Origin: a virus
IMG/VR virus record: IMGVR_UViG_3300049825_000657
Location: 1 to 41,687 of that record
Strand: one strand, 5' to 3'
Length of the DNA stretch: 41,687 bases
In this document: piece by piece, positions 1 to 41,687 of the stretch
Layout: each line of letters opens with the position of its first letter
Numbering within the stretch: position 1 is the stretch's first letter
Position numbers and translations under genes: made by a program
The notes under the pieces: generated by a model
The model's database searches: none
Told to the model about the DNA's origin: nothing
What the model saw: only the letters and a program-made list of their open reading frames with translations

Positions 1-2
1 GG

Positions 3-632
3 CTGGCGCGGCTGGCGGTAGACGAACTAAGTTGGCGCGCCACATACGCAATCTGTGCTTTGGAGGGAAAGCAAGAAACTGAATTTAAGGTTTGGTTTCC
101 GATTTTTGAAGCTTTCGAACGTGGGGCGTTTTCGACGTGCGTCACGGAGGATAAAATTTATGTCGCGACGATTCCTGCAACGTTGAAAACCAATGTTGAT
201 CGGAAATTACATTGCGAAACCGGCCCCGCCTTTGTTTGGATGAAAGACATCGAATCCTATTGGTGGAACGGCGTCGAGGTTCCCAAAAATTGGATCATGG
301 ACCGAAAATCGCTGAGCGCCGCGCAAGCGTTGACATGGCCCAACCTCGAGCAGCGCCGGGTCGCCTGTGGCCAGATTTTGGGATGGGCCCAAATAGTCAA
401 GGAACTTGATGAAAAAGTCATCGACGATGACGGCGATCCACTGATTGGAACGCTGATCAGCGTGAAATTGCCTGACATCAAAGAACGCTGTAAGTTTGTC
501 CGGGCCACCTGCGGCACTGGCAGAGAATTTGTGATCGGCGTTCCCAACAGCGTAAAAACCATCTTGGAAGCGAAGGCGTGGATGGACGGCATGTCCTCAA
601 AAAACTACACTCACCCTCAAATCAGAACATAG
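3..632 (+). CDS. DUF6745-like protein, 5' end cut by window edge
   Basis: The reading frame is open from the left edge (codons from base 3) into the protein, so the gene most likely starts outside the window; a TTG at 60 is the first possible internal start but has no ribosome site. The protein carries the pattern of the DUF6745 family: a tryptophan-rich YWWNGVEVPKNWI segment, an EQRRVAC...GW segment, and a C-terminal TGREFVIGVP followed by AKAW. The function of this family is unknown. It is followed 10 bases later by a small gene of the type usually seen next to DUF6745 genes. Family recognition is from memory of conserved motifs. Confidence 0.75.
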   Translation: MARLAVDELSWRATYAICALEGKQETEFKVWFPIFEAFERGAFSTCVTEDKIYVATIPATLKTNVDRKLHCETGPAFVWMKDIESYWWNGVEVPKNWIMDRKSLSAAQALTWPNLEQRRVACGQILGWAQIVKELDEKVIDDDGDPLIGTLISVKLPDIKERCKFVRATCGTGREFVIGVPNSVKTILEAKAWMDGMSSKNYTHPQIRT

Positions 633-642
633 GATAACTGCG

Positions 643-1002
643 ATGAAGACGTTCGACACACATGCGGCACAAGGCGAACTCAGCATACGGAGGATTTCGC
701 GATCCGAAATCCCAGCCGGAGCAAAACCGGTCAGCCCTGACGGCGACGTGTTTGTCATGGGGCACAGCGAGACCGGACATCACCACGTCCTGGACCGCGC
801 CGGGGCGACCGTGCTTGAACACCCTTCGCCGCCGGCCGGGATGCGAATCCTCTACGCATTTCTCGATGAGCACAACGCGCTGACGCATCAGCGCCCGTTC
901 GACACACACGAACCGTTCGCGTTCACGCCGGACGTGTACGAGTTCAGACAAAATCGCGAGTTCGACCACTATGAAAAGCTCGCTCGCAAGCAGGCGGATT
1001 GA
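643..1002 (+). CDS. Small conserved partner of the DUF6745 gene
   Basis: 119 residues. The middle holds GDVFVMGHSETGHHHVLDR and a later THEPFAFTPDVYEFRQNREF. This matches a small protein family that commonly sits beside DUF6745 genes (a GDV... start, a GHSETGHHH histidine cluster, and a tail ending in R-Q-x-R-E-[YF]). The His cluster could bind a metal, but this is not established. The first in-frame ATG follows an AGGATAAC-like ribosome site. No enzymatic assignment is made; the pairing with the upstream gene suggests a joint role. Confidence 0.7.
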   Translation: MKTFDTHAAQGELSIRRISRSEIPAGAKPVSPDGDVFVMGHSETGHHHVLDRAGATVLEHPSPPAGMRILYAFLDEHNALTHQRPFDTHEPFAFTPDVYEFRQNREFDHYEKLARKQAD

Positions 1003-1005
1003 GCC

Positions 1006-1317
1006 ATGAAACTGATCACCACGATTTTCGCTGGCGCGCTGCTCGCCGCACCAGCATCGGCTGACGAAAGCGTCGATATCGGAATGGGTTACATGATCGG
1101 ATCGGCGCAGCCCTGCGGACTCCGACTCAGTGGAGATGCTGTCCGCGCCATCGCTGTTTTCAATTCGACCGGCGACAGTTCCGTGCAAATCGAAACGATC
1201 GCGAACGCAATCGTCGAAGTCGAGGCGGGAATGGCCGCGATGACCAACGACCAACTCCGGCGGCACTGCCTGATGGTGCGCGGACTCGCGCTCAAGGCTG
1301 GAGTGTTGTTGCCATGA
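1006..1317 (+). CDS. Secreted small protein with signal peptide
   Basis: 103 residues. The N-terminus MKLITTIFAGALLAAPASA is a textbook Sec signal peptide with an A-S-A cleavage site near residue 19. The mature part (about 84 residues) contains two cysteines, which may form a disulfide, and no recognised domain. It starts 4 bases after the previous gene and its stop overlaps the next start (ATGA). It is probably periplasmic; function unknown. Confidence 0.7.
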   Translation: MKLITTIFAGALLAAPASADESVDIGMGYMIGSAQPCGLRLSGDAVRAIAVFNSTGDSSVQIETIANAIVEVEAGMAAMTNDQLRRHCLMVRGLALKAGVLLP

Positions 1318-1619
1318 AGATCGATTTCGAAAGCTTCCGGCTTGGCTACGCAGCGGCCAAGGGACGGCCAGACCATCACGAGGAAACCCGCAAAGCGTTC
1401 GAAGCTGTCGTTAACGCACGTACTCCCGAGCCCGCCGCAGACGCCGATGGGTGGTTCAAGCACGACGGCGGGCCTTGCCCCGTAGATGGGGACGCATCGG
1501 TTGACATCCTGCTTCGCTGCGGAGCTAGAGTTACGGCAGAAAAGGCTAGGGCGTTTGATTGGGCATGGTGTGGAACTAGTGGCGGGGCTGACGTCAAATT
1601 CTGGAGGCCCGCCCGATGA
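1314..1619 (+). CDS. Conserved phage hypothetical protein
   Basis: 101 residues. The C-terminal half has the GWFKHDGGPCPVDGDASVDI pattern, ending in a W-x-W...VKFWRP segment, known from many small phage proteins (W-x-x-x-x-GGxCPV-x-G-x-x-VD). Function unknown. It overlaps both neighbours by ATGA, which indicates translational coupling within the left-end operon. Confidence 0.7.
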   Translation: MKIDFESFRLGYAAAKGRPDHHEETRKAFEAVVNARTPEPAADADGWFKHDGGPCPVDGDASVDILLRCGARVTAEKARAFDWAWCGTSGGADVKFWRPAR

Positions 1620-1825
1620 CCCGCCTCCGCCCCATAGCAGAACACGACGGCAGCGCAGAGCCGGTTCTACTGAGGAATGCCAATGGTTGGAGTGTCTCTA
1701 GCTGGGAGGTAAAATTTGTCCGGTGGTATCCTTGGCCGAACGGCTGCGAAATCGAAAACCCCATTGAGTTCATCAAGATTTCAGACCTCGAAAAACTGCT
1801 GCGCGACGGAGAGGAAAAACCATGA
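1616..1825 (+). CDS. Hypothetical protein
   Basis: 69 residues, acidic/aromatic, no recognised domain. Start ATG overlaps the previous stop (ATGA) and its own stop overlaps the next start in the same way, so it belongs to the operon. Confidence 0.6.
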   Translation: MTRLRPIAEHDGSAEPVLLRNANGWSVSSWEVKFVRWYPWPNGCEIENPIEFIKISDLEKLLRDGEEKP

Positions 1826-2073
1826 CCGCGCAACACCTTCTCGAAACGGTGGGCCGCACGCTGTACGGCAACGACTGGACGACGCCGCTCGCCACAGCGC
1901 TCGGGATCAACCCCAAGACGCCCTACGACTGGATGCGTGGCAAGCTGCCGTTCGACTTGCAGCACAGCGTGTGGTCCGACATACACAAGTTGATCGGCCA
2001 GGAGCAACTGCTCGCGACGGCGCGGTCGCAGGTACTCTCAGATCTTAGCGTTGTGGTGTTCAAGGAGAGTTAG
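1822..2073 (+). CDS. Small HTH-like protein
   Basis: 83 residues. The segment from about residue 12 to 45 reads LYGNDWTTPLATALGINPKT followed by YDWMRGKLP. It resembles the helix-turn-helix of small phage proteins in which a tryptophan precedes 'PLA-ALG' and a W-x-x-G ends the second helix, so a DNA-binding role is plausible (inference). It is the last gene of the left plus-strand operon; the opposing minus-strand operon ends 26 bases further on. Confidence 0.6.
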   Translation: MTAQHLLETVGRTLYGNDWTTPLATALGINPKTPYDWMRGKLPFDLQHSVWSDIHKLIGQEQLLATARSQVLSDLSVVVFKES

Positions 2074-2099
2074 CCATGACGGACAAGCCAGGGATGGGT

Positions 2100-2432
2100 C
2101 TAGCCCGCAATCCCCCGCCGAGCCCGTGACGCCTGCTCCCGCGCCATCGCCCTGACCACGTTGGTTTGAAGCCGCAGCACCACGCGCGGCCACGGCTGAA
2201 CCCGTCCCTGTTTCGATAGCCTGAACTTCCGATACGCGGAGCACATTCGCTTGAGCTCGCCGGCCGACTTGAGCTTGCTGAAGTGGCTGCGCACCCGGTC
2301 GGCCGCGGCGTGCGCTTTGGCGAGGATTTTTTCGCGTTCGTGGGCGACCAAATCGTCGGCCAGGCGGTGGAGGAGGTTCAATTCTTCGAGCCAGGCGCGG
2401 GCGAGAGGGTCCAAGATTAGGCGTATCCCCAA
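2100..2432 (-). CDS. Hypothetical basic protein
   Basis: 110 residues, rich in Arg/Lys and predicted mostly helical; no recognised domain. The only start compatible with the upstream in-frame stop is a TTG at 2432, with no good ribosome site, so the start is uncertain. It is the last gene of the long leftward operon and converges on the plus-strand genes to its left. Confidence 0.5.
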   Translation of the reverse strand: MGIRLILDPLARAWLEELNLLHRLADDLVAHEREKILAKAHAAADRVRSHFSKLKSAGELKRMCSAYRKFRLSKQGRVQPWPRVVLRLQTNVVRAMAREQASRARRGIAG

Positions 2433-2490
2433 AAACGTCCAGAGAAGGCCCTATTAGCGCGAAGTCTATTCCTTGGCTAGTGGGGTGGCA

Positions 2491-2976
2491 CTACCTGACC
2501 GCGACGCGGTCGCTGGCCAGGCCCCGCGCGATCTGGCGGGCCTCCTGCTCGACAAGCACAATGCTCCGCCCGCCCGGATAGCCGCGCGCCGCCCGCGCCG
2601 CCCAGCGCGTGATCTTGACGTTGTTGGCCCGGTCCCCGCCGAGGTACTTCACGGGCCACCAAATAGCTTCTTCCATCAAGCTAACATCCCGCTCTTTTGG
2701 TGGAAGCAATCGCCGATCTTGATCCTCAGACTGTTCCCTAAGGAAACGCATCTCCACCTCGTCTTGGGATTCCCCCCCGATAGCACTCCGGCGGTGCACA
2801 ATATCGCTGAACTCCACGACGTACTCTGGCCATCCGGACCCATAACCGGAAGGTAAAATTCGAACCGGGATCCGCATGAGGGTTTCGAAGGCGAGGGTCA
2901 TGCGGTGCATCACGTGGTCGCCGGTCCAGACAGCCGGCGGAACGTAGACCGCGGTAGGGTCGTGAAAATCAAGCAT
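2491..2976 (-). CDS. DUF6362-like phage protein
   Basis: 161 residues. The N-terminal half, from HRMTLAFETLMRIPVRI to GYGSGWPEYVVE, resembles phage DUF6362 proteins (helical start, a G-Y-x-S-x-W-P-E motif). A second conserved block SLMEEAIWWPVKYLGGDRA and a terminal ALA-type helix fit the same layout, in which the C-terminus looks like a helix-turn-helix. A DNA-binding role is inferred only. It overlaps the next upstream gene by 8 bases. Confidence 0.55.
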   Translation of the reverse strand: MLDFHDPTAVYVPPAVWTGDHVMHRMTLAFETLMRIPVRILPSGYGSGWPEYVVEFSDIVHRRSAIGGESQDEVEMRFLREQSEDQDRRLLPPKERDVSLMEEAIWWPVKYLGGDRANNVKITRWAARAARGYPGGRSIVLVEQEARQIARGLASDRVAVR

Positions 2977-3157
2977 CGGCGGGCACCGTTGGAAGCCAAC
3001 TTCTAGGAGCTAGCCGAGTCCTACAAGTGCCCATTTTTTCTCCCATCATGGAAATGTGAGTGATTAGCGCCCCGCATTCGGCGCAGACGTAATGGCCAGA
3101 GGTGAGTGGCAAACCTTGTATCCATTCGTGGCCGCTGTAGTTCACAAAATCAAGCAT
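2969..3157 (-). CDS. Small Cys-containing protein (possible zinc ribbon)
   Basis: 62 residues with a CAEC pair at about 25-28 after a His/Tyr-rich stretch and a further Cys downstream, which suggests a half zinc ribbon. No family assigned. Its start overlaps the end of the C5-methyltransferase gene by 8 bases and its stop overlaps the next gene, so it is part of the same operon. Confidence 0.5.
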   Translation of the reverse strand: MLDFVNYSGHEWIQGLPLTSGHYVCAECGALITHISMMGEKMGTCRTRLAPRSWLPTVPADA

Positions 3158-5195
3158 CTTGCACCATTTGAATTCTCCGCCCTATCCAGGACATCACGTT
3201 CACCGCCATGCTGTTGCCGAGTTGCTTGTACCGCGGCCCGTCGGGCACGTTGCCGATCTGCGTAAATCCGTCCGGAAATCCCTGAAGCCGCTCCGCCTCC
3301 AGCGGCGTGATGCGCCGGACGCCGCGCCGGTAGGCCACCGATTGAGTGGTGGCCCGCTCCTCGATCGTATAGGCCGCGCCATCGTCGCGGATGCCGATGC
3401 CGTCCGGCCCATTGTCCGGGTTTTCGCTAACGGCGCGCTCCTGAATGGCGTAGGCCGCCGCGACCTGTCCGCCGCCGTGATCCTTCGACGAAAACGCGAT
3501 GTAACTGCGGCTTGAGCCGCCGGAAGCGGCTCGCATGTTCACCGTGTCGTGAGGGCCTTCGAACTGCGCCCCGCCGTCGCGCCCGCGCATGTCATAGGCG
3601 ACGATGTGCTGGTTGGGATCGGTTGCGGTGTTTAGAGCCCCGGTCACGCCTCCGGTTTCATAGATGCCGTCGTTTCCCGTGGTGCGGTAGCACGTGGTAG
3701 CCAGCGGCGGCCCCCGTCCGGTGCCGTCTTCGCTGGCGTCGAAGCCCTCGCCGCGCAACGCGTGGGAGATGAACGTCTCGCTTTCGAAATCGATGCGGCC
3801 GCTTGGTCCTCCATGAGCGTTGACCGCTGTCGCGACATTGATAGGCCCGGAAGTGTTGTTCCCGCCGAATGCGATCAACCCTCCGTCGCAGTCGAAGTCG
3901 GTTCCAAGTCCGCCACGGCCCGTAGGTCGGCTTGCAATTGTGGGGGCAACGTTTTGCCCCGCTTGACGGCGCGGCGGAGGATGCCCTGACAGGCTTTCGG
4001 CGAGAGATAGAACCTTGGCGAAGTTTCTGACTCTAGTACTTCCGATAAATTCACTTGCTCGTTGGGCTTGTCCGTTGAAATCGTGCCACGATTGAAGCCA
4101 CTCCACGTATGTAAAAAGGTCATTGCTTGCCGATCGCGCATAAGCGATACAATCCTTCAATGCGGTCAAATTCGATGATGCCGCAGCGAAGAAGCTGGGC
4201 TGCGAGGGCTTCAATCGAGCAATGAGCGCGGCGATGGTCAGCACGGCTTTCGAACAAATGAAGGTTTCCGTTTGCGTTATTTCCCTTGTCGAGGTCGATG
4301 TGATGAACGATTTCGCTACTTGTAAGGCTTCGTCCAACTCGCGTCGCCACAACTCTTCGGTGAGTATAAACGGGACTTCCTTTGACAAATCCATCAATGG
4401 GCCGTCCTGCATGTTTTCCGCTGGATATTCGCCACCGTCCAAGGCCGAGTCGCTTTGATCTAGCGACCACTTCGTGACTACTTCTTCCAAGTGTTTTTGC
4501 CACTTCGGCCAAAGGCCGCTTGCCTCGTCCAGCCCGAATAATTTCATCCTCCGCCTCAGTCCATCGTTTGAGAGGCTGGCGCAATCCAAGCTTTCCCGCG
4601 CGGTAGCGAACGGTTTCGACCCGACGAGACAAATGCTGTGCAATATCTCGGTGAGGCATTGCAGAATAGTGAGCGCCGATGAAGGCGTCATCCTCTTGAG
4701 TAAATCGTCTCTGTGCTGCCCGCATACGAAAACCCTCCTTCGCCGTTGTGCCAGCCCAAACCACTGAGCATCCAAAATATCGAAATCAACAATATAGCCC
4801 AATTCCTCTAGACCACAGAGAAATGAGCGCATCGCTCCTGTCTTGTCACTCAATACACCCGGTACATTTTCCCACAATACCCATGCAGGATTGTACCGTT
4901 CGACAATTGCCAAAAACGTGAGAGTAAGGTTGCCACGCGGGTCTGCCATTCCCTTTCGAAGTCCGGCCACGGAGAAGGATTGGCACGGTGTGCCGGCGAC
5001 AAGAACGTCAATTGCATAGTTTGGCCAATCCTTGAACTTTGTCATGTCGCCGTGGTTGGGCACGCCCGGGAAACGATGCTTGAGCAGGGCTGAGCAACGC
5101 TTGTCGATTTCGGAGAAGAAAGCAGGCCGCCAGCCGAGAGGGTGCCACGCGACGGAGGCCGCTTCGATGCCGGAACAGAGCGATCCGTAGATCAT
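3150..5195 (-). CDS. DNA (cytosine-5) methyltransferase with a roughly 230-codon insertion
   Basis: 681 residues in one uninterrupted frame. C5-methyltransferase motifs appear in order: motif I GSLCSGIEAAS (4-14), motif IV GTPCQSFSVAG with catalytic Cys71, motif VI WENVPG (108-113), motif VIII QRRRRVFVCG (150-159), then the C-terminal ITPLEAERLQGFPD and KQLGNSMAVNV (motifs IX-X). It methylates cytosine at C5 in phage or host DNA. Between residues about 160 and 392 the sequence is not methyltransferase-like; there an HNH endonuclease gene (4120-4725) is encoded in a second frame and a small gene (3875-4123) starts in the third. Phage homologues normally need only about 10 residues between QRRRR-VF and the AESLSGHPPPRR segment. 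The start ATG overlaps the upstream stop (ATGA). Whether the 681-residue product folds is unknown. Confidence 0.85.
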   Translation of the reverse strand: MIYGSLCSGIEAASVAWHPLGWRPAFFSEIDKRCSALLKHRFPGVPNHGDMTKFKDWPNYAIDVLVAGTPCQSFSVAGLRKGMADPRGNLTLTFLAIVERYNPAWVLWENVPGVLSDKTGAMRSFLCGLEELGYIVDFDILDAQWFGLAQRRRRVFVCGQHRDDLLKRMTPSSALTILQCLTEILHSICLVGSKPFATARESLDCASLSNDGLRRRMKLFGLDEASGLWPKWQKHLEEVVTKWSLDQSDSALDGGEYPAENMQDGPLMDLSKEVPFILTEELWRRELDEALQVAKSFITSTSTREITQTETFICSKAVLTIAALIARLKPSQPSFFAAASSNLTALKDCIAYARSASNDLFTYVEWLQSWHDFNGQAQRASEFIGSTRVRNFAKVLSLAESLSGHPPPRRQAGQNVAPTIASRPTGRGGLGTDFDCDGGLIAFGGNNTSGPINVATAVNAHGGPSGRIDFESETFISHALRGEGFDASEDGTGRGPPLATTCYRTTGNDGIYETGGVTGALNTATDPNQHIVAYDMRGRDGGAQFEGPHDTVNMRAASGGSSRSYIAFSSKDHGGGQVAAAYAIQERAVSENPDNGPDGIGIRDDGAAYTIEERATTQSVAYRRGVRRITPLEAERLQGFPDGFTQIGNVPDGPRYKQLGNSMAVNVMSWIGRRIQMVQDA
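3875..4123 (-). CDS. Small ORF in the third frame of the methyltransferase gene
   Basis: 82 residues starting at an ATG that overlaps the HNH stop (ATGA). The C-terminal two thirds read NLSEVLE...SPRFYLSPKACQGILRRA...KRGKTLPPQL. I recognise this as a conserved phage peptide family often found inside or next to phage C5-methyltransferase genes (S-L-S-x-x-L-E, then Y-[FY]-L-S-x-K-A-C-x-G-I-L-R-R-A). The same DNA in the methyltransferase frame gives ESLSGHPPPRRQAGQ and onwards, also methyltransferase-like, so the two frames overprint each other. Function unknown; recognition is from memory, not from a search. Confidence 0.55.
   Translation of the reverse strand: MTFLHTWSGFNRGTISTDKPNEQVNLSEVLESETSPRFYLSPKACQGILRRAVKRGKTLPPQLQADLRAVADLEPTSTATEG
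4120..4725 (-). CDS. HNH homing endonuclease nested in the methyltransferase gene
   Basis: 201 residues in a different frame from the surrounding methyltransferase. Two Myb/SANT-like DNA-binding repeats (about 6-48 and 54-95, each starting F/W-T-x-E-D and ending K-L/R-L-G-L) are followed by an HNH nuclease core at 139-168 with HHIDLDKGNN, NGNLHLF and a terminal H...H pair. This is the layout of free-standing phage HNH homing endonucleases. The ATG at 4725 has an excellent ribosome site AAGGAGGG (4733-4740) at 7 bases, which is itself part of the codons for the methyltransferase motif QRRRRVF. The stop overlaps the next start (ATGA at 4123). The segment reads as less GC-rich than its neighbours, which fits transfer. 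Confidence 0.85.
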   Translation of the reverse strand: MRAAQRRFTQEDDAFIGAHYSAMPHRDIAQHLSRRVETVRYRAGKLGLRQPLKRWTEAEDEIIRAGRGKRPLAEVAKTLGRSSHEVVARSKRLGLGRWRISSGKHAGRPIDGFVKGSPVYTHRRVVATRVGRSLTSSEIVHHIDLDKGNNANGNLHLFESRADHRRAHCSIEALAAQLLRCGIIEFDRIEGLYRLCAIGKQ

Positions 5196-5374
5196 GATGG
5201 GTTTCCAAAAAGATCGGCTTGTTTCGCCGCAGGCGGTGCCGGGGCCTTAGGCTCCCATAGCGCCCGGCGATGCGCGTCACAGGCCCATTTGATCGTCCCG
5301 GCTCGAACCGTGCCAAACCCCCAGTTCGGATGTCGCGACTGACAGCCCGCGATGAAGCACCGCTTTTCCATCAT
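5192..5374 (-). CDS. Small CxxxC/CxxH protein
   Basis: 60 residues with Cys at about 6 and 11 and a later C-D-A-H, a possible zinc site. No family recognised. ATGA-type overlaps link it to the methyltransferase downstream and to the 169-residue gene upstream. Confidence 0.55.
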   Translation of the reverse strand: MMEKRCFIAGCQSRHPNWGFGTVRAGTIKWACDAHRRALWEPKAPAPPAAKQADLFGNPS

Positions 5375-5880
5375 CTCACCCTCGCCTCTACATGGCGCCG
5401 GAACGCGGCGGCTTTGTCCAGCATGCGCTGCTGCGCCTCGCGGCGCTCCTCTGGCGTGCCTTTCTCGGCCTCAAGCGCAGCCTTGGCCCGCATCGCGGCG
5501 TGCCGGCGCTCGCGCTCTTGCACGTGGCACAGCGCGTTGGCCAGGATCAGCGCGCGGTGCCCGTCCTCGGCGCTGAGCATGTTGGCCAGAACGGCGGGCT
5601 TGGGAAGTCCGGATTTCTCGGGATAGGCCTTGACCACCGCAGCCGCGGCGAAACCGGTCGCGGCGCGAAACGTGTCGTAGAGCTGCGTGCAGTGGATCTT
5701 GAATTCGTCGGTCACCTTGGCGGGGCGCCTGGTGCGGAGCAGGTCGGCCGTCGCCGCCGTGGCCTGGTCATGGGTGCACGGCGTGTCGGCGTAGTCGGCC
5801 AGCACCTTCACGAGGAAGGATTCCGGCAACAACTGCGTCCGGAAGTCAACTTTCTCGGCTCGGCACAACACGTCGATCAC
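5371..5880 (-). CDS. Hypothetical phage protein
   Basis: 169 residues, helical, with a charged C-terminal half (E/R/K/A-rich, likely coiled coil from about 120). No domain recognised. It overlaps both neighbours by 4 bases. It sits directly downstream of the DnaA domain IV-like gene, so a replication-related role is possible but not shown. Confidence 0.6.
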   Translation of the reverse strand: MIDVLCRAEKVDFRTQLLPESFLVKVLADYADTPCTHDQATAATADLLRTRRPAKVTDEFKIHCTQLYDTFRAATGFAAAAVVKAYPEKSGLPKPAVLANMLSAEDGHRALILANALCHVQERERRHAAMRAKAALEAEKGTPEERREAQQRMLDKAAAFRRHVEARVR

Positions 5881-6341
5881 GCGAACAACTCCGGCCGGAA
5901 CGCCTTCACGGTTTCGATGAGCGGCGCGAATTTGACCATGTCGCGCTTGACCCGGATGTAGCCCTTAAACACCGTGCTGTGATGGCGGTTCGTCGCTTTG
6001 CCGACGTGCGAGACGCCGAGCCCGGTGTGCTCGAGCATGAGAAAGTAGACCACGAGGCGCGCCTCGACGAAGCGAGCGTTGCCGCGCGAGCCGAACACGT
6101 GCTGGGGGCGGACGTTCAGCGCGGTGCAGGCGGCGAGCAGAATCGCCTTGCCCTTTGAGCCCCACTGGAGTTCGCGGTCAATCGCCGCCATTCTGGGCAC
6201 CACGGGCGGGGCGAGTCGCTCACGCCTGGCCGGCGCGGCGGCGAAGCGCGGCGGAACCCGGTTTGCCTCAGCCCTGCGGCGCGCCACCAGCAACGCCCTG
6301 GCGCGGACCTCTTCGGCGGTCGTCGGTTCCTGATAGGTCAT
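5877..6341 (-). CDS. DnaA domain IV-like DNA-binding protein
   Basis: 154 residues. From about residue 60 to 145 the sequence follows the C-terminal DNA-binding domain of DnaA: a helix, then ARFVEARLVVYFLMLEHTGL, then VSHVGKATNRHHSTVFKGY, equivalent to the HSTV signature region of DnaA domain IV. There is no AAA+ ATPase part; the N-terminus is Ala/Arg-rich and probably disordered. Such stand-alone domains occur in phages of alphaproteobacteria and could bind DnaA boxes or an origin to redirect replication (inference). Confidence 0.75.
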   Translation of the reverse strand: MTYQEPTTAEEVRARALLVARRRAEANRVPPRFAAAPARRERLAPPVVPRMAAIDRELQWGSKGKAILLAACTALNVRPQHVFGSRGNARFVEARLVVYFLMLEHTGLGVSHVGKATNRHHSTVFKGYIRVKRDMVKFAPLIETVKAFRPELFA

Positions 6342-6586
6342 ATGTCGATCCTATCGGATCCGGAGCCCTCAAGGGTGGAGAGGCGGGCACGGCGGACTAA
6401 AGTTGAAAGCTCTTCATTCACCGGTTCGTCGTCGATTTCGTCCAACATTCGAAATGCCATGTTGACGAATTCTTTCGGAGACATGATCACATGTCCAAAC
6501 ATCTTGCCCGGTTTCTGCTTGCAGGGCTCAATGACAATAGGATCATGCTTCGGCGCGCGCTTTCTAGGTTTCGTTGGTTTGGCCAT
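6338..6586 (-). CDS. Small basic hypothetical protein
   Basis: 82 residues beginning MAKPTKPRKRAPKHD, a Lys/Arg-rich tail, followed by an acidic helical part (FRMLDEIDDEPVNEEL). The ATG at 6586 is preferred over longer in-frame starts because it has an AGAGGAGA ribosome site. Its start lies 23 bases inside the end of the upstream methyltransferase. Function unknown. Confidence 0.6.
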   Translation of the reverse strand: MAKPTKPRKRAPKHDPIVIEPCKQKPGKMFGHVIMSPKEFVNMAFRMLDEIDDEPVNEELSTLVRRARLSTLEGSGSDRIDI

Positions 6587-7295
6587 CTCGGCTCTCCTCT
6601 GTTGAAAGAAAATCAATCTGTTGCGGCGCGGCGAGCCGTTCCGGGGCGGCCACGAAAAAATCAGGCTGCGCATAGGCCTTGCGGATGCGCTCGCACGCGA
6701 TATCGAAGTAGCCTTCGTCGATCTCGATGCCGATGAACTTGCGACCAAGCTTCACGCAGGCGACGCCAGTCGTGCCGCTGCCCATGAATAAATCCACAAC
6801 AGCGCCGACAGTCCAATCGACCACCGCCGACATAAGCATAATCGGCTTTTCAGTGCTGTGAAAATTGTTCCCGGAGCGTGGGCACTCGATCACGTCGGAA
6901 GGCCTTTTCTTCGGGAAAAAATGATTCGGCCCAGGATAAAACAGGGCCACTTCAGTCTGGCGCGCGTGCTCCCGTTCAAGATCGCCCATCGACCAGTTGT
7001 TCTTCACCCACGTTATGAGGGACTTTGGTTTAGTAACTCTGACAATATCATCCCATCTGCAGAAAACATATTTTGAATGCGCCGCCGGAATTTCGGATGC
7101 GAAAATTAGAGGCCAATCGCTGTCGTCATTTACGATTTTCGCATAGGAAGTCTCCCGATGCCCACTTTGAAAAGATATCCCATACGGCGGGTCCGTCACC
7201 AATGCTTCAACCTCGCCCAACGTCGGCAAGATGTCCCGGCAATCGCCCAGGTACAGCGTGCAGTCGCCGATCACTTCCTTGCGCCGGTAAGTCAT
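6564..7295 (-). CDS. Beta-class DNA N6-adenine/N4-cytosine methyltransferase
   Basis: 243 residues. The catalytic DPPYG motif (35-39) precedes the SAM-binding FMGSGTTG motif (170-177), followed by GRKFIGIEID, which is the beta-class order seen in CcrM-like and many phage enzymes. It methylates an amino group on A or C in DNA. I chose the ATG at 7295, which follows a conserved leader peptide frame; a GTG at 7337 would add 14 residues. The first 45 residues are duplicated in a truncated copy at 8258-8431. Confidence 0.85.
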   Translation of the reverse strand: MTYRRKEVIGDCTLYLGDCRDILPTLGEVEALVTDPPYGISFQSGHRETSYAKIVNDDSDWPLIFASEIPAAHSKYVFCRWDDIVRVTKPKSLITWVKNNWSMGDLEREHARQTEVALFYPGPNHFFPKKRPSDVIECPRSGNNFHSTEKPIMLMSAVVDWTVGAVVDLFMGSGTTGVACVKLGRKFIGIEIDEGYFDIACERIRKAYAQPDFFVAAPERLAAPQQIDFLSTEESRDGQTNET

Positions 7296-7310
7296 GGGAT
7301 CAGTCCCAGC

Positions 7311-7333
7311 CCTTCGAGGAAGTACATCTCCCA
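7311..7333 (-). repeat. 23-bp direct repeat, copy A
   Basis: Identical to 8447-8469. In both places it lies immediately upstream of a methyltransferase start and encodes the frame WEMYFLEGL. It marks the best-conserved part of a larger duplicated unit (small membrane gene, small SWHV gene, methyltransferase start). Confidence 0.85.
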
Positions 7334-7405
7334 TCACACGTCACCACAGCCAGGGCCGATAACGTGCCAGTTCCCGATGCTGTCTTGTCGCCAATCGTAG
7401 GTCAT
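7334..7405 (-). CDS. Shortened 23-residue peptide, copy A of a duplicated small gene
   Basis: The ATG at 7405 overlaps the stop of the small membrane gene (ATGA). It encodes an S-I-G-N-W-H-V segment matching S-L-G-S-W-H-V of the 41-residue paralogue at 8428-8553, then stops early. After the stop the same frame continues with WEMYFLEGLGLIP, identical to the end of the paralogue, so this is probably a decayed copy. Function unknown. Confidence 0.45.
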   Translation of the reverse strand: MTYDWRQDSIGNWHVIGPGCGDV

Positions 7406-7563
7406 CTTGCCGTCAGCAGAAACGGGAACATGAAGAATGCGCTCCCTGAAAACGCGGCAAGGACGCCGGACAGGAACCGGCTGTGCGGGTAAGCGCCGCT
7501 CGCCAGCGCGGCAAGCAAGATGGCGAACACCAAGACAGCCCATGGGATATTGCCGTTTTTCAT
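7402..7563 (-). CDS. Small two-helix membrane protein, copy A
   Basis: 53 residues starting MKNGNIPWAVLVFAILLAAL, with two hydrophobic segments separated by A-Y-P-H-S. It is a paralogue of the 54-residue protein at 8550-8714. The ATG overlaps the stop of the upstream PD-(D/E)XK-like gene. It is probably an inner-membrane protein; role unknown. Confidence 0.65.
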   Translation of the reverse strand: MKNGNIPWAVLVFAILLAALASGAYPHSRFLSGVLAAFSGSAFFMFPFLLTAR

Positions 7564-8261
7564 GCCATTCCACCTTTCTCCGATACAGCCGGATCGGCGC
7601 GCCACAGCGCTTGCCTGGCCCTCAACTCGGTGCAACACTCTGCCATGAGTTCTGATGGGATCAATTTTTCGAGCAAGACGTCAACGCATTTTTTCCGGAC
7701 CGGAATCTTCGACGGCGCAAACATCAATAACCGGGTCCGGATCGCGATGTTGGCAAGTTCCTGCGCCCACAACATGCGCAACATAAGTTCCGGCACCGGC
7801 GATCGAGGCACCGGCTCCGCCGCCACGGTCAGCACACATTCCTCTTCGACGCCTCGGCCCCATGCGTCCGGATGGAACCCGGTCCCGGTGATCAGCCCCA
7901 CGCTGGGCATAAGCCACTTGACATACCCGGCATCGACGGCGTGGCTGCCCTTGGCCGTGACGATCCACACCTCGGGCACGCACAATTGATACATGCCTAC
8001 CTGGTGCAGCAGCCGCGTCGTGTTGTCGTAGTCGCCCTTGACCTCGACCGCCGCGATATGATCGGTGCCGACCGCGACAAGATCGGCCCTGACCTTGCCC
8101 TCGCCCATCACCATTTCGTGACACATCCGCGCCTCGGGGAACCGGGCGCGCAGAAACGCTTCCATCGCGTTTCGCAGCCTGAGTTCCGCCCGGTCGGCGT
8201 AGCCGGAGCGGCGCGCCGCTTGGTCCGCCGTCATCGCCCACGGTTCACTGGCCGCTATCAT
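7560..8261 (-). CDS. PD-(D/E)XK nuclease-like protein (MmcB/sce7726 type)
   Basis: 233 residues. The first 105 residues contain a restriction-like core: RADLVAVGTDHIAAVEVKGD, then RLLHQVGMYQ and VWIVTAKG, that is an acidic residue, an E-x-K pair and the Q-x-x-x-Y helix seen in MmcB and sce7726-like proteins. These families are linked to DNA repair or nuclease activity. The C-terminal half is unassigned. It lies between the two duplicated units and overlaps both by 4 bases. Confidence 0.65.
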   Translation of the reverse strand: MIAASEPWAMTADQAARRSGYADRAELRLRNAMEAFLRARFPEARMCHEMVMGEGKVRADLVAVGTDHIAAVEVKGDYDNTTRLLHQVGMYQLCVPEVWIVTAKGSHAVDAGYVKWLMPSVGLITGTGFHPDAWGRGVEEECVLTVAAEPVPRSPVPELMLRMLWAQELANIAIRTRLLMFAPSKIPVRKKCVDVLLEKLIPSELMAECCTELRARQALWRADPAVSEKGGMA

Positions 8262-8431
8262 GCCGCGCTCGCGATACTGATTTCGCCGCCGCCGCAGCCG
8301 GGACTGTACCCTATCCCATACGGAGGGTCCGCCACCACTGCATCAACCGGCCCCAGCGTCGGCAGGATTTCCCGACAGTCGCCAAGCAACAAGCGGCATT
8401 CCCCGATCATGACCTCGCGCCGGATCGTCAT
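8258..8431 (-). pseudogene. Truncated second copy of a DPPY methyltransferase
   Basis: 57 residues that reproduce the start of a beta-class methyltransferase: LLLGDCREILPTLG, then DPPYGIGYSPG, and then stop. The catalytic motif is present but the target-recognition and SAM-binding parts are missing, so it cannot be an active enzyme on its own. The G-I-G-Y-S-P-G tail looks like a different subfamily from the intact copy at 6564-7295, so it may be a remnant of another enzyme. The frame is still tidily fused into the operon by ATGA overlaps. Confidence 0.75.
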
Positions 8432-8553
8432 GGAATGAGCCCCAATCCTTCGAGGAAGTACATCTCCCAGCAACTTTGCTGCCAGCGCAAGCCGCGCACA
8501 AGCCGGATGCCGTCGCAGGCCACGTGCCAGCTCCCAAGGCTATCGGAGATCAT
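8428..8553 (-). CDS. 41-residue conserved peptide, copy B
   Basis: The ATG at 8553 overlaps the stop of the small membrane gene. The peptide has GSWHV at 7-11 and ends WEMYFLEGLGLIP; the last block is shared with the region before the intact methyltransferase. It is the full-length version of the shortened copy at 7334-7405. Function unknown. Confidence 0.6.
   Translation of the reverse strand: MISDSLGSWHVACDGIRLVRGLRWQQSCWEMYFLEGLGLIP
8447..8469 (-). repeat. 23-bp direct repeat, copy B
   Basis: Identical to 7311-7333; see that entry. The copies are 1,136 bases apart in the same orientation. Confidence 0.85.
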
Positions 8554-8714
8554 CGCGCCATCCACAGCCACGGGACCATGAACAACGCCGATCCCGAAAA
8601 CGTAGCCAGCACGCCTAACCAAAACGGGCTGTGCGCGTAGGTGCCGAGCGCCAGCGCGCCGAGGAAGATGGCGGCCACCAAGACCGCGAAGGGGATGTTG
8701 CCGTTTTTCATCAT
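8550..8714 (-). CDS. Small two-helix membrane protein, copy B
   Basis: 54 residues starting MMKNGNIPFAVLVAAIFLGA; a close paralogue of the 53-residue protein at 7402-7563 with the same two membrane segments and a shared F-S-G-S-A-x-F-M stretch. The first of two ATGs (8714) overlaps the stop of the GcrA-like gene upstream. Confidence 0.65.
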   Translation of the reverse strand: MMKNGNIPFAVLVAAIFLGALALGTYAHSPFWLGVLATFSGSALFMVPWLWMAR

Positions 8715-8938
8715 GACTTCACTCCCGGAACCCGCGCCAGCGTAGGCTTCGATGACGCCACATTCCTGGGCGAGATCAACCACCGACCGGGGGACTGCCG
8801 GCGAGGCAGACCGAAACGCCTCGCCCCGCCCCCAACCGCGGACTCACTGATTCCCATCTGAGCCGCAATGTCGGCGCCCAACATTCCGTCGCCCCACAGC
8901 TTGCGCAGCAGGGCTTGTCGTTCAACTGTCCACTTCAT
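8711..8938 (-). CDS. Short GcrA-like cell-cycle regulator
   Basis: 75 residues. The start MKWTVERQALLRKLWGDGM followed by ADIAAQMGISESAVGG and RRFGLPRR matches the N-terminal helix-turn-helix of alphaproteobacterial GcrA (W-T-x-E-R...L-W-x-E-G...I-A-x-x-L-G...R-L-G-L). GcrA binds methylated promoters with sigma-70 in the host cell cycle. Only the DNA-binding part is present, so it may compete with host GcrA (inference). ATG at 8938 overlaps the upstream stop. Confidence 0.8.
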   Translation of the reverse strand: MKWTVERQALLRKLWGDGMLGADIAAQMGISESAVGGGARRFGLPRRQSPGRWLISPRNVASSKPTLARVPGVKS

Positions 8939-9615
8939 GCCGGGCTCCTCGGATTGTTGAACACGCGCGCCGCGTGGTGCGGACACCAGCGGGTGCCGGG
9001 CTCGGATTTGTCGCCGCAATACTTCTTCTCGCCGTCGTGCTGCTTCACCTCGAACAGGCACAGCCCGGCGTGCCATTCAACGAACGTGACGCGCCCGGTC
9101 TGCCCCATGTAGCCCTCCATGAAGGACTCTTCACGCACCGCCTCGGCCGCAGTGACTGGATCGAGTCGGGGGCGCGCCGACTTGACCGGGAGCGGCACGC
9201 GGACGATGGGCGCCAGGGTCCTGCCGGGCTCGACGGTTTTTTTCTCCAGAGCTTTGACCTCTTGCGGAGGCGGGCTCACCGGTTTTTTCCATGGCGAGGA
9301 CCGGCGCCTGTGACTTTCCCAACATGAGCGCGCCTGGCGCTCCGTCATCGGCTTGATCGTGGCGGTGACAAAGTCAGCTATCGCCCGGAAATTCGTCCCT
9401 TGTAGGCGCCGGGAGACAACGGCATCGATGACCTCCGGCGAGTGTTTGCGCTCGTTCTTCGGCCCCGGCGACTCTGGCTTTCCGTAGCGGTGCCAAATTC
9501 CACAGATCGCGTTGCGCGTCAGCGGGCGCGCCAGCGAGGTCAGCGCGGCGGCAACCTCTCTCGACGAGGCACCCGCGTCTCGCAGCCGGATCGCTTCCGC
9601 TTCAAGTTCACCCAT
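8935..9615 (-). CDS. GcrA-family regulator with C-terminal Cys/His cluster
   Basis: 226 residues. An N-terminal helix-turn-helix (IRLRDAGASSREVAAAL, then TRNAICGIWHRYGK) is followed by a Pro/Lys-rich linker and a C-terminal C...YCG...WC-P-H-H cluster, the arrangement of GcrA-family proteins. It probably acts on transcription with host RNA polymerase. The ATG at 9615 overlaps the upstream stop (TGATG). It lies next to the short GcrA-like gene, forming a pair. Confidence 0.75.
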   Translation of the reverse strand: MGELEAEAIRLRDAGASSREVAAALTSLARPLTRNAICGIWHRYGKPESPGPKNERKHSPEVIDAVVSRRLQGTNFRAIADFVTATIKPMTERQARSCWESHRRRSSPWKKPVSPPPQEVKALEKKTVEPGRTLAPIVRVPLPVKSARPRLDPVTAAEAVREESFMEGYMGQTGRVTFVEWHAGLCLFEVKQHDGEKKYCGDKSEPGTRWCPHHAARVFNNPRSPA

Positions 9616-9845
9616 CAGCCCCTCCCCTCGACTTCCTGAATGCACCACTTGCGGAGACATTCAAGCCCGCAAAAGTTTTTCTCCCCTCCTGAGAATGGAG
9701 GACTCATCGAAACGCCGTAAACAGTTCCGGAAGAAGTTGCGACATCCTCTACGCGAAGCGAAAGGATGAACTTGTGTGGGAATCCCGTAACCTCCGGCGA
9801 AATGTTTCCGGCACAATTGTCGCAGAGTATTGTGGTCTTTCTCAC
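9615..9845 (-). CDS. Zinc-ribbon-like small protein
   Basis: 76 residues with CDNC near the start and FCGLECLRKWC near the end, a likely four-cysteine zinc site. The GTG at 9845 is chosen because a GGGAGGGG ribosome site lies just upstream and overlaps the end of the previous gene. Family not assigned. Confidence 0.6.
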   Translation of the reverse strand: MRKTTILCDNCAGNISPEVTGFPHKFILSLRVEDVATSSGTVYGVSMSPPFSGGEKNFCGLECLRKWCIQEVEGRG

Positions 9846-9846
9846 T

Positions 9847-10176
9847 TCAGCCCCTCCCATCATCAATCACAGCTGCGACCAGCCGGTCGTTCAGCACAAA
9901 TCCCAAGATTGTCGAGGCCAGCGTGGCGTGATCGACGCCCCTCGCCCCGGCCGCACGGTCCAGTTCGTGAAAGTGCCGGCGCCGGACCTCGACGGCCAGA
10001 ACCCGCGCGTCGCTCTCCGCTCGGCACGGCGGCAGGCCGCTGCGGTCCAGCGCGAACCGGACGTCGCGCGCCATTGCGTTGATCCGCGAGTCGTCGGCGA
10101 TCTCGGTGGCCGTGAAGCCCTGCGCCGCAAGCCAGCCGATGCGCAGCATTTGAGTTTCGGTGAAGGCGTGTGTCAC
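9847..10176 (-). CDS. HTH regulator, phage type
   Basis: 109 residues. Residues about 6-40 form a helix-turn-helix (LRIGWLAAQGFTATEIADD), and the C-terminal part AGARGVDHATLASTILGFVL resembles a ribbon-helix-helix-like ending seen in related phage proteins. Likely a DNA-binding protein. The start is a GTG overlapping the previous stop (GTGA). Confidence 0.6.
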   Translation of the reverse strand: MTHAFTETQMLRIGWLAAQGFTATEIADDSRINAMARDVRFALDRSGLPPCRAESDARVLAVEVRRRHFHELDRAAGARGVDHATLASTILGFVLNDRLVAAVIDDGRG

Positions 10177-10553
10177 TTCAACACCCTCTGGATTTCTGCG
10201 GCGAGTTCCGGCGAGGCCTGGTAGCCGCGGCCCCACGCCGTCTTTATCGTGTGCGGTGCCACCTTTTTTCGGACACGGCAGATGATAACGTGCAGGACCT
10301 TGCCGGACTCGCTGTCCGGAGAAAGGGTGAGTTCAAGATCCCAGCGGCTGTGCATACTCCCGTCGGAGAGCATAAGGAGAAACTTTGCTTGCTGCGGCTT
10401 CAAGTCGTAGTGATTGCAGAGCCGCTCAATGTTGCGGGCCTCGTTGAGAGCCCCCTCCTTGCTTCTGTACATATGCAGTTCAGCCTCAAGTGTTTCGACG
10501 CGCCTGCGCATCGCGGATATTTCTTCGACGTAGGCGCTGCCAGAGAGGGTCAT
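10173..10553 (-). CDS. Winged-helix protein resembling OmpR/PhoB C-terminal domain
   Basis: 126 residues. A short coiled coil (about 8-38) precedes a winged-helix domain: LKPQQAKFLLMLSDG, VLHVIICRVRKKVAPHTIKT and WGRGYQ, the typical ending of OmpR-type domains (I-x-T-x-x-G-x-G-Y). No receiver domain is present. In alphaproteobacteria this fold is shared by CtrA, so interference with host cell-cycle control is possible but speculative. ATG at 10553 overlaps the resolvase stop. Confidence 0.7.
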   Translation of the reverse strand: MTLSGSAYVEEISAMRRRVETLEAELHMYRSKEGALNEARNIERLCNHYDLKPQQAKFLLMLSDGSMHSRWDLELTLSPDSESGKVLHVIICRVRKKVAPHTIKTAWGRGYQASPELAAEIQRVLK

Positions 10554-11122
10554 AGTTTTTCCTCTTTCCACCTTGAAAGCTCGGCCCGCCGCGCGCTCAC
10601 CCGGTGCTGCGCGCGATATCCTCTGTCACTATGGCAGCACCCGTAAACCCAGATGCCACACGCCTCGGCGATGTTGTGATCTTCGGTCAACCATCCGCGA
10701 CGCAAGCACTCGGCGAGGGCCATGTCCTTCCACGCCGCTCCCTCGCCATCGGGATCGCCCCGCGTCGGCCGGCGCCCGGCATAGAATTCGGTGCGCCATT
10801 CGCCGATCGAAATCATGAACACGTCGTCGCTGAGCCCGAGTTGCTCCGCCGCCGCTTCAATCGCGGTGACCAACGTGAACTGCTTGTAGAGCGTGGGAAG
10901 GTGCAGCCCGGTTTTCCGGACCACGATTTGCTCGAAATAGATGCGCTCGGCCCCGACTGACTTGCCGAGTTGCGCTGCCCAATCGCGGACGGCGCGCCCC
11001 AGCCGCGCGGTGTTTTCTCCGTAGTCCGGCGGCTGCCATAAGCCACGCACCGGCACAGCGCCGGGTTCGCCATAGGCATAGCCGATGTTCTTGGGAGCCT
11101 GGTCGAGGCCGAGCACGATCAT
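10550..11122 (-). CDS. RuvC-like Holliday junction resolvase
   Basis: 190 residues with the RuvC/RNase H-like acidic triad: LGLDQAP with Asp7, IYFEQ with Glu64, and EDHNIAEACGIW with Asp148/Glu153. These phage resolvases cleave four-way or branched DNA before packaging or during recombination. It sits in the DNA-modification operon rather than beside Bet. Confidence 0.8.
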   Translation of the reverse strand: MIVLGLDQAPKNIGYAYGEPGAVPVRGLWQPPDYGENTARLGRAVRDWAAQLGKSVGAERIYFEQIVVRKTGLHLPTLYKQFTLVTAIEAAAEQLGLSDDVFMISIGEWRTEFYAGRRPTRGDPDGEGAAWKDMALAECLRRGWLTEDHNIAEACGIWVYGCCHSDRGYRAQHRVSARRAELSRWKEEKL

Positions 11123-11487
11123 GAGTCTAGGTTTTGGAACAGCGGCAGTTCACCAAGCTTCTTGGTGATCTCGTCGAAAAGATCTCTCTGATCTTCGCTG
11201 AGCGTGTTGCGGCACTTGTCCGCCTTGCGCAACAGACTGCGCTCGCGGAGCTTGGCGCTGAGCGGTTTCTTCGCGATGCCGGCCTCGGCCGCCGCCTTTT
11301 TGATTTCCTTGATCTGGTCGATATGGGGCTGACACGCCGCCGCAGCGTCGGCCATGATCGTGTCGATTTCAGCCGACTCCGCCTCGATGGATTTCACAAA
11401 GTCGGTCAGCTTCTGCTCATTGATCCCGTTCCCGCTGACGTCTTGGTGAACTTGCGCGTCGTCATCTAATTTGGCTTGTCTCGGCAT
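11119..11487 (-). CDS. Helical conserved phage protein
   Basis: 122 residues, mostly charged helices: IEAESAEIDTIMADAAAAC, then IKEIKKAAAEAGIAKKPLSA and RERSLLRKAD. The layout is reminiscent of the GapR/DUF2312 family (a helix followed by E-A-x-x-x-G-x-x-x-K-x-L and a basic R-x-R-K helix), but the match is loose. GapR-type proteins bind overtwisted DNA. ATGA overlap with the resolvase; 26-base overlap with the methyltransferase upstream. Confidence 0.55.
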   Translation of the reverse strand: MPRQAKLDDDAQVHQDVSGNGINEQKLTDFVKSIEAESAEIDTIMADAAAACQPHIDQIKEIKKAAAEAGIAKKPLSAKLRERSLLRKADKCRNTLSEDQRDLFDEITKKLGELPLFQNLDS

Positions 11488-12193
11488 TCCGTTTTTCCTT
11501 CCAGTTTAACCAGTGCTTTGTCGGGTGACCGGTGTACCCACGCAACCAAACGAACCATGAGAAGTCCTGACGCCCTCCGCCCGGCTTGATGCCAGCCTGA
11601 ATGACGCGGCCCGGCGGCATCGAAGGGCGAGGGCACAGTTGATAGATGCGATAGAGCGACGTCGTGTCGATGAACCTGGCGACCGCCGATCCGCAATCCC
11701 AATTCGAGGGGAGAAGAAGAGCTGTGGTGACGCGCGATTTTTGAATGCACCGCCTGATCCAGATGAAGTCGGCCGCCTTTGAACAATATTTGAACGGCGG
11801 GTTGCACACGATGTCGGCGTCGGGATGCTCCCGGTCTTCGGCAAGAAAATCGGCGACGTAAGATACGGCGGTCCGGTTGACGATGTCGGAGCCAATTGTT
11901 TCGTACCCCGCCGCTGCAGCGCCGCGCAAAATATTGTTTCGTCCGCAGGCCGGGTCCCAGATGGTTTGCGCGAAGTCCTGCGCCCGGAACAGCGCGGCGC
12001 TGACCGCCTCGGGCTCGACGTACCAGTCGTGGGGGTCGCGCGCCCAGAGATGCGCGCTCTTCGCTTTGAGAGAGTCAGCGGGACCGGCAGATTTGACGGT
12101 AGTAATGGAAAGCGACGAGGCCGCATCTGCCGTTCCTTCATTAGTCGGGGGCCCGCCGTCCCCCATTGGAAGTTCCCCGTCGCTATTCGTCAT
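11462..12193 (-). CDS. NPPF-type DNA N6-adenine methyltransferase
   Basis: 243 residues. A SAM-binding motif WDPACGRNNILRGA (79-92) precedes the catalytic NPPF at 131-134, with a C-terminal region lacking a known target domain and a disordered N-terminal 40 residues. This is a common phage adenine methyltransferase layout. It is the third methyltransferase gene of the operon. Confidence 0.75.
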   Translation of the reverse strand: MTNSDGELPMGDGGPPTNEGTADAASSLSITTVKSAGPADSLKAKSAHLWARDPHDWYVEPEAVSAALFRAQDFAQTIWDPACGRNNILRGAAAAGYETIGSDIVNRTAVSYVADFLAEDREHPDADIVCNPPFKYCSKAADFIWIRRCIQKSRVTTALLLPSNWDCGSAVARFIDTTSLYRIYQLCPRPSMPPGRVIQAGIKPGGGRQDFSWFVWLRGYTGHPTKHWLNWKEKRNAETSQIR

Positions 12194-12495
12194 GTCAGTT
12201 CAAGATGCTTGTGGTTCGCGGGGTTGAGCAGGGCCTCAAGTTCGCTGATGTCGGTCTTGCGCTCCACCACGGGGCGGAAGCATTCAGCGAAGAAACCCGC
12301 TTCGGAACCGTCCACGCATAAGCCTTGCTTTATCTCTTGGAACCTAAGCCCGGCGATATTGTAATGGGGAACGATGTAGGTGCTTCGAACCGTGAATATT
12401 TCATCTTTTTTCGGGTATCTTGGCGTCAAATGGGCCAAATTTCTTGACCAATTATCCGAGATGCACACCACTTTCTGCCCAACATACCAAGCCAT
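12190..12495 (-). CDS. Conserved small phage protein
   Basis: 101 residues. The start MAWYVGQKVVCISDNW, then YPKKDEIFTVRSTY and AGLRFQEI, matches a widespread small phage protein of unknown function (G-x-x-V-V-C-I...G-x-x-Y-T-V-R...L-R-F-x-E-I). The ATG at 12495 is chosen because a perfect AAGGAGGG ribosome site is 6 bases upstream. Confidence 0.75.
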   Translation of the reverse strand: MAWYVGQKVVCISDNWSRNLAHLTPRYPKKDEIFTVRSTYIVPHYNIAGLRFQEIKQGLCVDGSEAGFFAECFRPVVERKTDISELEALLNPANHKHLELT

Positions 12496-12509
12496 GGCTA
12501 CCCTCCTTC

Positions 12510-12761
12510 TCAATCGTTGTTGGTCTTCGCCGGGCGCCTGACGCCGGCAGGCCATGCCTTGCGCTCCGGCCAATTGTCGCTGAAATACTGCATCGCGCGC
12601 TCGTAGTTGCCGGTCGTGATGTCGGAGCCGTCGCGAATACGAATCAGTGTCCTGCTGTCGTTCCAAATGCGGTGACCGACAACCGAAATCGAAGCGGCAC
12701 CGCCGAGTTCAACGAAACGGTCAGCAATTCCAAGAAGCTGTTCACGGAGATTTTGTGTCAT
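12510..12761 (-). CDS. HTH-like phage protein, first gene of the leftward operon
   Basis: 83 residues. The segment AASISVVGHRIWNDSRTLIR and GSDITTGNYERAMQYF resembles small phage DNA-binding proteins (G-x-x-x-x-x-V-G-x-x-x-x-N-D...L-R-x-G...I-T). It is the gene nearest the divergent promoter region, a position often taken by a regulator, so it is a candidate for binding the repeats at 12.8 kb (inference). Confidence 0.6.
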   Translation of the reverse strand: MTQNLREQLLGIADRFVELGGAASISVVGHRIWNDSRTLIRIRDGSDITTGNYERAMQYFSDNWPERKAWPAGVRRPAKTNND

Positions 12762-12796
12762 GTCCCGCTCGGTAACATGGGCTTAAACACCCGTCA

Positions 12797-12824
12797 AGGA
12801 TATTTCCACTTTTGAGATTGACAA
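12797..12824 (-). promoter_or_regulatory. Predicted leftward sigma-70-type promoter
   Basis: On the minus strand TTGTCA (12824-12819) and TATCCT (12802-12797) are 16 bases apart. It points at the leftward modification operon, whose first gene starts at 12761. The first copy of the 12-bp repeat covers its -10 side. Confidence 0.5.
12798..12809. promoter_or_regulatory. Putative operator, copy 1
   Basis: GGATATTTCCAC, identical to 12828-12839 and 30 bp away, about three helical turns. It overlaps the predicted leftward -10 box. Confidence 0.5.
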
Positions 12825-12846
12825 AGTGGATATTTCCACGTTATAG
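12818..12846 (+). promoter_or_regulatory. Predicted rightward sigma-70-type promoter
   Basis: A perfect TTGACA (12818-12823) is followed after 17 bases by TTATAG (12841-12846), or after 18 bases by TATAGG. It would drive the rightward operon that starts at 12876 behind a CGGAGGG ribosome site. Operator copy 2 fills the spacer. Confidence 0.65.
12828..12839. promoter_or_regulatory. Putative operator, copy 2
   Basis: GGATATTTCCAC within GTGGATATTTCCAC, whose arms GTGGA and TCCAC are inverted, so this copy is a near-palindrome. It lies between the -35 and -10 boxes of the rightward promoter, where a bound repressor would block polymerase. Confidence 0.5.
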
Positions 12847-12875
12847 GGTTCGCCATCAACCGGAGGGACTGATAA

Positions 12876-13025
12876 ATGAAACACCAGATCATCATAGTGG
12901 CGCCCGCGTCGCGCCTTAGCGAGGAGATCGCGAGGCTCGCGGATCGCTTCGGCGCCAGGCCGTTCACCACGGCGATGGATAGCCGGTACGTGCCGCCCGG
13001 CGATGACGACGGGTTCCGGCTGTGA
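12876..13025 (+). CDS. 49-residue leader protein of the rightward operon
   Basis: ATG at 12876, 5 bases after GGAGGGA-type ribosome site; begins MKHQIIIVAP and ends DDDGFRL. A predicted beta-strand then a helix; no family recognised. Its stop overlaps the next GTG start (GTGA). It is the first gene after the rightward promoter. Confidence 0.65.
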   Translation: MKHQIIIVAPASRLSEEIARLADRFGARPFTTAMDSRYVPPGDDDGFRL

Positions 13026-13345
13026 CCAAGCAAGACGCAGGGGCTCTTGAGAAGACAATCCAGCATTGGCGCAACTTGGCCGATGGCATTGATGGCGAGC
13101 CGGGGCCTGGTGCCGTCCACTGCGCTCTATGCCGTATTCATCACCGGTGGTTCAATGGCCTGGTCGATGACTCATGTGCGGCATGTCCGGTCTCGATGGC
13201 TACCGGGCTGAGTTACTGTGAAGGCACGCCCTATGGAAGCGCGGAAATTTTCTATCGAGTTAGTGGACGTAACTCGAAGGAATTCAAGGCCGCTGCGGTC
13301 GAGATGCACGACTTCCTCGTCGGCCTTCGGGAGCCGAAGCTGTGA
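13022..13345 (+). CDS. Cys-rich conserved phage protein
   Basis: 107 residues with CALC, CAAC-P-V and a following YCEGTPY, a pattern (C-x2-C...D-x-C-x2-C-P-V...C-x-G-T-P-Y) seen in small phage proteins and probably binding zinc. GTG start overlapping the previous stop. Function unknown. Confidence 0.65.
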   Translation: MTKQDAGALEKTIQHWRNLADGIDGEPGPGAVHCALCRIHHRWFNGLVDDSCAACPVSMATGLSYCEGTPYGSAEIFYRVSGRNSKEFKAAAVEMHDFLVGLREPKL

Positions 13346-13788
13346 AGGCGTTTTCAGGACCGGAACTCCTGGAGATAAGGCGCATCTCTTCGGAAGTGTA
13401 TGATTGCGCGACGGTGCTTTTCTACCATGGGTCCGTGGCATCCCACCGCAAACAAACCATCTTCACCAAATTCAAAAAGCTAGCCTCTGTCCTCGGCTAC
13501 AAGATCGAATCTGACGGCTCGGGCGTTCACCCCCGGCCTGCCGAGCAGTCAGCGCGGGGCGGTCCTCCCACCGCAAGCGACCGCCCCGCTTACATCAAGG
13601 GCCAAAGTTGTAAAACCCGCGACGGGCGGATGGCGTTCTATATCCGGAAACAACAAGGCCCACGCGGGGAACCGGTTCACATGTTCGTAACCGATGATGG
13701 CTGGACGTTACTCACGAGGATGGACGGCCGGGTGGATGCGGGCCAAGACGGCGGAGCCGACATCGTCGGAAAGTGGAGCGAGACATGA
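13342..13788 (+). CDS. Phage protein with DGR...DIV module
   Basis: 148 residues. The C-terminal 55 residues (CKTRDGRMAFYI...FVTDDGW...DGRVDAGQDGGADIV) follow a module known from many small phage proteins (T-R-D-G-R...dG...D-[IL]-V). The N-terminal half is helical and unassigned. GTG start overlaps the previous stop; the next gene has a related C-terminal module. Confidence 0.6.
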   Translation: MKAFSGPELLEIRRISSEVYDCATVLFYHGSVASHRKQTIFTKFKKLASVLGYKIESDGSGVHPRPAEQSARGGPPTASDRPAYIKGQSCKTRDGRMAFYIRKQQGPRGEPVHMFVTDDGWTLLTRMDGRVDAGQDGGADIVGKWSET

Positions 13789-14174
13789 GCCTAGGACGCG
13801 AATTTACCGATGCGGATCGGGGGAAGAAATTCGCCCGAAGGGATGAATCGGAACCGATGATATTCGTTGGCATCCTGCCGTTCTTGCGGGGAAAGGAACG
13901 CTGTTGCGTAATGGCCTACGAAGATGCTGGCGTCGCCATTTATAGTATCACCGGCCAATATGACACCGACTATGAATCTGGACCAGACATCGTGTCCGAA
14001 TGGGTAGAACCCCCCAAGCCGGTCACGGTGACGCGGTGGTTCAATGCATACCCAGGCAGGGAAATCGTCTGTCACGCAAGCCGAGATGCGGCTGAGAAAG
14101 GTAAGTTTCCTGACCGCATCGCCTGCATTAAGCGAGAAATCACCTACACCCCCGGCGAGGGGCTGGCCTCGTGA
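13785..14174 (+). CDS. Phage hypothetical protein related to its neighbour
   Basis: 129 residues. The central part (CCVMAYEDAG...YSITGQYDTDYESGPDIVSEW) resembles the DGR...DIV module of the preceding gene, so the two may descend from a duplication. ATG at 13785 overlaps the previous stop. Function unknown. Confidence 0.6.
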   Translation: MSLGREFTDADRGKKFARRDESEPMIFVGILPFLRGKERCCVMAYEDAGVAIYSITGQYDTDYESGPDIVSEWVEPPKPVTVTRWFNAYPGREIVCHASRDAAEKGKFPDRIACIKREITYTPGEGLAS

Positions 14175-14602
14175 TCCGCACGCCGACACCGCTTGACGCG
14201 CAACTCGCGTGGCACCGCGCCGCGATGGCTGGCGTTTATGCCGAGAAACCGGTGACGTTCTCCGAAATCCCGCAATGCGGTTGGTTCAAGCGCAAGCTGG
14301 TGAAGGGCGGCGTGTTTGTGCCCGCCAAGATCTGGCTGTTCAGCCCGACCGATCCGGAAACCGGCGAACTGTGCGGCGACGAACGCCTGCAGTGCGAGGT
14401 CGGCGGGGCCTTTGCCGATCCGGCTGATGCGTGGCCCTGGCTGTGCAGCAACCCTATATCCGAGGCTGACTTCGGCTATCTCATGGCGGTGCGGGATTGG
14501 GCCGCGTGGTACGCGACGGACCAGCCCCAGGCCAACCCGAAACAACCCATAGACTGGACGCGCGTCGCGCTTCCGCAATTCACAAGGAGTGCAACGGCAT
14601 GA
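14171..14602 (+). CDS. Conserved phage protein (QCGWFKRKLVKGG type)
   Basis: 143 residues. The motif PQCGWFKRKLVKGGVFVPAK, followed by DPETGELCGDE and a later NPISEADF, is a well-conserved small phage protein of unknown function. It usually lies near recombination genes, as here. GTG start with GTGA overlap. Confidence 0.7.
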   Translation: MIRTPTPLDAQLAWHRAAMAGVYAEKPVTFSEIPQCGWFKRKLVKGGVFVPAKIWLFSPTDPETGELCGDERLQCEVGGAFADPADAWPWLCSNPISEADFGYLMAVRDWAAWYATDQPQANPKQPIDWTRVALPQFTRSATA

Positions 14603-15747
14603 ACGACATCGCAGGAATCGGCCACAACAAACCGCCCGTCAAAGAGCAGATGGAGCAGAAGTACCCGGAGGTTTTCCGGCGCCTTGATGAGGTCGAGGCG
14701 CTTGCCGCCCTGATCCCGGAGAAGATCGTCAACGATGACGAAGCCGGCAAGGTCCAAGACATGATCAAGGCCATGCGGGTCGCGATCAACCAAGCCGACG
14801 GGGCGCGCAAGGTCGAGAAGGAAGACTATGACGCCATCGTGAAGCAGATCAACGCAACGTTCAAGATCCCGATGGAGCGCGTCAACTCCGCCATGGCGAC
14901 GGCGCGCGCGAGGCTGGACGTCTATCTTGAGGAGAAGGCGGCGGCGGAGCGGCGACGACGGGAAGAGGAGGCGGAGCGCCTGCGCCTCGCCGCGGAAGAA
15001 AAGCAGCGCGAGGCGGCGGCGGCCGAGGCCCGTGCCCGAGAGGCCGAACAGCGCCGCATCGAGGAGGAGCGCAAGGCCCGCGAAGCCGAGGAGGCGCGCG
15101 CCAAGGCGGTCAAAGACCGCGAGGAAGCTGAGGCCCGCGCGGCCCAAGCAAAGGCCGACGAAGCCCGGCTCAAGGCCCAGCGCTTGGCCGAAGCCGCCGA
15201 GGCGGCGAAGCGGAAGGAGCAGGACGAGGCCGAAGCGGCGGCGCGCGCCATCCGGATCGCAGAACAGAAGAAACTTGAGGAGGAGGCCAAGCAGCGCCGT
15301 ATCGCCGAAGAGGCCGCCGCCCTCGCCGCGAAGGGCGTGGCCGACGCGGAACGCGCCAAGCAGCGCGACGCCGAGGACGCGGCACGGGCGGCGAAGCGCG
15401 AGGAACGCGCCGAGGGCAGGGCGGCAGACGCCGCGCTTGACAGTGCGGTCCGCGAGGAGCGCCGCGCCGACCGCATGGACGGTGCCGCCCAGGCCGGAGA
15501 CGCCGAAATGTCTCGGACCCGCGGCGAGCTCGGCACGGTAGGATCGCTCGCCCAGCGCTGGACCTACACCGTCGTCGCGCCGGACAAGATCAACCTCGAC
15601 ATGCTGCGCGGCTACATCAGCGCTGACGCGATCGAGGCCGCCGTTGGGCGCTGGATGGCGGCGAACCGCAACCGCCTTACCGACGGCGCCACCAACCTGT
15701 TGCCGGGCGTGCGTTTCGACATCGCCAAAGAAGCCCGCGTCGTTTGA
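14599..15747 (+). CDS. Long coiled-coil protein preceding Bet
   Basis: 382 residues. It opens with NDIAGIGHNKPP, a start typical of phages of Rhizobiales-type hosts. Residues about 110-290 are an extended Ala/Glu/Arg coiled coil like TolA. The C-terminal 85 residues contain RWTYTVVAPDKINLDMLRGY and a final GVRFDIA, a small domain found in phage proteins beside RecT/Bet genes. Probably a recombination accessory protein. The strong codon bias of the coiled coil creates long open frames on the other strand that are not genes. Confidence 0.65.
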   Translation: MNDIAGIGHNKPPVKEQMEQKYPEVFRRLDEVEALAALIPEKIVNDDEAGKVQDMIKAMRVAINQADGARKVEKEDYDAIVKQINATFKIPMERVNSAMATARARLDVYLEEKAAAERRRREEEAERLRLAAEEKQREAAAAEARAREAEQRRIEEERKAREAEEARAKAVKDREEAEARAAQAKADEARLKAQRLAEAAEAAKRKEQDEAEAAARAIRIAEQKKLEEEAKQRRIAEEAAALAAKGVADAERAKQRDAEDAARAAKREERAEGRAADAALDSAVREERRADRMDGAAQAGDAEMSRTRGELGTVGSLAQRWTYTVVAPDKINLDMLRGYISADAIEAAVGRWMAANRNRLTDGATNLLPGVRFDIAKEARVV

Positions 15748-15767
15748 ACCTGAAAGGACACCCTGAG

Positions 15768-16652
15768 ATGAACGCCCAACAGAAGCCCGCAAATCAAGTC
15801 GCTACCGCCGCGCAATCGTCATTGCTGACGGTCATGGCGGCCAAATACTCAATGGATCCAAACGTCTTCGCGGCGACGATCCGCAAGACGTGCATGCCGG
15901 CGAATGCAACGAACGAAGAATTCGGCGCATTCATGATGGTTGCCAAGGAATACAACCTCAATCCCATTCTCAAGGAAATTCATGCGTTCCCGAAAAAAGG
16001 TGGAGGGATTCAGCCTGTCATCTCGGTAGACGGGTGGATAAGCCTAGTGAACCAGCATCCGAGCGCCGACGGGTTCGACTTCGAATGGACCGAGGGCAAG
16101 AATGGCGACCCATTTTCCTGCAAGTGCACGATGTACAGGAAGGACCGCAATCATCCCACCATCGCCGAGGAGTTCTTGTCCGAGTGTTTCCGAAACACCG
16201 AGCCATGGAAGATGAAGCGCCGCATGCTGCGGCACCGCGCGTTCATCCAGGCCGCGAGAATGGCGTTCGGCTTCACTGGCATCATGGACGAAGACGAGGG
16301 ATCAGCGATGCTTGAAATGCGCGATATCACGCCAGACGAGAGGCCGGATCGCGCGGCATTTATTTCGAATTCAGCGGCGCCCCCACGTCCCGCCGCTGAC
16401 GAAGGGAAGGCGGGGGAGGCCGTCGGTTCCTCCCCTGCAGGCGCCCCCGCCGACCCTGATCCCGAATACGAATTCGGAGTGCCCGATGCCCTGGAAATGG
16501 GCAAGCTGGCGTTTGCCGAGAAACGCCCGCGCCGCGCGCCGCCGGAGTGGGTAGGCCACCCGCAACAGGAAGCGCTCACCGACGCCTTCCTGCAGGGCTA
16601 CGACGACGCCGAGTCCGCGGCTAAGACCGAAGAAAAGGGGAAAGCGCCATGA
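15768..16652 (+). CDS. bet: Phage recombination protein Bet (RecT family)
   Basis: 294 residues. Single-strand annealing protein: KYSMDPNVFAATIRKTCMP, then EFGAFMMVAKEYNLNPILKE, then GGIQPVISVDGWISLVNQHP, the hallmark stretch of Bet/RecT proteins, followed by a KMKRRMLRHRAFIQAARMAF helix. It promotes annealing of complementary single strands. The C-terminal 100 residues are a disordered tail. No lambda-type exonuclease lies next to it. ATG at 15768 has a GAAAGGA ribosome site; an upstream TTG is less likely. Confidence 0.9.
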   Translation: MNAQQKPANQVATAAQSSLLTVMAAKYSMDPNVFAATIRKTCMPANATNEEFGAFMMVAKEYNLNPILKEIHAFPKKGGGIQPVISVDGWISLVNQHPSADGFDFEWTEGKNGDPFSCKCTMYRKDRNHPTIAEEFLSECFRNTEPWKMKRRMLRHRAFIQAARMAFGFTGIMDEDEGSAMLEMRDITPDERPDRAAFISNSAAPPRPAADEGKAGEAVGSSPAGAPADPDPEYEFGVPDALEMGKLAFAEKRPRRAPPEWVGHPQQEALTDAFLQGYDDAESAAKTEEKGKAP

Positions 16653-17014
16653 AGGAACCAATGCCCAAAATATCTTTAAATAGGTGGACCAAAGAATTTG
16701 TTCCAACGGAACCAGTTTGGAAATTCGCCAACAAAATCAAAGCTAAAATCTGGCACCACGCGAATTCGTTTGACATGGTACCAGGCCGAGATCTACGCCT
16801 CGCGCGCGGCCTCCGAGGAAGGAAGGCGAACCAACTCTTGGTTCGGACTCCTTCTCAGTTTTGGTGCCCGTTGAAGGCGAAGCAAGCCTCGCAGCCCGCG
16901 ACATTCACAACCCGCATCATCATCGGCAAGGTTTGGATAAACCTCGGCGCACCCGACGTTTTCGTTGGGATGGTACCTCCAGACCTGTGGACCAGAGAAA
17001 GCAACCAGCCATGA
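16649..17014 (+). CDS. Hypothetical protein, frame uncertain
   Basis: 121 residues; the ATG overlaps the Bet stop and the stop overlaps the next start, so the frame fits the operon. The composition is odd for the phage: the first 45 residues are Lys/Trp-rich and the DNA is AT-rich, then the middle becomes Arg-rich. In another frame the DNA around 16777-16870 reads TWYQAEIYASRAASEEGRR, which looks protein-like, so a frameshift is possible. No family recognised. Confidence 0.45.
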   Translation: MKEPMPKISLNRWTKEFVPTEPVWKFANKIKAKIWHHANSFDMVPGRDLRLARGLRGRKANQLLVRTPSQFWCPLKAKQASQPATFTTRIIIGKVWINLGAPDVFVGMVPPDLWTRESNQP

Positions 17015-17331
17015 TCCCTATCAGCCACGCCAAGAAGGCGCTTGATCTCCAGACGGTGATCGAGCACCTGGAAGAAAAGCTGCGCCGCCTGCCATCCGTC
17101 GGCATCGAGGTTAGGATAGACGGGCTCGAGGCCGACAAATTCCTCGGCAGCGAGACGACGGACCACGCGAAGGAGCTTTGCCGGGACCGGATGGCGCAAG
17201 ATCTGACGGAGCACATTGACCGCTGCAAGGCGGAGATGGGGAGGCTAGGTTTCGCCACGGATGAGGCGACGGTATTGCCACTGTCGAGGGCGGAACGCGC
17301 TTCGCCTGGATTGGGAGGAGTGGAACCATGA
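17011..17331 (+). CDS. Hypothetical helical protein
   Basis: 106 residues, helical (HAKKALDLQTVIEHLEEKLR; later AKELCRDRMAQDLTEHIDRC). No domain recognised. ATG overlaps the previous stop and its own stop overlaps the next ATG. A role in the recombination operon is inferred only from position. Confidence 0.6.
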   Translation: MIPISHAKKALDLQTVIEHLEEKLRRLPSVGIEVRIDGLEADKFLGSETTDHAKELCRDRMAQDLTEHIDRCKAEMGRLGFATDEATVLPLSRAERASPGLGGVEP

Positions 17332-17588
17332 TCATCGAAACCGGATGGCGCGGCTTCTGCGCGCAAGTATATCCCGATGGGGCCCCTGAAATCCAATTGC
17401 AGGACATGCGCCAAGCGTTCTTTGCTGGCGCGGCACAAGCTATAGGGATAGTCGCCAAGGCCTTTGCGGACGAAAACTTAAGTGTTGAAGAATGCCTTCT
17501 CCATATGAAAAGCATCAACGATGAGCTTGTGGAGTTCATCAACGACTACCAACTCCGGCACGTCGAAACCATTGGAGAGATGCAATGA
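17328..17588 (+). CDS. Conserved small phage protein (FFAGA type)
   Basis: 86 residues. The middle segment LQDMRQAFFAGAAQAIGIV and the C-terminal KSINDELVEF fit a widespread small helical phage protein of unknown function. ATGA overlaps at both ends. Confidence 0.65.
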   Translation: MIIETGWRGFCAQVYPDGAPEIQLQDMRQAFFAGAAQAIGIVAKAFADENLSVEECLLHMKSINDELVEFINDYQLRHVETIGEMQ

Positions 17589-18019
17589 TCCGCCCTCTGT
17601 TCCTTGCCACTCTCATCCTCACCTCGCCGATAACGGCACAACTCGCTATCGGAGCCGATCTGCTCGCCGTGGCGCGCCAGTCGCTCGGCCTGCACGAGCG
17701 CAAGCACCGCGCCGTGTTGCGCCGCATGATCGGCGTCGATCCGGTGCGAACGAGATGGTGCGGCGCTTGGCTCGGCTACGTCGCGCGACGGGCCGGGAAG
17801 CGTCCTCCGGCAGGGTTTCCGTCGTCCAGGGCTTGGCCCATCGCTGGCCACGCGGCAGGTCCTGCGCCCGGCCACATCGTGATCTTCCGTCACCGTCACG
17901 TCGGCCTCATGACCGGGTTTTGCCGGGGCGGCGTGAAGGTGATCAGCGCCAACTGGCGGAACCAGGTCGGCGAGAACTGCCGGCCGTTTCGGACAATCAG
18001 AGGATTTCGAAAAATATGA
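17585..18019 (+). CDS. Secreted NlpC/CHAP-like cysteine peptidase (TIGR02594-like)
   Basis: 144 residues with an N-terminal signal peptide (about 1-23). The core holds RWCGAWLGYVARRAG with Cys59, HIVIFRHRHVGLM with His105, and SANWRNQV with Asn123, the Cys-His-Asn layout of TIGR02594-type peptidoglycan-cleaving proteins. It probably cuts peptide stems in the periplasm. It lies in the recombination operon, away from the endolysin, so its use in lysis is not certain. Confidence 0.7.
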   Translation: MIRPLFLATLILTSPITAQLAIGADLLAVARQSLGLHERKHRAVLRRMIGVDPVRTRWCGAWLGYVARRAGKRPPAGFPSSRAWPIAGHAAGPAPGHIVIFRHRHVGLMTGFCRGGVKVISANWRNQVGENCRPFRTIRGFRKI

Positions 18020-19632
18020 CATTCCCCCTTCCAGACGCCGCCATCCTTGACGATCGGCTCGCCATTGTCGGCACCACAGGTTCCGGCAAGAGCTACATGG
18101 CGAGTTCTGCGATTGAGCGCGTCCTCGCCGCGGGTCACCGTGCGATCATCATAGACCCTCTTGGCGTGTGGTGGGGCCTGCGCTTACAGGCCGATGGGGA
18201 GACACAGTCAGCTTTCAGTCCGGTGATCTTCGGTGGAGCGCGCGGCGACATACCGATCACGGAAAGTGCTGGCCAAGTCATCGGCGAAGCCGTGGCCAGC
18301 ATGAAGGAAAGCTGCATTGTCGATCTGAGCGAGTTCGGAACCAAGGCAGCGGAACGACGGTTCATGTTGGCGTTTATAACCGCGCTGTACCGAAACAGCC
18401 GGGGCAATCCGGTTCATATCGTGTTCGACGAGGCCGATATGTGGGCGCCGCAGTTCACCGCCGACAGGGAGGGCGGGGCGGCGCAGTTGCTCGGTATGAT
18501 GGAGACCATCGTTCGCCGCGGCCGGATTAAGGGCTTTGTGCCCATGCTGATCACACAACGGCCGGCCGTGCTGAACAAGAACGTTCTCAGCCAAGCCGAC
18601 GGACTTGTCGCGTTCAAACTCACGAGTTCGCAGGATCGTGACGCGATTGGTGCATGGGTTGAGGGACAGGCCGACAAGTCCGTCTGGCGGGGCATCTACG
18701 CTAAACTGGCGACGATGAAGCGCGGCGAGGGCGTCGTCTGGTTGCCCGGCAGGGAGGTGCTGGAAACCGTCCAATTCCCCCAGAAGATGACGTTCGATTC
18801 TTCGCGAACGCCCCGGCGCGGCGAGACTCAATCGCCTTCGCAACTCAAGCCCCTGAATATCGGCGCACTTCGCGAGCGGCTGGCCACTGTGGAGGATGAG
18901 GTCAAGCTGTCCGACCCTAAGCTGCTGAAAGCCGAGATTGCTAGGCTCCGCGCCGCGAAACCTGATCCAGAGGCGGAGCTGCGGGGCTACGAGCGCGGAA
19001 GCCAGGCTATGCTATCTGCTACTTCTGGGCTGTTATCTGACATTGCTGCGCACTTGGCGCGGGCCGACGAGGAACTTGCTGGCGCAAAGCGGCGCGTCGA
19101 AAGCTTCGCGACTCAGACCCAGACGAAATCCTCACCTGCGCCCGTGGCGCGACTCCAAGCCGCAGCGCCGCGCAACCCGAAAAGAAGCGGAACCATGTCG
19201 CCGAGCGCGCGGCAGATCGTTGATGTGATCCGTCGCGCATACCCCGTTTCGCTCAGCTTCGCCGCCGCTGCGCGCCGCGCCGGGGTTTCGAATCGGTCCA
19301 GCGCTTATCGCAGTTACCAGCGAGAGGTCGAAGCGTGTCCGGACATCGAACTGCAGGCCAGCGGGAACTTGAAGTGCGCGACAGGAACCCCCGGCCTTGA
19401 ACCGACGCCAGCGAGCGCCTCCGTCGATTCATGGGCCGCGCGCTTGCCGAAAAGCTACGGGAGTATGCTGCGCGCCATCGCAGCAGAAGGCCGGGCCGAC
19501 AAAAACACCATAGCCATCCGGGCTGGCGTCAGCCCGACGTCAAGCGGACTGTCATCTGGTTTGCGCGAACTTGTCAGCCTAGAGTTGGTTGTTGTTGACG
19601 ACGGAAAGTATAGCCTTTCGGAGGGCATGTGA
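18016..19632 (+). CDS. HerA/FtsK-like ATPase with C-terminal winged helices
   Basis: 538 residues. Walker A GTTGSGKS (19-26), Walker B VHIVFDEAD (133-141) and a sensor LITQRP (178-183) identify a HerA/DUF87-type DNA-pumping ATPase. A coiled-coil linker (about 275-375) leads to two helix-turn-helix-like regions (QIVDVIRRAYPVS...AARRAGVSNRS; and AGVSPTSSGLSSGLRELVSL). Such phage proteins are known but unassigned; DNA translocation or transcription/replication control is plausible. ATG at 18016 overlaps the previous stop; a longer in-frame start is a shadow of the preceding gene. Confidence 0.75.
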   Translation: MTFPLPDAAILDDRLAIVGTTGSGKSYMASSAIERVLAAGHRAIIIDPLGVWWGLRLQADGETQSAFSPVIFGGARGDIPITESAGQVIGEAVASMKESCIVDLSEFGTKAAERRFMLAFITALYRNSRGNPVHIVFDEADMWAPQFTADREGGAAQLLGMMETIVRRGRIKGFVPMLITQRPAVLNKNVLSQADGLVAFKLTSSQDRDAIGAWVEGQADKSVWRGIYAKLATMKRGEGVVWLPGREVLETVQFPQKMTFDSSRTPRRGETQSPSQLKPLNIGALRERLATVEDEVKLSDPKLLKAEIARLRAAKPDPEAELRGYERGSQAMLSATSGLLSDIAAHLARADEELAGAKRRVESFATQTQTKSSPAPVARLQAAAPRNPKRSGTMSPSARQIVDVIRRAYPVSLSFAAAARRAGVSNRSSAYRSYQREVEACPDIELQASGNLKCATGTPGLEPTPASASVDSWAARLPKSYGSMLRAIAAEGRADKNTIAIRAGVSPTSSGLSSGLRELVSLELVVVDDGKYSLSEGM

Positions 19633-19790
19633 TGAACCCGCGCCACCCTTTCAACCCCTTCCGCATCTTGGCCGCGATCCGCCGCACCGTGCAGTTCGTG
19701 TGGTGGCATAAATTCAAGCGGCGGCTCGGCATGGGCAAGGCTTACGCGCGCTATGCCGACGACACCGAAAATGGAAGGAACCCGAAGTGA
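19632..19790 (+). CDS. Small basic protein
   Basis: 52 residues (MNPRHPFNPFRILAAIRRTV, then WWHKFKRRLGMGKAYARYAD), basic and amphipathic, no domain recognised. The ATG overlaps the ATPase stop (TGATG) and its stop overlaps the next GTG. Confidence 0.55.
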   Translation: MNPRHPFNPFRILAAIRRTVQFVWWHKFKRRLGMGKAYARYADDTENGRNPK

Positions 19791-19981
19791 CCCGATCTGA
19801 CCTCATCGACATCACCGTGCGGATCATCCATGAAACCGAGAAGGCATGGTTGGTGGACCACGGCGAAACGACTCAATGCTGGATACCAAAGTCGCGCGGC
19901 GAGATTGAGAAGAACAGCGACGGCAAGACCTACACGCTCACAATCGATCAACGGTTGGCGGAAGAGAAGGGAATGGTGTGA
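19787..19981 (+). CDS. Conserved small phage protein (IDITVRII type)
   Basis: 64 residues: DLIDITVRIIHETEKAWLVD, then WIPKSRGEIE and a terminal LAEEKGMV, a widely conserved small phage protein of unknown function. GTG start with a GTGA overlap. Confidence 0.75.
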   Translation: MTRSDLIDITVRIIHETEKAWLVDHGETTQCWIPKSRGEIEKNSDGKTYTLTIDQRLAEEKGMV

Positions 19982-20292
19982 TGGATAATTCAGTTCTCAG
20001 GGTTTCGGACCATAAAGCGAAACTCACGGTCGATCAGTTGGCGGAGGCCCTCTATGAAGGGACGCCGCATCTCCAAAATTTGGCGGAAAAACTGGCCCGC
20101 CAACACGGACAAGCGCAGGCATTGTCGTTCTATGGCCTGATGGGGGAGGACGTTCGAAACTTCTGGCGCGGAATCGCCAAGCAATTGATCGAACACGCCT
20201 CGCAATGGAAGTCGAATGTTGGAAGTGGGTGTATCCTCGCGGACGAAGAGCGCTCCAGGTTGAAAGCCCTGCCTCGCGTTGATAACGCGTGA
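19981..20292 (+). CDS. Hypothetical protein
   Basis: 103 residues, helical, no domain recognised. ATG at 19981 overlaps the previous stop (TGATG); its stop overlaps the HNH gene start in the same way. Confidence 0.55.
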   Translation: MDNSVLRVSDHKAKLTVDQLAEALYEGTPHLQNLAEKLARQHGQAQALSFYGLMGEDVRNFWRGIAKQLIEHASQWKSNVGSGCILADEERSRLKALPRVDNA

Positions 20293-20690
20293 TGCCTATA
20301 CGCCCAGAACGCAAGCACCTCTATCCCGCGAACTGGAAAACCGAGATCGTCCCGGCTGTGCGGGCGAGGAGTGGGGATAAATGCGAAACTTGCAGTCTAT
20401 CAAATGGCACATGGATTCGCCGTTGCCAAGATTGGACATATTTTGCGCTTGGAAGTGGCTTGCCAGAATTGGCAGACGAATTTTTCGATGAGGACACGGG
20501 GCAACGTGTTGATAGACAAAAGTTCTTCCCCGCTATGCGTCAGCCCATCAAGATCGTCTTGACCGTGGCGCACCTCAACCACGACGAAACCGACAACCGC
20601 ATGGAAAACCTCGCCCATCTCTGCCAGCTCCACCACAACAGACACGACGCCGAGCACAGGGCGGCGAACAGAAAGGCACGGAAGCCATGA
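20292..20690 (+). CDS. HNH endonuclease
   Basis: 132 residues. An N-terminal RPERKHLYPANWKTEIVP precedes a CETC zinc pair, and the core is LTVAHLNHDETDNRMENLAH followed by LCQLHHNRHD, a typical HNH motif in a phage-type nuclease. It probably nicks or cuts DNA. Compared with the nested HNH at 4.1-4.7 kb it lacks Myb repeats, so it is a different subtype. Confidence 0.8.
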   Translation: MPIRPERKHLYPANWKTEIVPAVRARSGDKCETCSLSNGTWIRRCQDWTYFALGSGLPELADEFFDEDTGQRVDRQKFFPAMRQPIKIVLTVAHLNHDETDNRMENLAHLCQLHHNRHDAEHRAANRKARKP

Positions 20691-21055
20691 CCGACGAAAC
20701 CGACGAAGAGCTGATCGGCGCTATTGAGTTTACACTACGGGTAAAGCCGAATGCAGGCCTACTCCCGGACACGTGGGTACGCATCCTTGCCCTCGCGCGG
20801 CGCGGCGCTGCGACGAAGTGGCGGCCCATTGAGGAATATAAAACCGGCAAGTTGGAGCCGCTCAACGCCATTGTGTGCAACCAGTATGGCGGCAAGGTGA
20901 TGGCACAATCCGACAAGTGGGGAGATTGGTACATTAAGAATGATTGCGGGGACACTCTCTACACATTCGACAGCTTTGACGACACACACCTTGCCGAGCC
21001 CCTCCAGCCACACTTCTACATCCCCACCGAAGCGCTAGGGGAGCCGGGAAAATGA
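20687..21055 (+). CDS. DUF551-like phage protein
   Basis: 122 residues with a TKWRPIEEYKTG motif and a later HFYIPTE, reminiscent of DUF551-like phage proteins (W-x-P-I-x-E...W/F-x-P). The match is weak. ATGA overlaps with both neighbours. Confidence 0.5.
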   Translation: MTDETDEELIGAIEFTLRVKPNAGLLPDTWVRILALARRGAATKWRPIEEYKTGKLEPLNAIVCNQYGGKVMAQSDKWGDWYIKNDCGDTLYTFDSFDDTHLAEPLQPHFYIPTEALGEPGK

Positions 21056-21531
21056 TGATGTTGTCTGCCAAAGAAATCTCCGAACTCGATATGAAGGCGT
21101 TCCTTGCCGACTTGAGAAAGCGTAATTTTTCCCGAGCAGGAGAAACAGAGGTCATTGCGATCAAAGCCGCCGACGTGATTGAGCACCTTCTGTCGCGAGT
21201 TCTCAAGCCCGGCGATGACCTGGGCAACGGGCTGGTGGCGATGCCGAGAGATAGCCATAGCCCGCCCCTGTACGTTGAGGCGCAGGAACGAGCAGCCGCC
21301 AAGTATGGGCTAAAGCCCGGCGAACTCCAATGGCAGTGGCGAGAAGGGGTTAGAACGGACCCAAACGAAGTCATGGATGCAATCATTGACGCACTTGCCA
21401 TGGGCGGCATTCATGGTTGGCATGGCTCCGCCGTGAGCTGTGTTGCCCAGATTGTGACCTGCCAAATGCGGAGAGCAGAAAAAGCAGAAGCCGAGTTAGC
21501 CGCCATGATCGAAGCGGCAAAGGAAGGGTGA
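21052..21531 (+). CDS. Hypothetical protein
   Basis: 159 residues, helical, no domain recognised; starts MMMLSAKEISELDMKAFLAD. Some hydrophobic helices near ALAMGGIHGW. ATGA overlap with the previous gene. Confidence 0.55.
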   Translation: MMMLSAKEISELDMKAFLADLRKRNFSRAGETEVIAIKAADVIEHLLSRVLKPGDDLGNGLVAMPRDSHSPPLYVEAQERAAAKYGLKPGELQWQWREGVRTDPNEVMDAIIDALAMGGIHGWHGSAVSCVAQIVTCQMRRAEKAEAELAAMIEAAKEG

Positions 21532-21716
21532 TATTTCTAATTCCGGCAACGGAATCGCCAGCTTATCCTTCAGGGCGTAAACAAGATGGAGGCCGACTGC
21601 GAAAGCTGAGGCAGACGGGAAACGCACCCAGTAACCCAAGCGTGACAGGCCGGAGAGACGGCCACCAAGAAACACAAGAGCCCCCGGCTGGGGAGAGGAG
21701 AGCTAGATGCCAATGA
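21528..21716 (+). CDS. Possible small ORF spanning repeat copy 1
   Basis: 62 codons from a GTG overlapping the previous stop. The peptide is low in recognisable content (SGRKQDGGRLRKLRQTGN) and ends through the 17-bp repeat as PPAGE. It overlaps the next gene by 10 bases. It may be only a spacer sequence. Confidence 0.25.
   Translation: MIFLIPATESPAYPSGRKQDGGRLRKLRQTGNAPSNPSVTGRRDGHQETQEPPAGERRARCQ
21679..21695 (+). repeat. 17-bp hairpin-forming direct repeat, copy 1
   Basis: AGCCCCCGGCTGGGGAG, identical to 21918-21934. The CCCC and GGGG arms can form a short stem. It lies immediately before the ribosome site of the gene at 21707. Confidence 0.8.
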
Positions 21717-21949
21717 TTTTAAAAGATTCTGTAATCATCGATTACACCAATCATCGGGGCGAAAGAGCACTTAGATCAATAAGGCCGATTCGCATCGCAT
21801 GGGAAAGCAGTGAATGGCATCCCGAAACTCAATGGATATTGCATGCCTTAGATACAGAAAAGAACGAACTCCGAGAATTTGCAATGGCTGACGTTCACTC
21901 ATGGAATGGAGTGAGGAAGCCCCCGGCTGGGGAGCCGAGGGCCGATTAA
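21707..21949 (+). CDS. Conserved phage protein, WYL-like segment
   Basis: 80 residues: VIIDYTNHRGERALRSIRPI, then WHPETQWILHALDTEKNELR and EFAMADV. This pattern (Y-x-N-x-x-G-E...I-x-P...W-H-P-x-x-Q-W-[IL]-L-x-A-x-D...F-A-M) is common in phages and resembles a WYL-type fold. A GAGAGGAGAG ribosome site precedes it. It reads more AT-rich than its neighbours and is flanked by the 17-bp repeats, as a cassette would be. Confidence 0.7.
   Translation: MPMILKDSVIIDYTNHRGERALRSIRPIRIAWESSEWHPETQWILHALDTEKNELREFAMADVHSWNGVRKPPAGEPRAD
21918..21934 (+). repeat. 17-bp hairpin-forming direct repeat, copy 2
   Basis: Identical to 21679-21695, 239 bases away, inside the last codons of the gene at 21707 (reads PPAGE in frame). 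Together with copy 1 it brackets that gene. Confidence 0.8.
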
Positions 21950-22057
21950 GGCTTAGACCAAAACCACCTTGCCGGGAGTTCGTGTCACCGTGAGTTTAGA
22001 ACCAGCCCCAGGTGCCTGAGGCGCGCAAATGGCCAGACGGCCAGATAGGAGAATGAA

Positions 22058-22405
22058 ATGTTGAACTATCTAGCGAAAGCATGCCACGCCGCTAACCAAA
22101 CGTGGTGGCACGATCCGAAGACCGGGGAGAAATTGAACCGAAACAAGGGCGAGCTTCTTATGCTCATTGTGTCAGAAGTCGCGGAAGCCATGGAGGGCGA
22201 ACGCAAGAACCTCATGGACGACAAACTGCCACACCGCAAGATGGCCGAAGTCGAACTTGCTGACGCGCTAATCCGCATTTTCGATTACGCTGGCGCATAT
22301 GGGTTTGACCTTGATGGCGCTTTTGCTGAGAAAAGAGCCTACAACGCCAAGCGCGCAGACCACAAGCCAGAAAACAGGTTGAAGGAAAACGGCAAGCAAT
22401 GGTGA
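22058..22405 (+). CDS. MazG-like nucleotide pyrophosphohydrolase
   Basis: 115 residues. An all-alpha NTP pyrophosphatase layout: ELLMLIVSEVAEAMEGERKN, then ELADALIRIFDYAGAYGFD, then EKRAYNAKRADHKPEN, with the E-x-x-E...E-x-x-D metal-binding pattern of MazG-type proteins. Phage members may lower ppGpp or clean nucleotide pools. AGGAGA ribosome site upstream. It is the last sizeable gene of the rightward operon. Confidence 0.8.
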   Translation: MLNYLAKACHAANQTWWHDPKTGEKLNRNKGELLMLIVSEVAEAMEGERKNLMDDKLPHRKMAEVELADALIRIFDYAGAYGFDLDGAFAEKRAYNAKRADHKPENRLKENGKQW

Positions 22406-22491
22406 CGGCATATGCTGTGCTGATCGCCCGCAACAAGTGTGCCTGCTTTGGCCTGCGCCCATTGAGGTGGGAGAGGTCGAGAGCAGCTTGA
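22402..22491 (+). CDS. Possible 29-residue terminal ORF
   Basis: GTG overlapping the MazG-like stop (GTGA) and ending at 22491, 7 bases before the end of the converging gene. Contains a single C-A-C. Very short, so only the coupling supports it. Confidence 0.3.
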   Translation: MTAYAVLIARNKCACFGLRPLRWERSRAA

Positions 22492-22497
22492 AGCAAA

Positions 22498-22791
22498 TCA
22501 TGCGGACTTAAGCCGCTCCGCACTCCAATCCCCCTTGGAAATGAACGAGAACAAGGGGAATGCGGTTTCGTTTATTGCTCTCAAGCGGGGGCGGACTTGA
22601 CGTACAGCGCCGGTGAGATTGAGAGCATCAACGTCCTTTGGAGTCCCCTCAAAAATTACCTCGATGCGCAACACGTCATCACCGTCAGAATCCAATTCCT
22701 TATGGATTTTGACGTCTACAATCTTCACCTTGTCGAAATCCGCTGCCAAAGTTTCTCTGACAACTTGGGCAATCCCAATCGTGTCAGGCAT
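22498..22791 (-). CDS. Hypothetical protein, isolated minus-strand gene
   Basis: 97 residues from the ATG at 22791: an acidic helical start, then VDVKIHKELDSDGDDVLRIE and VIFEGTPKD, a beta-strand-rich middle, and FPLFSFIS near the end. The pattern I-x-x-D-x-D-G-x-x-x-L-x-I-x-V is seen in small conserved bacterial proteins of unknown function. The start is uncertain: no strong ribosome site, and a TTG at 22860 would add 23 residues. It stands alone between the convergent rightward operon and the tRNA. Confidence 0.55.
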   Translation of the reverse strand: MPDTIGIAQVVRETLAADFDKVKIVDVKIHKELDSDGDDVLRIEVIFEGTPKDVDALNLTGAVRQVRPRLRAINETAFPLFSFISKGDWSAERLKSA

Positions 22792-22941
22792 GTGAGAGTC
22801 CGTTCTCTTCCTAGCCAAAACGCAAGCTTCTAACTTAAGTTGGCCTAGAAGGGTTGACAAGTGGCAAATTTGCTAGCGGTCAGCCAGAGGTTCGTTTCGC
22901 ACCTCTTGTGAATCGGGGCATCGACTGATACCCCGCAACCA

Positions 22942-23030
22942 GGGGGTGGGGCTGGATGGTTAAGGCGCTCGGCTGTTAATCGAAGGCCTCAGTTGCATGA
23001 GAGCGAGTTCAATTCTCGTCATCCCCGCCA
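22942..23030 (+). tRNA. Class II-shaped tRNA with anticodon GUU
   Basis: 89 bases with an encoded CCA (23028-23030). The acceptor GGGGGTG pairs with CATCCCC (one G-U). The D-arm is of 3 bp with a GG-containing loop; the anticodon loop CTGTTAA puts GTT at 22975-22977, reading Asn codons. The T-arm is GCGAG-TTCAATT-CTCGT. Between the anticodon and T stems is a long variable arm: a perfect CTCA/TGAG stem with a GTTGCA loop (22988-23001). That shape belongs to Ser/Leu/Tyr tRNAs, not Asn. The anticodon stem has four good pairs plus one mismatch. The amino acid it carries cannot be read from the anticodon alone. Confidence 0.75.
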
Positions 23031-23233
23031 CTAAGGCCGGCCCACGGGGGCCGGTAATGTGGGGTGGCTGGTATGCAACAATTGCCAGCCACCGCCCGTT
23101 TCACCGCTTGGTAAGCGTTACTATCTATGTGAACATGAATTGGGGTCGGCAATGCAACCCGTCTTCGTGACGGTGTCGGTCCCCATAAGGGGCGCTAAGC
23201 CCTTCTTGGCGAAAGCCAGGTGGCGGGGATGAC
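23018..23233 (+). ncRNA. Candidate structured RNA closed by the tRNA 3' end
   Basis: The last 14 bases of the tRNA region (23018-23031) are a perfect inverted repeat of 23220-23233. Between them are several strong hairpins: 23037-23054 (7 bp), 23063-23093 (9 bp perfect), a CGCTT/AAGCG stem, CCGTC/GACGG, CCCC-ATAA-GGGG, GGGC/GCCC, and a GAAA tetraloop hairpin with a TGGC/GCCA core. No open reading frame of note covers the stretch. It is not explained by the tRNA or by a protein, so an RNA product, or a fold that competes with the tRNA, is likely. No known RNA family was recognised. Confidence 0.45.
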
Positions 23234-23242
23234 CCGTAACTA

Positions 23243-23272
23243 ACAGGCCGCTCAAGCAGCGGCCTGTTTCTT
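23243..23272 (+). terminator. Intrinsic terminator, probably bidirectional
   Basis: A perfect 10-bp stem ACAGGCCGCT/AGCGGCCTGT with a 5-base loop, followed by TTCTTA. It closes the tRNA/RNA unit and may also stop leftward late transcription from the other side. Confidence 0.8.
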
Positions 23273-23323
23273 ATAGGGACCGCGTGTCCGGCTGGTGATT
23301 TCAAACTGACCCACTACCCCTAT

Positions 23324-23506
23324 GTGGATAGCTTTGAATGGAGTGGCGATTACATCTGGGCCGATGGCAACTATAGCTGCGACTGCAACCGTGCTCTATT
23401 TTTCGCAAGAGCGAAGGGATTGCCGGACCCGAACATCTCATGCGGTGACGGGCTTTATCGGGTCCGCGTTGAAGCCCCTAACGGGACAGTTCTCTATGAG
23501 GACTAA
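23324..23506 (+). CDS. Conserved small phage protein (CDCNRA type), start unclear
   Basis: 60 residues from a GTG at 23324, with DGNYSCDCNRALFFARA and a terminal CGDGLYRVRVE, a conserved phage motif. The open frame continues upstream as FKLTHYPYVDSFEW, which also fits the family (T-x-x-P-Y-V-D), but no ATG, GTG or TTG is available there, so the true start may be a rare codon or lost. Its stop overlaps the nuclease gene's stop on the other strand. Confidence 0.6.
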   Translation: MDSFEWSGDYIWADGNYSCDCNRALFFARAKGLPDPNISCGDGLYRVRVEAPNGTVLYED

Positions 23507-24030
23507 TCGCACCACGACGGCTTAAGATACTTCTTGTCCCCCTTCGCCTTCTGGGGATCGTAGGGCGCCGCAAGGCCAGCCGCGATGATTTCCGCCTTGT
23601 AGCTGCGCCCGTCCGGAAGCGTCACCTCGACCAATAGACGCCCGTATGGGTCTTGTTGCTCTTGGTGCTGCGCAGGGGTGATTGTCACGATCTTGCCGTC
23701 GAGCTTCTCATGAGCCCACGCGGTCGCGGTGACGCCCAGGCGGGCCTCCTTGACGCACCTCGCCAGTCCCTTGGACGACTTCGATTTGCTGCCCTTCTTG
23801 GGCAGGTGCTTCTCCGGGGTATCGGTTCCCAGCACCCTGGCCTTGCGGAAGCACAGCGGGGCAGGGCGGCAATTCAGTGCGCGGAAACTGAACGTGTCCC
23901 CGTCGCTCGCCGCAATGACCTCAACCGGGAAGGGCTCGAAACGCGGGTAGACGTAATCCGCCGCCCCCACATGGGATGCCCCTAGGAGGCACAGAAATAG
24001 GGCTGCGGTGGCCTTCATTTTCAAGAGCAT
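23503..24030 (-). CDS. Secreted staphylococcal-type thermonuclease (SNase domain)
   Basis: 175 residues. A signal peptide (MKATAALFLCLLGASHVGAA) precedes an SNase fold: ASDGDTFSFRA, then ARVLGTDTPE with the catalytic Arg/Asp/Glu equivalents, and DPYGRLLVEV with the second catalytic Arg, ending AEIIAAGLAAPYD. It would degrade DNA or RNA in the periplasm or outside. It is the last gene of the lysis block; its ATG (24030) overlaps the lipoprotein stop by 10 bases and follows GGGGGC. Confidence 0.8.
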   Translation of the reverse strand: MLLKMKATAALFLCLLGASHVGAADYVYPRFEPFPVEVIAASDGDTFSFRALNCRPAPLCFRKARVLGTDTPEKHLPKKGSKSKSSKGLARCVKEARLGVTATAWAHEKLDGKIVTITPAQHQEQQDPYGRLLVEVTLPDGRSYKAEIIAAGLAAPYDPQKAKGDKKYLKPSWCD

Positions 24031-24257
24031 CTTTGCCCCCTCAATCTGTTGTTGGCCGCCAGCGATAGGCAGGCCCGCCGCTTCCGGCCCTCCAGAGACG
24101 CGCGGAGCCTACCGGTTCCGTCGAGGCATTCGGATTTCCAGTCTTGGGGAAGCTCGACCCGCTTGAAATCGCAGCTCGCGTCAATGACGGTAGTCTTGCC
24201 GCCGCCGGTGCAGCCCAGCCCGATGCCGAGCACCATGAGAACGCAGACGTTTGCCAT
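24021..24257 (-). CDS. Small lipoprotein, Rz1-like o-spanin candidate
   Basis: 78 residues. A hydrophobic start and lipobox LGIGLGC at about 10-16 mark a lipoprotein; the following TTVIDASCDFKRV matches a motif of small phage lipoproteins in lysis cassettes. It is followed by basic residues rather than a Pro-rich tail, so the o-spanin role is likely but not proven. It starts directly at the end of the preceding 53-residue ORF. Confidence 0.6.
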   Translation of the reverse strand: MANVCVLMVLGIGLGCTGGGKTTVIDASCDFKRVELPQDWKSECLDGTGRLRASLEGRKRRACLSLAANNRLRGQRCS

Positions 24258-24419
24258 TTAAAACCCCTTCATTGCGTTGCCCGCCGCGACCGCCTCGCGC
24301 CTAAACCTTTCCCACATGGTGCAAGGGCTACCTTCGCAGTGAGGGCATATTGGTTGCGATTCCGTCCCTGCACAAAGGCACAAGGCGCGCGCAACACGCT
24401 CAATCTTTCGGTCGTTCAT
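24258..24419 (-). CDS. Small Cys-containing ORF in lysis cassette
   Basis: 53 residues, ATG overlapping the previous stop (ATGA). Contains ALCLC and CPHCEGSPC, a zinc-binding-like cluster. No family recognised. It ends at the base before the lipoprotein start. Confidence 0.6.
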   Translation of the reverse strand: MNDRKIERVARALCLCAGTESQPICPHCEGSPCTMWERFRREAVAAGNAMKGF

Positions 24420-24631
24420 AGGTCCCCTGAAAGGTCTTCGCCCGGGGCCTCGACCCGCTGCGACACCTTCTCGGCATCCCGGCGGGCCGCTTCCTTGGCC
24501 TTGATGTTCTCGGCTTGTTGCTGGAGCGCGCCTTTTTCGACCAAGGCTTCGTCGCGCCGCCAGTCCTTGAACACGCGGGCCAGAAAGTTGGCCGCGAACT
24601 TAGGGAGCAGCGCGACAAGCCAGGAAAACAC
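24416..24631 (-). CDS. Rz-like membrane protein (i-spanin candidate)
   Basis: 71 residues: one N-terminal membrane segment (MFSWLVALLPKFAANFLARV) and a charged coiled-coil periplasmic part (QQQAENIKAKEAARRDAEKV) ending GEDLSGDL. This is the layout of Rz-like inner-membrane spanins and related phage proteins. It lies one base from the holin-like gene and is coupled to the next ORF. Confidence 0.6.
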   Translation of the reverse strand: MFSWLVALLPKFAANFLARVFKDWRRDEALVEKGALQQQAENIKAKEAARRDAEKVSQRVEAPGEDLSGDL

Positions 24632-24632
24632 G

Positions 24633-24860
24633 TTAGGCCCCGATCACCTTCTTGGCCGTGATGCGGCCATAGATGGCCAGCAAGCCACCAATCGCGGCGA
24701 TGATGACGTCAATGTGGCCCATGAGGCCCTGAGCATCGGCGGCAGAAATGTTGATGCCGACAATTGACAGCAGCGAAAGGGCCATTGGCAGGATAGCGAT
24801 CAGCCCTCCCCAGACGCCCTTAGACGCCAGGACGCCCTTCGAACCAGATAGATCAGCCAT
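24633..24860 (-). CDS. Holin-like membrane protein
   Basis: 75 residues with two membrane segments (GGLIAILPMALSLLSIVGI and IIAAIGGLLAIYGRI) and short charged ends, including KGVWGG at the start and a terminal ITAKKVIGA, the pattern of a common phage holin family (ADAQ before the second helix; AIYGRI). It would form the membrane hole that releases the endolysin. Confidence 0.75.
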   Translation of the reverse strand: MADLSGSKGVLASKGVWGGLIAILPMALSLLSIVGINISAADAQGLMGHIDVIIAAIGGLLAIYGRITAKKVIGA

Positions 24861-24902
24861 GTGTGTTGCCTTCTATGAAAGCCGGGAACCGCCCGGCGCG
24901 GG

Positions 24903-27623
24903 TTAGGAAACTCTCATCAGCACAAGCGGCCCCGGCGGGACGCCCTCAACATAGAGCGATTTCCGGGCTGCCTCAACTGTGATGTCTGGTCCGACTTGCA
25001 CGCCATTGGCCTTGACGCGCCAGACTCCGGGATAGACTGCCGCGAATAGACTGGCAGGAGCGCCTACAATGGAACCCGCAGAATAGTTGCCCGGCCCGGC
25101 GGCACCGATGTCCACCCCCGATTTTCCGAATAGGCAGGTGAGTTTCTGGAACCGGATGCCGATCAGGTTGCCGACACTCAGGCGAGTGACCGGCAACGCG
25201 GCAACCCCAGCATCGCTGGCCTGCACCACGTGAAGAAAATCGACGGACGGGATACCGCTGACCTTGATCTCTAGACGGCTGTGCCCATCCTCGCCGTTTG
25301 GCCACGTGGTCGCGTTCGTGGGGCTCAAATTGCCCTTGAGGCCGGGATCGTAGGTCACCAGAGTTCCGGATGGCGACTTGACCACGCCCTGTTTCAAGAC
25401 CGCATCGACGTGCAGGCCTTGTCCTGGGCTCAAGCTATCCGGATAGTTTATGATCTCGCCAACTTGCCCCGTGATAGGAAAAACGGTTTCGACCGTGCAG
25501 CGCCCGCCGAAACTTCCAACGTATTTCGGGCCGCGATAGAAATAGTAATTGCCCTCCGCAGTCGGATTGGCGTTTTCGTCGGTAAGAAAGCTTGTCCCGC
25601 CAGGGCGGACGGTGTTCTCCCAATAGTATTTCTTGTTGGCCGTGACGGTCTGGATCGGAGCGATAGCTTGCACAAGCCACCGTTTTTCTGTCGTGGCCAG
25701 CTTGGCGTCGATCCAATCCGCGATCACCATGATCATTGGATTGGTGGGAACGCCGGTCGCGAACGTGAGCATCCGGCGGTGCACCGTGTTTGCCCTGTCG
25801 CATTGCTTGGTCCTGTAGCCAAGCGTGATGTCGGTGAACAAATAGGCGAGCCTTCCGTCGGGGCTTTCCCAATGCGCTCCGAATGCCGCTTTCTGGAACC
25901 CGTTGATGCCCCATTGGGCGTCGAGGACTTGCGAAAGATAGGCTGGCTGATCTGGGTTTGATCGCAGCACCGTGTACACATCGGGCTCTCGATCTGGCCG
26001 GGGCCACGCGATACCGCCATCCGCGACCGCATTTGCGCGCACACTGTTGACCTCCAGCGGATCAGCAATGATCAAGGAATTCATTGAACTCGACTGCTTG
26101 TCAAAGTTCATGTTGTAGCCGGATGAAAATACTGAGTTGCTGGCCTGATAGACGCCGAAATGCCCGGTCAAAGGCCCACCATAGAACATATCCCATGTTC
26201 CGGTGTTCTTGTGACCGTGGCCCTCAAACAAGTGCGTCTTTCCGTTCATGATCGCAATGGCGGGGCGAGCCTGCATGTCCATGGCCCATGATGTCCTGAC
26301 CGAAGTCCGGTTCGTATGGCCCGGGAAATAATGGGCAAGGGGAAGTGCGGAAAAATTCGGATGCGGTCCCGCCGCGTAGGCGCGCGCCGCCGTCTTGACC
26401 TGATCCGGCATCGCTGCGAACATCAATGCCTTGATGCCGGGGCTCACGTCTTCTTTCCACAATGTGGTCTTGATCGTCCCACCCTGTCGATCCGTCAACG
26501 TGCCGACCGGATAATCAATTTCGTCCTGCATGGACGTATAGGCGTAGAGCGGGCCGACCTCCGGATCGCCTTTCCAATAGATGGCCGCCAGCGCGTGCAT
26601 GGTGCGAAACTGTGTGGGGTTGTAGTCATCCGTGGTGCTGTCGCCCATGCGGAACATGCGCCCATCGGGGCGGAGATTGTAGATGTGGGAGAGGAGTGAG
26701 TATTTATAATCCGGGGCGAGGAAGTCCGCGATTCCAATGGTCTTCAAAATGACGCCGGCGCAATGCCAATGGTCGAAGAAGGTGTAATAGTTTGAGTTTT
26801 GCGCTCCAGAGTGCCCCTGCGCAATCCATGCGATGGTGTCGCGATACCGGCCCATCACGAGGTCGGATGCCGCAGTCCACAGTTGATGCGTGTCTGGGTT
26901 GGTGTGTTCCACCAAGGCGAGGCCCCATGCGAGATGGTTCCCCAAGATGCTCCCGTTTGCCACATGCCCGTTGAGGTCCGGCAATGCCGAATAGGCCATG
27001 GTGTTGTTTGGAATCGGCGAGAGTGCGTCAGCCGCTTCTCCGAGGCCGCCAGGCCACCCCGCCTGATCCTTGAGCCGTGACAGGCGCTTTAGCTCCGTCT
27101 GCATGTCTGTCTTGTAGCTATTGCCGGTCACGGGGTTGATGGTCAGTAGGTTGTCAAAGCACCAATCGTAGACCACTGCGGAGTAGTGAAACGCTGACCA
27201 GAACTCATAGAGTCCGACGCTAGATGTGAGCGTCATGTCGTACCAGGCCTGCGCCAGCGCGACACGCCAATAGGGGGCAGAGGAGAAACTCAAATTGACA
27301 GGCGGCTGCCCAATCCGCGCGCCAATCGGAAGCGTTCCCGTAAAGACCGCCGACGGATCGGCAATGCTTCGCAGCGCGGCGTTCATCGCCTTGGAAGAAT
27401 TTGCCGCACTTGTGATGTGTGCGTATTCGTTCTCCCAATCCGTCGTCGTCGATGCCGCCGCGATCCAACGAGACCTAATCCGCGTGATGTCGGACGGCGT
27501 GATGTAGAGACGGGGCCGCGCCACCGGGACGGATGCTAGCGGGATTGAGGCATGGCCGGGCGGAGAAGCCGCTACAGCCGCGCCCATAAGCAACATGGCC
27601 TTTCGCCTGGACATTTTCATCAT
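24903..27623 (-). CDS. Exported polysaccharide lyase-like protein (heparinase II/III or alginate-lyase type)
   Basis: 906 residues from the ATG at 27623, which overlaps the upstream stop. The start MMKMSRRKAMLLMGAAVAAS is a Tat-type signal (S-R-R-K) with an A-x-A site near 27. The body first has an alpha-rich region with aromatic repeats (about 40-410), then a beta-rich part beginning near SWAMDMQARPAIAIMNG and LFEGHGHKNTGTWDMFYGG, the layout of heparinase II/III-like and alginate lyases. The His/Gly-rich stretch could hold the active site. It may degrade host capsule or exopolysaccharide during lysis. Its place inside the lysis block is unusual. Confidence 0.6.
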   Translation of the reverse strand: MMKMSRRKAMLLMGAAVAASPPGHASIPLASVPVARPRLYITPSDITRIRSRWIAAASTTTDWENEYAHITSAANSSKAMNAALRSIADPSAVFTGTLPIGARIGQPPVNLSFSSAPYWRVALAQAWYDMTLTSSVGLYEFWSAFHYSAVVYDWCFDNLLTINPVTGNSYKTDMQTELKRLSRLKDQAGWPGGLGEAADALSPIPNNTMAYSALPDLNGHVANGSILGNHLAWGLALVEHTNPDTHQLWTAASDLVMGRYRDTIAWIAQGHSGAQNSNYYTFFDHWHCAGVILKTIGIADFLAPDYKYSLLSHIYNLRPDGRMFRMGDSTTDDYNPTQFRTMHALAAIYWKGDPEVGPLYAYTSMQDEIDYPVGTLTDRQGGTIKTTLWKEDVSPGIKALMFAAMPDQVKTAARAYAAGPHPNFSALPLAHYFPGHTNRTSVRTSWAMDMQARPAIAIMNGKTHLFEGHGHKNTGTWDMFYGGPLTGHFGVYQASNSVFSSGYNMNFDKQSSSMNSLIIADPLEVNSVRANAVADGGIAWPRPDREPDVYTVLRSNPDQPAYLSQVLDAQWGINGFQKAAFGAHWESPDGRLAYLFTDITLGYRTKQCDRANTVHRRMLTFATGVPTNPMIMVIADWIDAKLATTEKRWLVQAIAPIQTVTANKKYYWENTVRPGGTSFLTDENANPTAEGNYYFYRGPKYVGSFGGRCTVETVFPITGQVGEIINYPDSLSPGQGLHVDAVLKQGVVKSPSGTLVTYDPGLKGNLSPTNATTWPNGEDGHSRLEIKVSGIPSVDFLHVVQASDAGVAALPVTRLSVGNLIGIRFQKLTCLFGKSGVDIGAAGPGNYSAGSIVGAPASLFAAVYPGVWRVKANGVQVGPDITVEAARKSLYVEGVPPGPLVLMRVS

Positions 27624-27751
27624 ATCGAGCCGCATCCCGAGCGGGTGCAGCGGATGGTTTCGATCACGTGCGTGGTGCCGGTCAGTTCCAGGTAGGCGAA
27701 GGCCAACGCGGAGACCAGGGCAACGGCGGCCATGAATTTCGTTATGATCAT
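27620..27751 (-). CDS. Small membrane protein in lysis block
   Basis: 43 residues, hydrophobic start (MIITKFMAAVALVSALAFAY) and a short tail with two cysteines (CTRSGCGSI). ATGA overlaps with both neighbours. Type and role unknown. Confidence 0.55.
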   Translation of the reverse strand: MIITKFMAAVALVSALAFAYLELTGTTHVIETIRCTRSGCGSI

Positions 27752-27945
27752 TTCAGCGTCAGCCCTATCTTTGCCATGAGCGCGGCGCCGACCGCGAGCA
27801 TCACGGTTGCAACAATAGCATTCATGATGCGACGAAACGACTTCACTTCACTCTCAAGTGTCTCCAACCGCCTTCTCACATCGTGCCTCCACACCGCTTG
27901 CGAAACGTCGTCAAGCCCATTTTGGTCGTCGTCATCGATCTTCAC
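27748..27945 (-). CDS. XhlA-like C-terminally anchored protein
   Basis: 65 residues from a GTG at 27945 (an ATG at 28020 would overlap the previous gene by 89 bases). An acidic start (KIDDDDQNGLDD), a heptad-like RRRLETLESEVKSFRR helix and a C-terminal membrane segment (MNAIVATVMLAVGAALMAKI) resemble XhlA-type hemolysin/holin accessory proteins. Start choice is a judgement. Confidence 0.55.
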   Translation of the reverse strand: MKIDDDDQNGLDDVSQAVWRHDVRRRLETLESEVKSFRRIMNAIVATVMLAVGAALMAKIGLTLK

Positions 27946-28129
27946 GGTCGTCTCGGATCGTTTGGGCGATGAGTTCGGCGACCATCCGGACTGCTCCTTT
28001 TGAAACTCTAACCATGCCATCCCATGCTCTCGGAATATCCCTAGCTCGTAGTCCAGAACGCCAGATCAGCCACCCGCCTATAACGAGGCACAGGTCGGCC
28101 ACCATAGACACGGCGATTGCGAACCCCAT
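27932..28129 (-). CDS. Small membrane protein
   Basis: 65 residues; one membrane helix (AIAVSMVADLCLVIGGWLIW) and a basic tail. It overlaps the upstream 160-residue gene by 89 bases, so one of the two starts or ends may be wrong, but both have plausible membrane sequence. Confidence 0.5.
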   Translation of the reverse strand: MGFAIAVSMVADLCLVIGGWLIWRSGLRARDIPRAWDGMVRVSKGAVRMVAELIAQTIRDDREDR

Positions 28130-28523
28130 TTCCAGACGCCCCCGTCCAAATCATCGCGAATTGCAGCCACATGAAAACCGACGCCAGATCAGCGCAGGTC
28201 ATGAACGCCCAGATGCCAGCTGCGCCCATCGAATAAGCCGCGATCTTGCCGACAAAAAGGCCACAGAACAGTTTCGCGGAAACACTTCTCGTGATGCTGA
28301 GTGTGCTGGCGATGACAACCACATCAACCACTGAAAGCGCTGCTGCCCATGAGCGTTCGTCATGGAATGCCGCAAGGCCGATCCTGGTTAGCAGATATGA
28401 AACACAAAGCGCCCCGGTGGCCTTGCGAAGTTCTGAGTTTCCCCCCCGGGCGGCAACGGCAATGGTCACTCCAAGACCGATGAGGTCCAGCATGCCAGCC
28501 GTTGTCGTCCAGAAGAAATTCAT
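28041..28523 (-). CDS. Multi-pass membrane protein
   Basis: 160 residues with four or five hydrophobic segments (GMLDLIGLGVTIAVAA; ALCVSYLLTRIGLAAF; ALSVVDVVVIASTLSI; AKLFCGLFVGKIAAYS; FMWLQFAMIW). No family recognised. It lies in the lysis block, where such proteins may be holin-related. Its start overlaps the previous stop (TGATG). Confidence 0.55.
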   Translation of the reverse strand: MNFFWTTTAGMLDLIGLGVTIAVAARGGNSELRKATGALCVSYLLTRIGLAAFHDERSWAAALSVVDVVVIASTLSITRSVSAKLFCGLFVGKIAAYSMGAAGIWAFMTCADLASVFMWLQFAMIWTGASGNGVRNRRVYGGRPVPRYRRVADLAFWTTS

Positions 28524-28942
28524 CAGCGCGCGTTGCCCCTTGCGTTGAGCCGGTCAATCTGGGCATTGGTCGGTTGCTCGATGCCATTGAACGTCAGAAC
28601 TCCAGCCCAACACTCATGGGCCTTGAGCAGCTTCGCATAGGCGCGGCGCGGCTTGCCAGCCTCGATGCAATCGCGGGCATCCTCGAGATAGTCGAAACCT
28701 TCGGCCCACTCGAAATTCTTCACGCCGTGCTTGCGAGACACGGCGAGCGCCGCAGAGTCACACATCTCAATGGTGGCGCTCAACTCCAGGAGAAGAGCCG
28801 CCGGGTTGTCGCCAGCGTACGGCATTTTGAATTCTAGAGCATCCTTCGGAGATTTGCAGGCATGACGGAGCCGGACAATGGCAGCACCGCTTGCAATGAT
28901 TTCGTCCGGACACGGATGTTTCTTCTTGTGGTCGTCTGACAT
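28523..28942 (-). CDS. Hypothetical soluble protein
   Basis: 139 residues, helical, no domain recognised; starts with a charged MSDDHKKKHPCPDE. Its stop overlaps the membrane protein's start. Confidence 0.55.
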   Translation of the reverse strand: MSDDHKKKHPCPDEIIASGAAIVRLRHACKSPKDALEFKMPYAGDNPAALLLELSATIEMCDSAALAVSRKHGVKNFEWAEGFDYLEDARDCIEAGKPRRAYAKLLKAHECWAGVLTFNGIEQPTNAQIDRLNARGNAR

Positions 28943-28952
28943 GGCAGTTCTC

Positions 28953-29117
28953 CTATTTCGAAGATTCCGATTGCTTCACCGCGATTTGACCGATCACGGT
29001 AATCGCGGCAGTGAACACGGCGGCGAGCGCCGGTGTGATTTCGACGAAGGCGGCGACGCCCGCGACGACCATAACGGCAAGAATCGCGGTGATGAAAATT
29101 GCCGGAATGCCACTCAC
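28953..29117 (-). CDS. Small two-helix membrane protein
   Basis: 54 residues from a GTG overlapping the upstream stop (GTGA). Two hydrophobic stretches (IFITAILAVMVVAGVAAFVE; ALAAVFTAAITVIGQI). Function unknown. Confidence 0.5.
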   Translation of the reverse strand: MSGIPAIFITAILAVMVVAGVAAFVEITPALAAVFTAAITVIGQIAVKQSESSK

Positions 29118-29221
29118 ATGCGCCCCTGAATCGCCAGCCCGACATCGACGAAACTATCCCCGATGAAAGAAAAAAACACGCCGAGGATCAGAAACGGAAA
29201 GGCCAGCGCGGCGCGGAGCAT
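29114..29221 (-). CDS. 35-residue membrane peptide
   Basis: ATG at 29221, two bases after the upstream stop; MLRAALAFPFLILGVFFSFI then a short polar end. Very short, supported mainly by packing between neighbours. Confidence 0.45.
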   Translation of the reverse strand: MLRAALAFPFLILGVFFSFIGDSFVDVGLAIQGRM

Positions 29222-29223
29222 GG

Positions 29224-29307
29224 TCAGATTTTCCTGAATTTCAGGAACATGGCCCAGGCGAAGAACACGACGCCGGCAGAGAACAGCATGGGGACAAGGT
29301 GTTCCAT
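29224..29307 (-). CDS. 27-residue membrane peptide
   Basis: ATG at 29307, two bases after the endolysin stop; MEHLVPMLFSAGVVFFAWAM and a basic tail KFRKI. Possible small holin/antiholin-type peptide, unproven. Confidence 0.4.
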   Translation of the reverse strand: MEHLVPMLFSAGVVFFAWAMFLKFRKI

Positions 29308-29309
29308 GG

Positions 29310-30092
29310 CTATGACCTGCCCCGGAACAGGTTGAAGAACCATGCCCAGCCGGACAGGGCTGCCGTGGCAGGCTCCGTAGCCACAACAGGGCTTGGCGGG
29401 GCCGGGGGTGGGGTAGGAGCGGCCACTACTGGCGGTGCTGTAGGGGCCGGTTCTGGGGCTTCGGGCGGGTCCTGCCCCGGAGTGTACGGCGTGTCCCTGA
29501 TTTTTGACCATTTGGCAAAGGCTTGCGCCAGCCGCTTGTCGTAGCCGTGCTTGGCATAGCCCGGCCCGTTATAGCCCCGCGCCAGCACATCCCAGCGGTG
29601 CGCCCGCAGGTCGTCGTCAAGCTTGCTGGCCTTGAGAAACGCGATCATCCCGTCGAGGTGCGCCTCTTCGTCGGCCATGAATTCCCTGACCATCTCCTGG
29701 ACCGAGGCATAGCCGATCATGCCGTGGTTGACGCCCATGATCTGGCCCAACCCCCAGGACGTGGCCTTGAGGGCTGCGGTCTCATCTATCTCGAGCGCGG
29801 CGGCGAGGCGGGTGTAACTCTCTCTGGGGTACTTCTTCATGCCCCATTTAGGATAGGCAAGGCCCGCCGAAACGGCGCGAGAAAGCTTCGCCCCGGAAAG
29901 CAGGCGATAGAACCAATGCGGTTCGAACAGGATTTTCGGGCGGCCCTGCCCATCAAAGCCGGAGCCCGCCGACTCGACTTCCATGAAGGCGTGGATTTCA
30001 TCTTCGCCAACGCCGATCTTCCTGCCGATCTTCGGGAGGTCGATATCGTCGAGCCGCTTGGCCGCGCCTTTAAACCCGTTCCAGTTGGTCAC
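29310..30092 (-). CDS. Endolysin: N-acetylmuramidase (DUF3380 type)
   Basis: 260 residues from the GTG at 30092, placed 6 bases after AAGGAG; the ATG at 30098 would be too close to that site. The domain (about 15-200) shows EVESAG with the likely catalytic Glu, then PKILFEPHWFYRL, LKATSWGLGQIMGVNHGMIG and RGYNGPGYAKHGYDKRLAQA, all hallmarks of the phage N-acetylmuramidase family. A Pro/Ala-rich linker leads to a hydrophobic C-terminal segment (ALSGWAWFFNLFRG). It cuts the glycan backbone of peptidoglycan. No signal peptide, so holin-dependent. Confidence 0.9.
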   Translation of the reverse strand: MTNWNGFKGAAKRLDDIDLPKIGRKIGVGEDEIHAFMEVESAGSGFDGQGRPKILFEPHWFYRLLSGAKLSRAVSAGLAYPKWGMKKYPRESYTRLAAALEIDETAALKATSWGLGQIMGVNHGMIGYASVQEMVREFMADEEAHLDGMIAFLKASKLDDDLRAHRWDVLARGYNGPGYAKHGYDKRLAQAFAKWSKIRDTPYTPGQDPPEAPEPAPTAPPVVAAPTPPPAPPSPVVATEPATAALSGWAWFFNLFRGRS

Positions 30093-30110
30093 GTGCATCT
30101 CCTTCAATGA

Positions 30111-30203
30111 TCAGAACCCGGCGGGTTGCCGGAGCAGCCAAGACAGCGCCGCAAGTGCGCCAAACACCACAAACAGAACTGTGAATTTACAGGCGGGGCT
30201 CAC
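30111..30203 (-). CDS. Possible 30-residue membrane peptide
   Basis: GTG start 3 bases after the upstream stop; one hydrophobic segment (FTVLFVVFGALAALSWLL). Weak ribosome site, so low certainty. Confidence 0.35.
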   Translation of the reverse strand: MSPACKFTVLFVVFGALAALSWLLRQPAGF

Positions 30204-30206
30204 GGG

Positions 30207-30326
30207 CTATTTGTCTGGGAATTCGAGGCTGGCGGCGAACTCGCGCAACGCCATATCGTAGTCTGGATTAAATGTTACTTCAGTTACCTTAATGTCCGCC
30301 TTTATCTTCTTTGTATTCTGGTTCAT
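30207..30326 (-). CDS. 39-residue small protein
   Basis: ATG at 30326 after AAAGGAG; a Lys-rich start then DIKVTEVTFNPDYDMALREF. No family. The DNA is AT-rich compared with neighbours. Confidence 0.6.
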   Translation of the reverse strand: MNQNTKKIKADIKVTEVTFNPDYDMALREFAASLEFPDK

Positions 30327-30339
30327 TTCATTCTCCTTT

Positions 30340-31215
30340 TCAATAGTCTGCTTCGCCATAGTAGCCTAATAGCGCAACGCCGATCACGCTTGTCGCGCCG
30401 CCGTTGCTCATCCACCCCTTGTACGCCATGAAGGTTGTGTTGGTTGGAAGGTTCGTGCTTAGCGTTCCCGTGGCCACTGCGCCCGACACCAAGTCGGTGA
30501 CCTCGTAAGTTATGGTCGCGCCGTTGGGCTCGCAGAACAAAGCTATTTCATACATCGCGGTGCGGTCCACGATGGGCACAGGGAAGGACGCGCCAAGATC
30601 GACCTTGGTGGCCGTGGCGAGGCCTGCATTCACCATCATCTGAATGTTGGTGTCCGCTGCGTCCCAACCCATGCCGACGATCTGGGTTTGCGTCGAAGGT
30701 TCGACGTCGGTGGGTGCGGCGGTGGAACCGAGCCCGACAAAGGCGCGGCTGGTCGTGACAGACACGCCAGTAGCTGGCCCCCAACGGCAGATAATGTGAA
30801 AGCCGCCGAGCCCCGCAGCGTTCCCCCGCCAATGCACCGCCGTCCCGGTCCGCCACCCCGATACGGCGCCAAGCGCTGCCGTACCAACCAGAATCTCCGA
30901 GCGTTTTGTGGATTGGAACTTGTTGACCGAAGAGAGGCTGGCCGCGACTGCGGTAGTGGGCAGCAGGGTTAGAGAAGCGCCCTCAGTCGTTATCGTGGTC
31001 GAATTTGCATGGCTCACGGCCCTATAGATGGTCTTTCGCACCATGAGCGGTTGCAGCGGCGTTGCCTCGCCGGACGGCGCGCGGAACCAGGGCAGGATAC
31101 GGCCGCCGATAGCACGAGCGAACGACACGATGTTGCCTGCCGTGGGCGCCGATGGAACCGAGCCTGCGGCTCTGCCGATCAGGTCGGCCTTGATCCCGTT
31201 GAGAAAACTCTTCAT
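30340..31215 (-). CDS. Tail fibre / receptor-binding protein
   Basis: 291 residues. Starts KSFLNGIKADLIGRAAG and is Ser/Thr/Ala/Gly-rich, with a beta-rich middle (WRTGTAVHWRGN...FVGLGSTAAPTDVEP) and a C-terminal domain ending GVALLGYYGEADY that resembles C-terminal domains of alphaproteobacterial phage fibres (RAFVGL...VGMGWD). It probably binds the host surface. Confidence 0.65.
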   Translation of the reverse strand: MKSFLNGIKADLIGRAAGSVPSAPTAGNIVSFARAIGGRILPWFRAPSGEATPLQPLMVRKTIYRAVSHANSTTITTEGASLTLLPTTAVAASLSSVNKFQSTKRSEILVGTAALGAVSGWRTGTAVHWRGNAAGLGGFHIICRWGPATGVSVTTSRAFVGLGSTAAPTDVEPSTQTQIVGMGWDAADTNIQMMVNAGLATATKVDLGASFPVPIVDRTAMYEIALFCEPNGATITYEVTDLVSGAVATGTLSTNLPTNTTFMAYKGWMSNGGATSVIGVALLGYYGEADY

Positions 31216-31221
31216 GTCAGG

Positions 31222-32013
31222 TTAACCGATGATGGTCACTCGGTATTGCCCCGTGGTTGGCGCCACCGCGAAAGTGAAGGTCACGTTGTTCGTGTCGGTC
31301 GAAACCCAATCGGTTTCAACGGCGGTGTCCGTCGAGACTTCCCTGATCTCGCACTCAACGTCCTTGGTTCCTAGGTTGTGGGTGACAGCGATGGCGGTCA
31401 GCGCTCCAGTGCCGATCGCTGCCGAGAACTTCCTCGCGACGATGGTCGTGTCGACCGAAATACCGCCCGCCGCGACGGAGATGCCTCCGCTTCCCGCCGC
31501 AACTGCGGTGATGGTGTTCGAGGCAAGGCTAATGCCGTTGCCCGCGGTGTACGTGGTGCCGCCACCGAACACGGTCCAGGTCATCGCCGTAGTGCCGATG
31601 GTGATAGCCGCATCCGATGTGATGACGAACTGCTTATCGGCGTTTACCGTGCCTTCCGTCACGAACACGGTGACGCCAGGCTTCAATTCAGATCCGGTGT
31701 CGGCGTCAGCCGCTCTTGTCGCCGCAGCGGCCGCACCGTTCCAGATATAGATGCCGTTTTGCGACGCTGTGGTTTGATCCTTGGCAAGGAACCGATCGTT
31801 TGCCGCCATGGCCACGCCGTCGATACTGGCACCGGGCGTGGCCAGGGTCAGGTTCGCGGTCGATGCGGCGCGAACCGCGTCCTTGAATGAAAGACCGCGG
31901 ACAAAGTTCTGCATGGTCTGCAGATTGACGCCATCTGTCGCCGCAGACGGGTCGCCCACGCCTACGAGCTTCTGCCCCGTAAGATCAATGCCGTTCAGGA
32001 ATTTCTTCGCCAT
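31222..32013 (-). CDS. Tail fibre protein
   Basis: 263 residues. The start KKFLNGIDLTGQKLVGVGDP is a typical fibre N-terminus, followed by repeats with beta helices (NGIYIWNG; ITIGTTAMTWT) and a C-terminal VTHNLGTKDVECEIREVST, the small H-N-L domain that ends many phage fibres. It shares this ending type with the 121-residue neighbour. Confidence 0.7.
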   Translation of the reverse strand: MAKKFLNGIDLTGQKLVGVGDPSAATDGVNLQTMQNFVRGLSFKDAVRAASTANLTLATPGASIDGVAMAANDRFLAKDQTTASQNGIYIWNGAAAAATRAADADTGSELKPGVTVFVTEGTVNADKQFVITSDAAITIGTTAMTWTVFGGGTTYTAGNGISLASNTITAVAAGSGGISVAAGGISVDTTIVARKFSAAIGTGALTAIAVTHNLGTKDVECEIREVSTDTAVETDWVSTDTNNVTFTFAVAPTTGQYRVTIIG

Positions 32014-32023
32014 GGTGTTCTCC

Positions 32024-32389
32024 TTAGATCAAAACCGCTTGGCCCGATTGGGCGGTAGCGAAGGTGATGGTTGCAACTGTTGTCGTGGACACTACGTCGG
32101 CCTCGACCTCTTCCCCGGAATTCAGATAGATCGTCACGGCCGCCGGGCGACGGTTGAGGTTATGCGTGATAATCCATGTTCCATTCGGCGTGGCCTGATT
32201 GAACTGGACAGGGGGTCCCGTTCCTCCTGATCCGGGATCACCTTTGTCACCCTTTCCGCCTGGCGGACCGCGAAGCGACACTGGAGGAACGACGACCGCG
32301 ACGCGGCGCAGCACGAGTTTGCCCTCGCCGCCGTGCACCGTAACGATACCGGTGCGCTTGCTCCAGCCGGCCAGAATGGGTTTCGTCAT
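32024..32389 (-). CDS. Short fibre component with collagen-like stretch
   Basis: 121 residues. ATG at 32389 overlaps the upstream stop. GPPGGKGDKGDPGSGGTGPP is a collagen-like Gly-X-Y run (about 42-61), and the C-terminus TWIITHNLNRRPAAVTIYLN is the H-N-L type domain found at fibre ends. Likely a fibre shaft with adhesive tip. Confidence 0.65.
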   Translation of the reverse strand: MTKPILAGWSKRTGIVTVHGGEGKLVLRRVAVVVPPVSLRGPPGGKGDKGDPGSGGTGPPVQFNQATPNGTWIITHNLNRRPAAVTIYLNSGEEVEADVVSTTTVATITFATAQSGQAVLI

Positions 32390-32784
32390 CAGGGCCTCGT
32401 GATCGGCAGCATGACCGGCCACTCGAATTCGCCGGGCAACCGCCGCGGCGTGACGCCGTCGTAGACGATGACGTCGAAGTAGACGATGTCCTTGGTGAAC
32501 AGCGTGGTCTGAGCCGAGGTCAGGTTGATCTGCATCAGGGCGTAGCCGTCGAGTTCGCCGCCGGGATCGGCGACCACGCTTCGGGTCACGCTGGCCGGAA
32601 CCGCTGCGGTGTCGATCGTTGCGGTCGGGAATGGGTCGGTGGGGTTGAGCTTGAAATGCGCCAGCACGCGGCCGGCCATCAGCGTGGGGAACTCCGTCAA
32701 CACCGCCGGAACCCAATACAGGTTAAGGGTATCGACGTCACCGCGCCAGATCGGTTCCTCTTCGAAGTAGGTCGCGTCTGTCAT
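32389..32784 (-). CDS. Tail-associated hypothetical protein
   Basis: 131 residues, beta-rich, no cysteines; PIWRGDVDTLNLYWVPAV and SVVADPGGELDGYALMQI. No family recognised; position between gpD and the fibres suggests a baseplate or fibre-attachment role. Confidence 0.55.
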   Translation of the reverse strand: MTDATYFEEEPIWRGDVDTLNLYWVPAVLTEFPTLMAGRVLAHFKLNPTDPFPTATIDTAAVPASVTRSVVADPGGELDGYALMQINLTSAQTTLFTKDIVYFDVIVYDGVTPRRLPGEFEWPVMLPITRP

Positions 32785-33797
32785 CTGGTATCTGTTCCTG
32801 CGCCGCCGCCTGGTTGCTTGAGTTGGAGAGAGGTGTCGAATCCGCCGCCCCTGCTCACCTTATGAATTACGCCGTCGATCGTATAGGTTCCGTCGATACC
32901 CGGCCTGGCGCCGACGATGGTGACCTTCGCTTCAGGCTGAGCCCGCTCGTTCCCGAGGATTTCGATTGAACCGCCGCCCCGCTCCCGATCGGCCGAGGCG
33001 CTGTCAGATTTTGCGCGGCTCTTGGCCTCATCCTTGTTGGCGGCGCCATAGCGGGCGGTGTGCGCCGCAACCGCTCCTTGGTCATCGCTATCAGAGGTCT
33101 CTTGCTGCCACTCCGCCTTCTTCTTGTCGTAGTGCCGGACCTTCGCCGTCTTGTGCCTGGCCCGGCCGATGATCGGGGTGATATCCCAGCCGAGCAGGTT
33201 GCCGCCCTCGCCCCATCTGGCGATGACAGGAACAAGTGGTTGTCCCGACGCCGATGTCGCCGCGCCGCGCTTCACGAAGATCGCACGGTCTCCCATGATC
33301 TTGAAAGTTCCGCCCAACATCACGCTGAGCCGCTGGCCCAAATGGATGAAACTCTCCTGGTGCTGCAACAGATATTCGATGGTTTGCGACCCGATTTCCG
33401 GATCGACACGAACGTCGTTGACGCCAGCCGCTTTGCCCGCGTCCTCCAGAATTTTCTTCACCGGGGCTTGGTCCCAATGCTTGAGCTTTTGCTCCTTTGC
33501 TTTGCCCTTGGTGTCCATGCCGTTGAGCCCGATGGCCAGCGTGCGGCCGCCGCCGCGATCGCCCTTGCTGGAAACGTCGTTGACCGTGCCGCGAAACACC
33601 TCGACGCCGCGGATCGACACGACTCCTGGGTCCCCGTCTTTCGGCATCCGGATCCGGCCCTTGCTGTCGTCAACGGTGATCGAGGCTTGGTCCGATGTGG
33701 TGCCGGCACGCAGCGACACCGAGAGGTCGATCAGGATCGGCTCAAGCGTGGCCGAGATTTCCTGACCGGCAATGTTGACGGAGTAGATCAGTCCCAA
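32781..33797 (-). CDS. D: Tail hub protein gpD, P2-like
   Basis: 338 residues. A hub/VgrG-type fold: EPILIDLSVSLRAGTTSDQA, FRGTVNDVSSKGDRG, then DAGKAAGVNDVRVDPEIGSQ and HQESFIHLGQRLSVMLGGTF, the order seen in P2 gpD and late-control proteins. It forms the baseplate hub above the spike. The C-terminus is Gly-rich. Overlaps gpX by 10 bases. Confidence 0.85.
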   Translation of the reverse strand: MGLIYSVNIAGQEISATLEPILIDLSVSLRAGTTSDQASITVDDSKGRIRMPKDGDPGVVSIRGVEVFRGTVNDVSSKGDRGGGRTLAIGLNGMDTKGKAKEQKLKHWDQAPVKKILEDAGKAAGVNDVRVDPEIGSQTIEYLLQHQESFIHLGQRLSVMLGGTFKIMGDRAIFVKRGAATSASGQPLVPVIARWGEGGNLLGWDITPIIGRARHKTAKVRHYDKKKAEWQQETSDSDDQGAVAAHTARYGAANKDEAKSRAKSDSASADRERGGGSIEILGNERAQPEAKVTIVGARPGIDGTYTIDGVIHKVSRGGGFDTSLQLKQPGGGAGTDTR

Positions 33798-34021
33798 AGC
33801 GACACCACGTCCTGTGCGTCAGCAACGTCAAGAGTAGTGGCCGGGATGGTGAACACCGTGTTGAGCGGAATGATAGGGCTGAGACTGGCCAGCCCTGTGT
33901 TCGCGGCAAGGGTAGCCTCGAACAGCCCTGGCATCGGGCGGCGGAACTTCCGCCACAGGATGATGTCTAGGGTCAGGCCCTCGGCGTTGACGGTGACAGT
34001 TTCGGCTTGGACCGGGATCAT
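33788..34021 (-). CDS. X: Tail protein X, P2-like (LysM-type)
   Basis: 77 residues; VTVNAEGLTLDIILWRKFRR, VEATLAANTGLASL-like core and LNTVFTIPATT match P2 gpX, a short LysM-like tail completion protein. Placed between gpU and gpD as in P2. Confidence 0.85.
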   Translation of the reverse strand: MIPVQAETVTVNAEGLTLDIILWRKFRRPMPGLFEATLAANTGLASLSPIIPLNTVFTIPATTLDVADAQDVVSLWD

Positions 34022-34024
34022 CGG

Positions 34025-34447
34025 TTACGACAACAACGAGAAGATGTTTTCGATCTGGTCGAAGAACGAGCCGTCCGGCGCACGCTTCATGGATACCTCA
34101 AAGTCGATCATGCCGCCGACGCCGCGCACATCAAGATGGCTGTGCTGCTGAGAAATCTGGCGGATCGTGAACCAACCCATGACGGTGCCGTCTCCTCGCA
34201 TCACAAATTGCGGGCGCCCGGATGCCCGAAGGGCCTGGAGTTCGTTCAAGCTGGACAGCCCACCGATCGCGTGGGGGAATATCTTCCCCTTGAGAGACAG
34301 GTTTTCCTCGCCTTCGCCGACGTGTTCCGCCGGTCGCCTTGCGCCAACCACATCCTTGTCGGCGTAGTCGGTGGACGAGTCGCCAGACACGTCGTGCGTG
34401 TTGAAGGGCAATACCTCGAACTGAACCGTTCCGACCTGGTACAGCAT
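34025..34447 (-). CDS. U: Tail protein U, P2-like
   Basis: 140 residues; LYQVGTVQFEVLPFN start, RRPAEHVGEGEENLSLKGKI and FPHAIGGLSSLNELQALRA match P2 gpU, which acts at the tail end. Between T and X as in P2. Confidence 0.85.
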   Translation of the reverse strand: MLYQVGTVQFEVLPFNTHDVSGDSSTDYADKDVVGARRPAEHVGEGEENLSLKGKIFPHAIGGLSSLNELQALRASGRPQFVMRGDGTVMGWFTIRQISQQHSHLDVRGVGGMIDFEVSMKRAPDGSFFDQIENIFSLLS

Positions 34448-36930
34448 TACCAGCCGCCGCCGCCCTGGCCCGCGCCCGGCGCGATGCCAGCATCGCCGTG
34501 CAGCCCGGCCGCAGCGCCGGACAGGCTCGGCAGGTTCAGAATGGCGGCTTTCAGTTGCGCCACCTTGGCCAGCATAGCGTCGATGCCCTGCACCACGACG
34601 CTTGGCGTCGCCGTGACGGCGCTGAGATCCTGGAAGGCCTTGGTGAGTTCGGACGTGTCGGCCTTCGCCGTCTCGACGCCTTGGACCTCGACCTTGGGCT
34701 GGATCGTCTCGGGCATGTTCATGCCATATCGTCCGCCGCCGGCCTGGCGATGCATGGGAGGAGATGAGGCTTGATCGGGAAGCAATGCGACACGCCCTCC
34801 CATCGCGCGCAACGCCGAATGCCGGAGGCTTGCGTCACGGCGCGCCGCCGCCATGGCGTCTCGCTCCCGTTGGTGCATGACGGCGCCGAGATCGGGAGGG
34901 GCGATGTCTCCACCCCTGCGACCAAAGCGACCGTTCATCGCTGTCCCCATCGGAGAATCGGAAGGCCCCGCCTCACCGCGCCACCAACGGCCCAGGCGTC
35001 CACCGGTCTGAGAGAATTGTTTCACTTCTTTGACCAGGCTCGCCGCGTCCTGAATTTCAACTGTCGCCATCTCTACCAGCCCGGACTCGCCAAGCGTGAC
35101 AACAAAGTCCTGGACCGACGACGTGAACCTGGACCACGCACCAACAATGCCTCGAGACGCTCGTTCGCCGCCGCGCGCCGCCGAGCCCGGCGCTTCGGTC
35201 CGGGTGCCAGCGAGCAGTTCATCGTATGCCTCCCTGTCCTTGAGCAGCAGCATCTTCGCGGCGTGCCTCGCATCGAAGATGCGCGCTAAGTGACCAGGGG
35301 TGGCCCCCTTTTCGTCGAGGTCGGTGAACAGGCTATCAATGTCGAGTTCTTCGATTTGACTGGACAGAAACCGGGAAATCCACTTGGAAATCTTAGACTT
35401 GTCCTGAACGGTATTCGCTCCGGTCTCTTCGTTGAAGAAATCGACCAACTCCGCCTGGACCTTCTCAAATGACGCGCCTTGCAGGCTATCCATCCGCGTC
35501 TGGAGTCTTTCATCCGACCCTGGCTTCAACTTGCCCTGCATTGATCGGATGCCCGCCGATGCCTCTTTGGGGGTGAATGGCCGCATTGTGGTTACGTAGT
35601 CGCCGATGTTCAATCCAAGTTCCGCCATCGCCTGGCCGCCGTCTTGGGTCGGTTTCACCATCTTGACCATCATCGACCGGAGAGCAACACCAGCGTCATC
35701 GCCGCGAAGGCCTCCCTTCAACTGAACGCCGATAGCGGCGGCCAATTGTTCCGGGGATATCCCAAGGGCGGCAGCGTACGGCGCCGCGTATTTGAAGCCA
35801 GCCCCTACGTCCCGAACGTCACCTTGCGTTTTGTTAGCGATGTAAGACATGAGGTCGGCGAAGTATCTCGATGTGCCCTTGGCTTCCTCCACCGTCCCCA
35901 TCGGCTTTTTGAACTGCGTCGCGGCGGAGATGATGTATTTGGCTGCATCTTCTTCGGAGATGTCCCCAAATCTTGCGAAGTCGAGAACGGCGGGAGCGCT
36001 GCCCTTCGCCGCCGGCATGGACAGGCCTGACTTGCCGAAGTTTTCGCCGATGTCCATGATGCCCTTTGGGCCGCCGGGGGCTCGTCCGGACTGAACCGCA
36101 TACTGCCGCGCGTACATGTTGAATGCCTGGGCTTCGGCTTCGCTCCAACCGGATCGGGCCGCCATATAGTTTTTGGCCTTCTCGTAGTCGTAAGCGTATT
36201 GCCCGGCCTGCCAAACACCGTAGCCACCCGCGAGGCCGCCGTAGGGGATACGGAGCGGGCTGCCGCCGCCTGTGATTGGCCGGCCGCCGCCACCAGGTGG
36301 AACCCCGCCCGGAACCGCTGGACCGCCGCCGCCACGGCCGCCTCCAGGCATCAATTGCCTCTGCCGTTGCAGTTCGGCGTTGACCCGCCGGATCGACGCC
36401 AAGACTTCTTGTTCCCGTGCATTGACGTCGCTGAACGAGCCGATGCCGAGCCGCGCCGTGGCGCCCTTCATCTTGCCGATCTCGCCATCGACTTCCGCAG
36501 CGGCGCGCTTGACCATACGCTTTGCGACGTTGAGCTGCGCCTCGAGGTCTTTCAGTTCCCCGCGCTGCGCCCGCACGGCTTGGGCAAACACAGACTTGTC
36601 GCCGCGCCCCAGCTTGACGTCGCCGAAGTCGGCCATCTTCGCTCGGGCCTCGGCGTGCAGCCGTGCCAGTTGCTCCACATTCCGCCTGGCCTCGGCAAAG
36701 GCCTGCCTGGTAGAACTGAAGTCGCCCATCTGCGTCTTCAGCGTCTGGATTTGCTTGGCCTGGCCCTGCAACGACCTCAGTTGCCCGGCCATCCGCTCCT
36801 GAAAATCGACGCCCTTGCCGATGTTCTTGGCCGAGTCCTCGACTTGCTTCAGCGACTTCGCGGCCGCGCCGGCTGGCACGGACAGACGGTCGATCAGTTC
36901 AAGGATCAGCCGTGACGTGAGATCAGGCAT
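34447..36930 (-). CDS. T: Tail tape measure protein, P2 gpT-like
   Basis: 827 residues. An N-terminal coiled-coil (about 20-190: AKSLKQVEDSAKNIGKG and heptads), a Gly/Pro-rich hinge (GGGRGGGGPAVPGGVPPGGG), then a tape-measure domain with helices around AYDYEKAKNYMAARSGWSEA and QLAAAIGVQLKGGLRGDDAG. It sets tail length and is ejected with DNA. Its start overlaps the E' end. Confidence 0.85.
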   Translation of the reverse strand: MPDLTSRLILELIDRLSVPAGAAAKSLKQVEDSAKNIGKGVDFQERMAGQLRSLQGQAKQIQTLKTQMGDFSSTRQAFAEARRNVEQLARLHAEARAKMADFGDVKLGRGDKSVFAQAVRAQRGELKDLEAQLNVAKRMVKRAAAEVDGEIGKMKGATARLGIGSFSDVNAREQEVLASIRRVNAELQRQRQLMPGGGRGGGGPAVPGGVPPGGGGRPITGGGSPLRIPYGGLAGGYGVWQAGQYAYDYEKAKNYMAARSGWSEAEAQAFNMYARQYAVQSGRAPGGPKGIMDIGENFGKSGLSMPAAKGSAPAVLDFARFGDISEEDAAKYIISAATQFKKPMGTVEEAKGTSRYFADLMSYIANKTQGDVRDVGAGFKYAAPYAAALGISPEQLAAAIGVQLKGGLRGDDAGVALRSMMVKMVKPTQDGGQAMAELGLNIGDYVTTMRPFTPKEASAGIRSMQGKLKPGSDERLQTRMDSLQGASFEKVQAELVDFFNEETGANTVQDKSKISKWISRFLSSQIEELDIDSLFTDLDEKGATPGHLARIFDARHAAKMLLLKDREAYDELLAGTRTEAPGSAARGGERASRGIVGAWSRFTSSVQDFVVTLGESGLVEMATVEIQDAASLVKEVKQFSQTGGRLGRWWRGEAGPSDSPMGTAMNGRFGRRGGDIAPPDLGAVMHQRERDAMAAARRDASLRHSALRAMGGRVALLPDQASSPPMHRQAGGGRYGMNMPETIQPKVEVQGVETAKADTSELTKAFQDLSAVTATPSVVVQGIDAMLAKVAQLKAAILNLPSLSGAAAGLHGDAGIAPGAGQGGGGW

Positions 36931-37374
36931 CGGATTTCGCCATCAGAATGAGTTGCTCGTACCACTCGATAAGTTCATCGAAAGACATCGCGAGGAGATC
37001 AGGCACGGGGAAGTGCAGTTCCTTCGCCACCAACGCGGCGTAGGTGCGCCATAGTTTTAGGTCTGCCCTTACGGCTCCTTCTTGGCCTTGAAACCTTGGG
37101 GCAAAAAACGGTCGGCGACCTCCCGCACCCGGATGTCGTCGTCCACGTCGAGCGCGTCCATCACTTCCCGCGGCGCGTCAAACATCGGGAAGTTTCTAGA
37201 GTCATCGCTCATCGTCGCGATATCGGTCACGGACATGCGCCGCACCTCAATCTCATCCCAGACCTTGCCGTCGTACTCGACCGGCCACTCCAGAGGGACC
37301 TTCTCGCTGCGGGGCTTGGTGCCGATGAACTTCGGAGGTTCCGGCGCCTTCTTGACTTCTGCTTCGTCAGCCAT
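36923..37374 (-). CDS. Tail assembly chaperone E+E' (programmed -1 frameshift product)
   Basis: The longer product shares the first 91 residues with gpE (to Phe-Leu at the slippery site) and continues for 59 residues in the -1 frame to 36923, about 150 residues in all. The C-terminal part is GpE-like: ADLKLWRTYAALVAKELHF and FDELIEWYEQLILMAK. As in P2, both products would act as tail assembly chaperones. The -1 frame has no ribosome site of its own, which fits production by frameshifting. Confidence 0.75.
37069..37374 (-). CDS. E: Tail assembly protein gpE, P2-like
   Basis: 101 residues: PLEWPVEYDGKVWDEIEVRR, then DIATMSDDSRNFPMFDAPRE, matching the P2 E tail-chaperone family. The gene ends 12 codons after the slippery TTTTTTG. 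It follows the tube gene as in P2. Confidence 0.85.
   Translation of the reverse strand: MADEAEVKKAPEPPKFIGTKPRSEKVPLEWPVEYDGKVWDEIEVRRMSVTDIATMSDDSRNFPMFDAPREVMDALDVDDDIRVREVADRFLPQGFKAKKEP
37102..37108 (-). promoter_or_regulatory. Slippery heptamer T-TTT-TTG for -1 frameshift
   Basis: Zero-frame codons are CGT-TTT-TTG, giving the X-XXY-YYZ form that P2 uses at the same place in gene E. The -1 frame then runs into the E' coding region. Confidence 0.8.
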
Positions 37375-37377
37375 GGG

Positions 37378-37920
37378 TTACGCCACCGCCGGGACGCGGA
37401 GAATGCGGTTTGACTGATCGTTCTGGGCGATGCCGCCGATCTTGAACGTGTTGGTAAATCCGTCGATTTCCCAGACTGGCTTTGCATCCATGTCGAGCCT
37501 GTAACGGATCATGTCGGAGAACTTGAGATCGTGATCCATTCCGTTCCCGCGAGTCCAGGCCGTCCCGGAAATGTTGTGGATGCAGCAGTTCATCACTGCC
37601 TTCAACTCGGTCTGCTTGTTCTCGCGTTTGTCGCGAATCACGCCGTAGACCGTGATGTTTCGGCGGGCCACGCCGCCGATGCCGAACAGCTTCAAGCGAT
37701 CCGGGTTGATCCCCTTGAGCTTGCAACTTCCAACGAGCGCCGTGACCATCGGCATCGCGATGTTAATTCCCATCACGCCGCCGCCCGGCGCATGCCCTTC
37801 AACCTGGTACTCCATATCGGGGAGCTTGATTTCCGACAATTCGAGGTGGTTGCTTTCGTTCGGGATGTCGCTGAAGAAGATGTTTCCCGCTTCAAAAATG
37901 TAGAGATTCGAGCCAGCCAT
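37378..37920 (-). CDS. FII: Major tail tube protein, P2 FII-like
   Basis: 180 residues. LYIFEAGNIFFSDIPNESNH at the start, SEIKLPDMEYQVEGHAPGGG and KPVWEIDGFTNTFKI near the end match P2 FII tube proteins. Located directly after the sheath gene. Confidence 0.9.
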   Translation of the reverse strand: MAGSNLYIFEAGNIFFSDIPNESNHLELSEIKLPDMEYQVEGHAPGGGVMGINIAMPMVTALVGSCKLKGINPDRLKLFGIGGVARRNITVYGVIRDKRENKQTELKAVMNCCIHNISGTAWTRGNGMDHDLKFSDMIRYRLDMDAKPVWEIDGFTNTFKIGGIAQNDQSNRILRVPAVA

Positions 37921-37939
37921 GTGGTTGGTCCTTTCCTAG

Positions 37940-39643
37940 TTAGAGTGCCGCATCAAGTTGAGCTTGCAGGTTCGCAATCAGGCCATCGTAGACCGACCTG
38001 TACTTCTGCGAGCGGATGGTGATCAAGTTGAGGGGCGGCGGCTCTTCCATCTTCAGATCGAAGGTGATGTGGCCGATCGCCAGCTCTCCCGCAGTGTTGA
38101 TGTCCGTCGGGATGCTGATCCTGAAATCGATGATTGCCTCTCGGGCTTTCAGCGATGAGCAGAAATCGTACATCGTGTTGTACACAGACTGCAACGTGTG
38201 ACCGGTCAGATTGTAGCGCTGGATGAAGAACCGCAGCGTCTTGAGCAACGCGAGATGTGCGTAGTCGCGGACCCTGACCTGGTTGTAGAATTGCCAGTTT
38301 GTGTCGGCCGTCATTGAGTTCGTTCCGAGGAAAATGAACCCGTTAGACGACACCGCCGTTTCGACGCCCGCCTCGGCGCGAACGATGATTCCGCCATCGA
38401 AGGCGATGATTTGCTGTCCTTCAACGGCGCCATCGGTCCAGGAGAACGCGATTGGGCGGCCAGCGCCCACGATGCCTTGAATGGCCCTGTTTCCAATGGA
38501 GCGCATCGGGATTCCGCCGGTCTCGAAGTCGGCTTTGACCATGAGCCCGGCGAGCGCCGGCGACGCCGGTTTGAGAACGCCGTTGACGCCGACCTTGACC
38601 GCCGTTTCGCATCCGATCATGCGCTTCGACTCGATGGTCTGTTCCCAATTCTTGAACGCGGTCAGTGTCGAGTTTGGTCCATCGACGATCGCCACCGCCA
38701 TCAACTGGTCAAGAAGGCCAGGCAAGGCGGCACAAACCGGATTGGCGAGTTGATCGATGGTGCACGTACCGGCGGCCAGCGTGCCGCCGCCACCAGAGAA
38801 CGACAGGGTTGGGGCGGAGGTGTAGCCGGAGCCACCGTTGGTCACGGTGATCGCGGTAACGTTGAGGCCGGTGACCACCGCGGTCAGGACAGCTGTGCCG
38901 CCGCCATGGGTGAAGCTAACGGCTGGCGCGCTGGTGTAACCAGTGCCGCCGGCGGTGACGAAGATCGACGTCACGACACCATTGGTGATGATGGCTTCTG
39001 CCGCTGCACCAGTGCCGCCGCCGCCGGTCAAGACGACGTTTGGAGGAATGCCGTAGGCGGTGCCGCCAGCAGTGATAGTGATCGTCGTGACCGCGCCGGC
39101 GGAAAACGCAGCCGTGGCCGCAGCACCGCTGCCGGTGCCACCGGTCGCCGTGATCGTTGGCGCCGTGGCATAGTTGTTACCTTGAACGGTGACGGTGGCG
39201 GTGGCGACACCGCTGTTTTGGAATGACGTGTATCCCGGAGCGATGATGATGCGGGGGATGATGCCGAGTTCCGGGCCAGCTTTCGTAAATGCCCACATTC
39301 CCGTTTTGATGGTCGAGTTACCGGCGATGCGGGAAAAGGTCTGTGCCGGGTTCGCCGGAGTCTCCGGGATGCGGACAAACACGATGCGAGCCGCGCTCTG
39401 GAATTCGCCGAGTTGGGCGTTGATCAGGTTGATCGAGTCGACCGCCGTATTGTTGACTCCCAGCTTTCCCGTGTACGCCGTGTCGTTCGACGCGAACGAG
39501 ACCGGGGTGTCAACGGGGAATGTCGCGAAGTCTGCGTTGTTGGCTCCGCAGATCAATCCGATCACGGACATATCCGAGGCGATCACAGAGCGAGATTCGG
39601 CGCCCTGCGTCTGAAATTCTAGGCCCGTAATTGGGGTGCTCAT
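37940..39643 (-). CDS. FI: Tail sheath protein with repeat-domain insertion, P2 FI-like
   Basis: 567 residues, longer than P2 FI (about 400). The sheath parts are GLEFQTQGAESRSVIASDMS at the start and SLKAREAIIDFRISIPTDIN and FDLKMEEPPPLNLITI at the end. Between residues about 148 and 296 a Gly/Thr-rich block of four repeats replaces or extends an outer domain. The protein polymerises around the tube and contracts. Confidence 0.85.
   Translation of the reverse strand: MSTPITGLEFQTQGAESRSVIASDMSVIGLICGANNADFATFPVDTPVSFASNDTAYTGKLGVNNTAVDSINLINAQLGEFQSAARIVFVRIPETPANPAQTFSRIAGNSTIKTGMWAFTKAGPELGIIPRIIIAPGYTSFQNSGVATATVTVQGNNYATAPTITATGGTGSGAAATAAFSAGAVTTITITAGGTAYGIPPNVVLTGGGGTGAAAEAIITNGVVTSIFVTAGGTGYTSAPAVSFTHGGGTAVLTAVVTGLNVTAITVTNGGSGYTSAPTLSFSGGGGTLAAGTCTIDQLANPVCAALPGLLDQLMAVAIVDGPNSTLTAFKNWEQTIESKRMIGCETAVKVGVNGVLKPASPALAGLMVKADFETGGIPMRSIGNRAIQGIVGAGRPIAFSWTDGAVEGQQIIAFDGGIIVRAEAGVETAVSSNGFIFLGTNSMTADTNWQFYNQVRVRDYAHLALLKTLRFFIQRYNLTGHTLQSVYNTMYDFCSSLKAREAIIDFRISIPTDINTAGELAIGHITFDLKMEEPPPLNLITIRSQKYRSVYDGLIANLQAQLDAAL
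38756..39202 (-). repeat. Four tandem beta-strand repeats inside the sheath gene
   Basis: Units of about 35-39 codons with the consensus V-T-x-I-x-V-T-A-G-G-T-G-Y-T-S-A-P-x-V-x-F-x-G-G-G-G-T-G. Two units have the same A-G-G-T-[AG]-Y and S-A-P core, and the first is the most divergent. Probably surface-exposed on the sheath. Confidence 0.7.
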
Positions 39644-39658
39644 GGGTTGCTTCTCCTT

Positions 39659-40870
39659 TTAAGCGAAGACGATGAAGTCGATGATAGATGCATCCTCAGA
39701 GGGGCTCCCTGGGATGCCGGTCGTACTCACAAATCTGTTGACGTTTCGGATCGTGACGACATCAGTTCCGAACACGGCACCGAACGGACCTGACGGCGTC
39801 AAGCAGTTTCCGGTGATAACGGGGTGAGGGCCTGGCATGGGCGTCTGAAAGAACCAAGCGTGGCGGCCAGCGAGTTGCCGGTTGACGTTTGAGATGTTGA
39901 GTTGCCGCTTCAGCCAAGCGTCCCGCGACAGGGTTCCGGAAGTCGCGCCGGAAACCGAGTCTGTAAACGTCCAGGTGTTTACGTCCACGACGGTGATCTG
40001 ATAGAGGCCAGTGGTCGCTGTCCCGGAGGTGACAACCACCTTGCACCAATGGCCGGTCGCCATGCCATGCGCCGAATGGATGACGGTGACAGTCGTTCCG
40101 GACCTCGTGTAGCTCAGATTGAGGACCTGCGTCATCACGCCATGGGCCTGAGCCGATGCCTCAAGGTTAGGAAGATTGGTCAGGTTGCCGCCGTCCAGAG
40201 CACCAAGCTTGTTCGGCGCGGCGAGGACCGGAACGTTGCCGGTCGCGGTGCCTGCGGCCAGGAGAGCGGCCGATCCCAACGAAAGAAGCGTGCGGATCGC
40301 AGCGTAGTCGGCTGCGGCCATGACGGCCCGGCTGCTAGCCGAGGAGTTTGAGATATCGGCGGTTGACAGAGTGACGGCCCCGGTTCTGCCGGCCACCGAA
40401 GAAACGCCGGTGATCGCAGGGATTCGCTTCCATGCCGTGCCGGTGGATATGATGTAGTCGCCGACTCCCCATGCCTGCGCGATGGGGGCGGTTGATGTGC
40501 CCGCAGTGCCGACGAGATAGTAGTTGCCGCGATTTCCGGTGGCGGCGGCAGCAATCGTCGGAGTATTGGTGGCGGGCGTCCAAACGTCGATGAATTGCGG
40601 CGCGCCAATGACCGATGCCGGGAGATATTGCTCTGAAACCCGCCCCGCCGTGTCCAGCGGGGCCACACCGTTGATCGCCCCCTTCTCCGACGCCGCGATC
40701 AGACCGGCAAGTGCCGATTGCGGCGCGGCGGACAGTGCGGCGAGAAGCGCTTGCTGCATGTCCGCGTCGATCGCGTCCAGAGCCGCCTGAAGCTTTGGAA
40801 TATCGGTCGGCGGCGTATTGGACAGATGCGGCTTCGGATAGTTCCTGTTCGTGGTGACGATATCGACCAT
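39659..40870 (-). CDS. Tail fibre protein
   Basis: 403 residues. N-terminal helix (TPPTDIPKLQAALDAIDADM), then GVAPLDTAGRVSEQYLPASV, RTGAVTLSTADISN and beta-rich parts typical of phage fibres, and a C-terminal domain ending SEDASIIDFIVFA. It is placed between a hypothetical gene and the sheath, as fibre genes are in P2 relatives. Confidence 0.7.
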   Translation of the reverse strand: MVDIVTTNRNYPKPHLSNTPPTDIPKLQAALDAIDADMQQALLAALSAAPQSALAGLIAASEKGAINGVAPLDTAGRVSEQYLPASVIGAPQFIDVWTPATNTPTIAAAATGNRGNYYLVGTAGTSTAPIAQAWGVGDYIISTGTAWKRIPAITGVSSVAGRTGAVTLSTADISNSSASSRAVMAAADYAAIRTLLSLGSAALLAAGTATGNVPVLAAPNKLGALDGGNLTNLPNLEASAQAHGVMTQVLNLSYTRSGTTVTVIHSAHGMATGHWCKVVVTSGTATTGLYQITVVDVNTWTFTDSVSGATSGTLSRDAWLKRQLNISNVNRQLAGRHAWFFQTPMPGPHPVITGNCLTPSGPFGAVFGTDVVTIRNVNRFVSTTGIPGSPSEDASIIDFIVFA

Positions 40871-40874
40871 CTGG

Positions 40875-41687
40875 CTACACCATGACCGCTGTGAAGTCGG
40901 CTACTTTCGGGCGGTTCGCTGGCGTGCCCGTCATGATAATACGCAACCTTGCCTTCGCTCCGGTGAAGCCAGTGATCTGGCGCTTCTTGTCCTGCCATCC
41001 GAGGTCGAGAGGAGCCGAACTCACTTCGGGGAGGGAGAGATAAACGCCATCGACTTTATCGACGAACGTTGACACCGTTGAAGATCCTGGAGTGAAGGAC
41101 TTGAAGTAGTTTGTGATCCGGATGTTGGTGCCTGCATCAAACGCCTTGGTCACATAGTTGGCTGCTGTTCTTACACGTCCGGCGATGAATACGACATCGG
41201 GATAGAGAACGGGGCTCACCTTTTCGGTTCCGGAAAGAACCACGCGAACCGTGACGTTCTCCGTGTAGAAATCTGGGAGAGGCAATGGCTGAAACGGCGC
41301 CATGCGATGAACGGTTCCATCCGCGCGCTTGACCTCAAAGTAGGCATTGACAGCCTCGGTCGGGAGCTCGAGTGCCGCGCGGATCAGGAAATCCGACACC
41401 TGCGTTATCGCAATCGTGCGCAGTTCGATCGTCTTGGTTGTCGGATTGAATTTGCAGCCCGCGATTTGGAACGTGAGATCGGCATCCTGAATCGGCGTCC
41501 ACGTCGAATTGTTGGACGACGCGAGAAGCACTCCGACAGTATAGGGTTGCGCGGACACAGCCTTTCCGCTCGCGATGTCCACCTGGCCAAGGCGGGCGAT
41601 GGACAGCGCATGAGTTGGGTCGTCGGTTCTGAATACGAACGCGAACTCAAGATCTTGCGGCACGAAGATGGGCACCGGAAACCGGAC
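40875..41687 (-). CDS. Tail or baseplate protein, 5' end cut by window edge
   Basis: Open to the right edge, so at least 270 residues; the first in-frame GTG inside the window is at 41675. Beta-rich with RLRIIMTGTPANRPKVADFT near the C-terminus, a pattern seen at the ends of phage baseplate/host-recognition proteins (R-x-x-L-S-G-x-x-x-R-P). No family assigned. Confidence 0.55.
   Translation of the reverse strand, partial: VRFPVPIFVPQDLEFAFVFRTDDPTHALSIARLGQVDIASGKAVSAQPYTVGVLLASSNNSTWTPIQDADLTFQIAGCKFNPTTKTIELRTIAITQVSDFLIRAALELPTEAVNAYFEVKRADGTVHRMAPFQPLPLPDFYTENVTVRVVLSGTEKVSPVLYPDVVFIAGRVRTAANYVTKAFDAGTNIRITNYFKSFTPGSSTVSTFVDKVDGVYLSLPEVSSAPLDLGWQDKKRQITGFTGAKARLRIIMTGTPANRPKVADFTAVMV

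Follow-up and report, generated by a model that had tools for sequence, protein, structure and literature searches.

A gene for an HNH endonuclease lies hidden inside a C5-cytosine DNA methyltransferase (MTase) gene of a tailed phage, in a different reading frame, and the MTase frame stays open from one end to the other. There is good reason for confidence that this is a hidden HNH homing element situated just after MTase motif VIII, that the open host frame is read through, and that two copies of the motif have split functions. A wider reading has about even chances: that a +1 nested gene is widespread in phage C5-methyltransferases, that the HNH gene invaded this overlap, that three frames are under selection, and that the out-of-frame reading of the HNH gene is a folded MTase domain. 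The hidden-HNH arrangement is already known from other phages (2025, PMC11855218); the third gene and the evidence of selection on all three frames appear to be new, the nested +1 open reading frame (ORF) being the likeliest novelty.

The methyltransferase ORF and the inserted gene

The window, that is the whole 41.7 kb stretch of DNA analysed, is an IMG/VR virus record; genes for terminase, sheath, tape measure and recombination mark it as a tailed phage. The following features were located in it:

3150..5195 (-), C5-cytosine DNA methyltransferase ORF, 681 aa, without a stop through the inserted HNH gene
4120..4725 (-), HNH endonuclease, 201 aa from ATG 4725; the ORF itself is open from 4764 and lies in frame +2 with respect to the MTase
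4733..4740 (-), Shine-Dalgarno sequence AAGGAGGG of the HNH gene, 7 nt before its ATG; these are arginine codons of MTase motif VIII (RRRRVF)
4026..4715 (-), insert read as part of the MTase, roughly its residues 161-390 (limits approximate), predicted to be mostly helical, with conserved blocks SALTILQCLTEILH and GLRRRMKLFG
4047..4073 (-), putative second motif VIII, in degenerate form (GQAQRASEF), at the insert's 3′ end, from a by-eye alignment of invaded relatives
3875..4141 (-), third-frame ORF p88, 88 aa, in the MTase +1 frame
4850..5017 (-), what is left of the nested ORF's N-terminal half (MQLTFLSPAHRANPSPW...YRVY and a stop), closed by that stop in the window genome

The MTase ORF matches the Pfam family DNA_methylase (1.8e-54), and its assignment to the C5-cytosine DNA methyltransferases (PF00145) follows from the family score and from the catalytic PCQ and motifs IV, VI, VIII, IX and X, all in one frame. 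PHROG 116 aligns residues 1-676 to a stretch of 283 columns, with the large insertion as a gap. The intact motif VIII (RRRRVF) occupies 4745-4728, motifs IX and X (RRITPLEAERLQGFP, RYKQLGNS) are intact and in frame downstream of the insert, and the core is modelled by AlphaFold2 as a C5-methyltransferase. The 681-residue protein is presumably active as an enzyme. A second DNA methyltransferase gene (N6_N4_Mtase, 6564-7337, minus strand) is found a short way upstream in the same orientation.

The HNH ORF matches HNH_3 (PF13392) at 6.3e-06, and its 26.2 bits pass the curated cut-off of 24.8. The HNH_3 domain is on the C-terminal side of the protein and the N-terminal region is Myb-like; the HNH family profile matches the Myb chain 1h8a_C (0.0037). 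An earlier note on this DNA had described a 201-codon HNH gene with its own Shine-Dalgarno site, out of frame within a 681-codon MTase ORF, and the ORFs and Pfam matches confirm that description; the insert, which the note had placed at residues 160-392, is nested as proposed, with its limits corrected to roughly 161-390. The HNH ATG falls in the Val-Cys codons that follow RRRRVF, and purine-rich arginine codons make up the ribosome site. Among the motif VIII arginine codons, 26 of 34 are AGR in invaded genes, versus 53 of 296 in uninvaded ones. Judged by eye, the motif VIII region looks duplicated in the invaded genes, with the second, degenerate copy downstream of the insert.

Invaded and uninvaded relatives

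Used alone as a query, the window HNH protein found no relatives in viral contigs. HNH relatives were retrieved there with a five-sequence HNH alignment, after which more than ten invaded MTase genes were available beside the uninvaded relatives collected from the same source. The same layout is present in IMG/VR contigs, a contig of a Rhodocyclaceae bin and Omegavirus mycobacteriophages, with HNH proteins 43-56% identical, and in every invaded case the host frame is HNH +1. The MTase host gene occurs as both invaded and uninvaded alleles; in the comparison with uninvaded C5-methyltransferases that the earlier note had proposed, the insert segment is absent from the uninvaded genes.

The MTase is broken after the insert in the Omegaviruses and in locus L156, so full-length function is not required everywhere. 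In the Omegavirus phages either motifs IX/X are in a separate ORF after the hidden HNH gene or, as in Thibault, the MTase is frameshifted in its N-terminal part; the frame across the HNH gene is nevertheless open.

Out-of-frame HNH genes are also hidden between MTase motifs IX and X (L184:3285-3932, L198:3234-3749 and L229:3183-3731). In these three loci the host frame is open and motif X is intact downstream, which makes this a second insertion site; a relative of the L198 HNH was sought in plasmids, with none found. A third site lies between motifs VI and VII/VIII of a C5-methyltransferase (L175:526-1053). Other HNH genes of the same family run antisense to C5-methyltransferase genes, at or near the MTase C-terminus (L011:5427-5657, L173 and L181). 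Gordonia phage Neville and phage ctDrO704 were considered as nested cases and rejected, as their genes overlap only at the ends.

Selection on the host frame

An HNH gene is nested in a C5-methyltransferase at 18 loci, and at each of them the host frame is free of stops for the length of the HNH gene, over open stretches of about 143-214 HNH codons. Shuffles of synonymous codons, which keep the HNH protein and the codon usage and do not model phylogeny, predict about 2.3-6.2 stops in these loci, with a probability of zero stops of 0-0.024 each (0.006 for the window). As near relatives are among them (L069/L070/L154 and L149/L150/L152), the 18 loci are not 18 independent events. In free-standing HNH controls (n = 60) the corresponding frame has a mean of 13.1 stops per 200 codons, as their own shuffles predict. 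Three of the 60 had zero stops; inspection showed that these too lie within C5-methyltransferases, in the stretch from motif IX to motif X; together with L175 they mean that the stop test by itself picked up further examples at two other sites.

Constraint on the host frame extends to its amino acids. Across the insert, the window shares 33-46% of its host-frame residues with other invaded genes, against 20-26% under a null that keeps the HNH protein and an open frame, and identity is still 0.431 versus 0.246 when the insert ends are removed. In the same test free-standing HNH genes give values close to their null, and the MTase N domain is near the null in most pairs. Host-frame blocks such as SALTIAQCLTEILH are strongly conserved within the insert. 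The ratio of third- to first-position changes in the HNH gene is about 1.0 in nested genes, versus 1.6 in free-standing HNH genes and about 2 in the MTase N domain. By these alignments, host-frame conservation in the insert exceeds what the HNH protein would impose.

In the AlphaFold2 prediction residues 160-390 are mostly helical, with a pLDDT of about 60-90. The model is built on nine invaded sequences, in which a second overlapping frame may produce signals that look like covariation; on this model the insert probably folds as a helical part of the MTase.

These results bear on three suppositions made from the window alone. That an open MTase frame is unlikely by chance agrees with the shuffles and with the frame being open across the HNH gene in every relative examined, and the idea that the host frame is under selection to stay readable across the HNH gene is supported by tests on stop codons, codon positions and amino acids, run with several controls. 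Conservation of residues 160-392 in the MTase frame had been held to count against the nesting; it is partly present among invaded genes, and the nesting stands because the HNH frame is also conserved and uninvaded genes lack the segment.

The third-frame ORF and its uninvaded counterpart

Residues 30-77 of p88 correspond to the C-terminal domain of an ORF nested in the MTase genes of uninvaded phages. The p88 start is ATG 4141, and the first 22 nt of p88 lie within the HNH gene; this start (MRDKQ...) is common to relatives and the second Met is not. The proposal that the ATGA at the HNH stop starts the third gene therefore fails, since that coupling is not conserved. The use of all three frames of one strand holds at the level of ORFs, with all three jointly open over only about 22 nt (4141-4120).

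The +1-frame segment is found in 116 distinct uninvaded MTase genes, with the consensus SLSDILETGxVPQRFYLSxKACxGILRRAEKRGKELP, and is present in phage P1 dmt (L151, about 2700-3149). In P1 dmt and in loci L002-L148 the nested ORF is unannotated, and its C-terminal helices surpass the MTase residues that they overlap in conservation. Across the stretch YFLSARAC..KELP, 52 disjoint pairs show 350 changes at first positions of MTase codons and 113 at third positions (p = 3e-29), and upstream of it the usual order is seen (630 first versus 1334 third). The reversal is also found in the subset retrieved only by a methyltransferase query, and over about 23 codons of uninvaded genes the nested frame is better conserved than the MTase frame. 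That the nested ORF is a shadow of MTase conservation was considered and rejected, because the codon-position pattern reverses.

In 103 uninvaded genes the upstream part of the nested frame holds 0.05 stops versus 1.14 expected; in invaded genes, where it is split by the HNH gene, stops are at chance level (5.33 versus 5.41 expected). A nested ATG is nearby in 98 of the 116 genes, with a Shine-Dalgarno-like site in 81% of these versus 22% at control positions, although conservation of the KFKDW residues may account for such sites. The nested ORF model is confident over the C-terminal helices only, which fits an N-terminal half that is free of amino-acid constraint. Compared with the PDB, the model gave no significant match. 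Pfam, PHROGs and NCBIfam suggested no function for the ORF; PHROG 16143, labelled DNA methyltransferase, does match it. Both p88 and the nested ORF are expected to be translated, judging from the sequence. In L077, around 3631-4285, a single ORF joins the frame of the MTase N-terminus to the nested one, because of either a genuine frameshift or an error in the sequence. A search for a nested +1 ORF in phage methyltransferases returned nothing within the literature searched.

Proposed explanation and alternatives

It is proposed that an HNH gene entered out of frame after motif VIII, in the variable target-recognition region of the MTase, in the phase where the MTase frame is HNH +1, so that the MTase frame would never have been closed. 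HNH translation would start from the Shine-Dalgarno sequence supplied by the motif VIII arginine codons, and ribosomes coming from the MTase ATG would pass through the element to yield a 681-residue enzyme; the extra residues, about 210-230 in number, would themselves be under selection, probably as a helical insert. The upstream copy of motif VIII would serve the MTase and the degenerate downstream copy the third-frame ORF, itself the putative C-terminal half of the gene nested +1 in uninvaded phage MTases. The occurrence of hidden HNH genes among relatives is disjunct, and the element would have spread by homing, via cleavage of uninvaded alleles.

Introns and inteins are frequent homes of HNH genes (PMC3943268), and the HNH gene could by analogy sit inside a self-splicing intron or intein, the open host frame being incidental; this is improbable. 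Eight loci searched with Rfam gave no intron, in a search that did recover the control group I intron, in the thymidylate synthase gene (td) of phage pVa5, which has 17 host-frame stops across its HNH gene. No group I or II catalytic RNA core was found, and Pfam detects no intein domain in the window MTase or the host ORFs of six relatives. The HNH start and stop also lie at the insert edges and leave little space for a ribozyme, and a spliced insert has no need of an open frame. Still less credible is a chance overlap in G+C-rich sequence, with a spurious long frame over a real HNH gene. Many spurious antisense ORFs do occur in the window, but the host frame is equally open in invaded relatives at 36-43% GC, 12-26 stops occur in the other alternative frame, the shuffles and free-standing controls argue against it, and motifs IX and X are intact in frame downstream. 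As the layout recurs in diverged genomes, chance is excluded in practice.

Two further readings concern what the extra frames do, and each has a minor share of the probability. The larger share, roughly one chance in a few, goes to a host frame kept open merely for the passage of ribosomes, with the extra residues as a functionless tolerated loop. Such a loop has been proposed for the ShiLan domain of mycobacteriophage methylases, an insert modelled as a loose hairpin (PMC11855218), and it would suit the invaded lineages with a broken MTase; against it stand amino-acid constraint well beyond openness and confidently predicted helices. Somewhat less likely is that the third-frame segment results from +1 frameshifting of the MTase after motif VIII, with no separate nested gene. 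The restriction of protein conservation to the C-terminal part and the fusion of the two frames in L077 are in its favour, whereas frameshifting has no need of the stop-free upstream nested frame of uninvaded genes, most nested ORFs have an ATG and a Shine-Dalgarno-like site, and p88 has its own conserved ATG in invaded genes.

On the preferred reading of a hidden element that is read through, what was a mycobacteriophage curiosity becomes a recurring strategy, in which a homing gene resides inside a coding gene without splicing and leaves the host frame open. It is met at three or more C5-methyltransferase sites, always in the same phase, with quantitative evidence for selection on both the HNH and the host frames.

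Comparison with known systems

Hidden HNH insertions have been described in mycobacteriophage methylases as the ShiLan domain (Arsenault, Gosselin, Gogarten 2025, PMC11855218; earlier PMC9957025), with one more in a 2025 genome announcement (PMC12613952). The ShiLan and window cases are alike in having an out-of-frame HNH gene in a methylase, an open host frame that is HNH +1, no intron or intein, and an insert end that resembles flanking host sequence; ShiLan shows the same stop avoidance (probability of zero stops 0.018). The ShiLan host is an N6/N4-type methylase, whereas that of the window is a C5 enzyme; the two HNH proteins have only the core region in common and their insertion sites differ. 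The ShiLan HNH gene starts at a GTG without a ribosome-binding site, that of the window at an ATG with a strong Shine-Dalgarno sequence, and the third-frame gene of the window has no reported ShiLan counterpart.

The Omegavirus methylase and HNH genes (Constella gp104/gp105, Thibault gp103/gp104 and KashFlow gp113) are closer, with a homologous HNH protein (43%), the same site and the same third-frame ORF; there the MTase is broken after the insert and the genes are annotated separately or not at all. In the portions of the literature available, no discussion of these genes as hidden HNH genes was found. Phage pVa5 td resembles the window in having an HNH gene inside a host gene, and differs in its group I intron, detected by Rfam, and in a host frame full of stops. 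Phage P1 Dmt is a C5-methyltransferase with the same nested +1 segment (LSSKACAGILRRGEKRRKSLP) as the window lineage; it differs in being uninvaded, and the nested ORF is unannotated in the P1 record. The nested segment suggests that P1 dmt, a classic phage gene, contains a conserved overlapping gene that laboratory strains would allow to be tested directly.
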